Shown: in pieces, positions 1-64,000 of the stretch
How positions within the stretch are numbered: the stretch's first letter is position 1
Layout of the letters: each line of letters opens with the position of its first letter
Source: an uncultured Photobacterium sp.
Lineage (GTDB): Bacteria > Pseudomonadota > Gammaproteobacteria > Enterobacterales > Vibrionaceae
Length of the DNA: 64,000 nucleotides
NCBI RefSeq assembly: GCF_947039875.1
Contig: NZ_CAMRAN010000018.1
Location: forward strand, 1-64,000
Direction of reading: 5' to 3'
Made by a program: the position numbers and the translations under genes
The notes under the pieces: generated by a model
What the model saw: only the letters and a program-made list of their open reading frames with translations
What the model was told of the DNA's origin: nothing
Databases searched by the model: none

Positions 1-19218: not shown

Positions 19219-21930
19219 CTAATTATTGTGCACTGCGTGTTGTTTTATATTGGGGGGTAATTGTTTTAATAATAACTGCATATCAACCACACCATCAGCT
19301 AATTGTATATCAATCTCAAACCCCATTTTTTGCGCGAGAGTGATCATACCGCGGTTAGTTGGCATCGTCATACCTGTTAGGGTATGAAGCCCGCGCTGTT
19401 TAGCATAATCAATAAGTTTGCTCATCAAAATGCGCCCTAAACCAACACCTTTAAGATCTGAACGGACTAAAATCGCAAATTCAGCGTCTTTATTGTTTGC
19501 ATCTGATAACGCACGTGCAACACCGATGATCATTTCATCGTAAACAGCAACAAAGGCCATTTCACGATCGTAATCGATTTGGGTAAATTTGGCTAAGGCC
19601 TCATGATTTAATTCTCCCACATCAGAGAAGAAGCGTTTATAAAGATCCTCTTTTGATACTTGGTTTATGAAAGCTTTATGGGCAGGTTCATCTTCCGGTA
19701 GTATTGGACGAAGCAATATTGATTTACCGTCTTTAAGCTGACACTGTTGCTCATATTCTTTAGGGTAAGGTCGAATCGCTAATCGTTGCTGAATATCACC
19801 ATTAAAGGGCGCAATATCCATTGAGGCATCAATAATAGTTAATTCATCACCAGAGATAAGTAGAGGGTGAATATCGAATGCACGAATATCAGGGCAATCA
19901 ATGATCATTTGTGAAATTGTGACTAATAATCGGCATAATGCTGGAATCGATATCTTTTCTAAACTACTGCGTTGTTTGATTTTATTACGCTTTAACGCAT
20001 TGATTACCATGTAACGGGCAAGAGCCATGTTTAACGGCGGTAGCGCAACCACGGCATCACGTTCAATATTCCAATGAATGGTTTCCTCACCTAGCATGAT
20101 CACTGGCCCAAAAATAGGATCGCTATGGACACCAATACGCAATTCTTGCGCGCCAGAGCGGTTAGCCATACGCTGAATCAATAAGCCATCAATTCGTGCA
20201 CTTGGATAATGTAAGGCGACGCGAGATAAGATAGCATCGGCGGCATTAGCCACTTCATTTGCATCATGCAGATATAACACGACACCATGAATATCTGATT
20301 TATGGCGAATATCGGGAGAGCGTAACTTCACAGCCACGGGATATCCAATCTGTTCCGCAATATGTACCGCTTCAGCGGCATCAGAGGCTATCCATGTTGG
20401 TAATGTTGTAAAACCATAGCTTTCTAGTAACGGTCGTACTTCATGAGTTTCAAGATGGTAAATATTTTGTTGGAGCAATTGCTGTATTTCATGGCGTACA
20501 TAATGAGGATCTGCTGCAATTTCTCCTATGGACAAAGGCGTTTCCATTAATTGGCGTTGGTTACGGCGGTATTCGACTAAATGCATGAAAGCTGAGATGG
20601 CACTTTCTGGCGTACGGTAAGTCGGTAAACGCGCTTGAGTAAAAAGACTACGCGCGTTGGTCGTTTCATTTTCACCAGACCAATTGGTTAAAATGTTAAA
20701 TCGTTGGCTGCGAGGATGCTGGTGGAGGGTATCAATGATCACTTTGGCGGTGTTAGTGCTATGAGCTATCGCAGACGGGCTATGTATAATAAGTAAGGCA
20801 TCAAAATCATCACTATCCAAGAGAATATTAAGTACTTGTTGGTAACGTGCAGTATTAGCATCCCCCATGATATCTATCGGGTTTGCTTGTGACCAATAGG
20901 GGGGTAAGACTTGTGATAGCTTTGTTATTGTTGCATCACTTAATTGTGCTAATTTACCACTTCTATCCGATAAAGCATCTAATGCCATAATAGCAGGACC
21001 ACCACCATTGGTGAGAATCGCTAATCGTTCACCGCGTAACGGTACTGAATGGGCCAGTGTTTCAACCGCAGCAAATAGATCATGGGTTGTATGTACGCGT
21101 AACATACCAGAGCGTCGAATAGCTGCATCATAAATTTCATCAATCCCATACTCACCATTGGTATGTAATAATGCCGCTGACCGTCCTGCGTTTGTACGTC
21201 CACTCTTTAATACTAAAATACGACGGTTTCTTGCTGCTGCGCGGGCTGCTGACATAAATTGGCGCGCATCTTTAATATTGTCGATATAAAGTAAGATTGC
21301 CTCAGTTTTTGTATCTTGGCTTAAAATATCAAGTAACTCGGCAAAATTAATGTCGCAGGCATCTCCTAAAGAAATAAAAGTAGAAAAGCCGATTTGTTTA
21401 TTCTGTGCCCAATCAAGAATAGTGGTACACACTGCTGCTGATTGTGAAATAAATGCGATATTGCCTTTATTGGCACGAGTCGGGGTGACAGAAGCATTCA
21501 AGTTCAACCACGGTAAAATGATTCCCATGCTATTAGGTCCAATAATGCGCATATTATAGCGCTGTGCATTGGTAAGCATTTGTTGCTGGTGGCTAATAGT
21601 TTCTTTGTTGTTCGTATGAGGAGCCATACCCGCGGCAATAACAACAGCTGCTTTTACTCCCTTTTGTCCAAGCTGAGTAATAATGTCTGGCGTAAGTTCT
21701 GCGCGAGTACACACGATAGCAATATCAGGAATAATAGGCATTGCTTCAATGTTGCGATAAGCCAAAATCCCTGCGACAGCAGTATACTTGGGTGTAATGG
21801 GAATAATAGGGCCATTAAAACACCCCGCTAGCAAGTTACTGACAACAATGTAGCCAATACGGTGTGGATTGTTTGACGCCCCAATGACGGCAATGCTGGT
21901 GGGGTTTAAAAAAGCCGCTATATTACTCAT
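19219..21930 (-). CDS. patZ: Protein lysine acetyltransferase Pat/PatZ (YfiQ)
   Basis: 903 residues. An N-terminal NDP-forming acyl-CoA synthetase-like part contains a CoA-binding Rossmann domain (about 5-135, VIGASNNPHRIG), a ligase-CoA domain (150-300) and an ATP-grasp domain (about 480-700, with GYPVAVKLRSPDIRHKSDIHG). A C-terminal GNAT domain (about 735-885) contains LKGVGLGRILMSKL. This is the layout of PatZ, which acetylates lysines of acetyl-CoA synthetase and other enzymes in response to acetyl-CoA. Length agrees with E. coli PatZ (886). Probably monocistronic. Confidence 0.93.
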   Translation of the reverse strand: MSNIAAFLNPTSIAVIGASNNPHRIGYIVVSNLLAGCFNGPIIPITPKYTAVAGILAYRNIEAMPIIPDIAIVCTRAELTPDIITQLGQKGVKAAVVIAAGMAPHTNNKETISHQQQMLTNAQRYNMRIIGPNSMGIILPWLNLNASVTPTRANKGNIAFISQSAAVCTTILDWAQNKQIGFSTFISLGDACDINFAELLDILSQDTKTEAILLYIDNIKDARQFMSAARAAARNRRILVLKSGRTNAGRSAALLHTNGEYGIDEIYDAAIRRSGMLRVHTTHDLFAAVETLAHSVPLRGERLAILTNGGGPAIMALDALSDRSGKLAQLSDATITKLSQVLPPYWSQANPIDIMGDANTARYQQVLNILLDSDDFDALLIIHSPSAIAHSTNTAKVIIDTLHQHPRSQRFNILTNWSGENETTNARSLFTQARLPTYRTPESAISAFMHLVEYRRNQRQLMETPLSIGEIAADPHYVRHEIQQLLQQNIYHLETHEVRPLLESYGFTTLPTWIASDAAEAVHIAEQIGYPVAVKLRSPDIRHKSDIHGVVLYLHDANEVANAADAILSRVALHYPSARIDGLLIQRMANRSGAQELRIGVHSDPIFGPVIMLGEETIHWNIERDAVVALPPLNMALARYMVINALKRNKIKQRSSLEKISIPALCRLLVTISQMIIDCPDIRAFDIHPLLISGDELTIIDASMDIAPFNGDIQQRLAIRPYPKEYEQQCQLKDGKSILLRPILPEDEPAHKAFINQVSKEDLYKRFFSDVGELNHEALAKFTQIDYDREMAFVAVYDEMIIGVARALSDANNKDAEFAILVRSDLKGVGLGRILMSKLIDYAKQRGLHTLTGMTMPTNRGMITLAQKMGFEIDIQLADGVVDMQLLLKQLPPNIKQHAVHNN

Positions 21931-22306
21931 AAGATAATCATCTCCCTTTGCTTAGTGATACTTTATATCTAAATATGACAGAACTACTTTTTTTATCGTC
22001 ATAATGTGATCTAAAAAAGAGGATGCTTTATATGCTTAATCGTATTCGTATTTGTGGTCGGTTTGAATTATTACTGACTCGTTTGTATTGAATGTTGCTC
22101 AGTAATAGTTTGAATTAATATAATATTAAAGCCTGTTTTTAGTAATAGAGTTATATTTGCGTTTTTTTTGTAATTATTGGTATTGAGGATGGGGTAGACA
22201 GCGTTGTGAATAAAGCGGGGTGTAAATAATAATATAGGAAAGCTGCAGGAAATAAAAAAGAGATCAAATGATCTCTTTTTGCTGGTGGCTAAATATTAGT
22301 AGTAAT
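21931..22306. other. Intergenic region (376 bp), contains one terminator
   Basis: Apart from the hairpin listed at 22254-22281 I see only AT-rich sequence, presumably with the patZ promoter near 21940-22100. No ORF with a ribosome-binding site. Confidence 0.5.
22254..22281 (-). terminator. Terminator of the DUF2301-like gene
   Basis: AAAAAGAGATCA pairs with TGATCTCTTTTT. It is symmetrical, so it can act on both strands. It lies 25 bp after the minus-strand gene. Confidence 0.85.
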
Positions 22307-22816
22307 TTATATTTGATAACGGCTTTTATCACCAATATCGAAATGTAGCGGCATTCGCCATTTGCTAAAGGCTGCAAATGCAAGTAATGCAGCGCCTACC
22401 ATAGCAAAGCCAATCTCAATATTTACAGCATTAAACACGAAACAAAACCAAAAACCGGCTAAAGCAAGAGGGGTTAGCAGGAGTATTTTTACTTTAAAGC
22501 AGAAGTATTCTTTTATTGAAAGCGCGCTAAAGACAAATAAAGCAGCACCTAAGGCTAATGGTTGCCATAAGCCCGCGATCAACCAGATTGCTGAGAATAA
22601 GCCCGCGCCTTGGATTAGCCAGCGAAAACGTTTGTCATAAATATGCACTGTTGTTGAAGCCAATAAAGCAACTATAACGAGAAAGGGCGTTGCAGCATGG
22701 GTTTCTGAACTAATGATCGCCATAATAATAGCAGCAACAGTGAATGCTGAGCGATATAGAATAACGGTTAGTTTATCAAGTATATCGAGTTCGCATTTAA
22801 TATGTGGATCAGCCAT
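22307..22816 (-). CDS. DUF2301-like integral membrane protein
   Basis: 169 residues from the ATG at 22816, chosen because TAGGAG lies 6 nt upstream. The frame is open further, but the extra N-terminal helix lacks a ribosome-binding site. The protein begins MADPHIKCELDILDKLTVIL and has about five to six hydrophobic helices, as in DUF2301 membrane proteins of Vibrio. Function is unknown. It is divergent from the SPOR lipoprotein at 23035. Confidence 0.65.
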   Translation of the reverse strand: MADPHIKCELDILDKLTVILYRSAFTVAAIIMAIISSETHAATPFLVIVALLASTTVHIYDKRFRWLIQGAGLFSAIWLIAGLWQPLALGAALFVFSALSIKEYFCFKVKILLLTPLALAGFWFCFVFNAVNIEIGFAMVGAALLAFAAFSKWRMPLHFDIGDKSRYQI

Positions 22817-23034
22817 TGAGGCTCCTAAGCAGTAGCAGAAAAATATGAGTAGTATTATTGTTAACAAAACAATATTTATTGTGAGTATGGTAACATAAAT
22901 GCCTTTCGATTGATCAATCGTTATGAACTGTTTGATCGTAATCAAAAGCTGCGGCAAACTATTATAAATCCTTTGTCATTCAATTGTTTTGATGATGGGC
23001 ACGCCAATTTTCGGCTGAGAATAGAGAGAATGAA

Positions 23035-23775
23035 ATGAAAAAAATTATTACATTGAGCCTGTTATCGAGCTTAGTGGGTTGTGCTCAATTGATGCCACCC
23101 AAAACATCATTACAAACCCCAATTGAAACCATTAATACGGGGCAAGTGACTGAAAAATTTTTGGAACCAACGATAGTGGCCGAGATAGATGAGTCGGTTA
23201 AAACTGATCCTCTTTATCAATCGTTAGACTCGATTGTTGTGAGTGAACAAGTTATAGACGATCAGCCTGTTGCAAAGGGCATCTCAACAACAGAAAACAG
23301 CTCAGAGCCTGCTGTTATTGAGGAAATGAGTGAGGTCACCACGAATGCTGATAGCGCTGCAGTAATAGCGACAAACGATGATTCAAGTGCCACAATAGAT
23401 GAACCAGAATCAATAGAGTCGACGATTGATACGACAGTAGATGATCAGGTACAGAACAACGATCCTATCACTGATGATGAATATAAAACAACGGTTATGC
23501 ATGGTTATAGTGTGCAAGTTACCGCATCAAGAGATGAGCAATCATTAGTGACATTACTATCGTTATTAGATAGCCAGCAACCTGCTTGGTTAAATAAGAA
23601 AATGATCAATGGGAGTCAGGTTTATAGTTTATTATTAGGACATTACTCAGATCATGAGCAAGCAAAATCAGCACTGGCGTTGTTACCTGAAGCTTTACAG
23701 CACAGTGGGGCATTTGTGAGGAATTTTTATGATATTGAACATAGTCGTTCACCACAATTGAAACAATTACAATAA
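23035..23775 (+). CDS. SPOR-domain lipoprotein (second paralogue)
   Basis: 246 residues. The lipobox LVGC (Cys16) follows a short leader. A long acidic Ser/Thr/Asp/Glu linker spans about 40-155. The SPOR-like domain lies at about 158-238 (YSVQVTASRDEQ to GAFVRNFYDIE). It resembles the protein at 8073-8642 in layout and motif order. Peptidoglycan or septum binding is inferred from the domain. The ATG is preceded by GAGAG. Confidence 0.78.
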   Translation: MKKIITLSLLSSLVGCAQLMPPKTSLQTPIETINTGQVTEKFLEPTIVAEIDESVKTDPLYQSLDSIVVSEQVIDDQPVAKGISTTENSSEPAVIEEMSEVTTNADSAAVIATNDDSSATIDEPESIESTIDTTVDDQVQNNDPITDDEYKTTVMHGYSVQVTASRDEQSLVTLLSLLDSQQPAWLNKKMINGSQVYSLLLGHYSDHEQAKSALALLPEALQHSGAFVRNFYDIEHSRSPQLKQLQ

Positions 23776-24000
23776 CTCAGGCGCAAATAGTCTGATAAAT
23801 GGTGCTTTAATCACCATTTTTAGCACAAACTACGCATGATTTAAAAATAAATCACGATATGATGATGTTGAGGGTACATTCGTATTACTTTTTTGATTAC
23901 TATATTCAGTAGTGAATGCCTTATTCTTTTTGACCTTGGTAGTGTATCAAGGCTTTTGTAATCTGCATTGTATTGTGATTGGCCTAATTAAGGAACGATA

Positions 24001-24999
24001 ATGAGTTCTATCCATGTATTATTATTATGCGGCGGCGGTAGTGCTGAGCATGAAGTTTCTCTCGTATCTGCAAACTTTATTGAACAACAATTAAAAGCGA
24101 TTGATGGCGTTAGCTATACACGTGTTGAAATGACTAAAAATGAAGGTTGGTTAAATGAAAACCAACATTCTTGTGAATTGAACTTAGATAAAACCTTATC
24201 TGCTGTCGGTGAACAACCTATCACGATTGATTATGTGATCCCTTGTGTACACGGTTTCCCTGGTGAAACTGGAGACCTGCAATCATTGTTTGACTTAGCC
24301 GGTTTGCCTTATTTAGGCTGTGGTGCAGAAGCAAGCACGAATTGTTTTAATAAAATTACCACTAAATTATGGTTTGATGCGCTAAATATTCCAAATACGC
24401 CCTATGTTTTCTTGAGTGAGAACACTGAAGAAGCGCACCAACAAGCGTTAGCTGCATTGAATAAATGGGGTAAAGTCTTTGTTAAAGCGGCATGCCAAGG
24501 TTCATCTGTAGGCTGTTATAGCGTTGCAAACGCAGAAGAATTACGTACAGCTGTGAATAATGCATTTGGTTTCTCTAACCAAGTGCTTATTGAAAAGACG
24601 ATTAAGCCTCGTGAGCTAGAAGTTGCTGCTTATCAATTTGGTGATCAACTAATCATTACCAAGCCGGGTGAAGTGTCATGTCCAGATGATAAGTTTTATA
24701 GCTATGAAGAAAAATATAGCACAGACAGCTTGTCAACAACGCAGGTTGAAGCGCGTAATATCACTGAAGAACAAATTGAAGCTATTCAGCACTATGCGCG
24801 TAAAGCGTTTGAGCAAATGAAGCTTAAAGATTTATCTCGTATTGATTTCTTTTTAAGTGAAGACAATGAAATTCTATTAAATGAAATCAATACCTTCCCA
24901 GGTATGACGCCAATTTCAATGTTCCCTAAAATGCTAGAGAACTATGGCCATAACTTTACAGATTTTATTGAAAAAGCGATTAAAAACGCCGTTAAATAA
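24001..24999 (+). CDS. ddl: D-alanine--D-alanine ligase
   Basis: The 332-residue ATP-grasp enzyme joins two D-Ala for the peptidoglycan pentapeptide. Seen: LLLCGGGSAEHEVSL at the N-terminus, HGFPGETGDLQSLF near 84-97, KAACQGSSVGCYSV near 161-174, and the metal-binding LLNEINTFPGMTPISMFP near the C-terminus. It stands alone rather than in the mur cluster, so it is probably a second, DdlA-like copy. AAGGAACGATAATG provides the start context. A strong terminator follows. Confidence 0.95.
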   Translation: MSSIHVLLLCGGGSAEHEVSLVSANFIEQQLKAIDGVSYTRVEMTKNEGWLNENQHSCELNLDKTLSAVGEQPITIDYVIPCVHGFPGETGDLQSLFDLAGLPYLGCGAEASTNCFNKITTKLWFDALNIPNTPYVFLSENTEEAHQQALAALNKWGKVFVKAACQGSSVGCYSVANAEELRTAVNNAFGFSNQVLIEKTIKPRELEVAAYQFGDQLIITKPGEVSCPDDKFYSYEEKYSTDSLSTTQVEARNITEEQIEAIQHYARKAFEQMKLKDLSRIDFFLSEDNEILLNEINTFPGMTPISMFPKMLENYGHNFTDFIEKAIKNAVK

Positions 25000-25018
25000 T
25001 ATCTGACTAAATGTTTTA

Positions 25019-25073
25019 TTAGCCAACCTCTTATTATACTTTCAACGAGAAAGAATATGGGGTTGGCTTTTTT
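25019..25073 (+). terminator. Terminator after ddl
   Basis: AGCCAACC pairs with GGTTGGCT across a 32-nt loop, followed by a T6 run. It may also limit the convergent recombinase gene. Confidence 0.8.
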
Positions 25074-25094
25074 ATGCTATTTATCGAGCCAGTA

Positions 25095-26060
25095 TTATTT
25101 TCCATTTTTATTGGCAAATTTCTTTAAGGTGTTATCACGTTTAGCTCGCTGACCGATATATTGTGCAGGCATAGCAGGACTTCGCCATCGACCTTGATGT
25201 TGTATTTGATGGATAGACAGTCCGGCATCGGCTAAATCTTGGCTAGCACCAACCCGTGGTGATTGGCCTGAAAAAATAACATCGGCGGGAAGGTCAAGTT
25301 CTTGGCTTGCCCGTCTAAATATTCGATATACAGATGAGTGATCGAGTGGATTATCACCAATATTGTTATGCCGATCAATTCGTCGAAAAACAAAACCACT
25401 ATCAATCATAGATAATGTTAACCAACGATTAATCGCTTGAGAGGCGACATCACTTAGGGCAATTAAGGTTCCATTCACCGACAAGGTAACTAAGCCATCG
25501 GGGGTTACTTCAATGTCATTGATGGTTAGTGCTGTTACTTCTGAACGTTTTAGCATAGCTTCAAATGTGATTGCCCAAATAGCCATATCTCGAACATCTT
25601 TAGCTTTTGTTGAAAGTATAAAAACATCAAGAAGATCGTGTAAATGATTATCACGAAAGCCTTGAGCATTAGTGTAATCATCGTGTTTATCAAGGCGTTG
25701 TTTATGCATGGCGAGTTTAATTTCATTACTTAAACAGGGATTAGGTAATGCATGACAACGGTGTACCAAACTAATAGTGACAATGTAACGTTTAAGGCTG
25801 GCTAACTTACGGGTTTGTGCCATTTTTTCTATATAGCGGTGTACAATTTCAGCTGATGCTGGTAATGCTGATGCTTGATGTTGTTCACAAAAAAGTAAAA
25901 AGTTATTCCAATCATTTTTAAACGCAACCAACGTATTTTTAGCGTATTGTTGGTGTGTTAGCCGTTGCCAAACTGTAATGGACTCAGCAATGGTTGAAAA
26001 GTCAGTAATACTTGCATTACGAACGGTTTCATCTTCAATAACAGTGATCTTCTTAGCCAT
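25095..26060 (-). CDS. Cre-like tyrosine recombinase with altered active site
   Basis: 321 residues with an N-terminal SAM-like core-binding domain (about 28-115) and a C-terminal catalytic domain (135-315). The block SGQSPRVGASQDLADAG (264-280) aligns closely with phage P1 Cre SGHSARVGAARDMARAG. Visible catalytic residues are Arg172, Arg269, Trp292 and Tyr301. The Cre histidine (His289) is replaced by Gln266, and no lysine is seen in the beta-hairpin where Cre has Lys201. It may be a specialised or inactive recombinase. It lies between ddl and a DUF3319 gene with no excisionase, att repeats or cargo, so it does not mark an intact island. Confidence 0.82.
   Translation of the reverse strand: MAKKITVIEDETVRNASITDFSTIAESITVWQRLTHQQYAKNTLVAFKNDWNNFLLFCEQHQASALPASAEIVHRYIEKMAQTRKLASLKRYIVTISLVHRCHALPNPCLSNEIKLAMHKQRLDKHDDYTNAQGFRDNHLHDLLDVFILSTKAKDVRDMAIWAITFEAMLKRSEVTALTINDIEVTPDGLVTLSVNGTLIALSDVASQAINRWLTLSMIDSGFVFRRIDRHNNIGDNPLDHSSVYRIFRRASQELDLPADVIFSGQSPRVGASQDLADAGLSIHQIQHQGRWRSPAMPAQYIGQRAKRDNTLKKFANKNGK
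25777..25789 (-). other. matS-like MatP-binding site
   Basis: GTGACAATGTAAC on plus, read as GTTACATTGTCAC on minus: one mismatch to the enterobacterial matS consensus. It lies inside the recombinase gene, 8.7 kb left of dif, in the same orientation as the site at 17777. Confidence 0.5.
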
Positions 26061-26235
26061 AACACTCTCTAATGCACTATAACTTTATATGATTAAATAA
26101 TAACAACGATCATCATAAAACGAAAGAATAATCACAAAAAAACTGGCTTAGCTATGCAAGTCTTATTATTATATAAGTAGATAACGTAATGATTATTAAA
26201 GAAACTAATGCTTTAATAAAGTAGAGAGCAGGACA

Positions 26236-26580
26236 ATGAAAAAACGCCTTTTTCATCGTGGCTATACGATTGAAAATAGTACTGGGCTTACATCAGACTG
26301 GAAAACAACCATTAATGGACAAACCGTCAAAGGAATGATAACCAACATTAAAAATAGTGTAGATTGGTGGTGCGATACCAAGGCTTTTGTACTGCCAGAA
26401 AAATTTAATACTCATCCTCAGTTAAAGCAACCAAGTGCAAATTCTGAACAGTATCGAGGTATTGTTTTAAAAAATGATAGTGGTAAAGCCAATGAGTGGT
26501 ATGTAATGGTGCGTGGGCAGTTGATTAAAGGTGATATTGTTTCAATTAAAAAATACTTAGATAGAACGCTTGTTGCCTAA
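26236..26580 (+). CDS. DUF3319 protein
   Basis: 114 residues made of two similar halves. YTIENSTGLTSDWKTTINGQ (9-28) resembles RGIVLKNDSGKANEWYVMVRGQ (76-97), and each is followed by a KG..IxxIKxxxD stretch. The invariant-looking SVDWWCDT motif lies at 47-54. This matches DUF3319, a small family I know from Vibrionaceae with no assigned function. No signal peptide; cytoplasmic. A hairpin follows the stop. Confidence 0.75.
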   Translation: MKKRLFHRGYTIENSTGLTSDWKTTINGQTVKGMITNIKNSVDWWCDTKAFVLPEKFNTHPQLKQPSANSEQYRGIVLKNDSGKANEWYVMVRGQLIKGDIVSIKKYLDRTLVA

Positions 26581-26584
26581 AGAA

Positions 26585-26620
26585 CAGTGCCTATTTATTA
26601 CAGGCACTGATTTAGTTATT
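26585..26620 (+). terminator. Probable terminator between convergent genes
   Basis: CAGTGCCT pairs with AGGCACTG (perfect but for the innermost bases), followed by ATTTAGTTATT. It sits directly after the DUF3319 stop. Confidence 0.6.
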
Positions 26621-26630
26621 CATTGAAGAA

Positions 26631-27155
26631 TTAATCTTCGTCATCGTGTTTTGACACATCAACTAAATAACGACCATCTAACCAGTTCCGGCCAATAAGT
26701 AATTTATATTCTAGTTTTTTACGATCACGTAAGTTGACGGGAATCGCATGATTTTTACCATTCCAAACTAAATCCATCACAACAGCATAGCGGCGCTCAA
26801 CACCTTGTGCGTTACGTATCTTGCTGATTTTAACAATTTTACTTGTATGGGTTTGTTCTTGTCCTTGTGCATTTTCTGTTTTGAAACTGATCATTTTCCC
26901 TAAGTTTTCTTGCCAGCTTTTTTTGCTGTTGGTAGGGCTGTTATTGCCATCGATAACGTGTAAATCATACGCATTAATAGATGTAGTATGTGCCCCTGTA
27001 TCAATACGCGCTTTGTAATCCATATCAAGATCTTTAACGTGAATTGTCTCAACAGGACCAACAATGTATTTTCCATCGCACTGGTTATCAGCATAGCTCA
27101 TGGTTGATACTGTTGCCGCAGCAACTAACATGGCGGACATAAAAACTTTTTTCAC
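26631..27155 (-). CDS. Secreted retropepsin-like (DUF785 / putative ATP-dependent zinc protease) protein
   Basis: 174 residues with a signal peptide (cleavage after SYA, residue 22). The aspartic-protease-like motif RIDTGAHTTS lies at 50-59, with the LLIGRNWLDG flap-strand motif near 153-162. This is the PF05618 family, long annotated as ATP-dependent zinc protease and now seen as retropepsin-like. The exported form is common in Vibrio. Substrate is unknown. It is a single gene convergent with DUF3319. Confidence 0.8.
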   Translation of the reverse strand: MKKVFMSAMLVAAATVSTMSYADNQCDGKYIVGPVETIHVKDLDMDYKARIDTGAHTTSINAYDLHVIDGNNSPTNSKKSWQENLGKMISFKTENAQGQEQTHTSKIVKISKIRNAQGVERRYAVVMDLVWNGKNHAIPVNLRDRKKLEYKLLIGRNWLDGRYLVDVSKHDDED

Positions 27156-27252
27156 ATAATCTCCTGATATTATTCGGTCTTATTTATATATAATAGACGG
27201 GGTAGTTATAATAATATTCAATTTTATGTAAAATTTAAGCGATTATTTGGAT

Positions 27253-27858
27253 TTAATGTAGAAACAGTTGCTTTTTGATTTGCTGAAAACAGGATTTTGT
27301 TTGATCAAATTGAATAGTATTAAAACCGAGTGTAGATGCTATTTGAATATTCTCACTATTATCATCAATAAATAAACTTTCTTGGGGGGATAATTGATAA
27401 CGTTCGCATAGTCTTAGAAATATTTCTGGTTCAGGCTTCATGACTAATTCTTTTCCTGAGACTAATCCACCATCAAAAAATGAAATAAAATGATGCTTCT
27501 CATAAAGGGTATCAAAAAAAGCACTACACATATTGGTCAGATAATAAAGTGAATAGGGTTGCTGTGTTAATTGAGTAAAGAGTGTTTCTGTTTGTTGTAT
27601 TTTGGTCAAGCTTAGTTGAATATGCGTTATAAAATCTTCTATACGTTGTGGCGATATTTGAGTTCGAGCTGAAAATTTAGGGATCACTTCAGCGATAAGC
27701 ATTGTACCACGATCAAGTGATAGCCAATCAGGATGTTGGAGTACATCATGTAGCAATATCTCTCGCTCTGAAGGTGATGTAGTAAAACTATTAACAATGC
27801 GGTGTGGATTCCACTCAAATAGTACAGCACCAAAATCAAAAATCACATTACGAATCAT
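27253..27858 (-). CDS. HAD-superfamily (YihX-like) phosphatase
   Basis: 201 residues from the ATG at 27858. An open extension to a TTG at 27915 adds 19 residues not typical of the family. Motif I is DFGAVLFEWNP at 7-17, motif II the Thr in YYLTNMC, and motif III/IV is KPEPEIFLRLCERY with FIDDNSENI. It belongs to the HAD-IA group of sugar-phosphate phosphatases (YihX, alpha-D-glucose-1-phosphatase). Exact substrate is unknown. It is divergent from yciH, sharing a short promoter region. Confidence 0.8.
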   Translation of the reverse strand: MIRNVIFDFGAVLFEWNPHRIVNSFTTSPSEREILLHDVLQHPDWLSLDRGTMLIAEVIPKFSARTQISPQRIEDFITHIQLSLTKIQQTETLFTQLTQQPYSLYYLTNMCSAFFDTLYEKHHFISFFDGGLVSGKELVMKPEPEIFLRLCERYQLSPQESLFIDDNSENIQIASTLGFNTIQFDQTKSCFQQIKKQLFLH

Positions 27859-27979
27859 AAGATGTTCCGTTAGAGTACCATTTATTGATAGTATTGGTTC
27901 ATGAGTATTTCGCAAGATTGATGTGCTAACTTTTAATGTTATTCACACAATCAAGCAACCAAGTGAGATAGATTGCACA

Positions 27980-28303
27980 ATGAGTGATAATAGCCGTTTA
28001 GTTTTTTCAACCGAAACTGGTCGAATTAAAGAAGAAAAAGAACAACCTGTTCGCCCAAAAGGTGATGGTATTGTTCGTATTCAGCGAGAAACAAAGGGAC
28101 GCAAAGGCAAAGGGGTTTGTATTGTTTCAGGTCTTGACGTTGAAGATACCCAACTGAAGCTCATTGCTGCTGAATTGAAAAAAGTGTGTGGCTGTGGCGG
28201 TGCAGTAAAAGAGGGTAAAATTGAAATTCAAGGTGATAAGCGTGATGTAATAAAAGCGCACCTTGAAAAGAAAGGCCATACCGTTAAATTAGCGGGCGGT
28301 TGA
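27980..28303 (+). CDS. yciH: YciH, SUI1/eIF1-like translation factor
   Basis: 107 residues starting MSDNSRLVFSTETGRI. The SUI1 core includes IQRETKGRKGKGVCIVSGL, CGCGGAVKEGKIEIQGD and LEKKGHTVKLAGG, close to E. coli YciH over its whole length. YciH is a non-essential factor that affects initiation fidelity and stress translation. The frame is open 19 codons upstream, but conservation starts at this ATG. Confidence 0.95.
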   Translation: MSDNSRLVFSTETGRIKEEKEQPVRPKGDGIVRIQRETKGRKGKGVCIVSGLDVEDTQLKLIAAELKKVCGCGGAVKEGKIEIQGDKRDVIKAHLEKKGHTVKLAGG

Positions 28304-28376
28304 TAGCCATTATTACTTATGTTTTTTGATAATATTAGTCAAAGCTGATAGCTAAATAAGAACCTGAGAAAATGAT

Positions 28377-28412
28377 TAAAAAACGGATAGGAGATTAGCC
28401 TATCCGTTGATT
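28377..28412. terminator. Bidirectional terminator between yciH and the amidase gene
   Basis: AACGGATAG pairs with CTATCCGTT (9 bp, 9-nt loop). An A-run lies on the left (a T-run for the minus-strand gene) and GATTTATTTT on the right. Confidence 0.8.
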
Positions 28413-28430
28413 TATTTTATTGCGTTTTAA

Positions 28431-29513
28431 TTATTGGTTAAATTGCCCAGTAAGGTCTTTATAAGTATGTTCTCCTTCCATCTTAATGACTTTAGGTGCT
28501 TTTAAGTTAGCAAGAGCGTCGATAATATTCACTTTCATATGCTGTGGAGTAAGGTAACTTTTAAAGTAATAATCTTTGTTTTTGGTATCAACTACCGATG
28601 TCCATATAGTATAGTCGGTCAATACTTCATTATTTGCCTTTTCTCTGATTACACCTTTTGGAATATCAAAAGCATTAAGAATATGGAAAGCACGGAAAAC
28701 GGCTTCATCGCTATTCTTTGAAGGTAAAGATGCATTAACAAAACTTGCCGCACGAATAAAACGACTTGGAGGGGTGTAATCACCAGGTAAACCAAGCATG
28801 CCGCTACCTTGACCTGTTGGCGATAAAGTTACGCCATTAATAGTAACGCTACCTTTATTTTCTGCTGTCAAGCCAACATAGTTATGCAAATTGGTCATGT
28901 GCCAATCATAAGTCGGGTTATTCGTCACAACACCAATCTTATTTTCGTGAATGGTTAAGCCTTTTGCTGTGTACTCAAGTACAACAGACTTACCTGAAGC
29001 ATCAGTAATTGCATAGTGGAGTGGTGCGATACGGCCAATTTCAGCGATATGAGTACCTACAACATTGATAGATTTAATACCTTTAATCATTTCATCTACA
29101 GTGCTGAAATTACCTAAAATATAATTACCTAGTTCCTCACTAGAAACGGCATTTTTTGGGTTTGCATCTGTTAATTCAGTATATTGTGCAAGCCCTGCAA
29201 AATAAAAAGCACCAAAATAAAGCCCTTTTTCATTGAGTCCATCAAGTACAATATTTTTACCTAATGCATTTGCGCCACCAAATCCATATTTAGTTTTATA
29301 AGTCAAACCCTCTTTATCTGGATTATTGGAAAGAGAGGTGATTTTAGTTCCAGCAGGAACCATAACGATATTAGACTGGATATCAAAGCCGAACTCCATT
29401 GTTCGAGCTGGAATTGTTGCACCATCTGCACTTTTTAATACTATGCCTGTACATGCAGCGACTGGTAGAGAAGTTAATAGTCCAAGACAAAGTGGTGCAA
29501 GTAACTTTTTCAT
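28431..29513 (-). CDS. Choloylglycine-hydrolase-family (Ntn) amidase, secreted
   Basis: 360 residues. A signal peptide ends at LPVAA, and Cys21 (ACTGIVLKSADG) would become the N-terminal nucleophile after cleavage. Family residues include RTMEF (Arg near 37), the GLNEKGL segment near 93-99, and NPTYDWHMTNL. The family includes bile salt hydrolases, penicillin V acylases and acyl-homoserine-lactone acylases. The periplasmic Gram-negative members often act on AHL or penicillin rather than bile salts, so the substrate is open. It is monocistronic with its own terminator. Confidence 0.88.
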   Translation of the reverse strand: MKKLLAPLCLGLLTSLPVAACTGIVLKSADGATIPARTMEFGFDIQSNIVMVPAGTKITSLSNNPDKEGLTYKTKYGFGGANALGKNIVLDGLNEKGLYFGAFYFAGLAQYTELTDANPKNAVSSEELGNYILGNFSTVDEMIKGIKSINVVGTHIAEIGRIAPLHYAITDASGKSVVLEYTAKGLTIHENKIGVVTNNPTYDWHMTNLHNYVGLTAENKGSVTINGVTLSPTGQGSGMLGLPGDYTPPSRFIRAASFVNASLPSKNSDEAVFRAFHILNAFDIPKGVIREKANNEVLTDYTIWTSVVDTKNKDYYFKSYLTPQHMKVNIIDALANLKAPKVIKMEGEHTYKDLTGQFNQ

Positions 29514-29911
29514 TATTATGCTCTTTAAATAGATAGATTTGGACTAATATAAGAAAAATATGCGTATATTACAAAAATATTTACTATATCTGCGTAAATG
29601 TTCAATTTTCCCTGCATAGATTAAATAAACGAGATCTACATTATTGTTTTTCAGTTCGGTAGGTTTTGGGATAGGAAATCCAGTCTGAAATTAGATCAAA
29701 TATTTGGGCATGACGTTACTCTGATGCTTGAGGCTGTTATGCATGTTTCTAATTTAATGGGCTGATATTACGAATAGAATATTTTTTATCATAGATATAC
29801 GAGATGGTAAATATTGCCGTGTTGATTTGCCACTTGAATCATCCTCACGACCCGTACTTGAAATATAACGACTACTATTAAAACAATTGCGACTGATTTA
29901 AGGAAGGCCGA
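29514..29911. other. Intergenic region without a gene (398 bp)
   Basis: Spacer between divergent genes (amidase and peptide transporter). It must hold both promoters. I see no ORF with a ribosome-binding site and no repeat. Confidence 0.5.
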
Positions 29912-31366
29912 ATGTCAGATGTGAATGTATTTAAACAACCTAAGCCGTTTTATCTTATATTTTCTGTAGAGTTCTGGGAGAGATTTGGATTCTACGGTAT
30001 GCAGGCCATCCTTACTGTATATATGGTTAATATTCTTGGCATGTCAGAAGCCGAGTCATTTACCTTATTTGGTGCATTTTCTGCGTTAATTTTTAGTTCC
30101 GTCGCGATTGGTGGTTGGGTTGGGGATAAGCTCCTTGGTACTAAACGAACCATTACTCTCGGTGCGTTTATTCTTACTATTGGTTACTCTTTATTAGGAC
30201 TTTCCGCTGCGGGTGAGTTTGGCGGCAAAGATCTCATCTATATAGCAATGGGCTTTATCACCATGGGCAATGGTTTATTTAAAGCTAATCCTTCAAGCCT
30301 ACTTGCAAAATCTTATGAGGAAAATGATTCGCGCCTTGATGGCGCATTTACTATGTATTATATGGCGATTAACTTAGGCTCATTTTTCTCAATGTTATTA
30401 AGCCCTTGGATAGCTGAAAAAATGGGCTATGGCATGGCATTTGGGGTAAGTGCGATTGGATTATTAATCACTATGGTTAACTTTATGGTGATGGGGCGTA
30501 TCGTTAAAAACATAGGCTCAAAACCCGATATGCAGCCCGTTAATAAACGTTATTATTTTATGGTTGTGGTTGTAACGGTGGCGTTGAGCTTTTTGAGTGC
30601 CTTTTTATTGCAACACTTGTTTTATGCGCATGCTATTTTGGTTGTTATCGGAATAACCATTGTTGTTATATATTTCAAAGAAGCGTTTAAAACCCAAGGG
30701 CTTGAAAGGACGAAGATGTTTGTCGCCTTTGTTTTAATGCTACAAGGGATCGTATTCTTTGCACTATATTTTCAAATGCCAACCTCACTTAATTTTTTTG
30801 CTATTCATAATGTCAGTCATGATTTATTTGGCTTTAAAGTCGAGCCAGAACAATTCCAAGCATTGAATCCATTTTGGATCATGATTGCGAGCCCATTATT
30901 AGCCATTCTTTATAATAAACTCGGTGAACGGTTTGCAATGCCGTTTAAGTTTGCGTTTGGGATGGTGTTATGTAGTTTGGCTTTTTTAATTCTAAAGTTA
31001 TCAACGGGGTTTGCTAATCCACAAGGGATCATCAATTCAAATTGGTTAGTGGTGAGCTATTTATTACAGTCGTTAGGGGAGTTATTGGTGTCAGGGCTAG
31101 GCTTAGCCATGATTGCACAGTTAGTGCCACAGCGAATGATGGGGTTTGCAATGGGGATGTGGTTTTTAACATCAGCGACAGCCGCCATTTTAGCTGGTTG
31201 GATTGCAAGTTTAACGGCCGCACCCGAAGGGATTGTTGAACCTACTCAAAGTCTTATTCTTTACGCAGAAGTTTTTGGTGAAATTGGTTATGTTACCGCT
31301 GCAATCGCCGTGTTTACATTGCTTATTGCGCAAAAACTAACACGTATTATTCAAGGTAAAGCGTAG
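29912..31366 (+). CDS. POT/PTR-family proton-dependent di/tripeptide transporter
   Basis: 484 residues, 12-14 helices. The ExxERFxYYG-type proton-coupling motif is seen as EFWERFGFYGMQ at 20-31. IGGWVGDKLLGTKRTI at about 66-81 matches the first cytoplasmic loop of the family, and FMTMGNGLFKANPSSLL-like residues follow near 117-132. It is closest in style to DtpA/DtpB (TppB). It imports peptides across the inner membrane. AAGGAAGGCCGAATG gives a good start. No partner genes; a chitinase gene lies downstream after 398 bp. Confidence 0.93.
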   Translation: MSDVNVFKQPKPFYLIFSVEFWERFGFYGMQAILTVYMVNILGMSEAESFTLFGAFSALIFSSVAIGGWVGDKLLGTKRTITLGAFILTIGYSLLGLSAAGEFGGKDLIYIAMGFITMGNGLFKANPSSLLAKSYEENDSRLDGAFTMYYMAINLGSFFSMLLSPWIAEKMGYGMAFGVSAIGLLITMVNFMVMGRIVKNIGSKPDMQPVNKRYYFMVVVVTVALSFLSAFLLQHLFYAHAILVVIGITIVVIYFKEAFKTQGLERTKMFVAFVLMLQGIVFFALYFQMPTSLNFFAIHNVSHDLFGFKVEPEQFQALNPFWIMIASPLLAILYNKLGERFAMPFKFAFGMVLCSLAFLILKLSTGFANPQGIINSNWLVVSYLLQSLGELLVSGLGLAMIAQLVPQRMMGFAMGMWFLTSATAAILAGWIASLTAAPEGIVEPTQSLILYAEVFGEIGYVTAAIAVFTLLIAQKLTRIIQGKA

Positions 31367-31764
31367 TTCTATATCATTACTATTTATACAAATCTAAGTT
31401 ATTGTTATTGAGAATATTTTACAAAACACAATATATCCAAAATCACTGAGTACTGTTATTTGTTCAATAATTGATAAAAAATTGCGTTTTTAATCGATAG
31501 TCATAAAAGTTATTGTCTTGACTCAATCTCACATTTATAAAATCCGCACTCTCTTCTTACTGTTTTTTTCTTTGATCAAACGATCATATTTCATTGATAT
31601 TAGCTAGTTGCATATTGTGGCTTTTAATTTGCGATGATAAATAAGTTAGCAAGTAATTAAAAAATTGTTATATGCAGTGGCCAATGAACAATATTTTTAG
31701 TTAATAACTACTCAGATTAGATTTTTGATCTATTTAAACGCACGAACATAGAAGGAATTAATTT
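31367..31764. other. Intergenic region without a gene (398 bp)
   Basis: AT-rich spacer, presumably carrying the chitinase promoter. I could not identify a convincing regulatory site. Confidence 0.5.
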
Positions 31765-34134
31765 GTGAGAAAAATAAATAAAATAACAATAGCGATATTC
31801 AGTACTATGCTTAGCGGTTATGTATGTGCGTCTGATGTCAATCAGATATCAAGCATTGCACCTTTGGCGTCAGCGGGATTATGTGATGAATTTAATGTTT
31901 ATCCGGATTGGACGCGGGGTGATCATGCTGGTACTGGCGATATAATGGTTAACAAAAATATTGCTTATTCTGCTGTTTATTGGACTCAATCTATTCCTGG
32001 TAGTGATAGTTCATGGAAGCTGCATCTTAATTGTGATGGATCTGAGCCAGGTACAGCGGCTGTACTTTCATTACCAAATCCAATGGATCCTGTGCGTCTT
32101 GAAGTTGCTGGATGGCCAAATGATTTTGTGGTTGCAAGTCCATCATCAACAGCACCACCAACAATAACTATTGCAACGAGTGCCACTGAAGATCTTACTG
32201 ATGTTAATAAGTTAACCGCTAAGTTTGTTTCTATCATAGAGACGGCGACACAAGCGGGGCGTTCATCTGTCATTATTAGTAGTGATGTGCTTGATAAAGC
32301 AACATTAGATAAAGGTCAGTCTCTGGGTGTTATTGCGGTTAAAGAGGCATTACTCAAAGCCGTAGATACAACCGCAGCTAGCATTGATATTGATAAAATT
32401 AATGCCCTTAGTGATGATTTGAAAGGTTGGTCACAAGCTCACAACTTAATTCTAACCACGCTTGCTTCTGAAGCGAGTTTTGGTTGGTCTTTCAGCATTG
32501 GTGATTTTGCATTTGATACCCATTCTGGTCGCCAATCTGTGTGGAATGCTGCATCAAGTGCCACCGCAGACCTATTAAATACTCTCGATGTTTACAAAGC
32601 AGAGTCATTAACCAAAGCTGACTTTATTAACTTTACCAAATCAACAGCAACCGCTGCATTATCAACTGAGCAATGGCACAACGCACTTGAATATGTAAAA
32701 CAAGTTACGGATTATATTAAGACGCCTGCAATGCTTGCTAATATTCCAACCGAGCAAGCTGCGAATTATTTTATGGGCCAAACAACACGTGATCAGCAAA
32801 TTCGTAAAGCGGCTCACAGCAACGTATTTGCAATTTTATTTGATAAAGACAGCGCAGATTTAACCAGTAAAATTGAAGCTTACCAAAGTGCGAAAGTACC
32901 ACTATATTACGTTGGTGAAGAACTCGAAAAAGGCTCATTAACACGTATTGAAGCACTTAATACTGAGTTAACGAATGCCTCAGATGTCATGGATAATGAA
33001 GCCTTCCTCTATGAAACCCCTCAGTCACAATGGGTGCCATCTACAGTGTATAAGTGGAATGACTTCCTTGATGGCCTTAATGCGATGCACAATATTGGTG
33101 TTGCAGGTAATAAGTTTTGGCTACTGACTGACGAAGCAGATGATGCAACCAATATTATTTATGCCAAAGTCGCTATTGCTGCGTTCTTAGCACAAAGCAT
33201 GCAAGAGACAATCCGTTATAACGCATGTGATGAAAACAACTGGTCTGAAATTAAATATGGCGCACCTGCCGATTATCCGATGTCTGCGAGTTGTGGTCAG
33301 TTAGGTCAAAAATACGCAGACTACGGTGTTAACCCAGTATCAGGCTTAGATTATGCTTATTCTTGTCCGCGTGATAACAAAATGGAAGTCAGCGCATTAA
33401 CCCATGCTAAATGGTACGGCGCACCAGCACCTGTATTTGCCGCTCCCGATGCCGTATTAGAAGAGCAAGGCTTGCTGGTTAATGGTCATGTGGGACGCTG
33501 GACTAACAATGGTCACTGTAATGCAGTGCCAGACAAAATCGATACATCAAAGCAAGTATGGGAACGTGATGAGTGTAAAATCTACGTTGGTCAAAAAGCC
33601 GGTACATTCCTATGGGATGGCAGCAGTCAAGAAAGTGTTGAAGGCTGTGGTTGGTGGGGACGTGGCGTTATTCAAACCACTGGCCGCCAAAACTTTGGTA
33701 CGTTGAACCATTATTTAGGTCGTTCACACGTTGATCCTGCAACCATTGGTCAAACCATTGATGGTGTAACGGTTGAAGCGCCACCTGTAAATCCGTTATA
33801 TGCTGATCTTGATTTTTGTTCAAACCCAGGCTTAATCTGTAGCTCTGAGAAGAATAAAGAAATCAAATGGATTGCAGGTTTATTCTATTGGGTAACATCA
33901 GTGCAGGCATACTCTAATGAAGGCGGTGATTATGCTGATTGGAACTATTACAACGAACTGAAAAAATATGTAAATAGTGGCCTGAAAGGAACTGAATTTA
34001 TTGATGATGTTTCTGGTATTGTGAACCGTGGCTGTCCAGATTCAACTTGTTCGACTGGCGATGTCCATAACATTAAAGAACGCCAAGCCAACTTTAAGCT
34101 AGTGTTACAAAAGCTAGGACTTAACCCACAGTAA
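31765..34134 (+). CDS. Secreted GH19-family chitinase
   Basis: 789 residues with a signal peptide (cleavage near VCA-SDV, residue 24). An N-terminal carbohydrate-binding-like module (about 35-95: WTRGDHAGTGD, AVYWTQSIPGSDSSW) is followed by an alpha-helical spacer (about 130-390). The GH19 catalytic domain runs from about 400 to the end. The probable acid residue lies in FLAQSMQETIRYNACDE, and the GRGVIQTTGRQNFGTLNHYL signature is near 632-651. It would hydrolyse chitin to oligosaccharides outside the cell. The start is GTG at 31765 with GAAGGA 8 nt upstream. Terminator follows. Confidence 0.9.
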   Translation: MRKINKITIAIFSTMLSGYVCASDVNQISSIAPLASAGLCDEFNVYPDWTRGDHAGTGDIMVNKNIAYSAVYWTQSIPGSDSSWKLHLNCDGSEPGTAAVLSLPNPMDPVRLEVAGWPNDFVVASPSSTAPPTITIATSATEDLTDVNKLTAKFVSIIETATQAGRSSVIISSDVLDKATLDKGQSLGVIAVKEALLKAVDTTAASIDIDKINALSDDLKGWSQAHNLILTTLASEASFGWSFSIGDFAFDTHSGRQSVWNAASSATADLLNTLDVYKAESLTKADFINFTKSTATAALSTEQWHNALEYVKQVTDYIKTPAMLANIPTEQAANYFMGQTTRDQQIRKAAHSNVFAILFDKDSADLTSKIEAYQSAKVPLYYVGEELEKGSLTRIEALNTELTNASDVMDNEAFLYETPQSQWVPSTVYKWNDFLDGLNAMHNIGVAGNKFWLLTDEADDATNIIYAKVAIAAFLAQSMQETIRYNACDENNWSEIKYGAPADYPMSASCGQLGQKYADYGVNPVSGLDYAYSCPRDNKMEVSALTHAKWYGAPAPVFAAPDAVLEEQGLLVNGHVGRWTNNGHCNAVPDKIDTSKQVWERDECKIYVGQKAGTFLWDGSSQESVEGCGWWGRGVIQTTGRQNFGTLNHYLGRSHVDPATIGQTIDGVTVEAPPVNPLYADLDFCSNPGLICSSEKNKEIKWIAGLFYWVTSVQAYSNEGGDYADWNYYNELKKYVNSGLKGTEFIDDVSGIVNRGCPDSTCSTGDVHNIKERQANFKLVLQKLGLNPQ

Positions 34135-34171
34135 GCAAAATAACTGATGAATTAAGTTTGTAATAAAATTA

Positions 34172-34203
34172 AACCCTGTTTTTCGAAACAGGGTTATTTT
34201 TTG
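34172..34203 (+). terminator. Terminator after the GH19 chitinase
   Basis: AACCCTGTTT pairs with AAACAGGGTT (10 bp), followed by ATTTTTTG. Confidence 0.92.
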
Positions 34204-34450
34204 CGTTTACATTGTGGTGATCTATTTTGTAAACCTGATCAAATTAGGTTTAATAATTACATGTTTCTAAGGGGCTACCGAATACAGAATGTCTGAGATA
34301 GCATCTTAGAATAAGTGTTAATTATGTACTTTATGGTAAATAGCGAATACTGTTAAATACACAAGTAGTAAATTGTAGGAGAGTGCCTTTATCCATTATT
34401 AATCAATGTTCTACGTGTAACTGTATGATGTTATCAATACCTGATACCCT

Positions 34451-34478
34451 ATTTAACATAAGGTACATAATGCGCACT
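34451..34478 (-). other. dif: dif site (XerC/XerD recombination site, replication terminus)
   Basis: 28 bp in the canonical layout. On the plus strand the XerD arm ATTTAACATAA (34451-34461) is followed by the 6-bp centre GGTACA, then the XerC arm TAATGCGCACT (34468-34478). Read on minus, the arms are AGTGCGCATTA and TTATGTTAAAT. The XerD arm equals the gammaproteobacterial consensus and the XerC arm matches Vibrio-type dif sites as I remember them. XerCD resolves chromosome dimers here under FtsK control, so the site marks the terminus of a chromosome. Which of the two chromosomes cannot be told. Confidence 0.88.
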
Positions 34479-34496
34479 GAAGGTGTAAACCCAATA

Positions 34497-35944
34497 TAGT
34501 AATGTCACTTTTTACCAACTTAGAGATGTCACATATTGGTATACTTGGTGGTGTTTTCCGCCAAGTATAGATCTCTGTGCCATGTTACTTTCCATGAGTC
34601 CAAAAGAATTAAATCGAGTTGATGTTATTCGTGATATTAGTGAACGAAGACTTCGACAAAAAGATGCTGCTGAGTTACTGAAATTATCTCGACGACATAT
34701 CCAACGTCTCGTTAATCAATATCGCGGACAAGGTCCAGCGGGATTGGTTTCATTACGCCGTGGTAAGCCGAGTAATCGGCGCTATACACCTGAATTTAAG
34801 CAACATGTGATTGATATTGTTCGTCAGTTCTATATCGATTTTGGACCGACATTTGCTAATGAAAAATTGCGTGAAAAACACCAACTAAAACTATCAACTG
34901 AAACGTTACGTCAATGGATGATGGCGGAAGGTTTTTGGATCTCTAAACGTCAAGCAAAACCAAAGGTTTATCAACCCCGTTATCGTCGTGAATGCCTAGG
35001 TGAACTAGTACAGATAGATGGTTCTCATCATGATTGGTTTGAAGGTCGAGCAGATAAATGTTGTCTTACGGTGTATGTCGATGATGCGACAGGTCGACTC
35101 ATGACCTTGCGATTTAGTGATGTTGAATCAACCTTTGACTACATGAATATCACGCGCCAATACATTGAAGAGCATGGAAAACCTATCGCTTTTTACAGCG
35201 ACAAACATTCAGTATTTAGACTCAATCGAGACGAAGTAAAAACAGGTAAACAAATGACTGAGTTTGGCCGTGCTTTGTTTGAACTTAACATCGATTTAAT
35301 TTGTGCCAATAGTTCTCAAGCAAAAGGACGCGTAGAGCGTGCTAATAAAACACTACAAGACCGTCTGATTAAAGAAATGCGTCTTGCTAATATTGATTCG
35401 ATTGAAGAAGCCAACGCCTGGTTACCTGAATTTATTGCTGATTTTAATCAACGTTTTGCACGAACACCCTATTCACTTCACGATGCCCATCGCCCATTAC
35501 GAGAATTATCAAGTGAACTTGATGATATCTTCGCTCGTCAACGAAGCCGCGTACTCACACGCTCTCTTACTATCCAATACGATAAAGTTGTTTACTTAAT
35601 CGAACCTAACGATGCCAATAACCGTTTGATAGGTAAACCCATCATGGTTTACGACTATCCTGATGGCACCATTAGTATTAAGCATTGTGGCCAACCATTA
35701 ACTTATTCTGTTTTCGATAAACTTCGAACGGTAAACCAAGCTGCTATCGTTGATAACAAACGACTAAGTGCTGCACTCGCCTTTGCTAAGCAAAGCCAAG
35801 ACCAGAGAGAAAACACTTCGGAACGAACACGAAGTAAAAGGAACATTAGCCGAGCCGCACAACAACGAGCCATGAATATAGCCTTGATGAAAGAGTCTGA
35901 CACAGTGTGACATTTCTATCTGGGAGAATTATGTGACATTACTA
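34497..35944 (+). mobile_element. Insertion sequence A, ISNCY/IS1202-type, beside dif
   Basis: About 1448 bp bounded by the perfect 12-bp inverted repeat TAGTAATGTCAC / GTGACATTACTA (34497-34508, 35933-35944). Each end carries a second inner copy of the motif: TAGAGATGTCAC at 34521 and, inverted, TAGAAATGTCAC at 35907-35918. The inner copies are offset 24 and 26 bp, probably as twin transposase-binding sites. One intact transposase gene fills the element. The left end lies 18 bp from the XerC arm of dif. I see no exact target duplication at the ends. Confidence 0.8.
34582..35910 (+). CDS. ISNCY-family DDE transposase (element A)
   Basis: 442 residues. An N-terminal helix-turn-helix (about 8-55: QKDAAELLKLSRRHIQRLV) is followed by an rve-type catalytic core. 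DDE residues are seen in VQIDGSHHDWF, IAFYSDKHSVF and GRVERANKTLQDRL (the Glu). A C-terminal domain follows. The frame is intact, so the protein may be active. By eye it is about 60% identical to the transposase of the next element and so is not a recent copy of it. The stop overlaps the inner end repeat. Confidence 0.92.
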   Translation: MLLSMSPKELNRVDVIRDISERRLRQKDAAELLKLSRRHIQRLVNQYRGQGPAGLVSLRRGKPSNRRYTPEFKQHVIDIVRQFYIDFGPTFANEKLREKHQLKLSTETLRQWMMAEGFWISKRQAKPKVYQPRYRRECLGELVQIDGSHHDWFEGRADKCCLTVYVDDATGRLMTLRFSDVESTFDYMNITRQYIEEHGKPIAFYSDKHSVFRLNRDEVKTGKQMTEFGRALFELNIDLICANSSQAKGRVERANKTLQDRLIKEMRLANIDSIEEANAWLPEFIADFNQRFARTPYSLHDAHRPLRELSSELDDIFARQRSRVLTRSLTIQYDKVVYLIEPNDANNRLIGKPIMVYDYPDGTISIKHCGQPLTYSVFDKLRTVNQAAIVDNKRLSAALAFAKQSQDQRENTSERTRSKRNISRAAQQRAMNIALMKESDTV

Positions 35945-35974
35945 ACTTGCACTAACAGAAGGTGTAAGTCCCAT

Positions 35975-37509
35975 TTAGAAATGTCCGGTTTGAACCCGTT
36001 AGAAATGTCATGTTGAACTATCTTCAGATCATAGGTTTTGCTATGAACTGGAATCAATAAATGTTGCTCACTATGACTGAAAATGAATTAAGCCGAATAA
36101 AAGTTATTCAAGATGTTTGTGATAAACAAATTACTGGTGTTGAAGCTGCCCGTCGACTTAACTTGAGTTGTCGTCAAGTATCACGATTAGTAAAACGCTT
36201 TACTCAGTTCGGTGCTGGCGGATTACTTTCACAACAACGCGGCGTGCCAAGTAATCATCGTTATGATGATAATCATAGGCTGCGTATTTTAAATCTCATC
36301 CACGAATATTACTCAGACTTCGGACCCACGTTGGCGCGTGAAAAACTGATTGAGCACCACGGTATTAAAATTGGGTTAGAAACCTTACGCCAATGGATGA
36401 TCGCTGATGGCCTTTGGGTACCACATTTCAAACGTAAGCCTCGTGTTTATCAACCACGTCATCGACGTGATTGTTATGGTGAGTTAATTCAGATAGATGG
36501 CTCACATCATGATTGGTTTGAAGGCCGCAGCGACAAATGTTGTTTATTGGTTTTTATTGATGATGCTACCGGCAAACTAATGAACTTGCGGTTTAGCGAA
36601 ACAGAATCTGCGTTTGATTACATGGTGACAACGCGCGAATATGTTGAGCAACATGGCAAGCCCACTGCTTTTTACAGCGATCGACATGCGGTGTTTCATG
36701 TTAATAAACGGGATGCAAAAACAAACCGCATCACTCAGTTTGGTCGTGTATTGCATGACTTAAACATTGAATTGATTTGCGCAAATAGCTCTCAAGCCAA
36801 AGGCCGTGTTGAACGTGCCAACAAAACATTACAAGATCGCTTAGTCAAAGAAATGCGATTACAACACATTGATAATATTGAACAAGCTAATGCGTGGCTC
36901 CCCGACTTTATCACTGATTTTAACCGACGTTTTGCTAAAGCTGCTCAATATCCTAAAGACATGCATCGACCATTACGTGAATCGACAGATGAATTACATG
37001 ATATTTTTGCATGGCAAGAGCCAAGAAAAGTATCAAAATCACTGACATTTCAATACGAAAAAATTATCTATTTGATTGATCCAACCGAAGAAAATCAACG
37101 GCTTGTGCATCAAGTCGTTAAGGTTATTGATCGTCCAGATGGCACCATCGCGATCCAATATGGTCACCGAAAATTGGGTTTTAAAGTGTTTGATAAGCTC
37201 AAAGATGTTGATCAAGGTCAGATAGTTGATAACAAACGTTTGGGTGCAGTATTAAAATTTGCCCAAGCAAAACAGCAACAATATGACCAACAACAAAAGC
37301 GTAGTCGCAGTAAAAGCGCCCCTAAACGTACTGCCCAACAACGGGCAATCCGTCAACTTGAAGAAATAAATCCAGTGTTAATTCACCCAGAACAATTTAG
37401 ACCGAGCACCAGAAAAAAGCCGTGACTTCCCTACTCTATCCCCAATTTCACCCTAATGAACTACCTTAAAAGGAGACATTTTAATCGGGGAATAATGAGG
37501 ACATTTTAA
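35975..37509 (+). mobile_element. Insertion sequence B, ISNCY/IS1202-type
   Basis: About 1535 bp. The left end shows TTAGAAATGTCC (35975) and TTAGAAATGTCA (35999), 24 bp apart. The right end shows inverted TTAAAATGTCTC (37473-37484) and TTAAAATGTCCT (37498-37509), 25 bp apart. The termini are imperfect inverted repeats of the same TTAxAAATGTC motif used by element A. It is separated from element A by only 30 bp. No obvious target duplication. Boundaries are inferred from the repeat pairs. Confidence 0.72.
36061..37425 (+). CDS. ISNCY-family DDE transposase (element B)
   Basis: 454 residues, same order of domains as the element A transposase: helix-turn-helix (GVEAARRLNLSCRQVSRLV) and DDE core (IQIDGSHHDWF, AFYSDRHAVF, GRVERANKTLQDRL). 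A basic tail rich in Gln/Lys/Arg ends the protein. The frame is intact. Same strand as element A, so the pair could move or recombine together, although their end sequences differ. Confidence 0.92.
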   Translation: MLLTMTENELSRIKVIQDVCDKQITGVEAARRLNLSCRQVSRLVKRFTQFGAGGLLSQQRGVPSNHRYDDNHRLRILNLIHEYYSDFGPTLAREKLIEHHGIKIGLETLRQWMIADGLWVPHFKRKPRVYQPRHRRDCYGELIQIDGSHHDWFEGRSDKCCLLVFIDDATGKLMNLRFSETESAFDYMVTTREYVEQHGKPTAFYSDRHAVFHVNKRDAKTNRITQFGRVLHDLNIELICANSSQAKGRVERANKTLQDRLVKEMRLQHIDNIEQANAWLPDFITDFNRRFAKAAQYPKDMHRPLRESTDELHDIFAWQEPRKVSKSLTFQYEKIIYLIDPTEENQRLVHQVVKVIDRPDGTIAIQYGHRKLGFKVFDKLKDVDQGQIVDNKRLGAVLKFAQAKQQQYDQQQKRSRSKSAPKRTAQQRAIRQLEEINPVLIHPEQFRPSTRKKP

Positions 37510-37537
37510 AAGAGAGAAAACAATGTAGCCACCAAGG

Positions 37538-37572
37538 TAAAGTGTCTCTTTTCTGCAAAACTAAAATGTCTA
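37538..37572 (+). repeat. Orphan left end of a third ISNCY-type element
   Basis: TAAAGTGTCTC (37538-37548) and TAAAATGTCTA (37562-37572) repeat the end motif with the exact 24-bp offset seen at the left ends of elements A and B. No transposase follows; hipA begins at once on the other strand. It is most simply a remnant of a deleted element. Confidence 0.5.
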
Positions 37573-37606
37573 GCTGATCAATTCATGATTGGTACTACGA
37601 GTTTCA

Positions 37607-38908
37607 TTATTCAGGCAAACGTTCGGCTTGCTTTAACACTCCATTAAATATCGATTCGCTAATATAATCAGGAAAGTCTTTCGGTAATTGCTCACGAATA
37701 GTGTTGATGACGACTGGTGTTTGGCTTTTCATTTCTATCATTAATTCACTGGCGCGTTGCTCTGAAAACCCAATAGCTTTAGCTGTGCTTAAAAAATGCC
37801 GTGGTTGAATAGTTTGCCATTTGTAATACTTCTTAGTGCCAATGAGTGCCATCGCCATTTTTGCTTTTTGTTTCGGAATGCTTTTTGAATCCATTAAAGG
37901 ATAAGCAGAAATAATGTCATATAATGGCGTCATGCTGTAACGGCTTTCAGGTTCTAGAAATAAGCTGAAGTTTTTTCCGTGTCCATCAATGGCAGCTAAG
38001 AGCCAAAACAGAACTTGGGCTTTAAAAAATACCTCGCGATCATGGTTTGACGTTCGAGAACCCAGCAGAAATTGCATGATGTTTAATATGCCAGGGCCAC
38101 CATCAGATTCATATTTTAATGCTGGCGCAATACCTAGTGCTTGGCACATGTCTTCTTGTGGCAATCGCATTAGCCAACTGCCATCTTGCGACCAGCGGCG
38201 ATCAAAACGTTTGAGTGCTAGTGCTTTAATGTTCTCGACATAAACAATGTTAGCTTCATTAACGCTAAAACCATAAGCGGCTGCAATTTTTAAACATAGC
38301 CATTCGTTTTCACAGCTATCTCTTAAATCAATATTTTTATGTGGCAAGATCCCTATTGGCAGTTTAAGTATATGGCTTGTTGGTGTCGATCCTTGTGGTA
38401 AATGCCATTGATTTTTATACCACAATAATCCTGTCTTCTCTTGCGCACCTGCGATGGAGATTCGAAAATCATCCGTATCCTCTAACATACCTAATGGTGC
38501 ATCACTTTGATAACCTCTTAATACTTGTGCCATACGGGTATCAGTTAATGGCTCTGCGTGTACTTGTCGTACATCTTCTAAAATTACATCGGGTGAATAT
38601 AGCTGAATTGCACCAACACAATCTCCTCCAATTTTACTAAGGAGATCAAAGGGACGCTTGGTGGTAGCTTTAAAACGAGATTGAATGCGATTGCGGATTT
38701 CTTCGTTATCAGGCAATAAATTATCAAAAAAGTTATAGGGAATGTCGCCATGATAAGGATCCTGACGTAATGGCATCGAAAGTGAAATCGCACGCGATCC
38801 TGCACGAGCAAGCCATGTTGAATGGTACTGAAAGGATATGGCACCTGATGATGCTTTTGATAATGTGCCAACTAAAATCCCATTCATTGCCACGGATAAC
38901 TTTTCCAT
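37607..38908 (-). CDS. hipA: HipA toxin, serine/threonine kinase
   Basis: 433 residues from the ATG at 38908, which has GAGGA 9 nt upstream and aligns with the start of E. coli HipA. Seen: FNFFDNLLPD-like YNFFDNLLPD, the regulatory Ser motif ISIAGAQEKTGLL, SHILKLPIG, FDRRW, and the catalytic DGHGKNFSLFLEP followed by MTPLYDIISAYP. HipA phosphorylates glutamyl-tRNA synthetase and induces persistence in E. coli. The stop of hipB lies 2 nt before this start, so the two are translationally coupled. All key residues are present, so the toxin looks functional. Confidence 0.95.
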   Translation of the reverse strand: MEKLSVAMNGILVGTLSKASSGAISFQYHSTWLARAGSRAISLSMPLRQDPYHGDIPYNFFDNLLPDNEEIRNRIQSRFKATTKRPFDLLSKIGGDCVGAIQLYSPDVILEDVRQVHAEPLTDTRMAQVLRGYQSDAPLGMLEDTDDFRISIAGAQEKTGLLWYKNQWHLPQGSTPTSHILKLPIGILPHKNIDLRDSCENEWLCLKIAAAYGFSVNEANIVYVENIKALALKRFDRRWSQDGSWLMRLPQEDMCQALGIAPALKYESDGGPGILNIMQFLLGSRTSNHDREVFFKAQVLFWLLAAIDGHGKNFSLFLEPESRYSMTPLYDIISAYPLMDSKSIPKQKAKMAMALIGTKKYYKWQTIQPRHFLSTAKAIGFSEQRASELMIEMKSQTPVVINTIREQLPKDFPDYISESIFNGVLKQAERLPE

Positions 38909-38910
38909 AG

Positions 38911-39171
38911 TTACCATTCCTCATTCCATTGTTGATTGCTGTTCTGTGTTTCTGTATTACTATTACGAGGCTGAACATGCAATTCGAGATCTAATGCCGC
39001 CAATAATTTAAATAGCGTCTCAACCTTAGTGCCTTCTGGCATATTCTCAAATGCTGATACGGTCGTTTGTTTTATGCCAACTAATTTAGCGGTATCACTT
39101 TGCGTTATTTTTTGTGCTTTGCGTTGGTCTCTTACTGCATTTGCTAGCATTTTTGCCGATGTTATTTGCAT
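38911..39171 (-). CDS. hipB: HipB antitoxin, Xre-type repressor
   Basis: 86 residues with an Xre helix-turn-helix at about 12-68 (QKITQSDTAKLVGIKQTTVSAFEN). The C-terminal tail is polar and Asn/Gln-rich, typical of the degradable HipB tail. It neutralises HipA and, with it, represses the operon through the operators just upstream. First gene of hipBA. Confidence 0.94.
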   Translation of the reverse strand: MQITSAKMLANAVRDQRKAQKITQSDTAKLVGIKQTTVSAFENMPEGTKVETLFKLLAALDLELHVQPRNSNTETQNSNQQWNEEW

Positions 39172-39190
39172 TTTATCACCACATTTAAAT

Positions 39191-39262
39191 TATCCTCTGT
39201 AAGGGATATTTAAATATTATCCCTTGCAGGGGATATTTGCAAGTTATCCTCTATAAGGGATA
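39191..39262 (-). promoter_or_regulatory. Three HipB operators
   Basis: Three copies of TATCC-N8-GGATA, the E. coli HipB operator pattern, at 39191-39208, 39218-39235 and 39245-39262. Their starts are exactly 27 bp apart. The first lies 20 bp before the hipB start codon. The regular phasing suits cooperative binding and DNA bending by HipBA, as described for the four E. coli operators. Confidence 0.92.
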
Positions 39263-39385
39263 AAACTCGGCAAGCATACATTTTTATTAAACACCTATCT
39301 ATTGACTGTATTGCCTTAGATATAATGTTCTTGTTTTACGTAACTGACTAACTTCCCTACTCTTTAACCCTGCTTTCACCAAATA

Positions 39386-39413
39386 CAAAAATACCGCCCA
39401 AATAGACGGTATT
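39386..39413 (-). terminator. Terminator beyond a decayed minus-strand gene
   Basis: AATACCG pairs with CGGTATT. On minus it is followed by a T-run (the A-run of 39385-39391). It lies 14 bp past the last codon of the remnant at 39427-39618. Confidence 0.6.
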
Positions 39414-39426
39414 AGATTGGTTCTAG

Positions 39427-39618
39427 TTATTTAGACTTCTCTAAACCATCAAACATTGTGGGCGGCATGTCTTTTAAAATTAATGACTATGCATTGCCGC
39501 TAAAATTGTTCTTCTCGGTGTCTTTAAACCAATAGTAAGTCGGCAGCCCTGAGTACGTTAGTTGCAACTTGTTGAGCTCATTATTGTATATTTTGCGTGT
39601 ATTGATATTTCCCCGATG
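39427..39618 (-). pseudogene. Coding remnant with an internal stop, family unknown
   Basis: A 64-codon minus frame without a start codon reads like a real protein (NELNKLQLTYSGLPTYYWF). It has a TAG at codon 44, then continues in frame for 19 more residues (LILKDMPPTMFDGLEKSK) to a TAA, and a terminator follows. The amino acid composition and the terminator suggest the 3' end of a lost gene. I do not recognise the family. Confidence 0.4.
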
Positions 39619-39631
39619 CTATGGCTAATTA

Positions 39632-39644
39632 GTTACAGTGTCAC
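39632..39644 (+). other. matS-like MatP-binding site
   Basis: GTTACAGTGTCAC, one mismatch to GTGAC-RNY-GTCAC. Intergenic, 5.2 kb right of dif. It sits inside a 40-bp stretch that recurs at 43803-43845. Confidence 0.55.
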
Positions 39645-39827
39645 TCTGGCGCTATATAAATGCGCGGCATAGGTTGTTTGTTGTAGCAACAGTTAACTGC
39701 TCGATAACTATCAAATATATTCATTTATAGAGATAGCTCGCGAAAAAGCTTTTTTATGCTTAATTTTTAGCATAATACAATTAGGCTTTTAGCCAACCAT
39801 TAAATTGCTCGTGAATAGGAAATCAAA

Positions 39828-40622
39828 GTGGATATATCGAAGCTATTATTTGAGGTGCTTGAACAGGTTTGGTATCTAATACCATTAATTATCTTGGTTA
39901 ATATCTTCAAAAGCCGTTGGTTTAAAGGTATTTTTGGTGAGTTTATTGTAAACCGCCTTTTACTCAAGCTTCCAAAATCGGATTATACACTCATCAAAGA
40001 TGTTACCTTGCAGACAGATGATGGTACGACTCAAATTGACCATGTTGTTGTGTCTAAGTTTGGTATTTTTGTCGTTGAAACAAAAAATATGAAAGGTTGG
40101 ATTTTTGGTTCTGCTCGGCAAAAACAATGGACACAAAAAATTTATCGACATTCCTCTAAGTTTCAAAATCCGCTCCATCAAAATTATAAACACGTTAAAA
40201 CTCTTGAGTCACTGCTAGGTTGTAGCGGTGAACAATTGCATTCCGTGATTGTTTTTATTGGTGATAGCACTTTTAAAACTGAGATGCCACCTAACGTGAC
40301 TTATGCTCGTGGCTGTATACGTTATATTAAACAGTTTGATGAGGTGGTGTTCTCTGATGATGAATATTTGCGATTAATAGAATCTTTGAATCAGATTAAA
40401 TTTAAACGTGGAATAACAATCAATTTAAAGCACCGTCAGCATGTACGAAAAATAGTTGCTGAGAAAGAGTCTATAAAACAGTGCCCTCGCTGTGGCTCTG
40501 CAATGTTAATGCGTGAAACAAAGCGTGGTGAGAATAAAGGCAAACAGTTTTGGGGCTGCTCTACGTTCCCTAAGTGTCGAGCGGTTGAACAATCTAACTC
40601 GCGGGATAGGTTAATATTTTAG
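39828..40622 (+). CDS. NERD-domain membrane protein with topoisomerase-type zinc finger
   Basis: 264 residues. One N-terminal helix (about 12-28) is followed by the nuclease-related domain (about 35-160). The PD-(D/E)xK-like core is seen as TTQIDHVVVSKFGIFVVETK (Asp, then Glu-x-Lys). A C-terminal zinc ribbon CPRCGSAMLMRE...FWGCSTFPKC (222-254) resembles those of topoisomerase I. The NERD plus zinc-finger fusion is a known architecture, suspected to act on DNA; its role is unproven. The start is GTG at 39828 with AGGAA 6 nt upstream. It stands alone between hipBA and an unknown membrane gene. Confidence 0.85.
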   Translation: MDISKLLFEVLEQVWYLIPLIILVNIFKSRWFKGIFGEFIVNRLLLKLPKSDYTLIKDVTLQTDDGTTQIDHVVVSKFGIFVVETKNMKGWIFGSARQKQWTQKIYRHSSKFQNPLHQNYKHVKTLESLLGCSGEQLHSVIVFIGDSTFKTEMPPNVTYARGCIRYIKQFDEVVFSDDEYLRLIESLNQIKFKRGITINLKHRQHVRKIVAEKESIKQCPRCGSAMLMRETKRGENKGKQFWGCSTFPKCRAVEQSNSRDRLIF

Positions 40623-40780
40623 ATTCGTAAAGATGTAATAACGTACTGTCTAGTTAGAAATTTTGTCATCTCGTTAAGAATAGGCATTACTTATCGAGAA
40701 AGAATTACATTAAGCTTTGTTATGCATAGTGTTGTATTTATAATCATTTTATTCATAAATGTATTAAGGCTTTCATTACC

Positions 40781-41401
40781 ATGCTGTCAGTTGTTGAATG
40801 GGTTGAGTTGTTCGAAAAACATCAATATGGCACTATTTCGATATTAATATTTATAACTATCTTAATGAATAGTAAAAGAATATTTGAATCATACTCGGAT
40901 TTTAAAAAACACAGAATATTGACGATTAAGGCTGCTCTATCTGATGATGAAGTTTCATCAAAAATGAAAGCACATTTAAAATCTGAGCTAAATGTTGAGC
41001 ATTTCAGATTAATTCACGGTGTAAAACTGAGTGTTCCAATGTTAAATGCTCTATTTATATTAAATAGTAGAATAGAGAAAAGTGTTTCATTTAAACATTT
41101 GGTAATAATGTCTAAATCGTCCCCTTCGTTACAAGATATAGATAATGAATCATATAGAATAAAACTATCTCGTTTTGAGAACTTCTCTCTTTTATATAAC
41201 CTTGTTTTGGGGTGTATAATATTACTTATGGGCATAACTGTATTAATTTTTTCGTTATCTTTTGGGGTTCCAATCTCAACAACAATGTTGAGTGTAATAT
41301 CGATTTTTTTAGGTTTAATTATGCTTAAAGAATCTAGACCTTTTTTCTCTATACGTTTTATCAATGATGCTCTAAATGATTACCAAAATTTAACTAAATA
41401 A
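40781..41401 (+). CDS. Unknown membrane protein
   Basis: 206 residues. A hydrophobic segment lies near 17-30, and a pair of strong helices near 138-158 and 162-181. A lysine-rich cytoplasmic region lies between. Not recognised. It begins 158 bp after the NERD gene on the same strand and has lower apparent conservation signals than its neighbours, consistent with accessory DNA. Confidence 0.6.
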   Translation: MLSVVEWVELFEKHQYGTISILIFITILMNSKRIFESYSDFKKHRILTIKAALSDDEVSSKMKAHLKSELNVEHFRLIHGVKLSVPMLNALFILNSRIEKSVSFKHLVIMSKSSPSLQDIDNESYRIKLSRFENFSLLYNLVLGCIILLMGITVLIFSLSFGVPISTTMLSVISIFLGLIMLKESRPFFSIRFINDALNDYQNLTK

Positions 41402-41486
41402 TGTTTGATAAGGTCGATATTATCAGTCGACCTTCTTACTTTTTTCTACTGTAAATTCTCATTCATTACTCTGCTTGCCTTAATAA

Positions 41487-42330
41487 CTACCCTAACCTAC
41501 CCACAAATCGTGCTATCAAGAAATCAATAAACAATCGCAGCCGTTTGGGTTGGTATTGGCGGCTTTGGTAAATCACATTTAAATCTGCACTGGCTGATGA
41601 TGTCGATGCGTTGAAGTTCTTCATGTATCCATCAAGCACAGTGACCAGTCGTTGTTGTTTTATGTCTTGCTCAATATCTAAAATTGACTTTAATGCTATA
41701 CCTGCGCTATCTAATGCCCATTGACGAATCACTTCGTCATCATCTGAGAATCGTTTGGGTAATACGGTTATAACGTTGTGTTGGGTATCGTCGCTAAAAT
41801 GCCATGTTTTCAGCTCTTCATTACTGCGTACCATGGCTAAACAATGATGATCAGCGAGATCTTGCGGTGTGATGGGAGTGCCTTTATTGGCTAAATATTG
41901 AGGCGTTGCACACAATACACGTCTGCTGGATGCCAGTTTGCGCGAGATTAGGTTACTGTCTGCTAGTTCGCCATAACGGATAACAATATCTATGCCTGAT
42001 TCCGCTAAGTTGGTGAGTTTATCGTCTAAATATAAGTATGGCACAACGTCTGGATACAATTCGCAAAACGCTGAAATTATTGGTGATATGTATTGTTTGC
42101 CTATGTCTCGGGGCGCAGCGATCTTTATCGTTCCGCGCACTTCTTGGCTACCGGTTTGGAGTAAGTTTTCTGTCTCTTTAACGCTGTCGATAATGTCTAA
42201 GCTGGCCTGATGATACATCGCGCCAGATTCTGTTAAAGAGAGATGCCTTGTACTGCGATTGAGCAACTTAACCCCATAGCGATCTTCTAATGCTTGCAGC
42301 CTTGCGGTGACAGTTGCTGATGATAAACCT
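41487..42330 (-). pseudogene. LysR-family regulator, 5' end deleted
   Basis: From about 42328 leftward the frame encodes a LysR protein starting within the helix-turn-helix (LSSATVTARLQALEDRYGVK) and continuing through a full effector domain to the normal C-terminus (FLIARFVGRLG). The first about 25 residues of a LysR helix-turn-helix are missing. The open frame continues only through antisense of the neighbouring oxidoreductase. Homology to the two divergent genes meets at about 42328. It belongs to the CrgA/DsdC-like group by motif RSTRHLSLTESG. Presumed non-functional. Confidence 0.8.
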
Positions 42331-43071
42331 ATTGCGCTATCAGCACTTAAACCAGTAGAAACCAAAGTATGGATCGCTGATGAACAAGGTAATGGCAATA
42401 TGGTTGATTGTGTTGAACCAAGAGCAATGACCCAAGCTGATATTGATCGGGTGGTGGCTGATTTTGCACATGCTGCGAAACGTGCGATTGATGCTGGCTT
42501 TGATGGTGTCGAAATTCACGGTGGTAACGGTTATCTTATCGATCAGTTCTTACGTACTAACTCTAATCATCGTACAGATAGTTACGGTGTCACTAGAGAG
42601 AACCGTATTCGTTTCTTATTAGAAGTCGTTGATGCGGTAAGTCATGTGATTGGTGCGCATAAAGTGGGTGTTCGACTGGCCCCCTTCATTACCTTTAAGG
42701 ACATGAATTGCCCTGATATTGTGCCGACCATTTTAGAGGCGACAAAACAGCTTCAAGCCCGTGATATTGGCTATTTGCATTTGTCGGAAGCGGATTGGGA
42801 TGATGCACCAGTGATCCCTGAGCAGTTTAGAATTGAGTTGCGTGAGTATTTCTCCAATACGATCATTGTTGCAGGCAGTTATACTCAAGCGCGGGCTGAT
42901 GAAATGCTTAATAAAGGCTACGCTGATTTGGTTGCGTTCGGGCGTCCGTTTATTGCTAACCCTGATTTTGTTTCGCGGTTACAACACCAACAACCGTTAG
43001 CTGACTTGGATAGCACTACGCTATTTGGTGGGAATGAACACGGTTATACTGATTATCCTGCTCTGAGTTAA
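42328..43071 (+). pseudogene. Old-yellow-enzyme flavin oxidoreductase (NemA-like), 5' end deleted
   Basis: The frame from 42328 reads PIALSALKPVETKVWIADEQ and carries the C-terminal two thirds of an OYE barrel: GFDGVEIHGGNGYLIDQFL, RTDSYGV, the FMN-binding GRPFIANPDFVSRL, and a normal end. About 120 N-terminal residues, including the flavin-binding start of the barrel, are absent. Family length is about 360. The missing part must have lain between this gene and the divergent LysR gene. Presumed non-functional. Confidence 0.82.
42581..42593 (+). other. matS-like MatP-binding site
   Basis: GTTACGGTGTCAC, one mismatch to GTGAC-RNY-GTCAC. Lies in the OYE pseudogene, 8.1 kb right of dif. Confidence 0.5.
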
Positions 43072-43093
43072 TCCAAACCAACGGTTAACACAC

Positions 43094-43172
43094 TGATGTT
43101 ATTTACATCGGGTCACCATACCATTTATATCCGCTATAGGGGATATTTTAATTTTATCCCTTACAGCGGATA
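43094..43172 (-). pseudogene. Ghost hipB promoter: two HipB operators and the start codon of a lost hipB
   Basis: TATCC-N8-GGATA occurs at 43128-43145 and 43155-43172, starts 27 bp apart as in the live operon. Between the operators and 43094 the sequence aligns without gaps to the hipB leader. A GATGTTATTT-x-CAT block (start codon ATG, codons for Ile and Thr) and TCACCA are at identical spacing. Codon 2 has changed from CAA to TAA, and homology stops near 43094, just after the OYE pseudogene. A second hipBA operon has been deleted up to its promoter. Confidence 0.8.
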
Positions 43173-43334
43173 AGTTATATAACCAATTGACTTTGTTATA
43201 TTTACATCATGCTTTAATAATCATTTGTGTTGAATTACAGTGTTTAAAACATATAAATCTAGATGCATTAATTTAATGTTAAGTTTTACTTGGCCATTTC
43301 AGTTGTTCATTTTATGTCTTTCAAAATCATATGG

Positions 43335-43700
43335 TTATAAAGTATTGCCTGACGTTGTTGTTTTATAAAAAAAGAACGATGAGCATCCTCCCCATGCAAC
43401 AATATTTACCATCAAGGCTTTTATGATATTAATTGGCGTGACAGGAATGGTTTGAAAGACAAAGAAAGTGCATAAACTTGCGATAAAGCCCACTGCGATA
43501 CCTTTGATAAACCATCTCTGTTTTAAAAAAGGCAAACAATAAAGCAATGCCCATAACCCGCCCCAAAATACTTGTTTATAGATAAAGATATGATCGGGTT
43601 GAGGTAATCCTTGCAATGGGTTGATGAGATAAATAGCGAGTACATTGGCGATACTGCCAATAAACCCTGCCCCTAAAGCGATTGTGATATTTCTAAGCAT
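43335..43700 (-). CDS. Small polytopic membrane protein, unknown
   Basis: 121 residues from the ATG at 43700 (AGAGA 6 nt upstream). The frame is open 13 codons further without a ribosome-binding site. It has four hydrophobic helices (about 5-25, 40-55, 62-80, 90-108) with the motifs GAGFIGSIANVLAIYL and FWGGLWALLYCLPFL. Not recognised. It sits between the ghost hipB promoter and a matS-like site. Confidence 0.6.
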   Translation of the reverse strand: MLRNITIALGAGFIGSIANVLAIYLINPLQGLPQPDHIFIYKQVFWGGLWALLYCLPFLKQRWFIKGIAVGFIASLCTFFVFQTIPVTPINIIKALMVNIVAWGGCSSFFFYKTTTSGNTL

Positions 43701-43828
43701 AGTGATCTCTATGTGCCAATTCTTGAAGTAATAGAACATCGCACTAATAGAAAAATTTCACTGTTATGAAAATAATTTTTTAGAGGCGTTATTTTGTTGG
43801 GCATTTCCCCAATGCTGATGGCTTATTA

Positions 43829-43841
43829 GTGACAGGGTCAC
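43829..43841 (+). other. matS-like site in a repeated intergenic block
   Basis: GTGACAGGGTCAC: perfect GTGAC/GTCAC arms, one mismatch in the centre (G for Y). It is part of the 43803-43845 block that resembles 39609-39650. 9.4 kb right of dif. Confidence 0.55.
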
Positions 43842-43929
43842 TACCTGCACGGTGCTGAAATGATTATACGAGAGATACTATTTTAAGTAATATGACAACA
43901 TCTATATTGGTTTTATGAAGGGAATCACA

Positions 43930-44289
43930 ATGCTTAGAGTTATTCAGCGTCGTCGTATTAAAAAAGTTATTAAGTCACTTTCTGCAAGATTGATAAAAGG
44001 CTATGGCAGTCGCGATTTTTTCTCTTTAGGTCAAATTAAAGCCAGTACTAGTGAGTTTAGTGCGCGGCAATATCAAATTGCTGTGGCTTTGTATGCTGAT
44101 CCGCAAGATATTAATTTTGAAGAAAACCCTACCCTGAAATTTTTACGTAATGATGTGTCACACTATTTCTTTGACGGGAATGATTACACCGGACAGAATG
44201 TGCTTAATCTGCTTGTTTTAGGTGGATGGAAAGGTGGTCGAATAGATGATGACATGTCAAACCGGTTTGGTATGGGGAGTCGTTATTAG
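43930..44289 (+). CDS. DUF6559-like small protein
   Basis: 119 residues from the ATG at 43930, preceded by AAGGGA 6 nt upstream; the ATG five codons earlier lacks this. A basic N-terminus (RRRIKKVIKSL) is followed by GYGSRDFFSLGQIKA and VLNLLVLGGWKGGRI. I associate it with DUF6559, known from gammaproteobacteria without function, at modest confidence. No signal peptide. Confidence 0.6.
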   Translation: MLRVIQRRRIKKVIKSLSARLIKGYGSRDFFSLGQIKASTSEFSARQYQIAVALYADPQDINFEENPTLKFLRNDVSHYFFDGNDYTGQNVLNLLVLGGWKGGRIDDDMSNRFGMGSRY

Positions 44290-44334
44290 TTATCTGAATT
44301 GTGATGGTGGGATTTTACTTAGTATGGCTGACTA

Positions 44335-44365
44335 GCCTACTACTATTGTAGAAATAGTAGTAGGC
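44335..44365. terminator. Perfect 13-bp hairpin between convergent genes
   Basis: GCCTACTACTATT pairs with AATAGTAGTAGGC around a 5-nt loop. There is no clear T-run on either side, so it is a terminator-like structure of uncertain mechanism. Confidence 0.5.
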
Positions 44366-44388
44366 CAAACGTCATAAATAGAAAGATT

Positions 44389-44559
44389 CTATTCTTCAGT
44401 TTCTTTAAGCTTACTAAGCTCTATTTCAATTTTTTCAATATCAGCAGTGTAACGTGCTTTACTTGCACCATCTCTAGTAGACTTAGACATGGCTTGTAAC
44501 TTAGAAAGCTTTTTTGTAAGTGTAGCTAATTGATTCTGGGTTCTACGATTGCTGCTCAT
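44389..44559 (-). CDS. Small coiled-coil protein, 56 residues
   Basis: ATG at 44559, stop at 44389. It has a GGAG ribosome-binding site 11 nt upstream. The sequence is charged and heptad-like (LATLTKKLSKLQAMSK, then IEKIEIELSKLKETEE), predicting two short coiled-coil helices joined by a KSTRDGASKARY turn. No signal peptide. Not recognised. Confidence 0.6.
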   Translation of the reverse strand: MSSNRRTQNQLATLTKKLSKLQAMSKSTRDGASKARYTADIEKIEIELSKLKETEE

Positions 44560-44726
44560 TAATAAATGGTACTCCGATAAATGATGTTATTTGTTGTATT
44601 ACTACGATTAAATTATATATCAATACAATAGTTTAACTAAGTAAATGGTCAATGCTATTGTATTTCTAGCTCGTTACTTTTATAGCGTAGCATATAAGAC
44701 TACAAATAATGAAATATTAATATAGT

Positions 44727-44909
44727 TTAGTTTATTTTTGATAACTGACGCTTGTTATCAATGCTATCCGGGCTCGATAATTCCACTAATATAATAACAT
44801 TGACGTTACGAGTGCTGCCTGTCGTTAACAAATCATGGAAAACGTGGGTATCTACTTGTGTGCCCAGTTTGAGTTGTACAATTTCTATCACCCCTGTCAT
44901 TGCGATCAA
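44727..44909 (-). pseudogene. Possible fragment of a secreted protease pro-region
   Basis: A 60-codon frame includes VDTHVFHDLLTTGSTRNVNV and IILVELSSPD. This loosely resembles the inhibitor-like start of subtilisin pro-regions, where a short helix precedes a VIVxL strand. No catalytic domain follows. Weak evidence: it may be chance. The rest of 44560-45012 shows only the terminator listed below. Confidence 0.2.
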
Positions 44910-44959
44910 TTTATTGGTCTATTGTAATATCGCCATTGTTGGGTTGTCTAAATCAAATA

Positions 44960-44988
44960 CAAAAAATCCACGTCGTTAAACGTGGATT
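44960..44988 (-). terminator. Terminator of endonuclease I gene
   Basis: AATCCACGT pairs with ACGTGGATT (9 bp, 6-nt loop). On minus it is followed by T6. It lies 25 bp past the stop. Confidence 0.85.
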
Positions 44989-45012
44989 CAGAAAAAGGTG
45001 AATACGTTAATA

Positions 45013-45783
45013 TTAACCGATGCTTTTACAGCGTGAAGCTAAAATAGGATCGACATTACCTTGAATCTTTTGGATTTTAGCTGCGCGTTGACATTCCCAT
45101 TTTGATACTGGGTATTGCTTGTCCCATATACTCATTAGCTGACGTTGTTGACGACTCATTTTGTAGTTTGGGTATACCGCTTCAAAATACATGTAAGTAC
45201 GCGCAATAACACCACGAGCGCGTTCTGGTGGCTGTGCATCATGGTCTTTTTTATCAATAATCATGTCGCAGCTGCCAAATGAACGGTAGTCTTTGCTGGC
45301 TGTTTTAGGCAGCATTACATAGTTGTAGTTTTGACGTGCAGCGTTAACTGCCCCTACCGCTGGATACAGATTATAAAGGTCTGATTGCATTAAGCGATAT
45401 TCAGCGTTTGCTTTTTCAGCACACTTACGGCCTTTAAATGACTTGCCTTTGCTATCAACACAGACTTTAGCGCCTTCACGCCATTCTCTAAATGAGCGAC
45501 CAAAGTTCTCCGCTGGCACGACATGCTCTGCCTCCCAACGTTTTATGCGCTTTTTATATACGTCAGTTGTGAAGCCAGATGGTAAGGTAACGTATTTTTT
45601 ATTATTAAAATCAGCACCACAGTAAATAGTTTTCATATCAACAGGGTTAGTATAAATTTGCTGTTGCATGATCTTTTTTGCTTTATTGAATGATTGGTTA
45701 GTCGTATTGCCTTGTGGTGATTGTGCAAATGCAAGCGTCGGCAATAGTGCCACACTGAGTAGAATAATATTAGTTCGGTTCAC
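45013..45783 (-). CDS. endA: Secreted endonuclease I (EndA/Dns type)
   Basis: 256 residues from the GTG at 45783, chosen for the GAGAG ribosome-binding site and the signal peptide that begins there (cleavage after LAFA). An upstream ATG at 45813 would add 10 polar residues. The catalytic block RWEAEHVVPAENFGRS (the His base) and the metal-site region MQSDLYNLYPAVGAVNAARQN are intact. Paired cysteines resemble Vibrio Dns/Vvn. It degrades extracellular or periplasmic DNA and limits natural transformation in Vibrio. Confidence 0.93.
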   Translation of the reverse strand: MNRTNIILLSVALLPTLAFAQSPQGNTTNQSFNKAKKIMQQQIYTNPVDMKTIYCGADFNNKKYVTLPSGFTTDVYKKRIKRWEAEHVVPAENFGRSFREWREGAKVCVDSKGKSFKGRKCAEKANAEYRLMQSDLYNLYPAVGAVNAARQNYNYVMLPKTASKDYRSFGSCDMIIDKKDHDAQPPERARGVIARTYMYFEAVYPNYKMSRQQRQLMSIWDKQYPVSKWECQRAAKIQKIQGNVDPILASRCKSIG

Positions 45784-45898
45784 GGTGCTCTCTTTTTTAT
45801 TAGGCGCGTTCAATTCGTTAATAGACTGATGCGATGAGATACCAAAGCGTTATAGTTTTGGCTTAGTTATTTGAAAATGAGTAATAGTTAAACGGGGC

Positions 45899-46096
45899 TT
45901 ATTCGGAAACGATTACTTTTACACGCCCTACATTGCCAGAGGTTAGACGTACTTTAATGCCATGTGGATGTGTTGGTGAATTAGTAAGAATTTTCTCTAC
46001 CGTACCAGATGTAAGTTTTCCGCTACGTTGATCCTGCTTTAGTACAATTTGTACATCTAATCCAACGTGGATATTTGAACGGTTCGTGCCTGACAT
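45899..46096 (-). CDS. YwbE-family protein (DUF2196)
   Basis: 65 residues, MSGTNRSNIHVGLDVQIVLK onward. Family hallmark QRSGKLTSGTVEKILTNSP and the HPHGIKVRL motif are present. The full length matches the family. Small KOW-like beta fold; function unknown. Confidence 0.9.
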   Translation of the reverse strand: MSGTNRSNIHVGLDVQIVLKQDQRSGKLTSGTVEKILTNSPTHPHGIKVRLTSGNVGRVKVIVSE

Positions 46097-46282
46097 ATTG
46101 ACTCTTTTGTTTTTAATTTTTCGAGTTGTATTATTGAGTTTTTACCGTAAAACGCAACTTTATTATTAAGAGATGATTATTTTATATACATAATTAGTAA
46201 ATATGGCTTTTTGATACAGCCTTGAGTAAGGATTTTTTGCTAATCTAAAGGATAAATAAACCAGATAAATAAAGGTCAAAGG

Positions 46283-46738
46283 ATGATGAAATATATTGGA
46301 TTAGTCGCAGCTTTAGGGTTAATGAGTTTCAATGTGGCTGCGGTAGAACAAACATCACAACCAACCTGTGATGCGGGTTTTACAAGTATTGTAACGGGCG
46401 ACTATAGTAAAACACCACAACATACTTGCTTGCCAACCGATAATAAACAAGCGGTAAAAATTAAGCTTGGTCAAACATTTCAATTAAGCCTACCAGCAAG
46501 CCCTTCTACTGGTTTTTCATGGGCATTACGTTCTATGCCAAATGCATTGATGTTATTGAGTATTGATTATCACAACTCAGAGCAGTGTAAGAAAGGCATG
46601 ACAGGTTGTAGTGGTTTAAGAACTTACACTTTTAAAGCGGTAACAAAGGGAGTCGGTGAATTAAAATTAAATTATGGTCGCTCTTGGGAAAAAGAAGATT
46701 GGGAAACTAAAACGATTACGATTGCTGTCCATCCGTAA
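46283..46738 (+). CDS. Chagasin-family (I42) cysteine-protease inhibitor, secreted
   Basis: 151 residues with a signal peptide (cleavage near VAA-VEQ). The three chagasin loops are visible: SPSTGFSW (71-78), the GMTGCSGLRTYTFKA region, and GRSWEKE near the C-terminus. Inhibitors of this family block papain-like proteases by a three-loop wedge. Paired cysteines suggest disulfides. An in-frame second ATG offers a start one codon later. Confidence 0.85.
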   Translation: MMKYIGLVAALGLMSFNVAAVEQTSQPTCDAGFTSIVTGDYSKTPQHTCLPTDNKQAVKIKLGQTFQLSLPASPSTGFSWALRSMPNALMLLSIDYHNSEQCKKGMTGCSGLRTYTFKAVTKGVGELKLNYGRSWEKEDWETKTITIAVHP

Positions 46739-46754
46739 TAAACAATCTGTATTA

Positions 46755-46790
46755 TAAAACAAAGCCCTTTTGATTGAGGGCTTTGGTATT
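46755..46790. terminator. Bidirectional terminator
   Basis: AAAGCCCT pairs with AGGGCTTT (8 bp) between convergent genes. An A-run on the left suits the minus-strand gene. Confidence 0.75.
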
Positions 46791-46796
46791 ATACGA

Positions 46797-47069
46797 TTAC
46801 TGCTGAAGTGCTGGGCAATCTTTTGGAAGCAATTGTTCTGGTATTGCTGGCCCTATTCCCATATCCGCGGTCCAACCTTTCAATCCTCCTGTCTTAGGAT
46901 CAAAATCACTGCATTTATACGGCTTATCTTTTATTAGCGTTGCCGGTGTTGCTTGTTGAACTGGCGTGTCGTTATTCTTGGTCTGCTCACTTTTGATCAG
47001 TGTAAACACAAGGCTGCAAATTACGATTCCGCCAAGCACTACCAGTGCAGATCTCGTTGACTTTTTCAT
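46797..47069 (-). CDS. Small single-span membrane or secreted protein, unknown
   Basis: 90 residues. A positive N-terminus and one helix (about 9-25) are followed by a polar linker rich in Thr/Gln, then a short domain with two cysteines (KCSDFDPKTGGLKGW ... DCPALQQ). Likely anchored in the inner membrane facing the periplasm. Not recognised. Confidence 0.6.
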   Translation of the reverse strand: MKKSTRSALVVLGGIVICSLVFTLIKSEQTKNNDTPVQQATPATLIKDKPYKCSDFDPKTGGLKGWTADMGIGPAIPEQLLPKDCPALQQ

Positions 47070-47199
47070 GGGCGATCCCTTTTAGTAAAACGGGGGGTGA
47101 TTATTTATCTTCTATTTAATGTTTATTTTATAGAGAAGATCAAATTATGTAATAAAACAAATGCGTTATTGCTTGTTTAATCACCAGTTGACTTGTTTT

Positions 47200-48084
47200 T
47201 TAGCGCAATGATGTGAGTAATGAAGCCACGGTTTGATAACGGATAGGTAATTGACGGTGCTGTTTTTGAATAATGAAAAGCTGTTCAGTGACTAACTTTG
47301 GGGGTGATACAACATACAATTTATGCTTATTCGTAAAATGGTCAATGGCACTTTGTGGTAATACGGTAAAGCCAATACCTTCCGCAACAGCAACTAAAAT
47401 CTGATTTAGTTGATTGATGTAACTCGTGATTGGTAATTGTTCGATTTTAACTGCGGCTAAATGTTTATCGCCACAATGTAGAAAGTATTTAGATAAATAA
47501 TACTGTGCATCAGGATGATCAATAAGGCCGCAAGTTGTTAATATTTCATCTGTAAGATCATGATCTTTGTAGTGTAGCGGTAAGACTAAACATAAGGCTT
47601 CTTGCCCGATTAAGGTGGTTTTAAAGAGATCGTTTACTGGTTGTTGAGTAACAATGCCCATATCTATCGTATTACTTTCAATGTCATCTAAGATTTTATG
47701 ATTAGGGGCGGCTTCTAGATGAAAATACAATTTGGAATGTTGTTGCTGTAAGTGTAATAACTGAGGATATAACGATAACGCAAATGAACCAGAACAAGCG
47801 AGCTTACAAGTACCTTCATAAGGGCTGTCTGCTTGTAGCTCACTCATTAACGTTTGATATTGGTGTGTTTGCTGCTCGGCAAACTGATAAACTCGCAGCC
47901 CTTGTTCGGTGATTTCAAATTGTTTGTTATAGCGTGTTATTAGTTCATGGCCACAAGCGTGTTCTAATTTTTTGATGTGTTGGCTAACACCTGGTTGTGT
48001 CATATGTAAAAGATCAGCGGTTTGAGTAAAATGTCCGGTTTCGACTAGTGTTTTAAAGGTTGTTAACCATTGCGGATTTATCAT
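47200..48084 (-). CDS. LysR-family transcriptional regulator
   Basis: 294 residues from the ATG at 48084 (MINPQWLTTFKTLVETGHFT). The helix-turn-helix TQTADLLHMTQPGVSQHIKK lies at 21-40. The effector-binding domain spans about 90-290. The frame is open 7 codons upstream. Targets are unknown; no divergent structural gene is adjacent. Confidence 0.88.
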   Translation of the reverse strand: MINPQWLTTFKTLVETGHFTQTADLLHMTQPGVSQHIKKLEHACGHELITRYNKQFEITEQGLRVYQFAEQQTHQYQTLMSELQADSPYEGTCKLACSGSFALSLYPQLLHLQQQHSKLYFHLEAAPNHKILDDIESNTIDMGIVTQQPVNDLFKTTLIGQEALCLVLPLHYKDHDLTDEILTTCGLIDHPDAQYYLSKYFLHCGDKHLAAVKIEQLPITSYINQLNQILVAVAEGIGFTVLPQSAIDHFTNKHKLYVVSPPKLVTEQLFIIQKQHRQLPIRYQTVASLLTSLR

Positions 48085-48207
48085 CTGGCGCTCGCATAAG
48101 ATCATTACAATAAATTATGATAAAAAGAATAAATGATAACGGTATTGTTATCAATTATCTTATGCAGTCACCCATTTTTATCGCTTATTGCAATCTTCTA
48201 TTTAATT

Positions 48208-49026
48208 CTAACTCATTGTTTGTTGGTATTCTTTTAGCGATAAACCAAATTGTTTCTTAAACCGCTGTGCGAAACGTGTTTCTGACTGGTAACCACATAA
48301 CTGTGCCAAATCAAGTTGTGTATAATGTTGTTGCTGTAATAGTGTCAATGCATAACCCATTCGTAACTCTGCTAAAACTTCTCGAAACTGGGTTGATTCT
48401 TCACGTAAACGTCGAATTAATGTCGACTTACTTAATCCTAAATGCTGACAGGCTGATTCAATACTATGATGCTCGCTTGGCTGCTGTCTAAATAACTCTA
48501 CCAATTTGTCGCGCCATGATAAATCTTGATAACTAAACAGTTGATGAAGCTTGCCGATATTGGCTAAGTATTCAAAGAAAGCATTAACCAAACACTGCTG
48601 AACGTTACACGGTAATGACTTGGGCATGTTAGCCAAGTTCATAAACAGATATTCGCCTTCTTCATCAAACAAGTAATTTGGCGCAGTATTATGATGAGAA
48701 TGTTGGCGAGAACGTTGAATAAGAGCAGTGCTAGGCCGAGTTAAAAAGCACAATTGTAATGATGAAAAGATCTGTTTTGAGGGCTCATTAATAAATGTAT
48801 GTTGTGAATGGCCTGCCGTTAGCAACCAATTATTACGATCTATGTTTATCCAATCATTTTGCCATTGTAGTTTTTTGACACCAGTTTGCACCCAAACTAC
48901 CGATGGGTAAATAAAGGGTACATTACGTAATGATTGTGATTTTTGCCCTGTATAATAGATGCACTGAACAACTGAAGCCAAACTATTCCCCTTTATCGAT
49001 TTGCTTTTATTAATACGATCAAACAA
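48208..49026 (-). CDS. AraC-family transcriptional regulator
   Basis: 272 residues with a cupin-like N-terminal sensing domain (about 30-130) and two helix-turn-helix motifs at the C-terminus (SIESACQHLGLSKSTLIRRL and LDLAQLCGYQSETRFAQRFK). The FGLSLKEYQQ end is typical. Ligand and targets unknown. Confidence 0.9.
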   Translation of the reverse strand: MFDRINKSKSIKGNSLASVVQCIYYTGQKSQSLRNVPFIYPSVVWVQTGVKKLQWQNDWINIDRNNWLLTAGHSQHTFINEPSKQIFSSLQLCFLTRPSTALIQRSRQHSHHNTAPNYLFDEEGEYLFMNLANMPKSLPCNVQQCLVNAFFEYLANIGKLHQLFSYQDLSWRDKLVELFRQQPSEHHSIESACQHLGLSKSTLIRRLREESTQFREVLAELRMGYALTLLQQQHYTQLDLAQLCGYQSETRFAQRFKKQFGLSLKEYQQTMS

Positions 49027-49080
49027 GAAAGCCTCATAATATTTTACTATTACTGAGGCTTTTCTTTTTAATCAGCATTA

Positions 49081-49560
49081 TTAGCGTTGGTAATGCGCTG
49101 TAATGGTTGATTTAGTTAATGCTGTACCATTAAGCATAAAACTTACTAATGCGCATGATGCATCATCTGGTACTTCTAATTTTTCACAAGGCAATGCCCA
49201 TACTGTAAATATGTAACGGTGAATTCCGTGACCTTCAGGAGGACATGCACCGCCGTAGCCATTAAAGCCATAGTCATTACGCATTTCTAAACCGGCAGCA
49301 AGATCTGAAGATGATCCTTCAGCTAATTCATGTGTTGATGCTGGAATGTTAATAACTTGCCAATGCCAGAAACCACAATCTGTCGGTGCATCAGGATCGA
49401 AACATGTTACAGCAAAACTTTTTGTACCTAGAGGTGCATTTTCCCAAGCAAGTTGTGGTGAGATATTATCACCATCATTACCAAAACTATTAAATGAAAA
49501 ACGCTTTTCGTGGTGTTGGCCTTCGGTGATGCTGTTACTTGTCATTGTAAATGTTGACAT
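49081..49560 (-). CDS. YbhB/YbcL-family (PEBP-like) protein
   Basis: 159 residues. Seen: the GDNISPQLAWENAPLGTKSF segment, the ligand-site motif DPDAP (residues 51-55), FWHWQVINIP, and GYGGACPPEGHGIHRY. Bacterial homologue of phosphatidylethanolamine-binding proteins, or Raf-kinase-inhibitor-like. No signal peptide. Function unclear. Confidence 0.92.
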   Translation of the reverse strand: MSTFTMTSNSITEGQHHEKRFSFNSFGNDGDNISPQLAWENAPLGTKSFAVTCFDPDAPTDCGFWHWQVINIPASTHELAEGSSSDLAAGLEMRNDYGFNGYGGACPPEGHGIHRYIFTVWALPCEKLEVPDDASCALVSFMLNGTALTKSTITAHYQR

Positions 49561-49778
49561 GATTATATGCTCTATTTGTTGTCGATGACATAACTATACG
49601 AGTTTTTGCCGAATAGTTTTCACCTTTAAGTGTCAAAATAAACTTAATAATGGTTTTTTTTGACTCTTTTTGTGTTTCTGTGATGTTTTATTTTTAAATA
49701 GTATGATGAATAATGAATTAGGTTAACAAGCCCTTCCAATCAAGACCATAAATAAATTGAATTGTTTATATAACCACA

Positions 49779-49794
49779 CTGTAATTATAATCAG
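49779..49794 (+). promoter_or_regulatory. LexA (SOS) box upstream of dinI-like gene
   Basis: CTG-TAATTATAAT-CAG fits CTG-N10-CAG with an AT-rich centre. It is embedded in the longer palindrome ACACTG...CAGTGT. It lies 34 bp before the start codon, as expected for LexA repression of a DinI gene. Confidence 0.75.
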
Positions 49795-49827
49795 TGTTAT
49801 TTTATCCAGTATAATAGATGGACTTAT

Positions 49828-50076
49828 ATGCGTATTGAATTAATGCTTAACAAAAATAATGTACCTGAAGCTACTTTTTGTCAGGTTGAATCCGAATTTA
49901 CTCGACGTATGGCAATATCATGGCCTGATGCATTAGTGCGTGTACGTTTAGGCGGAAGTAATGAAATAAGCGTATTGGGTGGTATAAAAGAAGATAAACA
50001 ACAAGTTGAATTACAACTCGAAGCGATGTTTGATGAAGCAGATGATTGGTTAGAACAACCAAATTACGATATGTAA
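49828..50076 (+). CDS. DinI-family SOS protein
   Basis: 82 residues, same length as E. coli DinI. Shared features: MRIELMLNK start, SRR-like TRRM, the ISVLGGIKEDKQQVELQL strand-helix, and the acidic C-terminal helix DEADDWLEQ that docks on RecA. DinI stabilises RecA filaments and tunes SOS induction. The upstream LexA box agrees with this. Confidence 0.88.
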   Translation: MRIELMLNKNNVPEATFCQVESEFTRRMAISWPDALVRVRLGGSNEISVLGGIKEDKQQVELQLEAMFDEADDWLEQPNYDM

Positions 50077-50175
50077 TACGTTATAATTGCACATTGAGCT
50101 TACTAAATTGATACTGATGACGTTACTAATAAGTGTCTATAATAGGTTCATTGTTATTTATTGGTAACCTTTATT

Positions 50176-50553
50176 ATGAATACATTTATTTCAAAAGACA
50201 TTTGGTCTGATTTTACAGCTGATCCTGAGTTTCCAGGGTTTAGTTTTCGAGATACAGATGAAAGTAATACCAATTGTGTAACAGCATTACTTGAACGTTG
50301 GGAAGCCGGCACTGTAGAAGATGCTCACCACCACCCGCATGATGATATGTCTATTATTGTAACGGGCGAAATCGCTATTCAATTTCATCTTCGTGTTGAT
50401 GGTGAATTAGTAAATGATGGCGAACCAATGATCTTAAAAGCAGGTCAAACTGGTTATATCAAAGCAAACCGAATTCATAGTGTTGTCTACACCACTGATT
50501 GTGACATGGTATATATTCAGAATAAAACCTTTGGTTTTGAAGTTGATAAGTAA
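50176..50553 (+). CDS. Single-domain cupin protein
   Basis: 125 residues from the ATG at 50176. The metal-binding cupin motifs are seen as AHHHPHDDMSIIVTGEIAI (first) and GQTGYIKANRIHSV (second His). The sequence suggests a small dioxygenase-like or sensor cupin. Substrate unknown. Terminator downstream. Confidence 0.8.
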   Translation: MNTFISKDIWSDFTADPEFPGFSFRDTDESNTNCVTALLERWEAGTVEDAHHHPHDDMSIIVTGEIAIQFHLRVDGELVNDGEPMILKAGQTGYIKANRIHSVVYTTDCDMVYIQNKTFGFEVDK

Positions 50554-50575
50554 TTATTAGCAATAATTGTCGTAT

Positions 50576-50616
50576 GAAAAACTCTCATTCTTTTTCTTTA
50601 AAGTGAGAGTTTTTTA
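50576..50616 (+). terminator. Terminator after the cupin gene
   Basis: AACTCTCA pairs with TGAGAGTT, followed by T6. Confidence 0.88.
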
Positions 50617-50788
50617 GATACAACAAGATGTTGATTAACACTAGCTTTTGGAAGCATTAGCAATAATTTAGAAAAAAAATGCATCACTTATTTTTATTTT
50701 GTGGTTTTTATCGCATGTTATTAAAACTATTCTGACTCCATAATTTAATTCTATATATTGAACATATGTTAAATAATATGGTGTGTTT

Positions 50789-50905
50789 ATGTATATATTA
50801 ATAAAAAATTTCGTCTGTCCAAAATGTGGACAATCAGAATATCTCGAAGGAAAAAGTATTATTTTATGCATTTGTGGCTATCGTACAGAGTACTCTAGAG
50901 AATAA
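50789..50905 (+). CDS. Tiny zinc-ribbon protein, 38 residues
   Basis: ATG at 50789, TAA at 50905. The chain carries VCPKCGQSEYL and, 15 residues on, LCICGYRTEY: two CxxC/CxC knuckles spaced like a zinc ribbon. No clear Shine-Dalgarno is seen. The antisense 67-codon frame has no such features and is rejected. The cysteine pattern is the only support. Confidence 0.45.
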   Translation: MYILIKNFVCPKCGQSEYLEGKSIILCICGYRTEYSRE

Positions 50906-51009
50906 TAGCAACGCATTTACAGTCAGATAGAATACCGCTCAATATTGTTATTATCCTCGAGTGGTTATTCTTTTATGGTGTCTAAGTACAATGCTGATTG
51001 TACTTCGTT

Positions 51010-51549
51010 TTATTTCATAAGATTACGTATAATTTCTTTTGTATCTGAAATTAATGTTACGTCTTTATGTGCGATTAATTTAACAATAAGTCCTTCATAA
51101 AGTAATTCAATATGAAAAGCTAACTGAGAATGTTCAATACCCAATGCAGTCAATCTTTTTTGCGTTTCAATGTAAGAAGCCTGCTTATGCTTCACTGCTA
51201 ACTGATGCAATGGATGCTGTGCATCTGAAAATTCTCGACAAGCAACCATAAAGATACAACCATAGAATTGTTGGTTAGTTATTAACATTTCTAATTCACT
51301 AAACCGAGCCAAAACTAATTCTTTCTTATCCTCAATAACATTCCATTCTTCAGCCCAATTTTGTTGAATATTATGGCTAAACGAAGTTAATGCCTCGATT
51401 ACCAGCCCCTCTTTATTGCCAAAGTTATTATAAATTGTTTTCTTAGATATTTTAGTGTGTTCAGCAATCGTATCAACCCCCGTCAGAGTGATACCCTCTT
51501 TTTGTGCTAGTTCTAGAAAACCTGTAATTAATTTCTGCCGTTTGGTCAT
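51010..51549 (-). CDS. TetR-family repressor
   Basis: 179 residues with an N-terminal helix-turn-helix (GVDTIAEHTKISKKTIYNNFGNKEGLV, about 24-50) and an all-helical ligand domain. It is divergent from a GST gene, with two matching palindromes in the gap, so it very likely represses both itself and the GST operon. The inducer is perhaps an electrophile. Confidence 0.9.
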   Translation of the reverse strand: MTKRQKLITGFLELAQKEGITLTGVDTIAEHTKISKKTIYNNFGNKEGLVIEALTSFSHNIQQNWAEEWNVIEDKKELVLARFSELEMLITNQQFYGCIFMVACREFSDAQHPLHQLAVKHKQASYIETQKRLTALGIEHSQLAFHIELLYEGLIVKLIAHKDVTLISDTKEIIRNLMK

Positions 51550-51586
51550 TTGTTATATTGCCTTATTTATTCGTTATTTTTGATTA

Positions 51587-51602
51587 TACACAGGTCTGTG
51601 TA
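51587..51602. promoter_or_regulatory. Palindromic operator 1 (TetR-type)
   Basis: TACACAG-GT-CTGTGTA, 7-bp perfect arms, 38 bp before the regulator start. Shares the ACACAG/TGTGTA core with operator 2. Confidence 0.7.
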
Positions 51603-51639
51603 AAAATGATTGTATTTCAAAAAAAGTAGCTTATAATAA

Positions 51640-51659
51640 TTTACACAGACTTGTGTAAA
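51640..51659. promoter_or_regulatory. Palindromic operator 2 (TetR-type)
   Basis: TTTACACA-GACT-TGTGTAAA, 8-bp perfect arms, 11 bp before the GST start, so it would overlap its ribosome-binding region or promoter. Centre-to-centre distance to operator 1 is 55 bp. Confidence 0.75.
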
Positions 51660-51670
51660 AAGAGATTAAA

Positions 51671-52273
51671 ATGAAAATATATAGCTTTCCATATTCCTTA
51701 CCTAGCTACCGTACGCGATTGGCTGCATCACTACTTGGTTTTAATATTGAAGATCAAATTATTGACTTGAGTAAGAACGAACAAAAATCACCTGAATTCT
51801 TAGCGATTAACCCTCTAGGTAAAGTTCCGGTCATGACAGATGATCACTTGATCGTCACTGACTCAATGGCTATTTTGCGTTACTTAGCGAGAAAATCTCA
51901 AACTGAGCATTGGTATCCAGAATCCGATATTGCAACCGCAGCTAAGATTGATTCGCTATTATCTTTAGTTAGTAATGAATTATATGAAGGAATTGAAAAA
52001 GCACGATTAATTACTGCTTTTAAAATGTTACCTGAAGAATTATTGCCACAATGTGAAACGATAACGCATGACGCTTTACAGATCTTAAACACTCAATTAG
52101 AAGGTAACGTATTTTTAGTTAACGATACGCCAACCATTGCAGATATTGCTGTTGCTTCAACACTGCTCTTTATTGATGAAGCTTCTTTTAGTTTAGATAA
52201 CTATAAAAATATTCAAAATTGGCTTAATAACATCAAATCATTAGCTGGGTTTATTCAACCAACATTTCTTTAA
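51671..52273 (+). CDS. Glutathione S-transferase family protein
   Basis: 200 residues. A thioredoxin-like N-terminal domain (MKIYSFPYSLPSYRTRLAAS; NPLGKVPVMTD; DSMAILRYLARK) is followed by the helical domain with the folding motif DTPTIADIAVAST. It conjugates glutathione to electrophiles. First gene of a short operon with the AhpD-like gene 33 bp on. Under the divergent TetR protein. Confidence 0.9.
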   Translation: MKIYSFPYSLPSYRTRLAASLLGFNIEDQIIDLSKNEQKSPEFLAINPLGKVPVMTDDHLIVTDSMAILRYLARKSQTEHWYPESDIATAAKIDSLLSLVSNELYEGIEKARLITAFKMLPEELLPQCETITHDALQILNTQLEGNVFLVNDTPTIADIAVASTLLFIDEASFSLDNYKNIQNWLNNIKSLAGFIQPTFL

Positions 52274-52306
52274 TTTATTTACATCCCATAGTATGAGTAT
52301 TTATTT

Positions 52307-52816
52307 ATGTCAGTAATTGATGATCAAATAGCCCTTCTGTCATCGCTGTTAACAAAGCAAACAGATCTAACGAACGATAATTTAGTGTATGCAACTTGGG
52401 CGGCTGCTTTAAATTCTCAAAGTAAGTATGTTGTTAAAAATATTAGTAAACAGATCAAACGTCCAGATGGGGATACGTTACAAGATATTGAATATGCTAT
52501 TTCACGAATGGGTGTTACTAACCCTTATTTTATTGCGAGACAATTTGTTGATATCAAACAAGGTGGGTCTTTAAATAGCCTTCATTTTCAACCATTACAC
52601 GCATTGAATATAAAAAATGAAACTGCTTATCATTATGCGTGTGTCGTTGTTTCGCTAATGAATGGTGGCCATATGTGTCTTGCTTCTCACGTGAATAGTT
52701 TGCTAGAACGTAATGAAACAGAGCAAAGTATTGATGTTGCGATGCGTCTTGCAGCAGTGTGCTGTTCGCTCTCTAAAAGAACATTTATCGATGATATTTT
52801 AAATAATAATCACTAG
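52307..52816 (+). CDS. AhpD/carboxymuconolactone-decarboxylase-like protein (tentative)
   Basis: 169 residues, all-helical. The segment HMCLASHVNSLLERNETEQSIDVAMRLAAV near 123-153 resembles the CxxCxxxH helix of AhpD-like proteins, but the first cysteine is missing: His/Met-Cys-x-x-x-His remains. The middle YATWAAALNSQ also fits. Probably a redox or hydroperoxide enzyme cotranscribed with the GST. Assignment rests on one motif only. Confidence 0.45.
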   Translation: MSVIDDQIALLSSLLTKQTDLTNDNLVYATWAAALNSQSKYVVKNISKQIKRPDGDTLQDIEYAISRMGVTNPYFIARQFVDIKQGGSLNSLHFQPLHALNIKNETAYHYACVVVSLMNGGHMCLASHVNSLLERNETEQSIDVAMRLAAVCCSLSKRTFIDDILNNNH

Positions 52817-53194
52817 TTATCTGTCTTGTTATGCAACACTCATATCATATAAATTTCGTTATCATGATATTAAATAATCCCCCTTAGATACGGTTTAGTA
52901 TTACTTTTTAATATGACACCGTATCTGATCTATGATCTTTACTCTTCTATTATTCCCTACAAACACTCTGTAAGTTACAACGTAACACTTTATTATGGTT
53001 TAACATTCCCACATATTATCCGTTAAAATAAAAAGTCAGCCTCTTTTGGGTGGTTATTTTTTAATCAATAATAACTGTGTTTATTGATTTTGATGATCTT
53101 GCTATTTTTCGCTAAGTAACAGATTTATATGGTTTTAATTTGTCAGTCTTATATAATATCTCTTATAGCAGATCAAGAATAAAGACTATAATCA
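52817..53194. other. Intergenic region (378 bp) with one inverted repeat
   Basis: AGATACGGT (52886-52894) pairs with ACCGTATCT (52918-52926), with a 23-nt loop, 70 bp after the preceding gene. It is a possible terminator without a strong T-run. The rest appears to be the promoter region of the recombinase. Confidence 0.45.
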
Positions 53195-54640
53195 ATGACG
53201 ATCGACCCTTCAAACGCACTAGTACATAACGACTTAAATCTTAGGCCGGGAACACTACGACAACAAACTGCAGTCAGTCAGCAGATCCGCCAACAGGATC
53301 TGTTTTTAGCAAATCCAGCATTAGCGTATATTAATTCATTGGCTGCGACGGATACGACCGGTGGTCAAGCAAATGCTCGCTATACAATAGAAAGATTTGG
53401 TCGATTTTTGTTGGGATCAACCTTCGATCGAATTGATTGGATCACACTATTAACGAGCCCGACTCTTATTGAAGAAGCAATGACTGCTTTTCTTATCCAT
53501 CGTGCAAAAATAAAAGCTCAGATGAAGGGGCTATTTTATGATCCACAGCGATCACTAAAAAACTTACACATTAATCCTTTAAAAAAAGCATTGTTAATTG
53601 TTGGTGATTATTTTTATCGGCAGCGACAAATTTCATTATCGCAATATCATGATTGGCAATATGCTATTGAGACGTTTTCAATTCAAAGTCAAACAACGAC
53701 ACTAGAACAAGGTTGGCTTCCCCCTCTAATAACGGATAAAACATTAGCGATTGAATTTACGTCTCAAGCGAAAATTATGCTTGAAGCATTCAGTTGTTTT
53801 TGTATAAGACCGTGTATAGAAAGGATGGATTGGTATAGTGTTCTTTATGCACCCGTATTACAAACATCAATGCAATCCTTTTTATCTTCACGTTTAACCA
53901 TGAAAAGTAGTGATAGAAAACAAGATTATGCACCGGCTACGGCTGATAATTTATTAAGAATGTTACGTGGTGTTGCTTACCATGCTTGGTTATCGGAATC
54001 GATTTCGATTGAAACCTTACAACGAATTAAGGCTATAAAGCTGCCGCGAGGCTCACGGCAATCAAGTGGACGTTATTTAAGTTATTCAGATGTTGACCAA
54101 ATATCGGCACTAACTTTAACACAATCGAATAAAATAAAAGCATTAAGAGACAATGCCATTTTTTGGTTAATGTATGAATCAGGTTTACGTCGTGCAGAAG
54201 TCATTGGGCTTGATATCAATGATATTGACCTTTATTTATGCAAAATACGTGTTATGGGTAAAGGTAATAAAGAACGTTATGTCCCCTTTTCAAAAAGTAG
54301 TGATCTTTATACCGCTATTGAAAAATGGCTTAGTGTCCGCTCTCAACATTCACAACAAATATCTACTTTTTTTTGCGGTGTTAATCGGTACCAGCAATTA
54401 ACGTCACAACGTTTAACAACTCAAACTTTAAATGATCTTTGTAAACATATACATCAATTGGGGTTTTCTCGTCAAATATCCCCCCATGATTTTCGTCACT
54501 CAGTCGCAACGAATTTATTACGCTCAGGGTATGATTTATTATTAGTTAGTAAGTTTATGGGACACAGTAGTATTACAACAACCCAGCGTTATGACCGTCG
54601 AACTGATGATGAATTACAAGGTGTAACTCCAGGTCGTTAA
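53195..54640 (+). CDS. Tyrosine recombinase with duplicated N-terminal core-binding half
   Basis: 481 residues, longer than XerC/D (about 300). The catalytic domain is complete: Arg332 in SGLRRAEVIGL, Lys356 in GKGNKERYVP, His431 and Arg434 in SPHDFRHSVATNLL, His457 in MGHSS, Tyr466 in QRYDRR. The N-terminus contains two similar stretches (about 69-150 and 199-280), each starting with F.F and a DRIDW or ERMDW motif followed by helices, suggesting duplicated SAM-like DNA-binding domains. No att repeats, excisionase or cargo are seen beside it. Confidence 0.88.
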   Translation: MTIDPSNALVHNDLNLRPGTLRQQTAVSQQIRQQDLFLANPALAYINSLAATDTTGGQANARYTIERFGRFLLGSTFDRIDWITLLTSPTLIEEAMTAFLIHRAKIKAQMKGLFYDPQRSLKNLHINPLKKALLIVGDYFYRQRQISLSQYHDWQYAIETFSIQSQTTTLEQGWLPPLITDKTLAIEFTSQAKIMLEAFSCFCIRPCIERMDWYSVLYAPVLQTSMQSFLSSRLTMKSSDRKQDYAPATADNLLRMLRGVAYHAWLSESISIETLQRIKAIKLPRGSRQSSGRYLSYSDVDQISALTLTQSNKIKALRDNAIFWLMYESGLRRAEVIGLDINDIDLYLCKIRVMGKGNKERYVPFSKSSDLYTAIEKWLSVRSQHSQQISTFFCGVNRYQQLTSQRLTTQTLNDLCKHIHQLGFSRQISPHDFRHSVATNLLRSGYDLLLVSKFMGHSSITTTQRYDRRTDDELQGVTPGR

Positions 54641-54771
54641 TACCTCACACTATAGAAATTTTGTTTCAATATTTATTGTGAAAAATTGAGCCTAAGTATA
54701 ATAACAGCATCATATTCTGCGATATATTAAAAGAAATGTTATCGTGTAAAAAATAACAAATTGGATTGATT

Positions 54772-55038
54772 ATGTTTATATTTACACGCACATTATTATT
54801 GATGTTGTTCATTATTTTCACGGCATCAAGCTCGGCTCTAACACTTCAACAGTATACTCAACAATATGCTTTATTACCTTGTACAGGGTTAGAGACTCGA
54901 ATAGGTAGCTTTGAAAAAAGGTTATCAATGATGTTATCGACGGCATCAAAAAGAGAATATGAAGATTTAAAACGAGAATATAAAGCACTTAATGAATTAT
55001 ATAAGAAAAAGAATTGTCATAAACGAAACTCCCGCTAA
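54772..55038 (+). CDS. Small secreted protein, unknown
   Basis: 88 residues from the ATG at 54772 (GGA 9 nt upstream). The signal peptide ends near SSSA-LTL. The mature chain has two cysteines (LPCTGLE, KNCHKR) and a charged, likely helical middle (REYEDLKREYKALNELYKK). Periplasmic. Not recognised. A hairpin overlaps its 3' end. Confidence 0.6.
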   Translation: MFIFTRTLLLMLFIIFTASSSALTLQQYTQQYALLPCTGLETRIGSFEKRLSMMLSTASKREYEDLKREYKALNELYKKKNCHKRNSR

Positions 55039-55055
55039 TAATATTAACGGGAGTT
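55027..55055. terminator. Hairpin between convergent genes
   Basis: AACTCCCG pairs with CGGGAGTT (8 bp, extended by near-palindromic TAATATTA loop bases). The T-run is poor, but the placement suits termination from both sides. Confidence 0.65.
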
Positions 55056-55079
55056 AACAAAGGAGTTATGATCGTAGTT

Positions 55080-56324
55080 TTAAGCGAGTAATGTATAACT
55101 TAAATATAAGTTTAATGCTAATACAATAGCGACAATAACTAAGCCTAATGTAGAAACAACTTTATTATTCTTGTACTTACCCATAATGACTTTGCTATTA
55201 GTAAAGTATAGTAATGGAATGATTGCGAGTGCAATACCAAAGCTAAGCACCACCTGGCTCATGACTAAAATCTCAGTCGTATTAACCGCTAGAGCGATAA
55301 CGACAAATGATGGGATCATAGTGATTGAACGACGCACCCACATTGGAATACTAAATTTAACAAAGCCTTGCATTACAACTTGACCTGCCATTGTGCCGAC
55401 GACTGTTGATGAAAGCCCTGATGCTACTAACGAAATACCAAATAAAACTGATGCTGATTTGCCCACTAACGGTGTTAATGTTTTATATGCTGTTTCTATT
55501 TCAGCGATATCTTTATTACCAGAATAATGAAATACTGCGGCGGCCATTGCTACGATAGCGATATTAACAAACCCAGCAATAACCATTGCAATTAATACAT
55601 CATATTTTGTTGAGCGTAACCGTGTTGAAACTTTTTCGCCGTACGTATTTTTAAATAATGCTGAGTGCAAATAAATAACATGTGGCATTACTGTTGCACC
55701 AAGAATACCTGCGGCTAAATATATTTGGTGAGGACTATTTAATGTCGGAACAATTAATCCAGTAACTAAAGCATGTGATGCTGGCGGTGCAATAAATAAT
55801 TCAAATATATAAATAACAGCAACTAATAATAATAAAGCACCAATAACGACTTCGATCGGTTTTTGGCTTTTGTTATTAAGCATTAATATCATCATTGTTG
55901 CGATTGCTGTGATAATAGCCCCCTCCATTAAGCTAATACCAAATAATAATTGAAAACCAACAGCAGCACCAATAAACTCGGCAAGATCGGTTGCCATCGC
56001 TATTATTTCGGCTTGAATCCAATAAGGACCAATTGCCCATTTAGGAAGATGATCTCGTAAATGTTCAGCTAAATTTTTACCTGTGACTATCCCTAATTTA
56101 GCTGACAGATATTGAATCAACATCGCCATTAAATTAGCCCACAGAACGACCCATAAAAGCTGGTAACCAAAGGCTGAACCCGACTCAATATTTGTAGCAA
56201 AATTACCTGGATCAATATAACCAATAGCAGCAATAAATGCAGGGCCTAATAAAAGTAATTTCTTTTTTAACTTTAAGCTAAACGGGGTTGGCTGCATATA
56301 AAGTGCAATAGATGCTTTATTCAT
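55080..56324 (-). CDS. mntH: Nramp-family Mn2+/Fe2+ proton symporter MntH
   Basis: 414 residues, 11 helices. Metal-site motifs are intact: [18 protein letters not shown] (helix 1 Asp-Pro-Gly-Asn) and [15 protein letters not shown] (helix 6 Met-Pro-His). It imports manganese and some iron. A Fur-type box lies 40 bp upstream of the start, so iron or manganese probably represses it. Confidence 0.95.
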
Positions 56325-56777
56325 AAGTGACTCCTTTGTCTTGAGCCTACTTTACTTAAAGCTCAAATGAGAATCAATATCATTTAACAGCTAAATTTGG
56401 TTGCTTATGTTTCACTTATGGTTTTTGCGATAACAATAGTTAATACCTATTAGTATGATTGCTATTTTGATTTGAGATTGTAAATTTTATCATTTTTAAT
56501 ATTAAAAATGTCATCGACATCAAAAATTTGTGATCATTTGTCAAGAATAAGTATTAGAGTGTTTTATCTTTTTAAAAATATCGATATTGTCTTCTTGTTG
56601 ATTTATATATCTTTAGCGCATTATATAACGGTGAGCGTTAATACTTATCAAACATATGAAAATATAATTATTTTAAATAACTATATTTCATGAAGATATT
56701 TATTGATAATAAATATTACTCTATACGCCATTGCTACAACTATGATGCGAAATGGATATTTATAATAGGGATGTAAT
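56325..56777. other. Intergenic region (453 bp) with Fur-type box
   Basis: Divergent promoter region for mntH and the sigma-factor gene. A 61-codon plus frame at 56508-56693 lacks a ribosome-binding site and looks like chance. Nothing else is seen beyond the Fur-like box. Confidence 0.5.
56365..56385 (-). promoter_or_regulatory. Fur/Mur-type box upstream of mntH
   Basis: AAATGAGAAT-C-AATATCATTT: ten-base arms around a central C, 8 of 10 pairs complementary, close to the Fur consensus. It lies 41 bp upstream of the mntH start codon. Confidence 0.75.
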
Positions 56778-57656
56778 ATGGAAGCTGAAGTAAATGGCAA
56801 AACCCACACTTTCGAAACTGACATTATTCAGTTATACCTTCGTGATATCTCGATGAAACCACTTCTCTCTAAAATTGAGGAAATTCTTTATAGTCGTAAA
56901 GCCCTAACGGGAGATAACAGTGCTAAGAAGGTAATGATTGAGAGTAATTTACGTTTAGTGGTGAACATTGCTAAACGTTACCGTGGTAGTTCTATTCAAT
57001 TTAGTGATCTGATTGATGAAGGTAATATCGGCCTTATTACAGCGGTAGATAAATTTGATCCTGAAAAGGGCTTTCGATTTTCTACATATGCGACATGGTG
57101 GATTAAACAAACGATAGAACGTGCTATCCATAATCAAAGCCGCACAATTCGTTTACCTGTTCATGTATCAAAAGAAATCAATACTATTTTACGGACGCAT
57201 AAAAGTTTATTGCATAGTCAAAATAAAGAGCCAAAAGATGAAGATGTCGCAAAAACACTAAATCGTGATGTTGATGATATTACCACCCTATTATCTTACG
57301 ATGCTCCTGTTATATCTTACGATCAAACAATCAATGATGACGCTAATTCACAATCACTTTCCATCTTCCTTGTAAATGATAAAGAATTACAGCCTGATGC
57401 ACATTTAGATAAGATGGATATTAAGCATATAACTACAACAGTTCTTGATTCTTTACCTCCTAGAGATAAAGAAATTATTTGTCGTCGTTTTGGGCTGCTA
57501 GGCTACGAATCACAAACGCTTCAAGAAGTGGCAGATGAAGTAGGATTAACTCGTGAACGTATTCGTCAATTACAAGTTATTTCATTGAAAAAACTCCGTA
57601 ATTATTTACAACGAGATAATTATGATATATCAATACTTTTTGCTGACACAGCATAA
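56778..57656 (+). CDS. RpoS-like alternative sigma factor (RpoS paralogue, RpoQ-like)
   Basis: 292 residues. Region 1.2 is seen as [16 protein letters not shown], region 2 as [20 protein letters not shown] through [18 protein letters not shown] and [19 protein letters not shown], and region 4 as [30 protein letters not shown]. The match to E. coli RpoS is strong in regions 2.2-2.4 and 4.2 and weak in region 3, with a shorter N-terminus than the usual 330 residues. Vibrionaceae carry extra RpoS-like factors such as RpoQ in Aliivibrio. It is not in the usual nlpD-rpoS context, so it is a paralogue. Confidence 0.88.
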
Positions 57657-57677
57657 TAGATTGTTTGCTACTATTTG

Positions 57678-57706
57678 AAAGAGCACATTAGATGCTCTTT
57701 TATTGT
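57678..57706 (+). terminator. Terminator after the sigma-factor gene
   Basis: AAAGAGCA pairs with TGCTCTTT (8 bp, 7-nt loop), followed by TATTGTT. Confidence 0.75.
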
Positions 57707-57724
57707 TAATAGTTAAGGTTTGTT

Positions 57725-58270
57725 ATGTATTTAAAATCATTATTGGTTATAGGTTCTGTGTTATTTTTCTCGGGTTGTACGAGTTACGGTGTAACTGAAA
57801 ATGAAATGCAATCTTACTTAAATAAAGAAACTAAATTTAATCATTCAGTAGGTATTCAAGGACTAGCTTATGCGACAGGTAAGTTTGATAACATTAAAGT
57901 TGGAATTGGACGTGTCGCTAAGAATAAAGTAAATGTAGCGACAACAGCGACAGCTGAATTGGAACTAATGGGACAACCGACTCAAAATATCTCAATCAAA
58001 GCGAATTTTAGTGCAATCCCCTATTATAACCAAGATCAAGGTGCTATTTACTTAAAAGATCTAAATATTGAATCATTAGATGTTACACCACAGCGACTAA
58101 ATAACGTACTAACAAAACCAGTTATCACGCCTATTGTTTCTTTCTTAAGCCAAGTCTTATCAACAAAACCAGTGTATAAACTTAATGATAATGAAATAGA
58201 ACAATCGCTTTTGAAAAAAACCAAACCAGAATTAGTGATTGAAAACCATAAGTTAGTTTTAGATTGGTAA
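57725..58270 (+). CDS. DUF1439 (YceB-like) lipoprotein
   Basis: 181 residues, lipobox FSGC (Cys18). The mature part (ENEMQSYLNKETKFNHSVGI ... LKDLNIESLDVTPQRLNNVL) follows the DUF1439/YceB pattern of tubular lipid-binding-like proteins. It lies 69 bp after the sigma factor, with a terminator between, so it may have its own promoter, possibly read by that sigma factor (inference). Confidence 0.8.
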   Translation: MYLKSLLVIGSVLFFSGCTSYGVTENEMQSYLNKETKFNHSVGIQGLAYATGKFDNIKVGIGRVAKNKVNVATTATAELELMGQPTQNISIKANFSAIPYYNQDQGAIYLKDLNIESLDVTPQRLNNVLTKPVITPIVSFLSQVLSTKPVYKLNDNEIEQSLLKKTKPELVIENHKLVLDW

Positions 58271-58290
58271 TAAATAGCCGTTTATATAAA

Positions 58291-58316
58291 AAGCTCTTAA
58301 TATAAGAGCTTTTTTA
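58291..58316. terminator. Bidirectional terminator
   Basis: AAGCTCTTA pairs with TAAGAGCTT (9 bp, 3-nt loop), flanked by A5 and T6. Confidence 0.85.
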
Positions 58317-58604
58317 TTGTTTTAAAATATACTCATTCAAGGTTTCATCTATCATTTTCACTGACCTTTCTGCTTCAAATGACCGTTTCATTGCTTCTGC
58401 TGCGTAATCCCTCATCGTCGGAGTTTGACTAGTAATAATAAGCATAAGTACAAGTATAATTGTAGCAACTGATAAAATAGCGACAGTGTATATTCGTCGA
58501 GTAATACGGGCTTCACTTTGTTTAATTTCTGCTTTTACAGCTCGTAATACATCATAGTTAGTGATGTTTGAACGTATTCTTTGGTTTTTATCCATGTTAA
58601 ACAT
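58314..58604 (-). CDS. Single-span membrane protein, unknown
   Basis: 96 residues (or 93 from the fourth codon). A charged N-terminal helix (NYDVLRAVKAEIKQSEARITRR) is followed by one strong transmembrane helix (about 39-58) and a helical polar tail. Probably an inner-membrane coiled-coil protein. Not recognised. No good ribosome-binding site is seen for either start. Confidence 0.5.
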   Translation of the reverse strand: MFNMDKNQRIRSNITNYDVLRAVKAEIKQSEARITRRIYTVAILSVATIILVLMLIITSQTPTMRDYAAEAMKRSFEAERSVKMIDETLNEYILKQ

Positions 58605-58727
58605 TCAGTTTAATTAATAACGGGTTATTTTAACAAGCTAATCTGAATTTAAGCTTACGTAAGTTTAAGTTTGTGATGTAGAATTATTTTCAATCAACAC
58701 ATAAAGTTATAGTGCATTAGAGGTAAT

Positions 58728-58758
58728 AAAAAAACAGAGCCTATTAACTCTGCTTTTT
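58728..58758 (-). terminator. Terminator of chrA
   Basis: AAAAAACAGAG pairs with CTCTGCTTTTTT (one mismatch). On minus it ends in a T-run. It lies directly after the stop. Confidence 0.8.
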
Positions 58759-58760
58759 TA

Positions 58761-59909
58761 TCAAGAAATAATAATCACGTATATAAATAATAAAATGGCT
58801 AATAGCCACACGGGGCATTGGTATTTCTTAATTAAAAGATAACCTAGTGTAACTACGATGATATCAGTGATTGATTTAATTGAACTCGTTATTACCGGAT
58901 TAATAAGTGCACTTCCCAATAAACCCACCACACAAGCATTTATTAATAAAATTGCTTGCATTAAACGAGGATGACTAAATAATGCTTTCCATGCAGGAAG
59001 GAAAGCAAATAATAATAGACTACCAGGAAGGAAAACAGCAACAGTGGCGATTAAACTCCCCCAAAGAGGTATTGCTGGCATAACTGAAGCACCAAGATAA
59101 CTGGCCATCGTAAACATAGGTCCAGGTACTAATTGTGCTGAAGCATAAGCACTTAAAAAGGTATTATCAGTGACCATTCCATCAAGCATTGGTTGTAGTA
59201 ATGGCAATACTACATGCCCACCACCAAAAACAAAACTACCCGCTTGGTAGAAAATAGAAAATAATTTAATACTGTCATTTGTTATTGCAGTAAATGGTAA
59301 GAATGCTAATAACCCTAAAAAAGTTATAACGAATCCAATATGTGGTCGAATGGGCTTAATTAACTGCTTATTAATGACTGGCTGTGTTTTAAATGACCAT
59401 AAATAACCCACTATACTAGCAATGATAATAGGGAATATTTGACCGAGTAAACCATCACTAAACATTAACCACGTCATGGTTAATAATGCTGCTGCAATAG
59501 TTGGGATAGAGGTTAAATTCTTTTTTGTCATCCCCCACAAAGCATCAGTAATAACCACAACAGCTAATAATTTTGCAGCGGTAATAATCTGTTCAACAAT
59601 AACAGAGCTACCAAATTTATTATTTGCAACAGCAAGGGAAGTTAATAATGTAAACGATGGTAAAGTAAAACCAATAAAAGCAGCAATCGTTCCTAAATAA
59701 CCTGCTTTTTTATATCCAATATACATTCCGAGTTGACTACTCGCAGGGCCGGGTAAAAACTGACATAATGCAATAGCTTGTGTGAAATCTTCATCAGTAA
59801 GCCATTTTTTCTTAACGACAAACGCTTGCTGAAAATAGCCTATATGTGCTGCGGGGCCACCGAAACTACATAGCCCTAACACTAAAAACTGCCAAAAAAC
59901 CGTTACCAT
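58761..59909 (-). CDS. chrA: ChrA chromate efflux transporter (long form)
   Basis: 382 residues with the two homologous halves of long-chain CHR proteins. Seen in the first half: FGGPAAHIGYFQQAFV, and FLPGPASSQLGMYIGY. Seen in the second half: FVFGGGHVVLPLLQPML, and LVPGPMFTMASYLGA. It exports chromate, in exchange or with protons. It is divergent from a LysR gene 234 bp away, which may regulate it. Confidence 0.92.
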   Translation of the reverse strand: MVTVFWQFLVLGLCSFGGPAAHIGYFQQAFVVKKKWLTDEDFTQAIALCQFLPGPASSQLGMYIGYKKAGYLGTIAAFIGFTLPSFTLLTSLAVANNKFGSSVIVEQIITAAKLLAVVVITDALWGMTKKNLTSIPTIAAALLTMTWLMFSDGLLGQIFPIIIASIVGYLWSFKTQPVINKQLIKPIRPHIGFVITFLGLLAFLPFTAITNDSIKLFSIFYQAGSFVFGGGHVVLPLLQPMLDGMVTDNTFLSAYASAQLVPGPMFTMASYLGASVMPAIPLWGSLIATVAVFLPGSLLLFAFLPAWKALFSHPRLMQAILLINACVVGLLGSALINPVITSSIKSITDIIVVTLGYLLIKKYQCPVWLLAILLFIYVIIIS

Positions 59910-60142
59910 TAATCACATCTCCTATAGTGAAGTCATGATTGTAACGATTGTTTTTCTATTACTAAAATCGTTTGTACAGATACATATTATTAATATAATC
60001 GATGTTTAATTTCTTTATTGCGTCATATCATTTTCATAATGCCCATAATCCTCTATGATAGAAATCATATTCTTCTTATGTAATAACAAGCAAAGTCATA
60101 TACCGTTCCCCTACTTTGCTTTTCTCTCAAGAGTCGATGCTT

Positions 60143-61057
60143 ATGTTAGAAAATCTTCAACAAATGGTCATCTTGGCAGCTATCGGCCATGAACAAAATT
60201 TCACTCGAGCAGCAGATAGATTAGGCATCTCTAAATCTCAAGTAAGCAAACAAGTGCGCTTTTTAGAAGAACGCTTAGGGTGTCAGTTAGTTCAACGCAG
60301 TACGCGTACGGTTGCATTAACTGAAATTGGCTTACAGTATGCTGATTATGGTCAGCAGCTGGTTGATACTGTTAATGAAGCTGAAGCAATGGTCGCAGGC
60401 TACCGTAATGAGATTAAAGGCGTTCTTCGAATTGGCATAGCCCAATCTTTTGGCAATATTCACATTACCTCCGCTTTAGCTGAATTTCAAAAAAGTAACC
60501 CTGAATTAGAGTTAGAAATTAGTCTTTTTGATCATCGTCCTAATCTATTAGAAGAAGGTTTTGATTGCTGGATAGCTATTCATGAGCACCCGCCTGAAGG
60601 TATGGTAGCCAGAAAATTAGCGACATGTGAGTTTGTTGTAGTCGCATCACCCGATTATATTGCTCAACATGGTCAACCAGAAACACCCAGTGATTTGCGT
60701 CGCCATAACTGTATTACTTATCAAAGCCGCGAGCGTAAATATGTTAATTGGGCTTTCTCTCGTGATGGCGTGCAACAATCTATTCGTGTTCGAGGAAATT
60801 ACCGTATAGATAATGCACCCGCAGTGTTAGATGCCGCGGTGAGTGGCTTAGGGATTGCCTATTTATCGACTTATCTAATGACTGATGAGCTGGAGAACCA
60901 TAAATTAATTCAGTTACTTCCCGAATGGAAAACAACGGTCGATTTACCTATCTACGCTGTTTATCCACGTAGAAAGTATTTAGCACCTAAAGTACGTTGC
61001 TTTATCGATTTTATGGCGGCGCGTATGGCACAAGCCCCCTATAAAGTTCACGCTTGA
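60143..61057 (+). CDS. LysR-family transcriptional regulator
   Basis: 304 residues from the ATG at 60143 (AAGAG 9 nt upstream). An ATG two codons earlier is too close to that site. The helix-turn-helix FTRAADRLGISKSQVSKQVR lies at about 17-36. The effector domain is complete. Of the CrgA-like group (RSTRTVALTEIG). Divergent from chrA, so chrA is a plausible target. Confidence 0.9.
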   Translation: MLENLQQMVILAAIGHEQNFTRAADRLGISKSQVSKQVRFLEERLGCQLVQRSTRTVALTEIGLQYADYGQQLVDTVNEAEAMVAGYRNEIKGVLRIGIAQSFGNIHITSALAEFQKSNPELELEISLFDHRPNLLEEGFDCWIAIHEHPPEGMVARKLATCEFVVVASPDYIAQHGQPETPSDLRRHNCITYQSRERKYVNWAFSRDGVQQSIRVRGNYRIDNAPAVLDAAVSGLGIAYLSTYLMTDELENHKLIQLLPEWKTTVDLPIYAVYPRRKYLAPKVRCFIDFMAARMAQAPYKVHA

Positions 61058-61100
61058 TATACCGATGACCTGTATTGATACAATCACTATCATACACAAA

Positions 61101-61130
61101 CAAAAACGCGGCCATCATAGCCGCGCCTTT
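61101..61130. terminator. Bidirectional terminator
   Basis: CGCGGC pairs with GCCGCG (7-nt loop) between convergent genes. The A-run on the left gives a T-run for the minus-strand acyltransferase gene. Confidence 0.75.
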
Positions 61131-61148
61131 ATATTTAAATAAACGCTA

Positions 61149-62264
61149 TTATTCTATCGCTTGTTTCTTTTGCGCAGGTAAAGCATACATTCGACGTAAT
61201 ATGTTTTGTACGCCTTGTGGTTGATCAACCAGCTTTTGTGCAAATAATTGCTTTTCTTCCACTGTTACTTGATCCGATTCAATCTCTGCTGCGATGTAAT
61301 TAGATGGAAATAAATGGTAATTTTTAGTTATTTGCTTATCAATCATTGCTGCAAGTTCATCTGGCGATTCTGGCGCATCAGTGATTACATCACCAAAGCA
61401 GACATGAATACGACGTTTTTGACCAACAATTCCTTGCACGATACTTTCAATATCTTCAAATTCAGATTTTTCATAAGTACCTGTGGTTTCTTTTTGATAC
61501 AGCTCTTGAGCTTTAGCCAAATCACAAGGATCATTTTCATATGAAATAGCAACAGGAACGATATTTAAGCCACTCATAAACTCAGCAAAAGATAATTTTT
61601 GCTTACGTCCTTCCATAAAAAACATTTTTAGAATGGCTGGATCAGTTTTATCATTGCCGTCTTTTGCTCGACCTTCCTTTTGTGCAATCCAAATATTATT
61701 GCCAGTCATTAACGAATGAAAAATATAACTAGAAAGTAGACCTAATGACTTCATTAACTCACGTGGACCTTTTGATGAGCGTTTAACAATAAAACTCTTG
61801 TTTAGACGCATCAACTCAGTCGCACATGGTTTTTTAAGCAGGTTATCGCCAATTGCAATGCGAACAGTATTAAAGTTCTCATTAAATAAACACCAGTTCA
61901 CCATCGCAGGATCCATTGCAATATCACGATGATTCGAAACAAATAAATAGGCTTTATTTGGATCTAACTTATCTAAACCCGTTGTCGTTACACCGTCACA
62001 TGAATGATCAATAGTTGCACGCATATATTTAGCAACATAGTCTTGCACATCTTTAACGCTTGCTACGTTCGACCACTTTTTCACAAGAAAGCGTTTAATT
62101 AACGGAATAAGCAACCAGCCAAACATACCGGAAGCATGAGGAAAGCGGTATTTTAAAATAGCATTGATAAAATCTCTGTCATCAATCAGGCGTTTGATCG
62201 CCCCTTTAACTTCGTTATCGTTGTAAGGGCGGATTTCTTTATAAATATCGTTATCTATACACAC
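61149..62264 (-). CDS. 1-acylglycerol-3-phosphate-type acyltransferase
   Basis: 371 residues, GTG start at 62264. The acyltransferase blocks are seen as FVSNHRDIAMDPAMVNW (His/Asp block), then LNKSFIVKRSSKGPRE, IWIAQKEGRAKDG (substrate-binding EGR-like), and LNIVPVAISYE. This matches the PlsC/PlsB-type glycerolipid acyltransferase superfamily, in the group of long (about 370) members found in Vibrio. It likely acts at the inner-membrane face in phospholipid or storage-lipid synthesis. Exact substrate unknown. Confidence 0.82.
   Translation of the reverse strand: MCIDNDIYKEIRPYNDNEVKGAIKRLIDDRDFINAILKYRFPHASGMFGWLLIPLIKRFLVKKWSNVASVKDVQDYVAKYMRATIDHSCDGVTTTGLDKLDPNKAYLFVSNHRDIAMDPAMVNWCLFNENFNTVRIAIGDNLLKKPCATELMRLNKSFIVKRSSKGPRELMKSLGLLSSYIFHSLMTGNNIWIAQKEGRAKDGNDKTDPAILKMFFMEGRKQKLSFAEFMSGLNIVPVAISYENDPCDLAKAQELYQKETTGTYEKSEFEDIESIVQGIVGQKRRIHVCFGDVITDAPESPDELAAMIDKQITKNYHLFPSNYIAAEIESDQVTVEEKQLFAQKLVDQPQGVQNILRRMYALPAQKKQAIE
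61987..61999 (+). other. matS-like MatP-binding site
   Basis: GTTACACCGTCAC, one mismatch to GTGAC-RNY-GTCAC. Lies in the acyltransferase gene, 27.5 kb right of dif. Same orientation as the other right-side sites. Confidence 0.5.
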
Positions 62265-62524
62265 AATAAGGCTTCATCTTGAAAAAACTTGGCTATTCTA
62301 CTGATAAATGCTGTTTTACCAAATAACCTACGTCAATAAGGGGAATGGTTGGAGGTCTAACCACATGATGTCGTTGAAAATTCAACCACTATTAATTATT
62401 AAAACTACGATTTAATGTAAAAGTGACTAATCATACACTGATTTTGACTATTGTCGCCTATGTGATGTTGACGAGGTAATAAAAACAGCCGAATATGTGT
62501 GGGATATCGAGTTAGAGAGACATT

Positions 62525-63205
62525 ATGAAACAAGCCATTGAGTTTTCTAAAAACGAGCACCCTTTTCTTTTCGTTGGTTCTCGTCGTAAAAGCCACAACG
62601 CCTACTTTATTGTTGTTACTAGTGGCAGCATATTAATACGGTTAGGTAAACATGAACATCTCGTGTCCAAAGGACATGGCTTTTGGGTTCCCTTTGATTG
62701 TTTACATGCAGTCACTATTTTACCGGGTACGCATTTTTTCAACGTTGCTTTTTCAATTCGCCTGCGACAGCCTCTCTGCCGTGAAACGGGCTTCTTTGTG
62801 GTTACACCACTACTTGATGCTCTGCTAATTGAACTGGAAAAACAGCCAGCAGAAAATCACGACTGGGATGGTGTAGAAGGACGCTTACTCAAAGTGGTAG
62901 CAGATCAAGTATCAAACTTATCCGCTTCAACACAATCGTTATCACCGGCTATTAAGAAGCAATACCATAGTGCGCTAGCGTTGTTGCTTGATGGCAATAA
63001 AGTCACTGAAAAATCGGCTGTTCAAGCAATAGAGCCGGTATTAGGGATGACCTTAAAAGAATTTGAAGCTTGCCTTACCATCCGTGAAACGGTGAAGCTA
63101 ACTCGCTCAGGCAGAAAGTTACCGCAAATAGCAGCCCAACTAAATACATCGGAAGTATTACTTAACACTCTTGCAATGGCAATTTTAGGCAAACCTGTTC
63201 AATAA
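62525..63205 (+). CDS. AraC-like protein with cupin N-terminus and weak helix-turn-helix
   Basis: 226 residues. The N-terminal cupin-like sensing domain (about 12-90: AYFIVVTSGSILIRLGKHEH ... GFWVPFDCLHAVTILPG) is typical of AraC regulators. In the C-terminus only a degenerate AraC pattern is visible (MTLKEFEACLTIRETVKLTRSG, LPQIAAQLNTSEVLLNTLA). Length is short for the family. Possibly a diverged regulator. Confidence 0.65.
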   Translation: MKQAIEFSKNEHPFLFVGSRRKSHNAYFIVVTSGSILIRLGKHEHLVSKGHGFWVPFDCLHAVTILPGTHFFNVAFSIRLRQPLCRETGFFVVTPLLDALLIELEKQPAENHDWDGVEGRLLKVVADQVSNLSASTQSLSPAIKKQYHSALALLLDGNKVTEKSAVQAIEPVLGMTLKEFEACLTIRETVKLTRSGRKLPQIAAQLNTSEVLLNTLAMAILGKPVQ

Positions 63206-63225
63206 TAAAGCTTACTCTGCAAAAT

Positions 63226-63250
63226 AATGCCCATTATCGCAATGGGCATT
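63226..63250. terminator. Perfect 10-bp hairpin between convergent genes
   Basis: AATGCCCATT pairs with AATGGGCATT around a 5-nt loop. No long T-run, but placement between convergent genes supports termination. Confidence 0.6.
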
Positions 63251-63303
63251 ACTCTAACATCTGATTATTTTAATCTTACTTTTGCTATGAGATAAACAGA
63301 TGT

Positions 63304-63885
63304 CTAATTAAATGGCACATGCACTTGTACTGAGATGCTATCATCTACACTACTCTTTGTATGCCAGCGATAATCTAGTCGTACACGTGTACGATCATCA
63401 TTAGGATCACCAAAACCTAAGCTCATTTGAACGCCATGGTTAAGTACCCACTGCTCGGCACCAACAATATCCTCAACATCTTCGTGATTATATTTTTTTG
63501 GTAACCAAAACCCTAAACCATAATACATTGAATCATTATACTCAGTAAAAACAGGATGATCGGCAAAGTCGTCACTCCAGTGATTCCAAAACTCACCAGT
63601 ATTATCAACTTGATTTTGCTTCCAATCATTGAACCGCTGAGAGCGAGAATAAGGATCATCCTTAATATGTGTGAAATAAATGTTATCGGCATTATTCGAT
63701 AATCGGCACACGGAATGATCAAACTGAAACAACTGATCCTCTCTTTTTATGGTGTTATTTGGCGTCAAGTCACATGGAAAAGCATATACAGATGATGAAT
63801 AAATTAAGTTACTCATAATAATAATAATAATAATAAGTATCAAGGTTTTAATTTTATTCATACGTGATATTGAGTATCCATTCAT
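63304..63885 (-). CDS. Secreted protein of unknown family
   Basis: 193 residues from the ATG at 63885, which overlaps the TGA of the upstream gene as ATGA, suggesting translational coupling. An ATG 8 codons on is also possible. The signal peptide has a run of seven isoleucines, encoded by an (ATA)n-type tract, and likely cleaves near VYA-FPC. The mature chain holds two cysteines (FPCDL, SVCRL) and a C-terminal beta-rich part (TRVRLDYRWHTKSSVDDSIS). Not recognised. Confidence 0.6.
   Translation of the reverse strand: MNGYSISRMNKIKTLILIIIIIIMSNLIYSSSVYAFPCDLTPNNTIKREDQLFQFDHSVCRLSNNADNIYFTHIKDDPYSRSQRFNDWKQNQVDNTGEFWNHWSDDFADHPVFTEYNDSMYYGLGFWLPKKYNHEDVEDIVGAEQWVLNHGVQMSLGFGDPNDDRTRVRLDYRWHTKSSVDDSISVQVHVPFN
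63815..63836. repeat. Trinucleotide tract (ATA/TAT, about 7 units)
   Basis: Seven ATA units in a row inside the signal-peptide coding region of the minus-strand gene. Length change would add or remove isoleucines without shifting frame. Confidence 0.9.
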
Positions 63886-64000
63886 TGATCAGTAAATTTA
63901 AATCGCTTATCGTTCATCAGCATCATTTTCACTGTCGGTGTCGTGTACTCAGTAATATCATGATTATGTATCAATGCCTCTCGTATAACGGTACTGCGTA
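63882..64000 (-). CDS. Partial gene entering from the right edge, unknown
   Basis: One minus frame is open from the window edge to a TGA at 63884-63882 (about 38 residues, containing VIREALIHNHDITEYTTPT). The other two frames stop early. Its stop overlaps the start of the next gene by ATGA, the arrangement of a real operon. Function cannot be judged from this fragment. Confidence 0.5.
   Translation of the reverse strand, partial: RSTVIREALIHNHDITEYTTPTVKMMLMNDKRFKFTDQ

Follow-up and report, generated by a model that had tools for sequence, protein, structure and literature searches.

Two HipB-type operators without genes in Photobacterium are probably the passive fossil of a second, resident hipBA locus

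In a Photobacterium genome (G000), two tandem operators of the hip type lie between two convergent 3' gene ends, 3.87 kb from the operator array of a live hipBA toxin-antitoxin locus. Passages of two E. coli studies describe hip operators with the sequence TATCCN8GGATA, to which HipB binds cooperatively (PMC3376134, PMC3920265). Why should two such operators stand where neither hipB nor hipA can be matched (42300-43740, E <= 1e-5), and do they still do anything? We examined them in the whole 64-kb stretch of DNA analysed here (the window) and in related genomes. The features of the live locus and of the gene-less site, which we call the ghost, are as follows:

37607..38917, minus strand: live hipA, 436 aa (HipA_C, Couple_hipA; no internal stop)
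38911..39171, minus strand: live hipB, 86 aa (HTH_3; PDB HipB 2wiu_B, E 3.9e-13)
39191..39262, no strand assigned: live operator array, three operators (39191-39208, 39218-39235, 39245-39262)
43094..43108, minus strand: hipB remnant, comprising the start codon, an in-frame stop as codon 2, and codons 3-5
43109..43127, minus strand: ghost hipB leader, 19 bp, equal in length to the live leader
43128..43145, no strand assigned: proximal ghost operator, TATCCGCTATAGGGGATA on the plus strand, 15/18 identical to the live operator 39191-39208
43155..43172, no strand assigned: distal ghost operator, TATCCCTTACAGCGGATA on the plus strand, 16/18 identical to the live operator 39218-39235

Adjoining live hipA, at 34582-37425, are two tandem ORFs with a mutual identity of 56% that look transposase-like by eye.

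The pattern TATCC-N8-GGATA occurs exactly five times in the window, three times at live hipBA and twice at the ghost, while dinucleotide shuffles of the window contain 0.04 sites on average and none of 100 reached five. The 3.96-Mb genome has seven exact matches; the two outside the window are both on contig C26, and a reversed control pattern also gives two sites genome-wide. A stricter pattern, TATCCNYTRYARNGGATA, has no reversed-control matches in 52 genomes, and the ghost site is hence not a chance occurrence. Both loci have an operator phase of 27 bp, which, together with the pattern count, bears out the original prediction of two operators in identical phase. When ghost position 43172 is aligned without gaps to live position 39235 on the minus strand, the first operator matches at 16/18 bases, the spacer at 7/9, the second operator at 15/18 and the following 30 bases at 17/30. 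The distance from operator edge to ATG is 19 bp in both cases (ghost ATG 43108-43106; live ATG 39171-39169). The ghost then reads ATG-TAA-ATA-ACA-TCA against ATG-CAA-ATA-ACA-TCG in live hipB, with 13/15 bases in agreement. Codon 2 is thus TAA, as predicted, and the gap-free match with the live leader stands. The match does not end at the start codon, however, but continues for three codons beyond the stop, to the end of codon 5 at base 43094; nor is everything downstream gone, as had been claimed, since five codons survive. The site has no open hipB and hipA frames and so is not a functional HipBA module. What it does have is tandem operators in hipBA phase and an in-frame hipB remnant at the right place.

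The immediate surroundings have also lost DNA:

42307..43071, plus strand: OYE-family flavin oxidoreductase (Oxidored_FMN), 5'-truncated, best match starting at profile position 132
42318..42331, no strand assigned: second deletion junction, at the 5' ends of LysR and OYE (9-bp repeat, seen by eye in relative G017)
43093..43100, no strand assigned: 8-bp direct repeat at the deletion junction in hipB (252 bp of relative G030 are missing here)
43282..43287, no strand assigned: third deletion junction, at a NERD gene present in G017 and G030 (6-bp repeat)
43335..43739, minus strand: convergent right neighbour ORF43335, 3' end toward the ghost, no Pfam family matched

The window genome belongs to the genus Photobacterium, and we compared 52 genomes, this one included. 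Twelve carry an operator pair with 27-bp phase, 12 match the ghost DNA, and 10 encode a close HipB (>= 79% identical to the live protein). In relatives, OYE is the left neighbour of hipBA or hipB. Six genomes (G002, which is P. angustum, and G003, G021, G039, G040 and G042) carry hipBA next to OYE and oriented like the ghost, hipA lying between OYE and hipB, and their OYE gene is 91-93% identical to that of the window; the synteny with these six is confined to the OYE side, and hipA is frameshifted in one of them (G042). In P. piscicola (G030), the order is OYE, an intact 86-aa hipB (L086:8721-8978), two operators and NERD. The OYE and hipB matches are separated by 36 bp there, and the 18-kb stretch around hipB has no hipA match. 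The ghost is 95% identical to this genome over 107 bp spanning operators, leader and right flank. In a second species (G017), the order is OYE, ghost, NERD and ORF43335; it shares the codon-2 stop with the window, which G030 lacks, and has no HipB match at E <= 0.001 despite retaining both operators. The proximal operator is identical in all three genomes; the distal one is identical in G030 and differs at two N8 positions in G017. Another relative (G009) has the block and NERD but no ghost DNA match.

The prediction had allowed that relatives might show the block arising without any linked hipBA. Instead, the OYE side holds hipBA in six relatives and hipB alone in one, so that the orthologous site does carry these genes in relatives, which supports reading the ghost as the remains of a second, separate hipBA. 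In G017 the operators stand alone, but its stop and deletion are those of the window, and this state is therefore derived.

The deletion itself can be read from P. piscicola, where CTGATGTT (plus strand) occurs twice, at hipB codons 3-5 and directly after the hipB stop. The window retains one copy, and the 252 bp between the copies are lost. This loss is shared with G017, at the same place to within 1 bp, although the base beside the 8-bp repeat differs between the two. This could mean a single deletion and a later substitution, or two deletions; the stop codon present in both speaks for a single history. As a counterpoint, the right flank of G017 is nearer to G030 (3/115 bases differ) than to the window genome (8/115), and together with the one-base junction difference this makes two separate deletions or later recombination possible. 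The 5' ends of LysR and OYE both went in one deletion (42318-42331), leaving overlapping frames that resemble intact short genes. With two further deletions at short repeats nearby and a 5'-truncated OYE gene, the neighbourhood is decaying as a whole.

The dead locus has probably also moved. The window and G017 are 94-96% identical over 41485-43795 but only 86% beyond 43863, and their backbone DNA identity is 84%. Differences at 4-fold sites are 15/106 in OYE and 15/115 in LysR, against 30/102 in ORF45013. As the block diverges less than the backbone, the stretch from LysR through OYE and the ghost to ORF43335, dead locus included, was probably recombined between species lines.

Of an addiction pair, one expects the toxin to be lost before the antitoxin. 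Of the 10 genomes that encode a close HipB, seven have a full-length hipA free of internal stops. In the other three, hipA is frameshifted (G042, possibly a draft sequence error), truncated (G023) or missing next to hipB (G030), and in no case is hipA present while hipB is lacking. This distribution fits toxin-first loss. A further relic occurs in G006 (L096:9434-9540), where one operator, the leader and 11 N-terminal hipB codons remain, with an internal deletion, in a genome with no HipB match at E <= 0.001. This relic is independent of the ghost in the window and of the live-locus type: the sequences on either side of its operator agree with those bordering the whole live array of three, at 52/60 bases upstream and 51/52 downstream.

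The live locus itself belongs to a different lineage from the OYE-side resident. Its DNA is 92.0% identical to hipBA of G020 but 78.8% identical to that of G003 and about 79% to five OYE-side hipBA loci. Since a backbone gene of the window is only 79% identical to its counterpart in G020, the live locus was probably acquired by transfer.

We therefore favour, with a probability of roughly 0.86, the reading that the ghost is the fossil of a resident OYE-side hipBA whose operators are now most likely passive. We infer the following order of events. A resident hipBA would once have stood beside OYE and lost hipA first; hipB, still under its two operators, would have outlasted it for a while before acquiring the codon-2 stop and losing 252 bp between the 8-bp repeats. 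Operators, leader and five codons would be the residue of this decay, with a different hipBA lineage now 3.9 kb away. Given an unaltered consensus and a conserved recognition-helix region, live HipB could probably still bind the ghost operators, but it would control no evident gene there, and at most a few HipB dimers would be held. One counterpoint is that none of the 20 half-site bases differs among the three species, a pattern that function could also explain.

Could such operators nevertheless have a use? The broadest proposal is that stand-alone HipB operator pairs form a real HipB-binding class, made up of dead-hipBA leftovers in chromosomes and of pairs in front of small phage genes; the few HipB molecules of a cell would be divided between hipBA and such sites, and both the ghost and infecting phages might then alter how HipBA regulates itself. 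We consider this unlikely. Similar operators do occur elsewhere.

Four Photobacterium genomes have solo operators downstream of a DUF6559 gene (L086:10955, L087:11610, L098:9134, L096:8864). They lie between this gene (ORF43915) and the homologue of ORF45013, presumably a nuclease, in G030, G020, G025 and G006, and their flanking sequences are similar by eye. As no hipB remnant stands beside them, apart from the separate relic in G006, we did not count them as ghosts. G020 has a degenerate second operator 27 bp beyond the first. Other pattern matches in the genomes compared, left out of account here, comprise sites near more distant HipB matches in G004 and G026 (35% and 49%), a single site without a close HipB in G036, and a pair at a contig end in G047.

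A worldwide scan for operator pairs gave at least 119 stretches, of which 80 loci were examined; several of the non-gammaproteobacterial ones may be chance matches. Among the matches listed, a HipB-like ORF lies within 140 bp in 57/80 loci and is absent in 23/80. Six of these 23 are <= 700 bp from the end of the locus. Some HipBs may have been missed, since the HMM started from Photobacterium HipBs and its iterations used these very loci. In Chimaeribacter arupi (L216:3982-4150), the pair abuts a 41-residue HipA C-terminal fragment, with no hipB found; this is another hipBA ghost, outside Photobacterium. In a Legionellales MAG (L211:2680-2725), the pair and hipB flank hipA on opposite sides, with 62 bp between the pair and hipA. 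The remaining HipB-less loci are in part phage-like.

In viral contigs, the pair pattern was found in at least 120 stretches, and the 80 loci examined (L259-L338) hold 71 distinct pair sequences. Among the matches listed, no HipB-like ORF lies within 700 bp of any of the 80 pairs (63 have full flanks; in 17, one flank is shorter than 700 bp), and only one has hipA nearby (L293). With 26-30 bp allowed, the phase is 28 bp in 63 of the listed pairs, 27 in 16 and 30 in one. In 12 of 91 loci (the 80 viral ones plus 11 genomic ones without adjoining hipB), the gene whose ATG follows the pair at 11-12 bp encodes a member of one small protein family, a representative of which matches phrog_6581. Several viral pairs lie directly upstream of small ORFs (phrog_6581, phrog_698 and phrog_4567; for example L286:1387-1432 and L302:263-308), which are candidate phage genes under repression by HipB of the host or by a regulator of the phage itself. 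We treat these viral pairs as a lead that stands apart from the ghost. The pair region of L302:263-308 also has matches in E. coli chromosomes, located at a DinI-like gene (H46-H53, among the matches listed). Part of the L302 query is matched by 140/5426 E. coli genomes, and part of L286 by 26/5426. Enterobacteria phage mEp390, considered as a potential carrier of many such sites, has no operator of this kind; in the stretch from phage Fraca there is a single one.

A narrower use is that the ghost operators titrate live HipB or HipBA, which would raise hipBA expression or alter persistence; titration of HipB had been suggested in the original prediction. HipB binding to the ghost is plausible: both operators fit TATCCN8GGATA in 27-bp phase, their half-sites are unchanged across three species, the HTH region is common to the live and orphan HipB but for a few residues, and E. 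coli HipB is reported to bind the same consensus, with a Kd of 0.6 nM on O1O2 (PMC3376134). Constraint on the half-sites falls short of significance. In a three-way alignment of the window, G017 and G030, 18/195 columns vary, with 0/20 in the half-sites (P = 0.13, a figure that overstates what bears on the ghost, as the G030 branch has a live hipB) and 2/36 in the operators (P = 0.32). Nor are the sites retained only where HipB is present, given that G017 keeps both without a HipB match (E <= 0.001). Adjacent genes decay via the same kind of deletion, and two operators added to three on an autoregulated promoter would be expected to be compensated. The decoy claim is thus unsupported, and we consider it unlikely. 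Among the matches listed, we found no paper on HipB decoy operators in the open-licence PMC literature; in the relevant passages of PMC7029023, "decoy" refers to a peptide database, and the HipB titration proposed is by a second HipA protein.

The ghost operators might also have been taken over to regulate a neighbouring gene or a transcript antisense to OYE. According to passages of two reviews, 33 E. coli genes have HipB sites in front of them, and those of relA, eutH and fadH were tested (PMC10305079, PMC3920263). Here, though, both neighbouring genes end toward the ghost; the 3' end of ORF43335 faces it, and the ghost is hence not the ORF43335 promoter. OYE is itself truncated. Gene orientation leads us to reject a promoter of a neighbour, and a scan adds only that promoter-like matches near the ghost number 1 against 2.3 expected from shuffles, a weak point as the same scan gives 0 at the live array. 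We regard regulatory reuse as highly improbable.

Least likely of all, to the point of being nearly negligible, is that a copy of the live operator region arose 4 kb away and at no time had genes of its own. This would account for the ungapped similarity to the live leader, but the ghost is nearer to the OYE-side hipB leader of G030 (95% over 107 bp) than to the live array (31/36 operator bases, then 17/30), and seven relatives have hipB or hipBA at the OYE-side site. The ghost is more than a duplicate of the live locus; it represents the lineage resident on the OYE side.

With the ghost as its last stage, the death of a toxin-antitoxin locus can be read at a single place in the chromosome, from intact hipBA through hipB with a broken or missing hipA to operators alone. 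It is also a warning that operator motifs by themselves are no proof of a live toxin-antitoxin system. Should HipB turn out to bind operators that are leftovers or carried by phages, this persistence regulator would have a regulon extending beyond the promoter of its own locus.

Compared with E. coli HipBA, the live locus has the same half-sites, N8 spacing, tandem operators upstream of hipB and autoregulation layout, but E. coli has four operators, the live locus three and the gene-less ghost two. The E. coli HipB sites at relA, eutH and fadH, as far as described in passages of PMC10305079 and PMC3920263, resemble the ghost in lying away from hipBA; however, they are upstream of genes, whereas the ghost lies between convergent gene ends and descends from hipBA. 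Chromosomal type II toxin-antitoxin loci are described in part of PMC7167474 as decaying through deletion or nonsense mutation, and the ghost has both. Such decay is already known; the ghost differs in being reduced to operators and five codons, with the toxin-first stages readable across species at one site, and is a new and unusually readable case.
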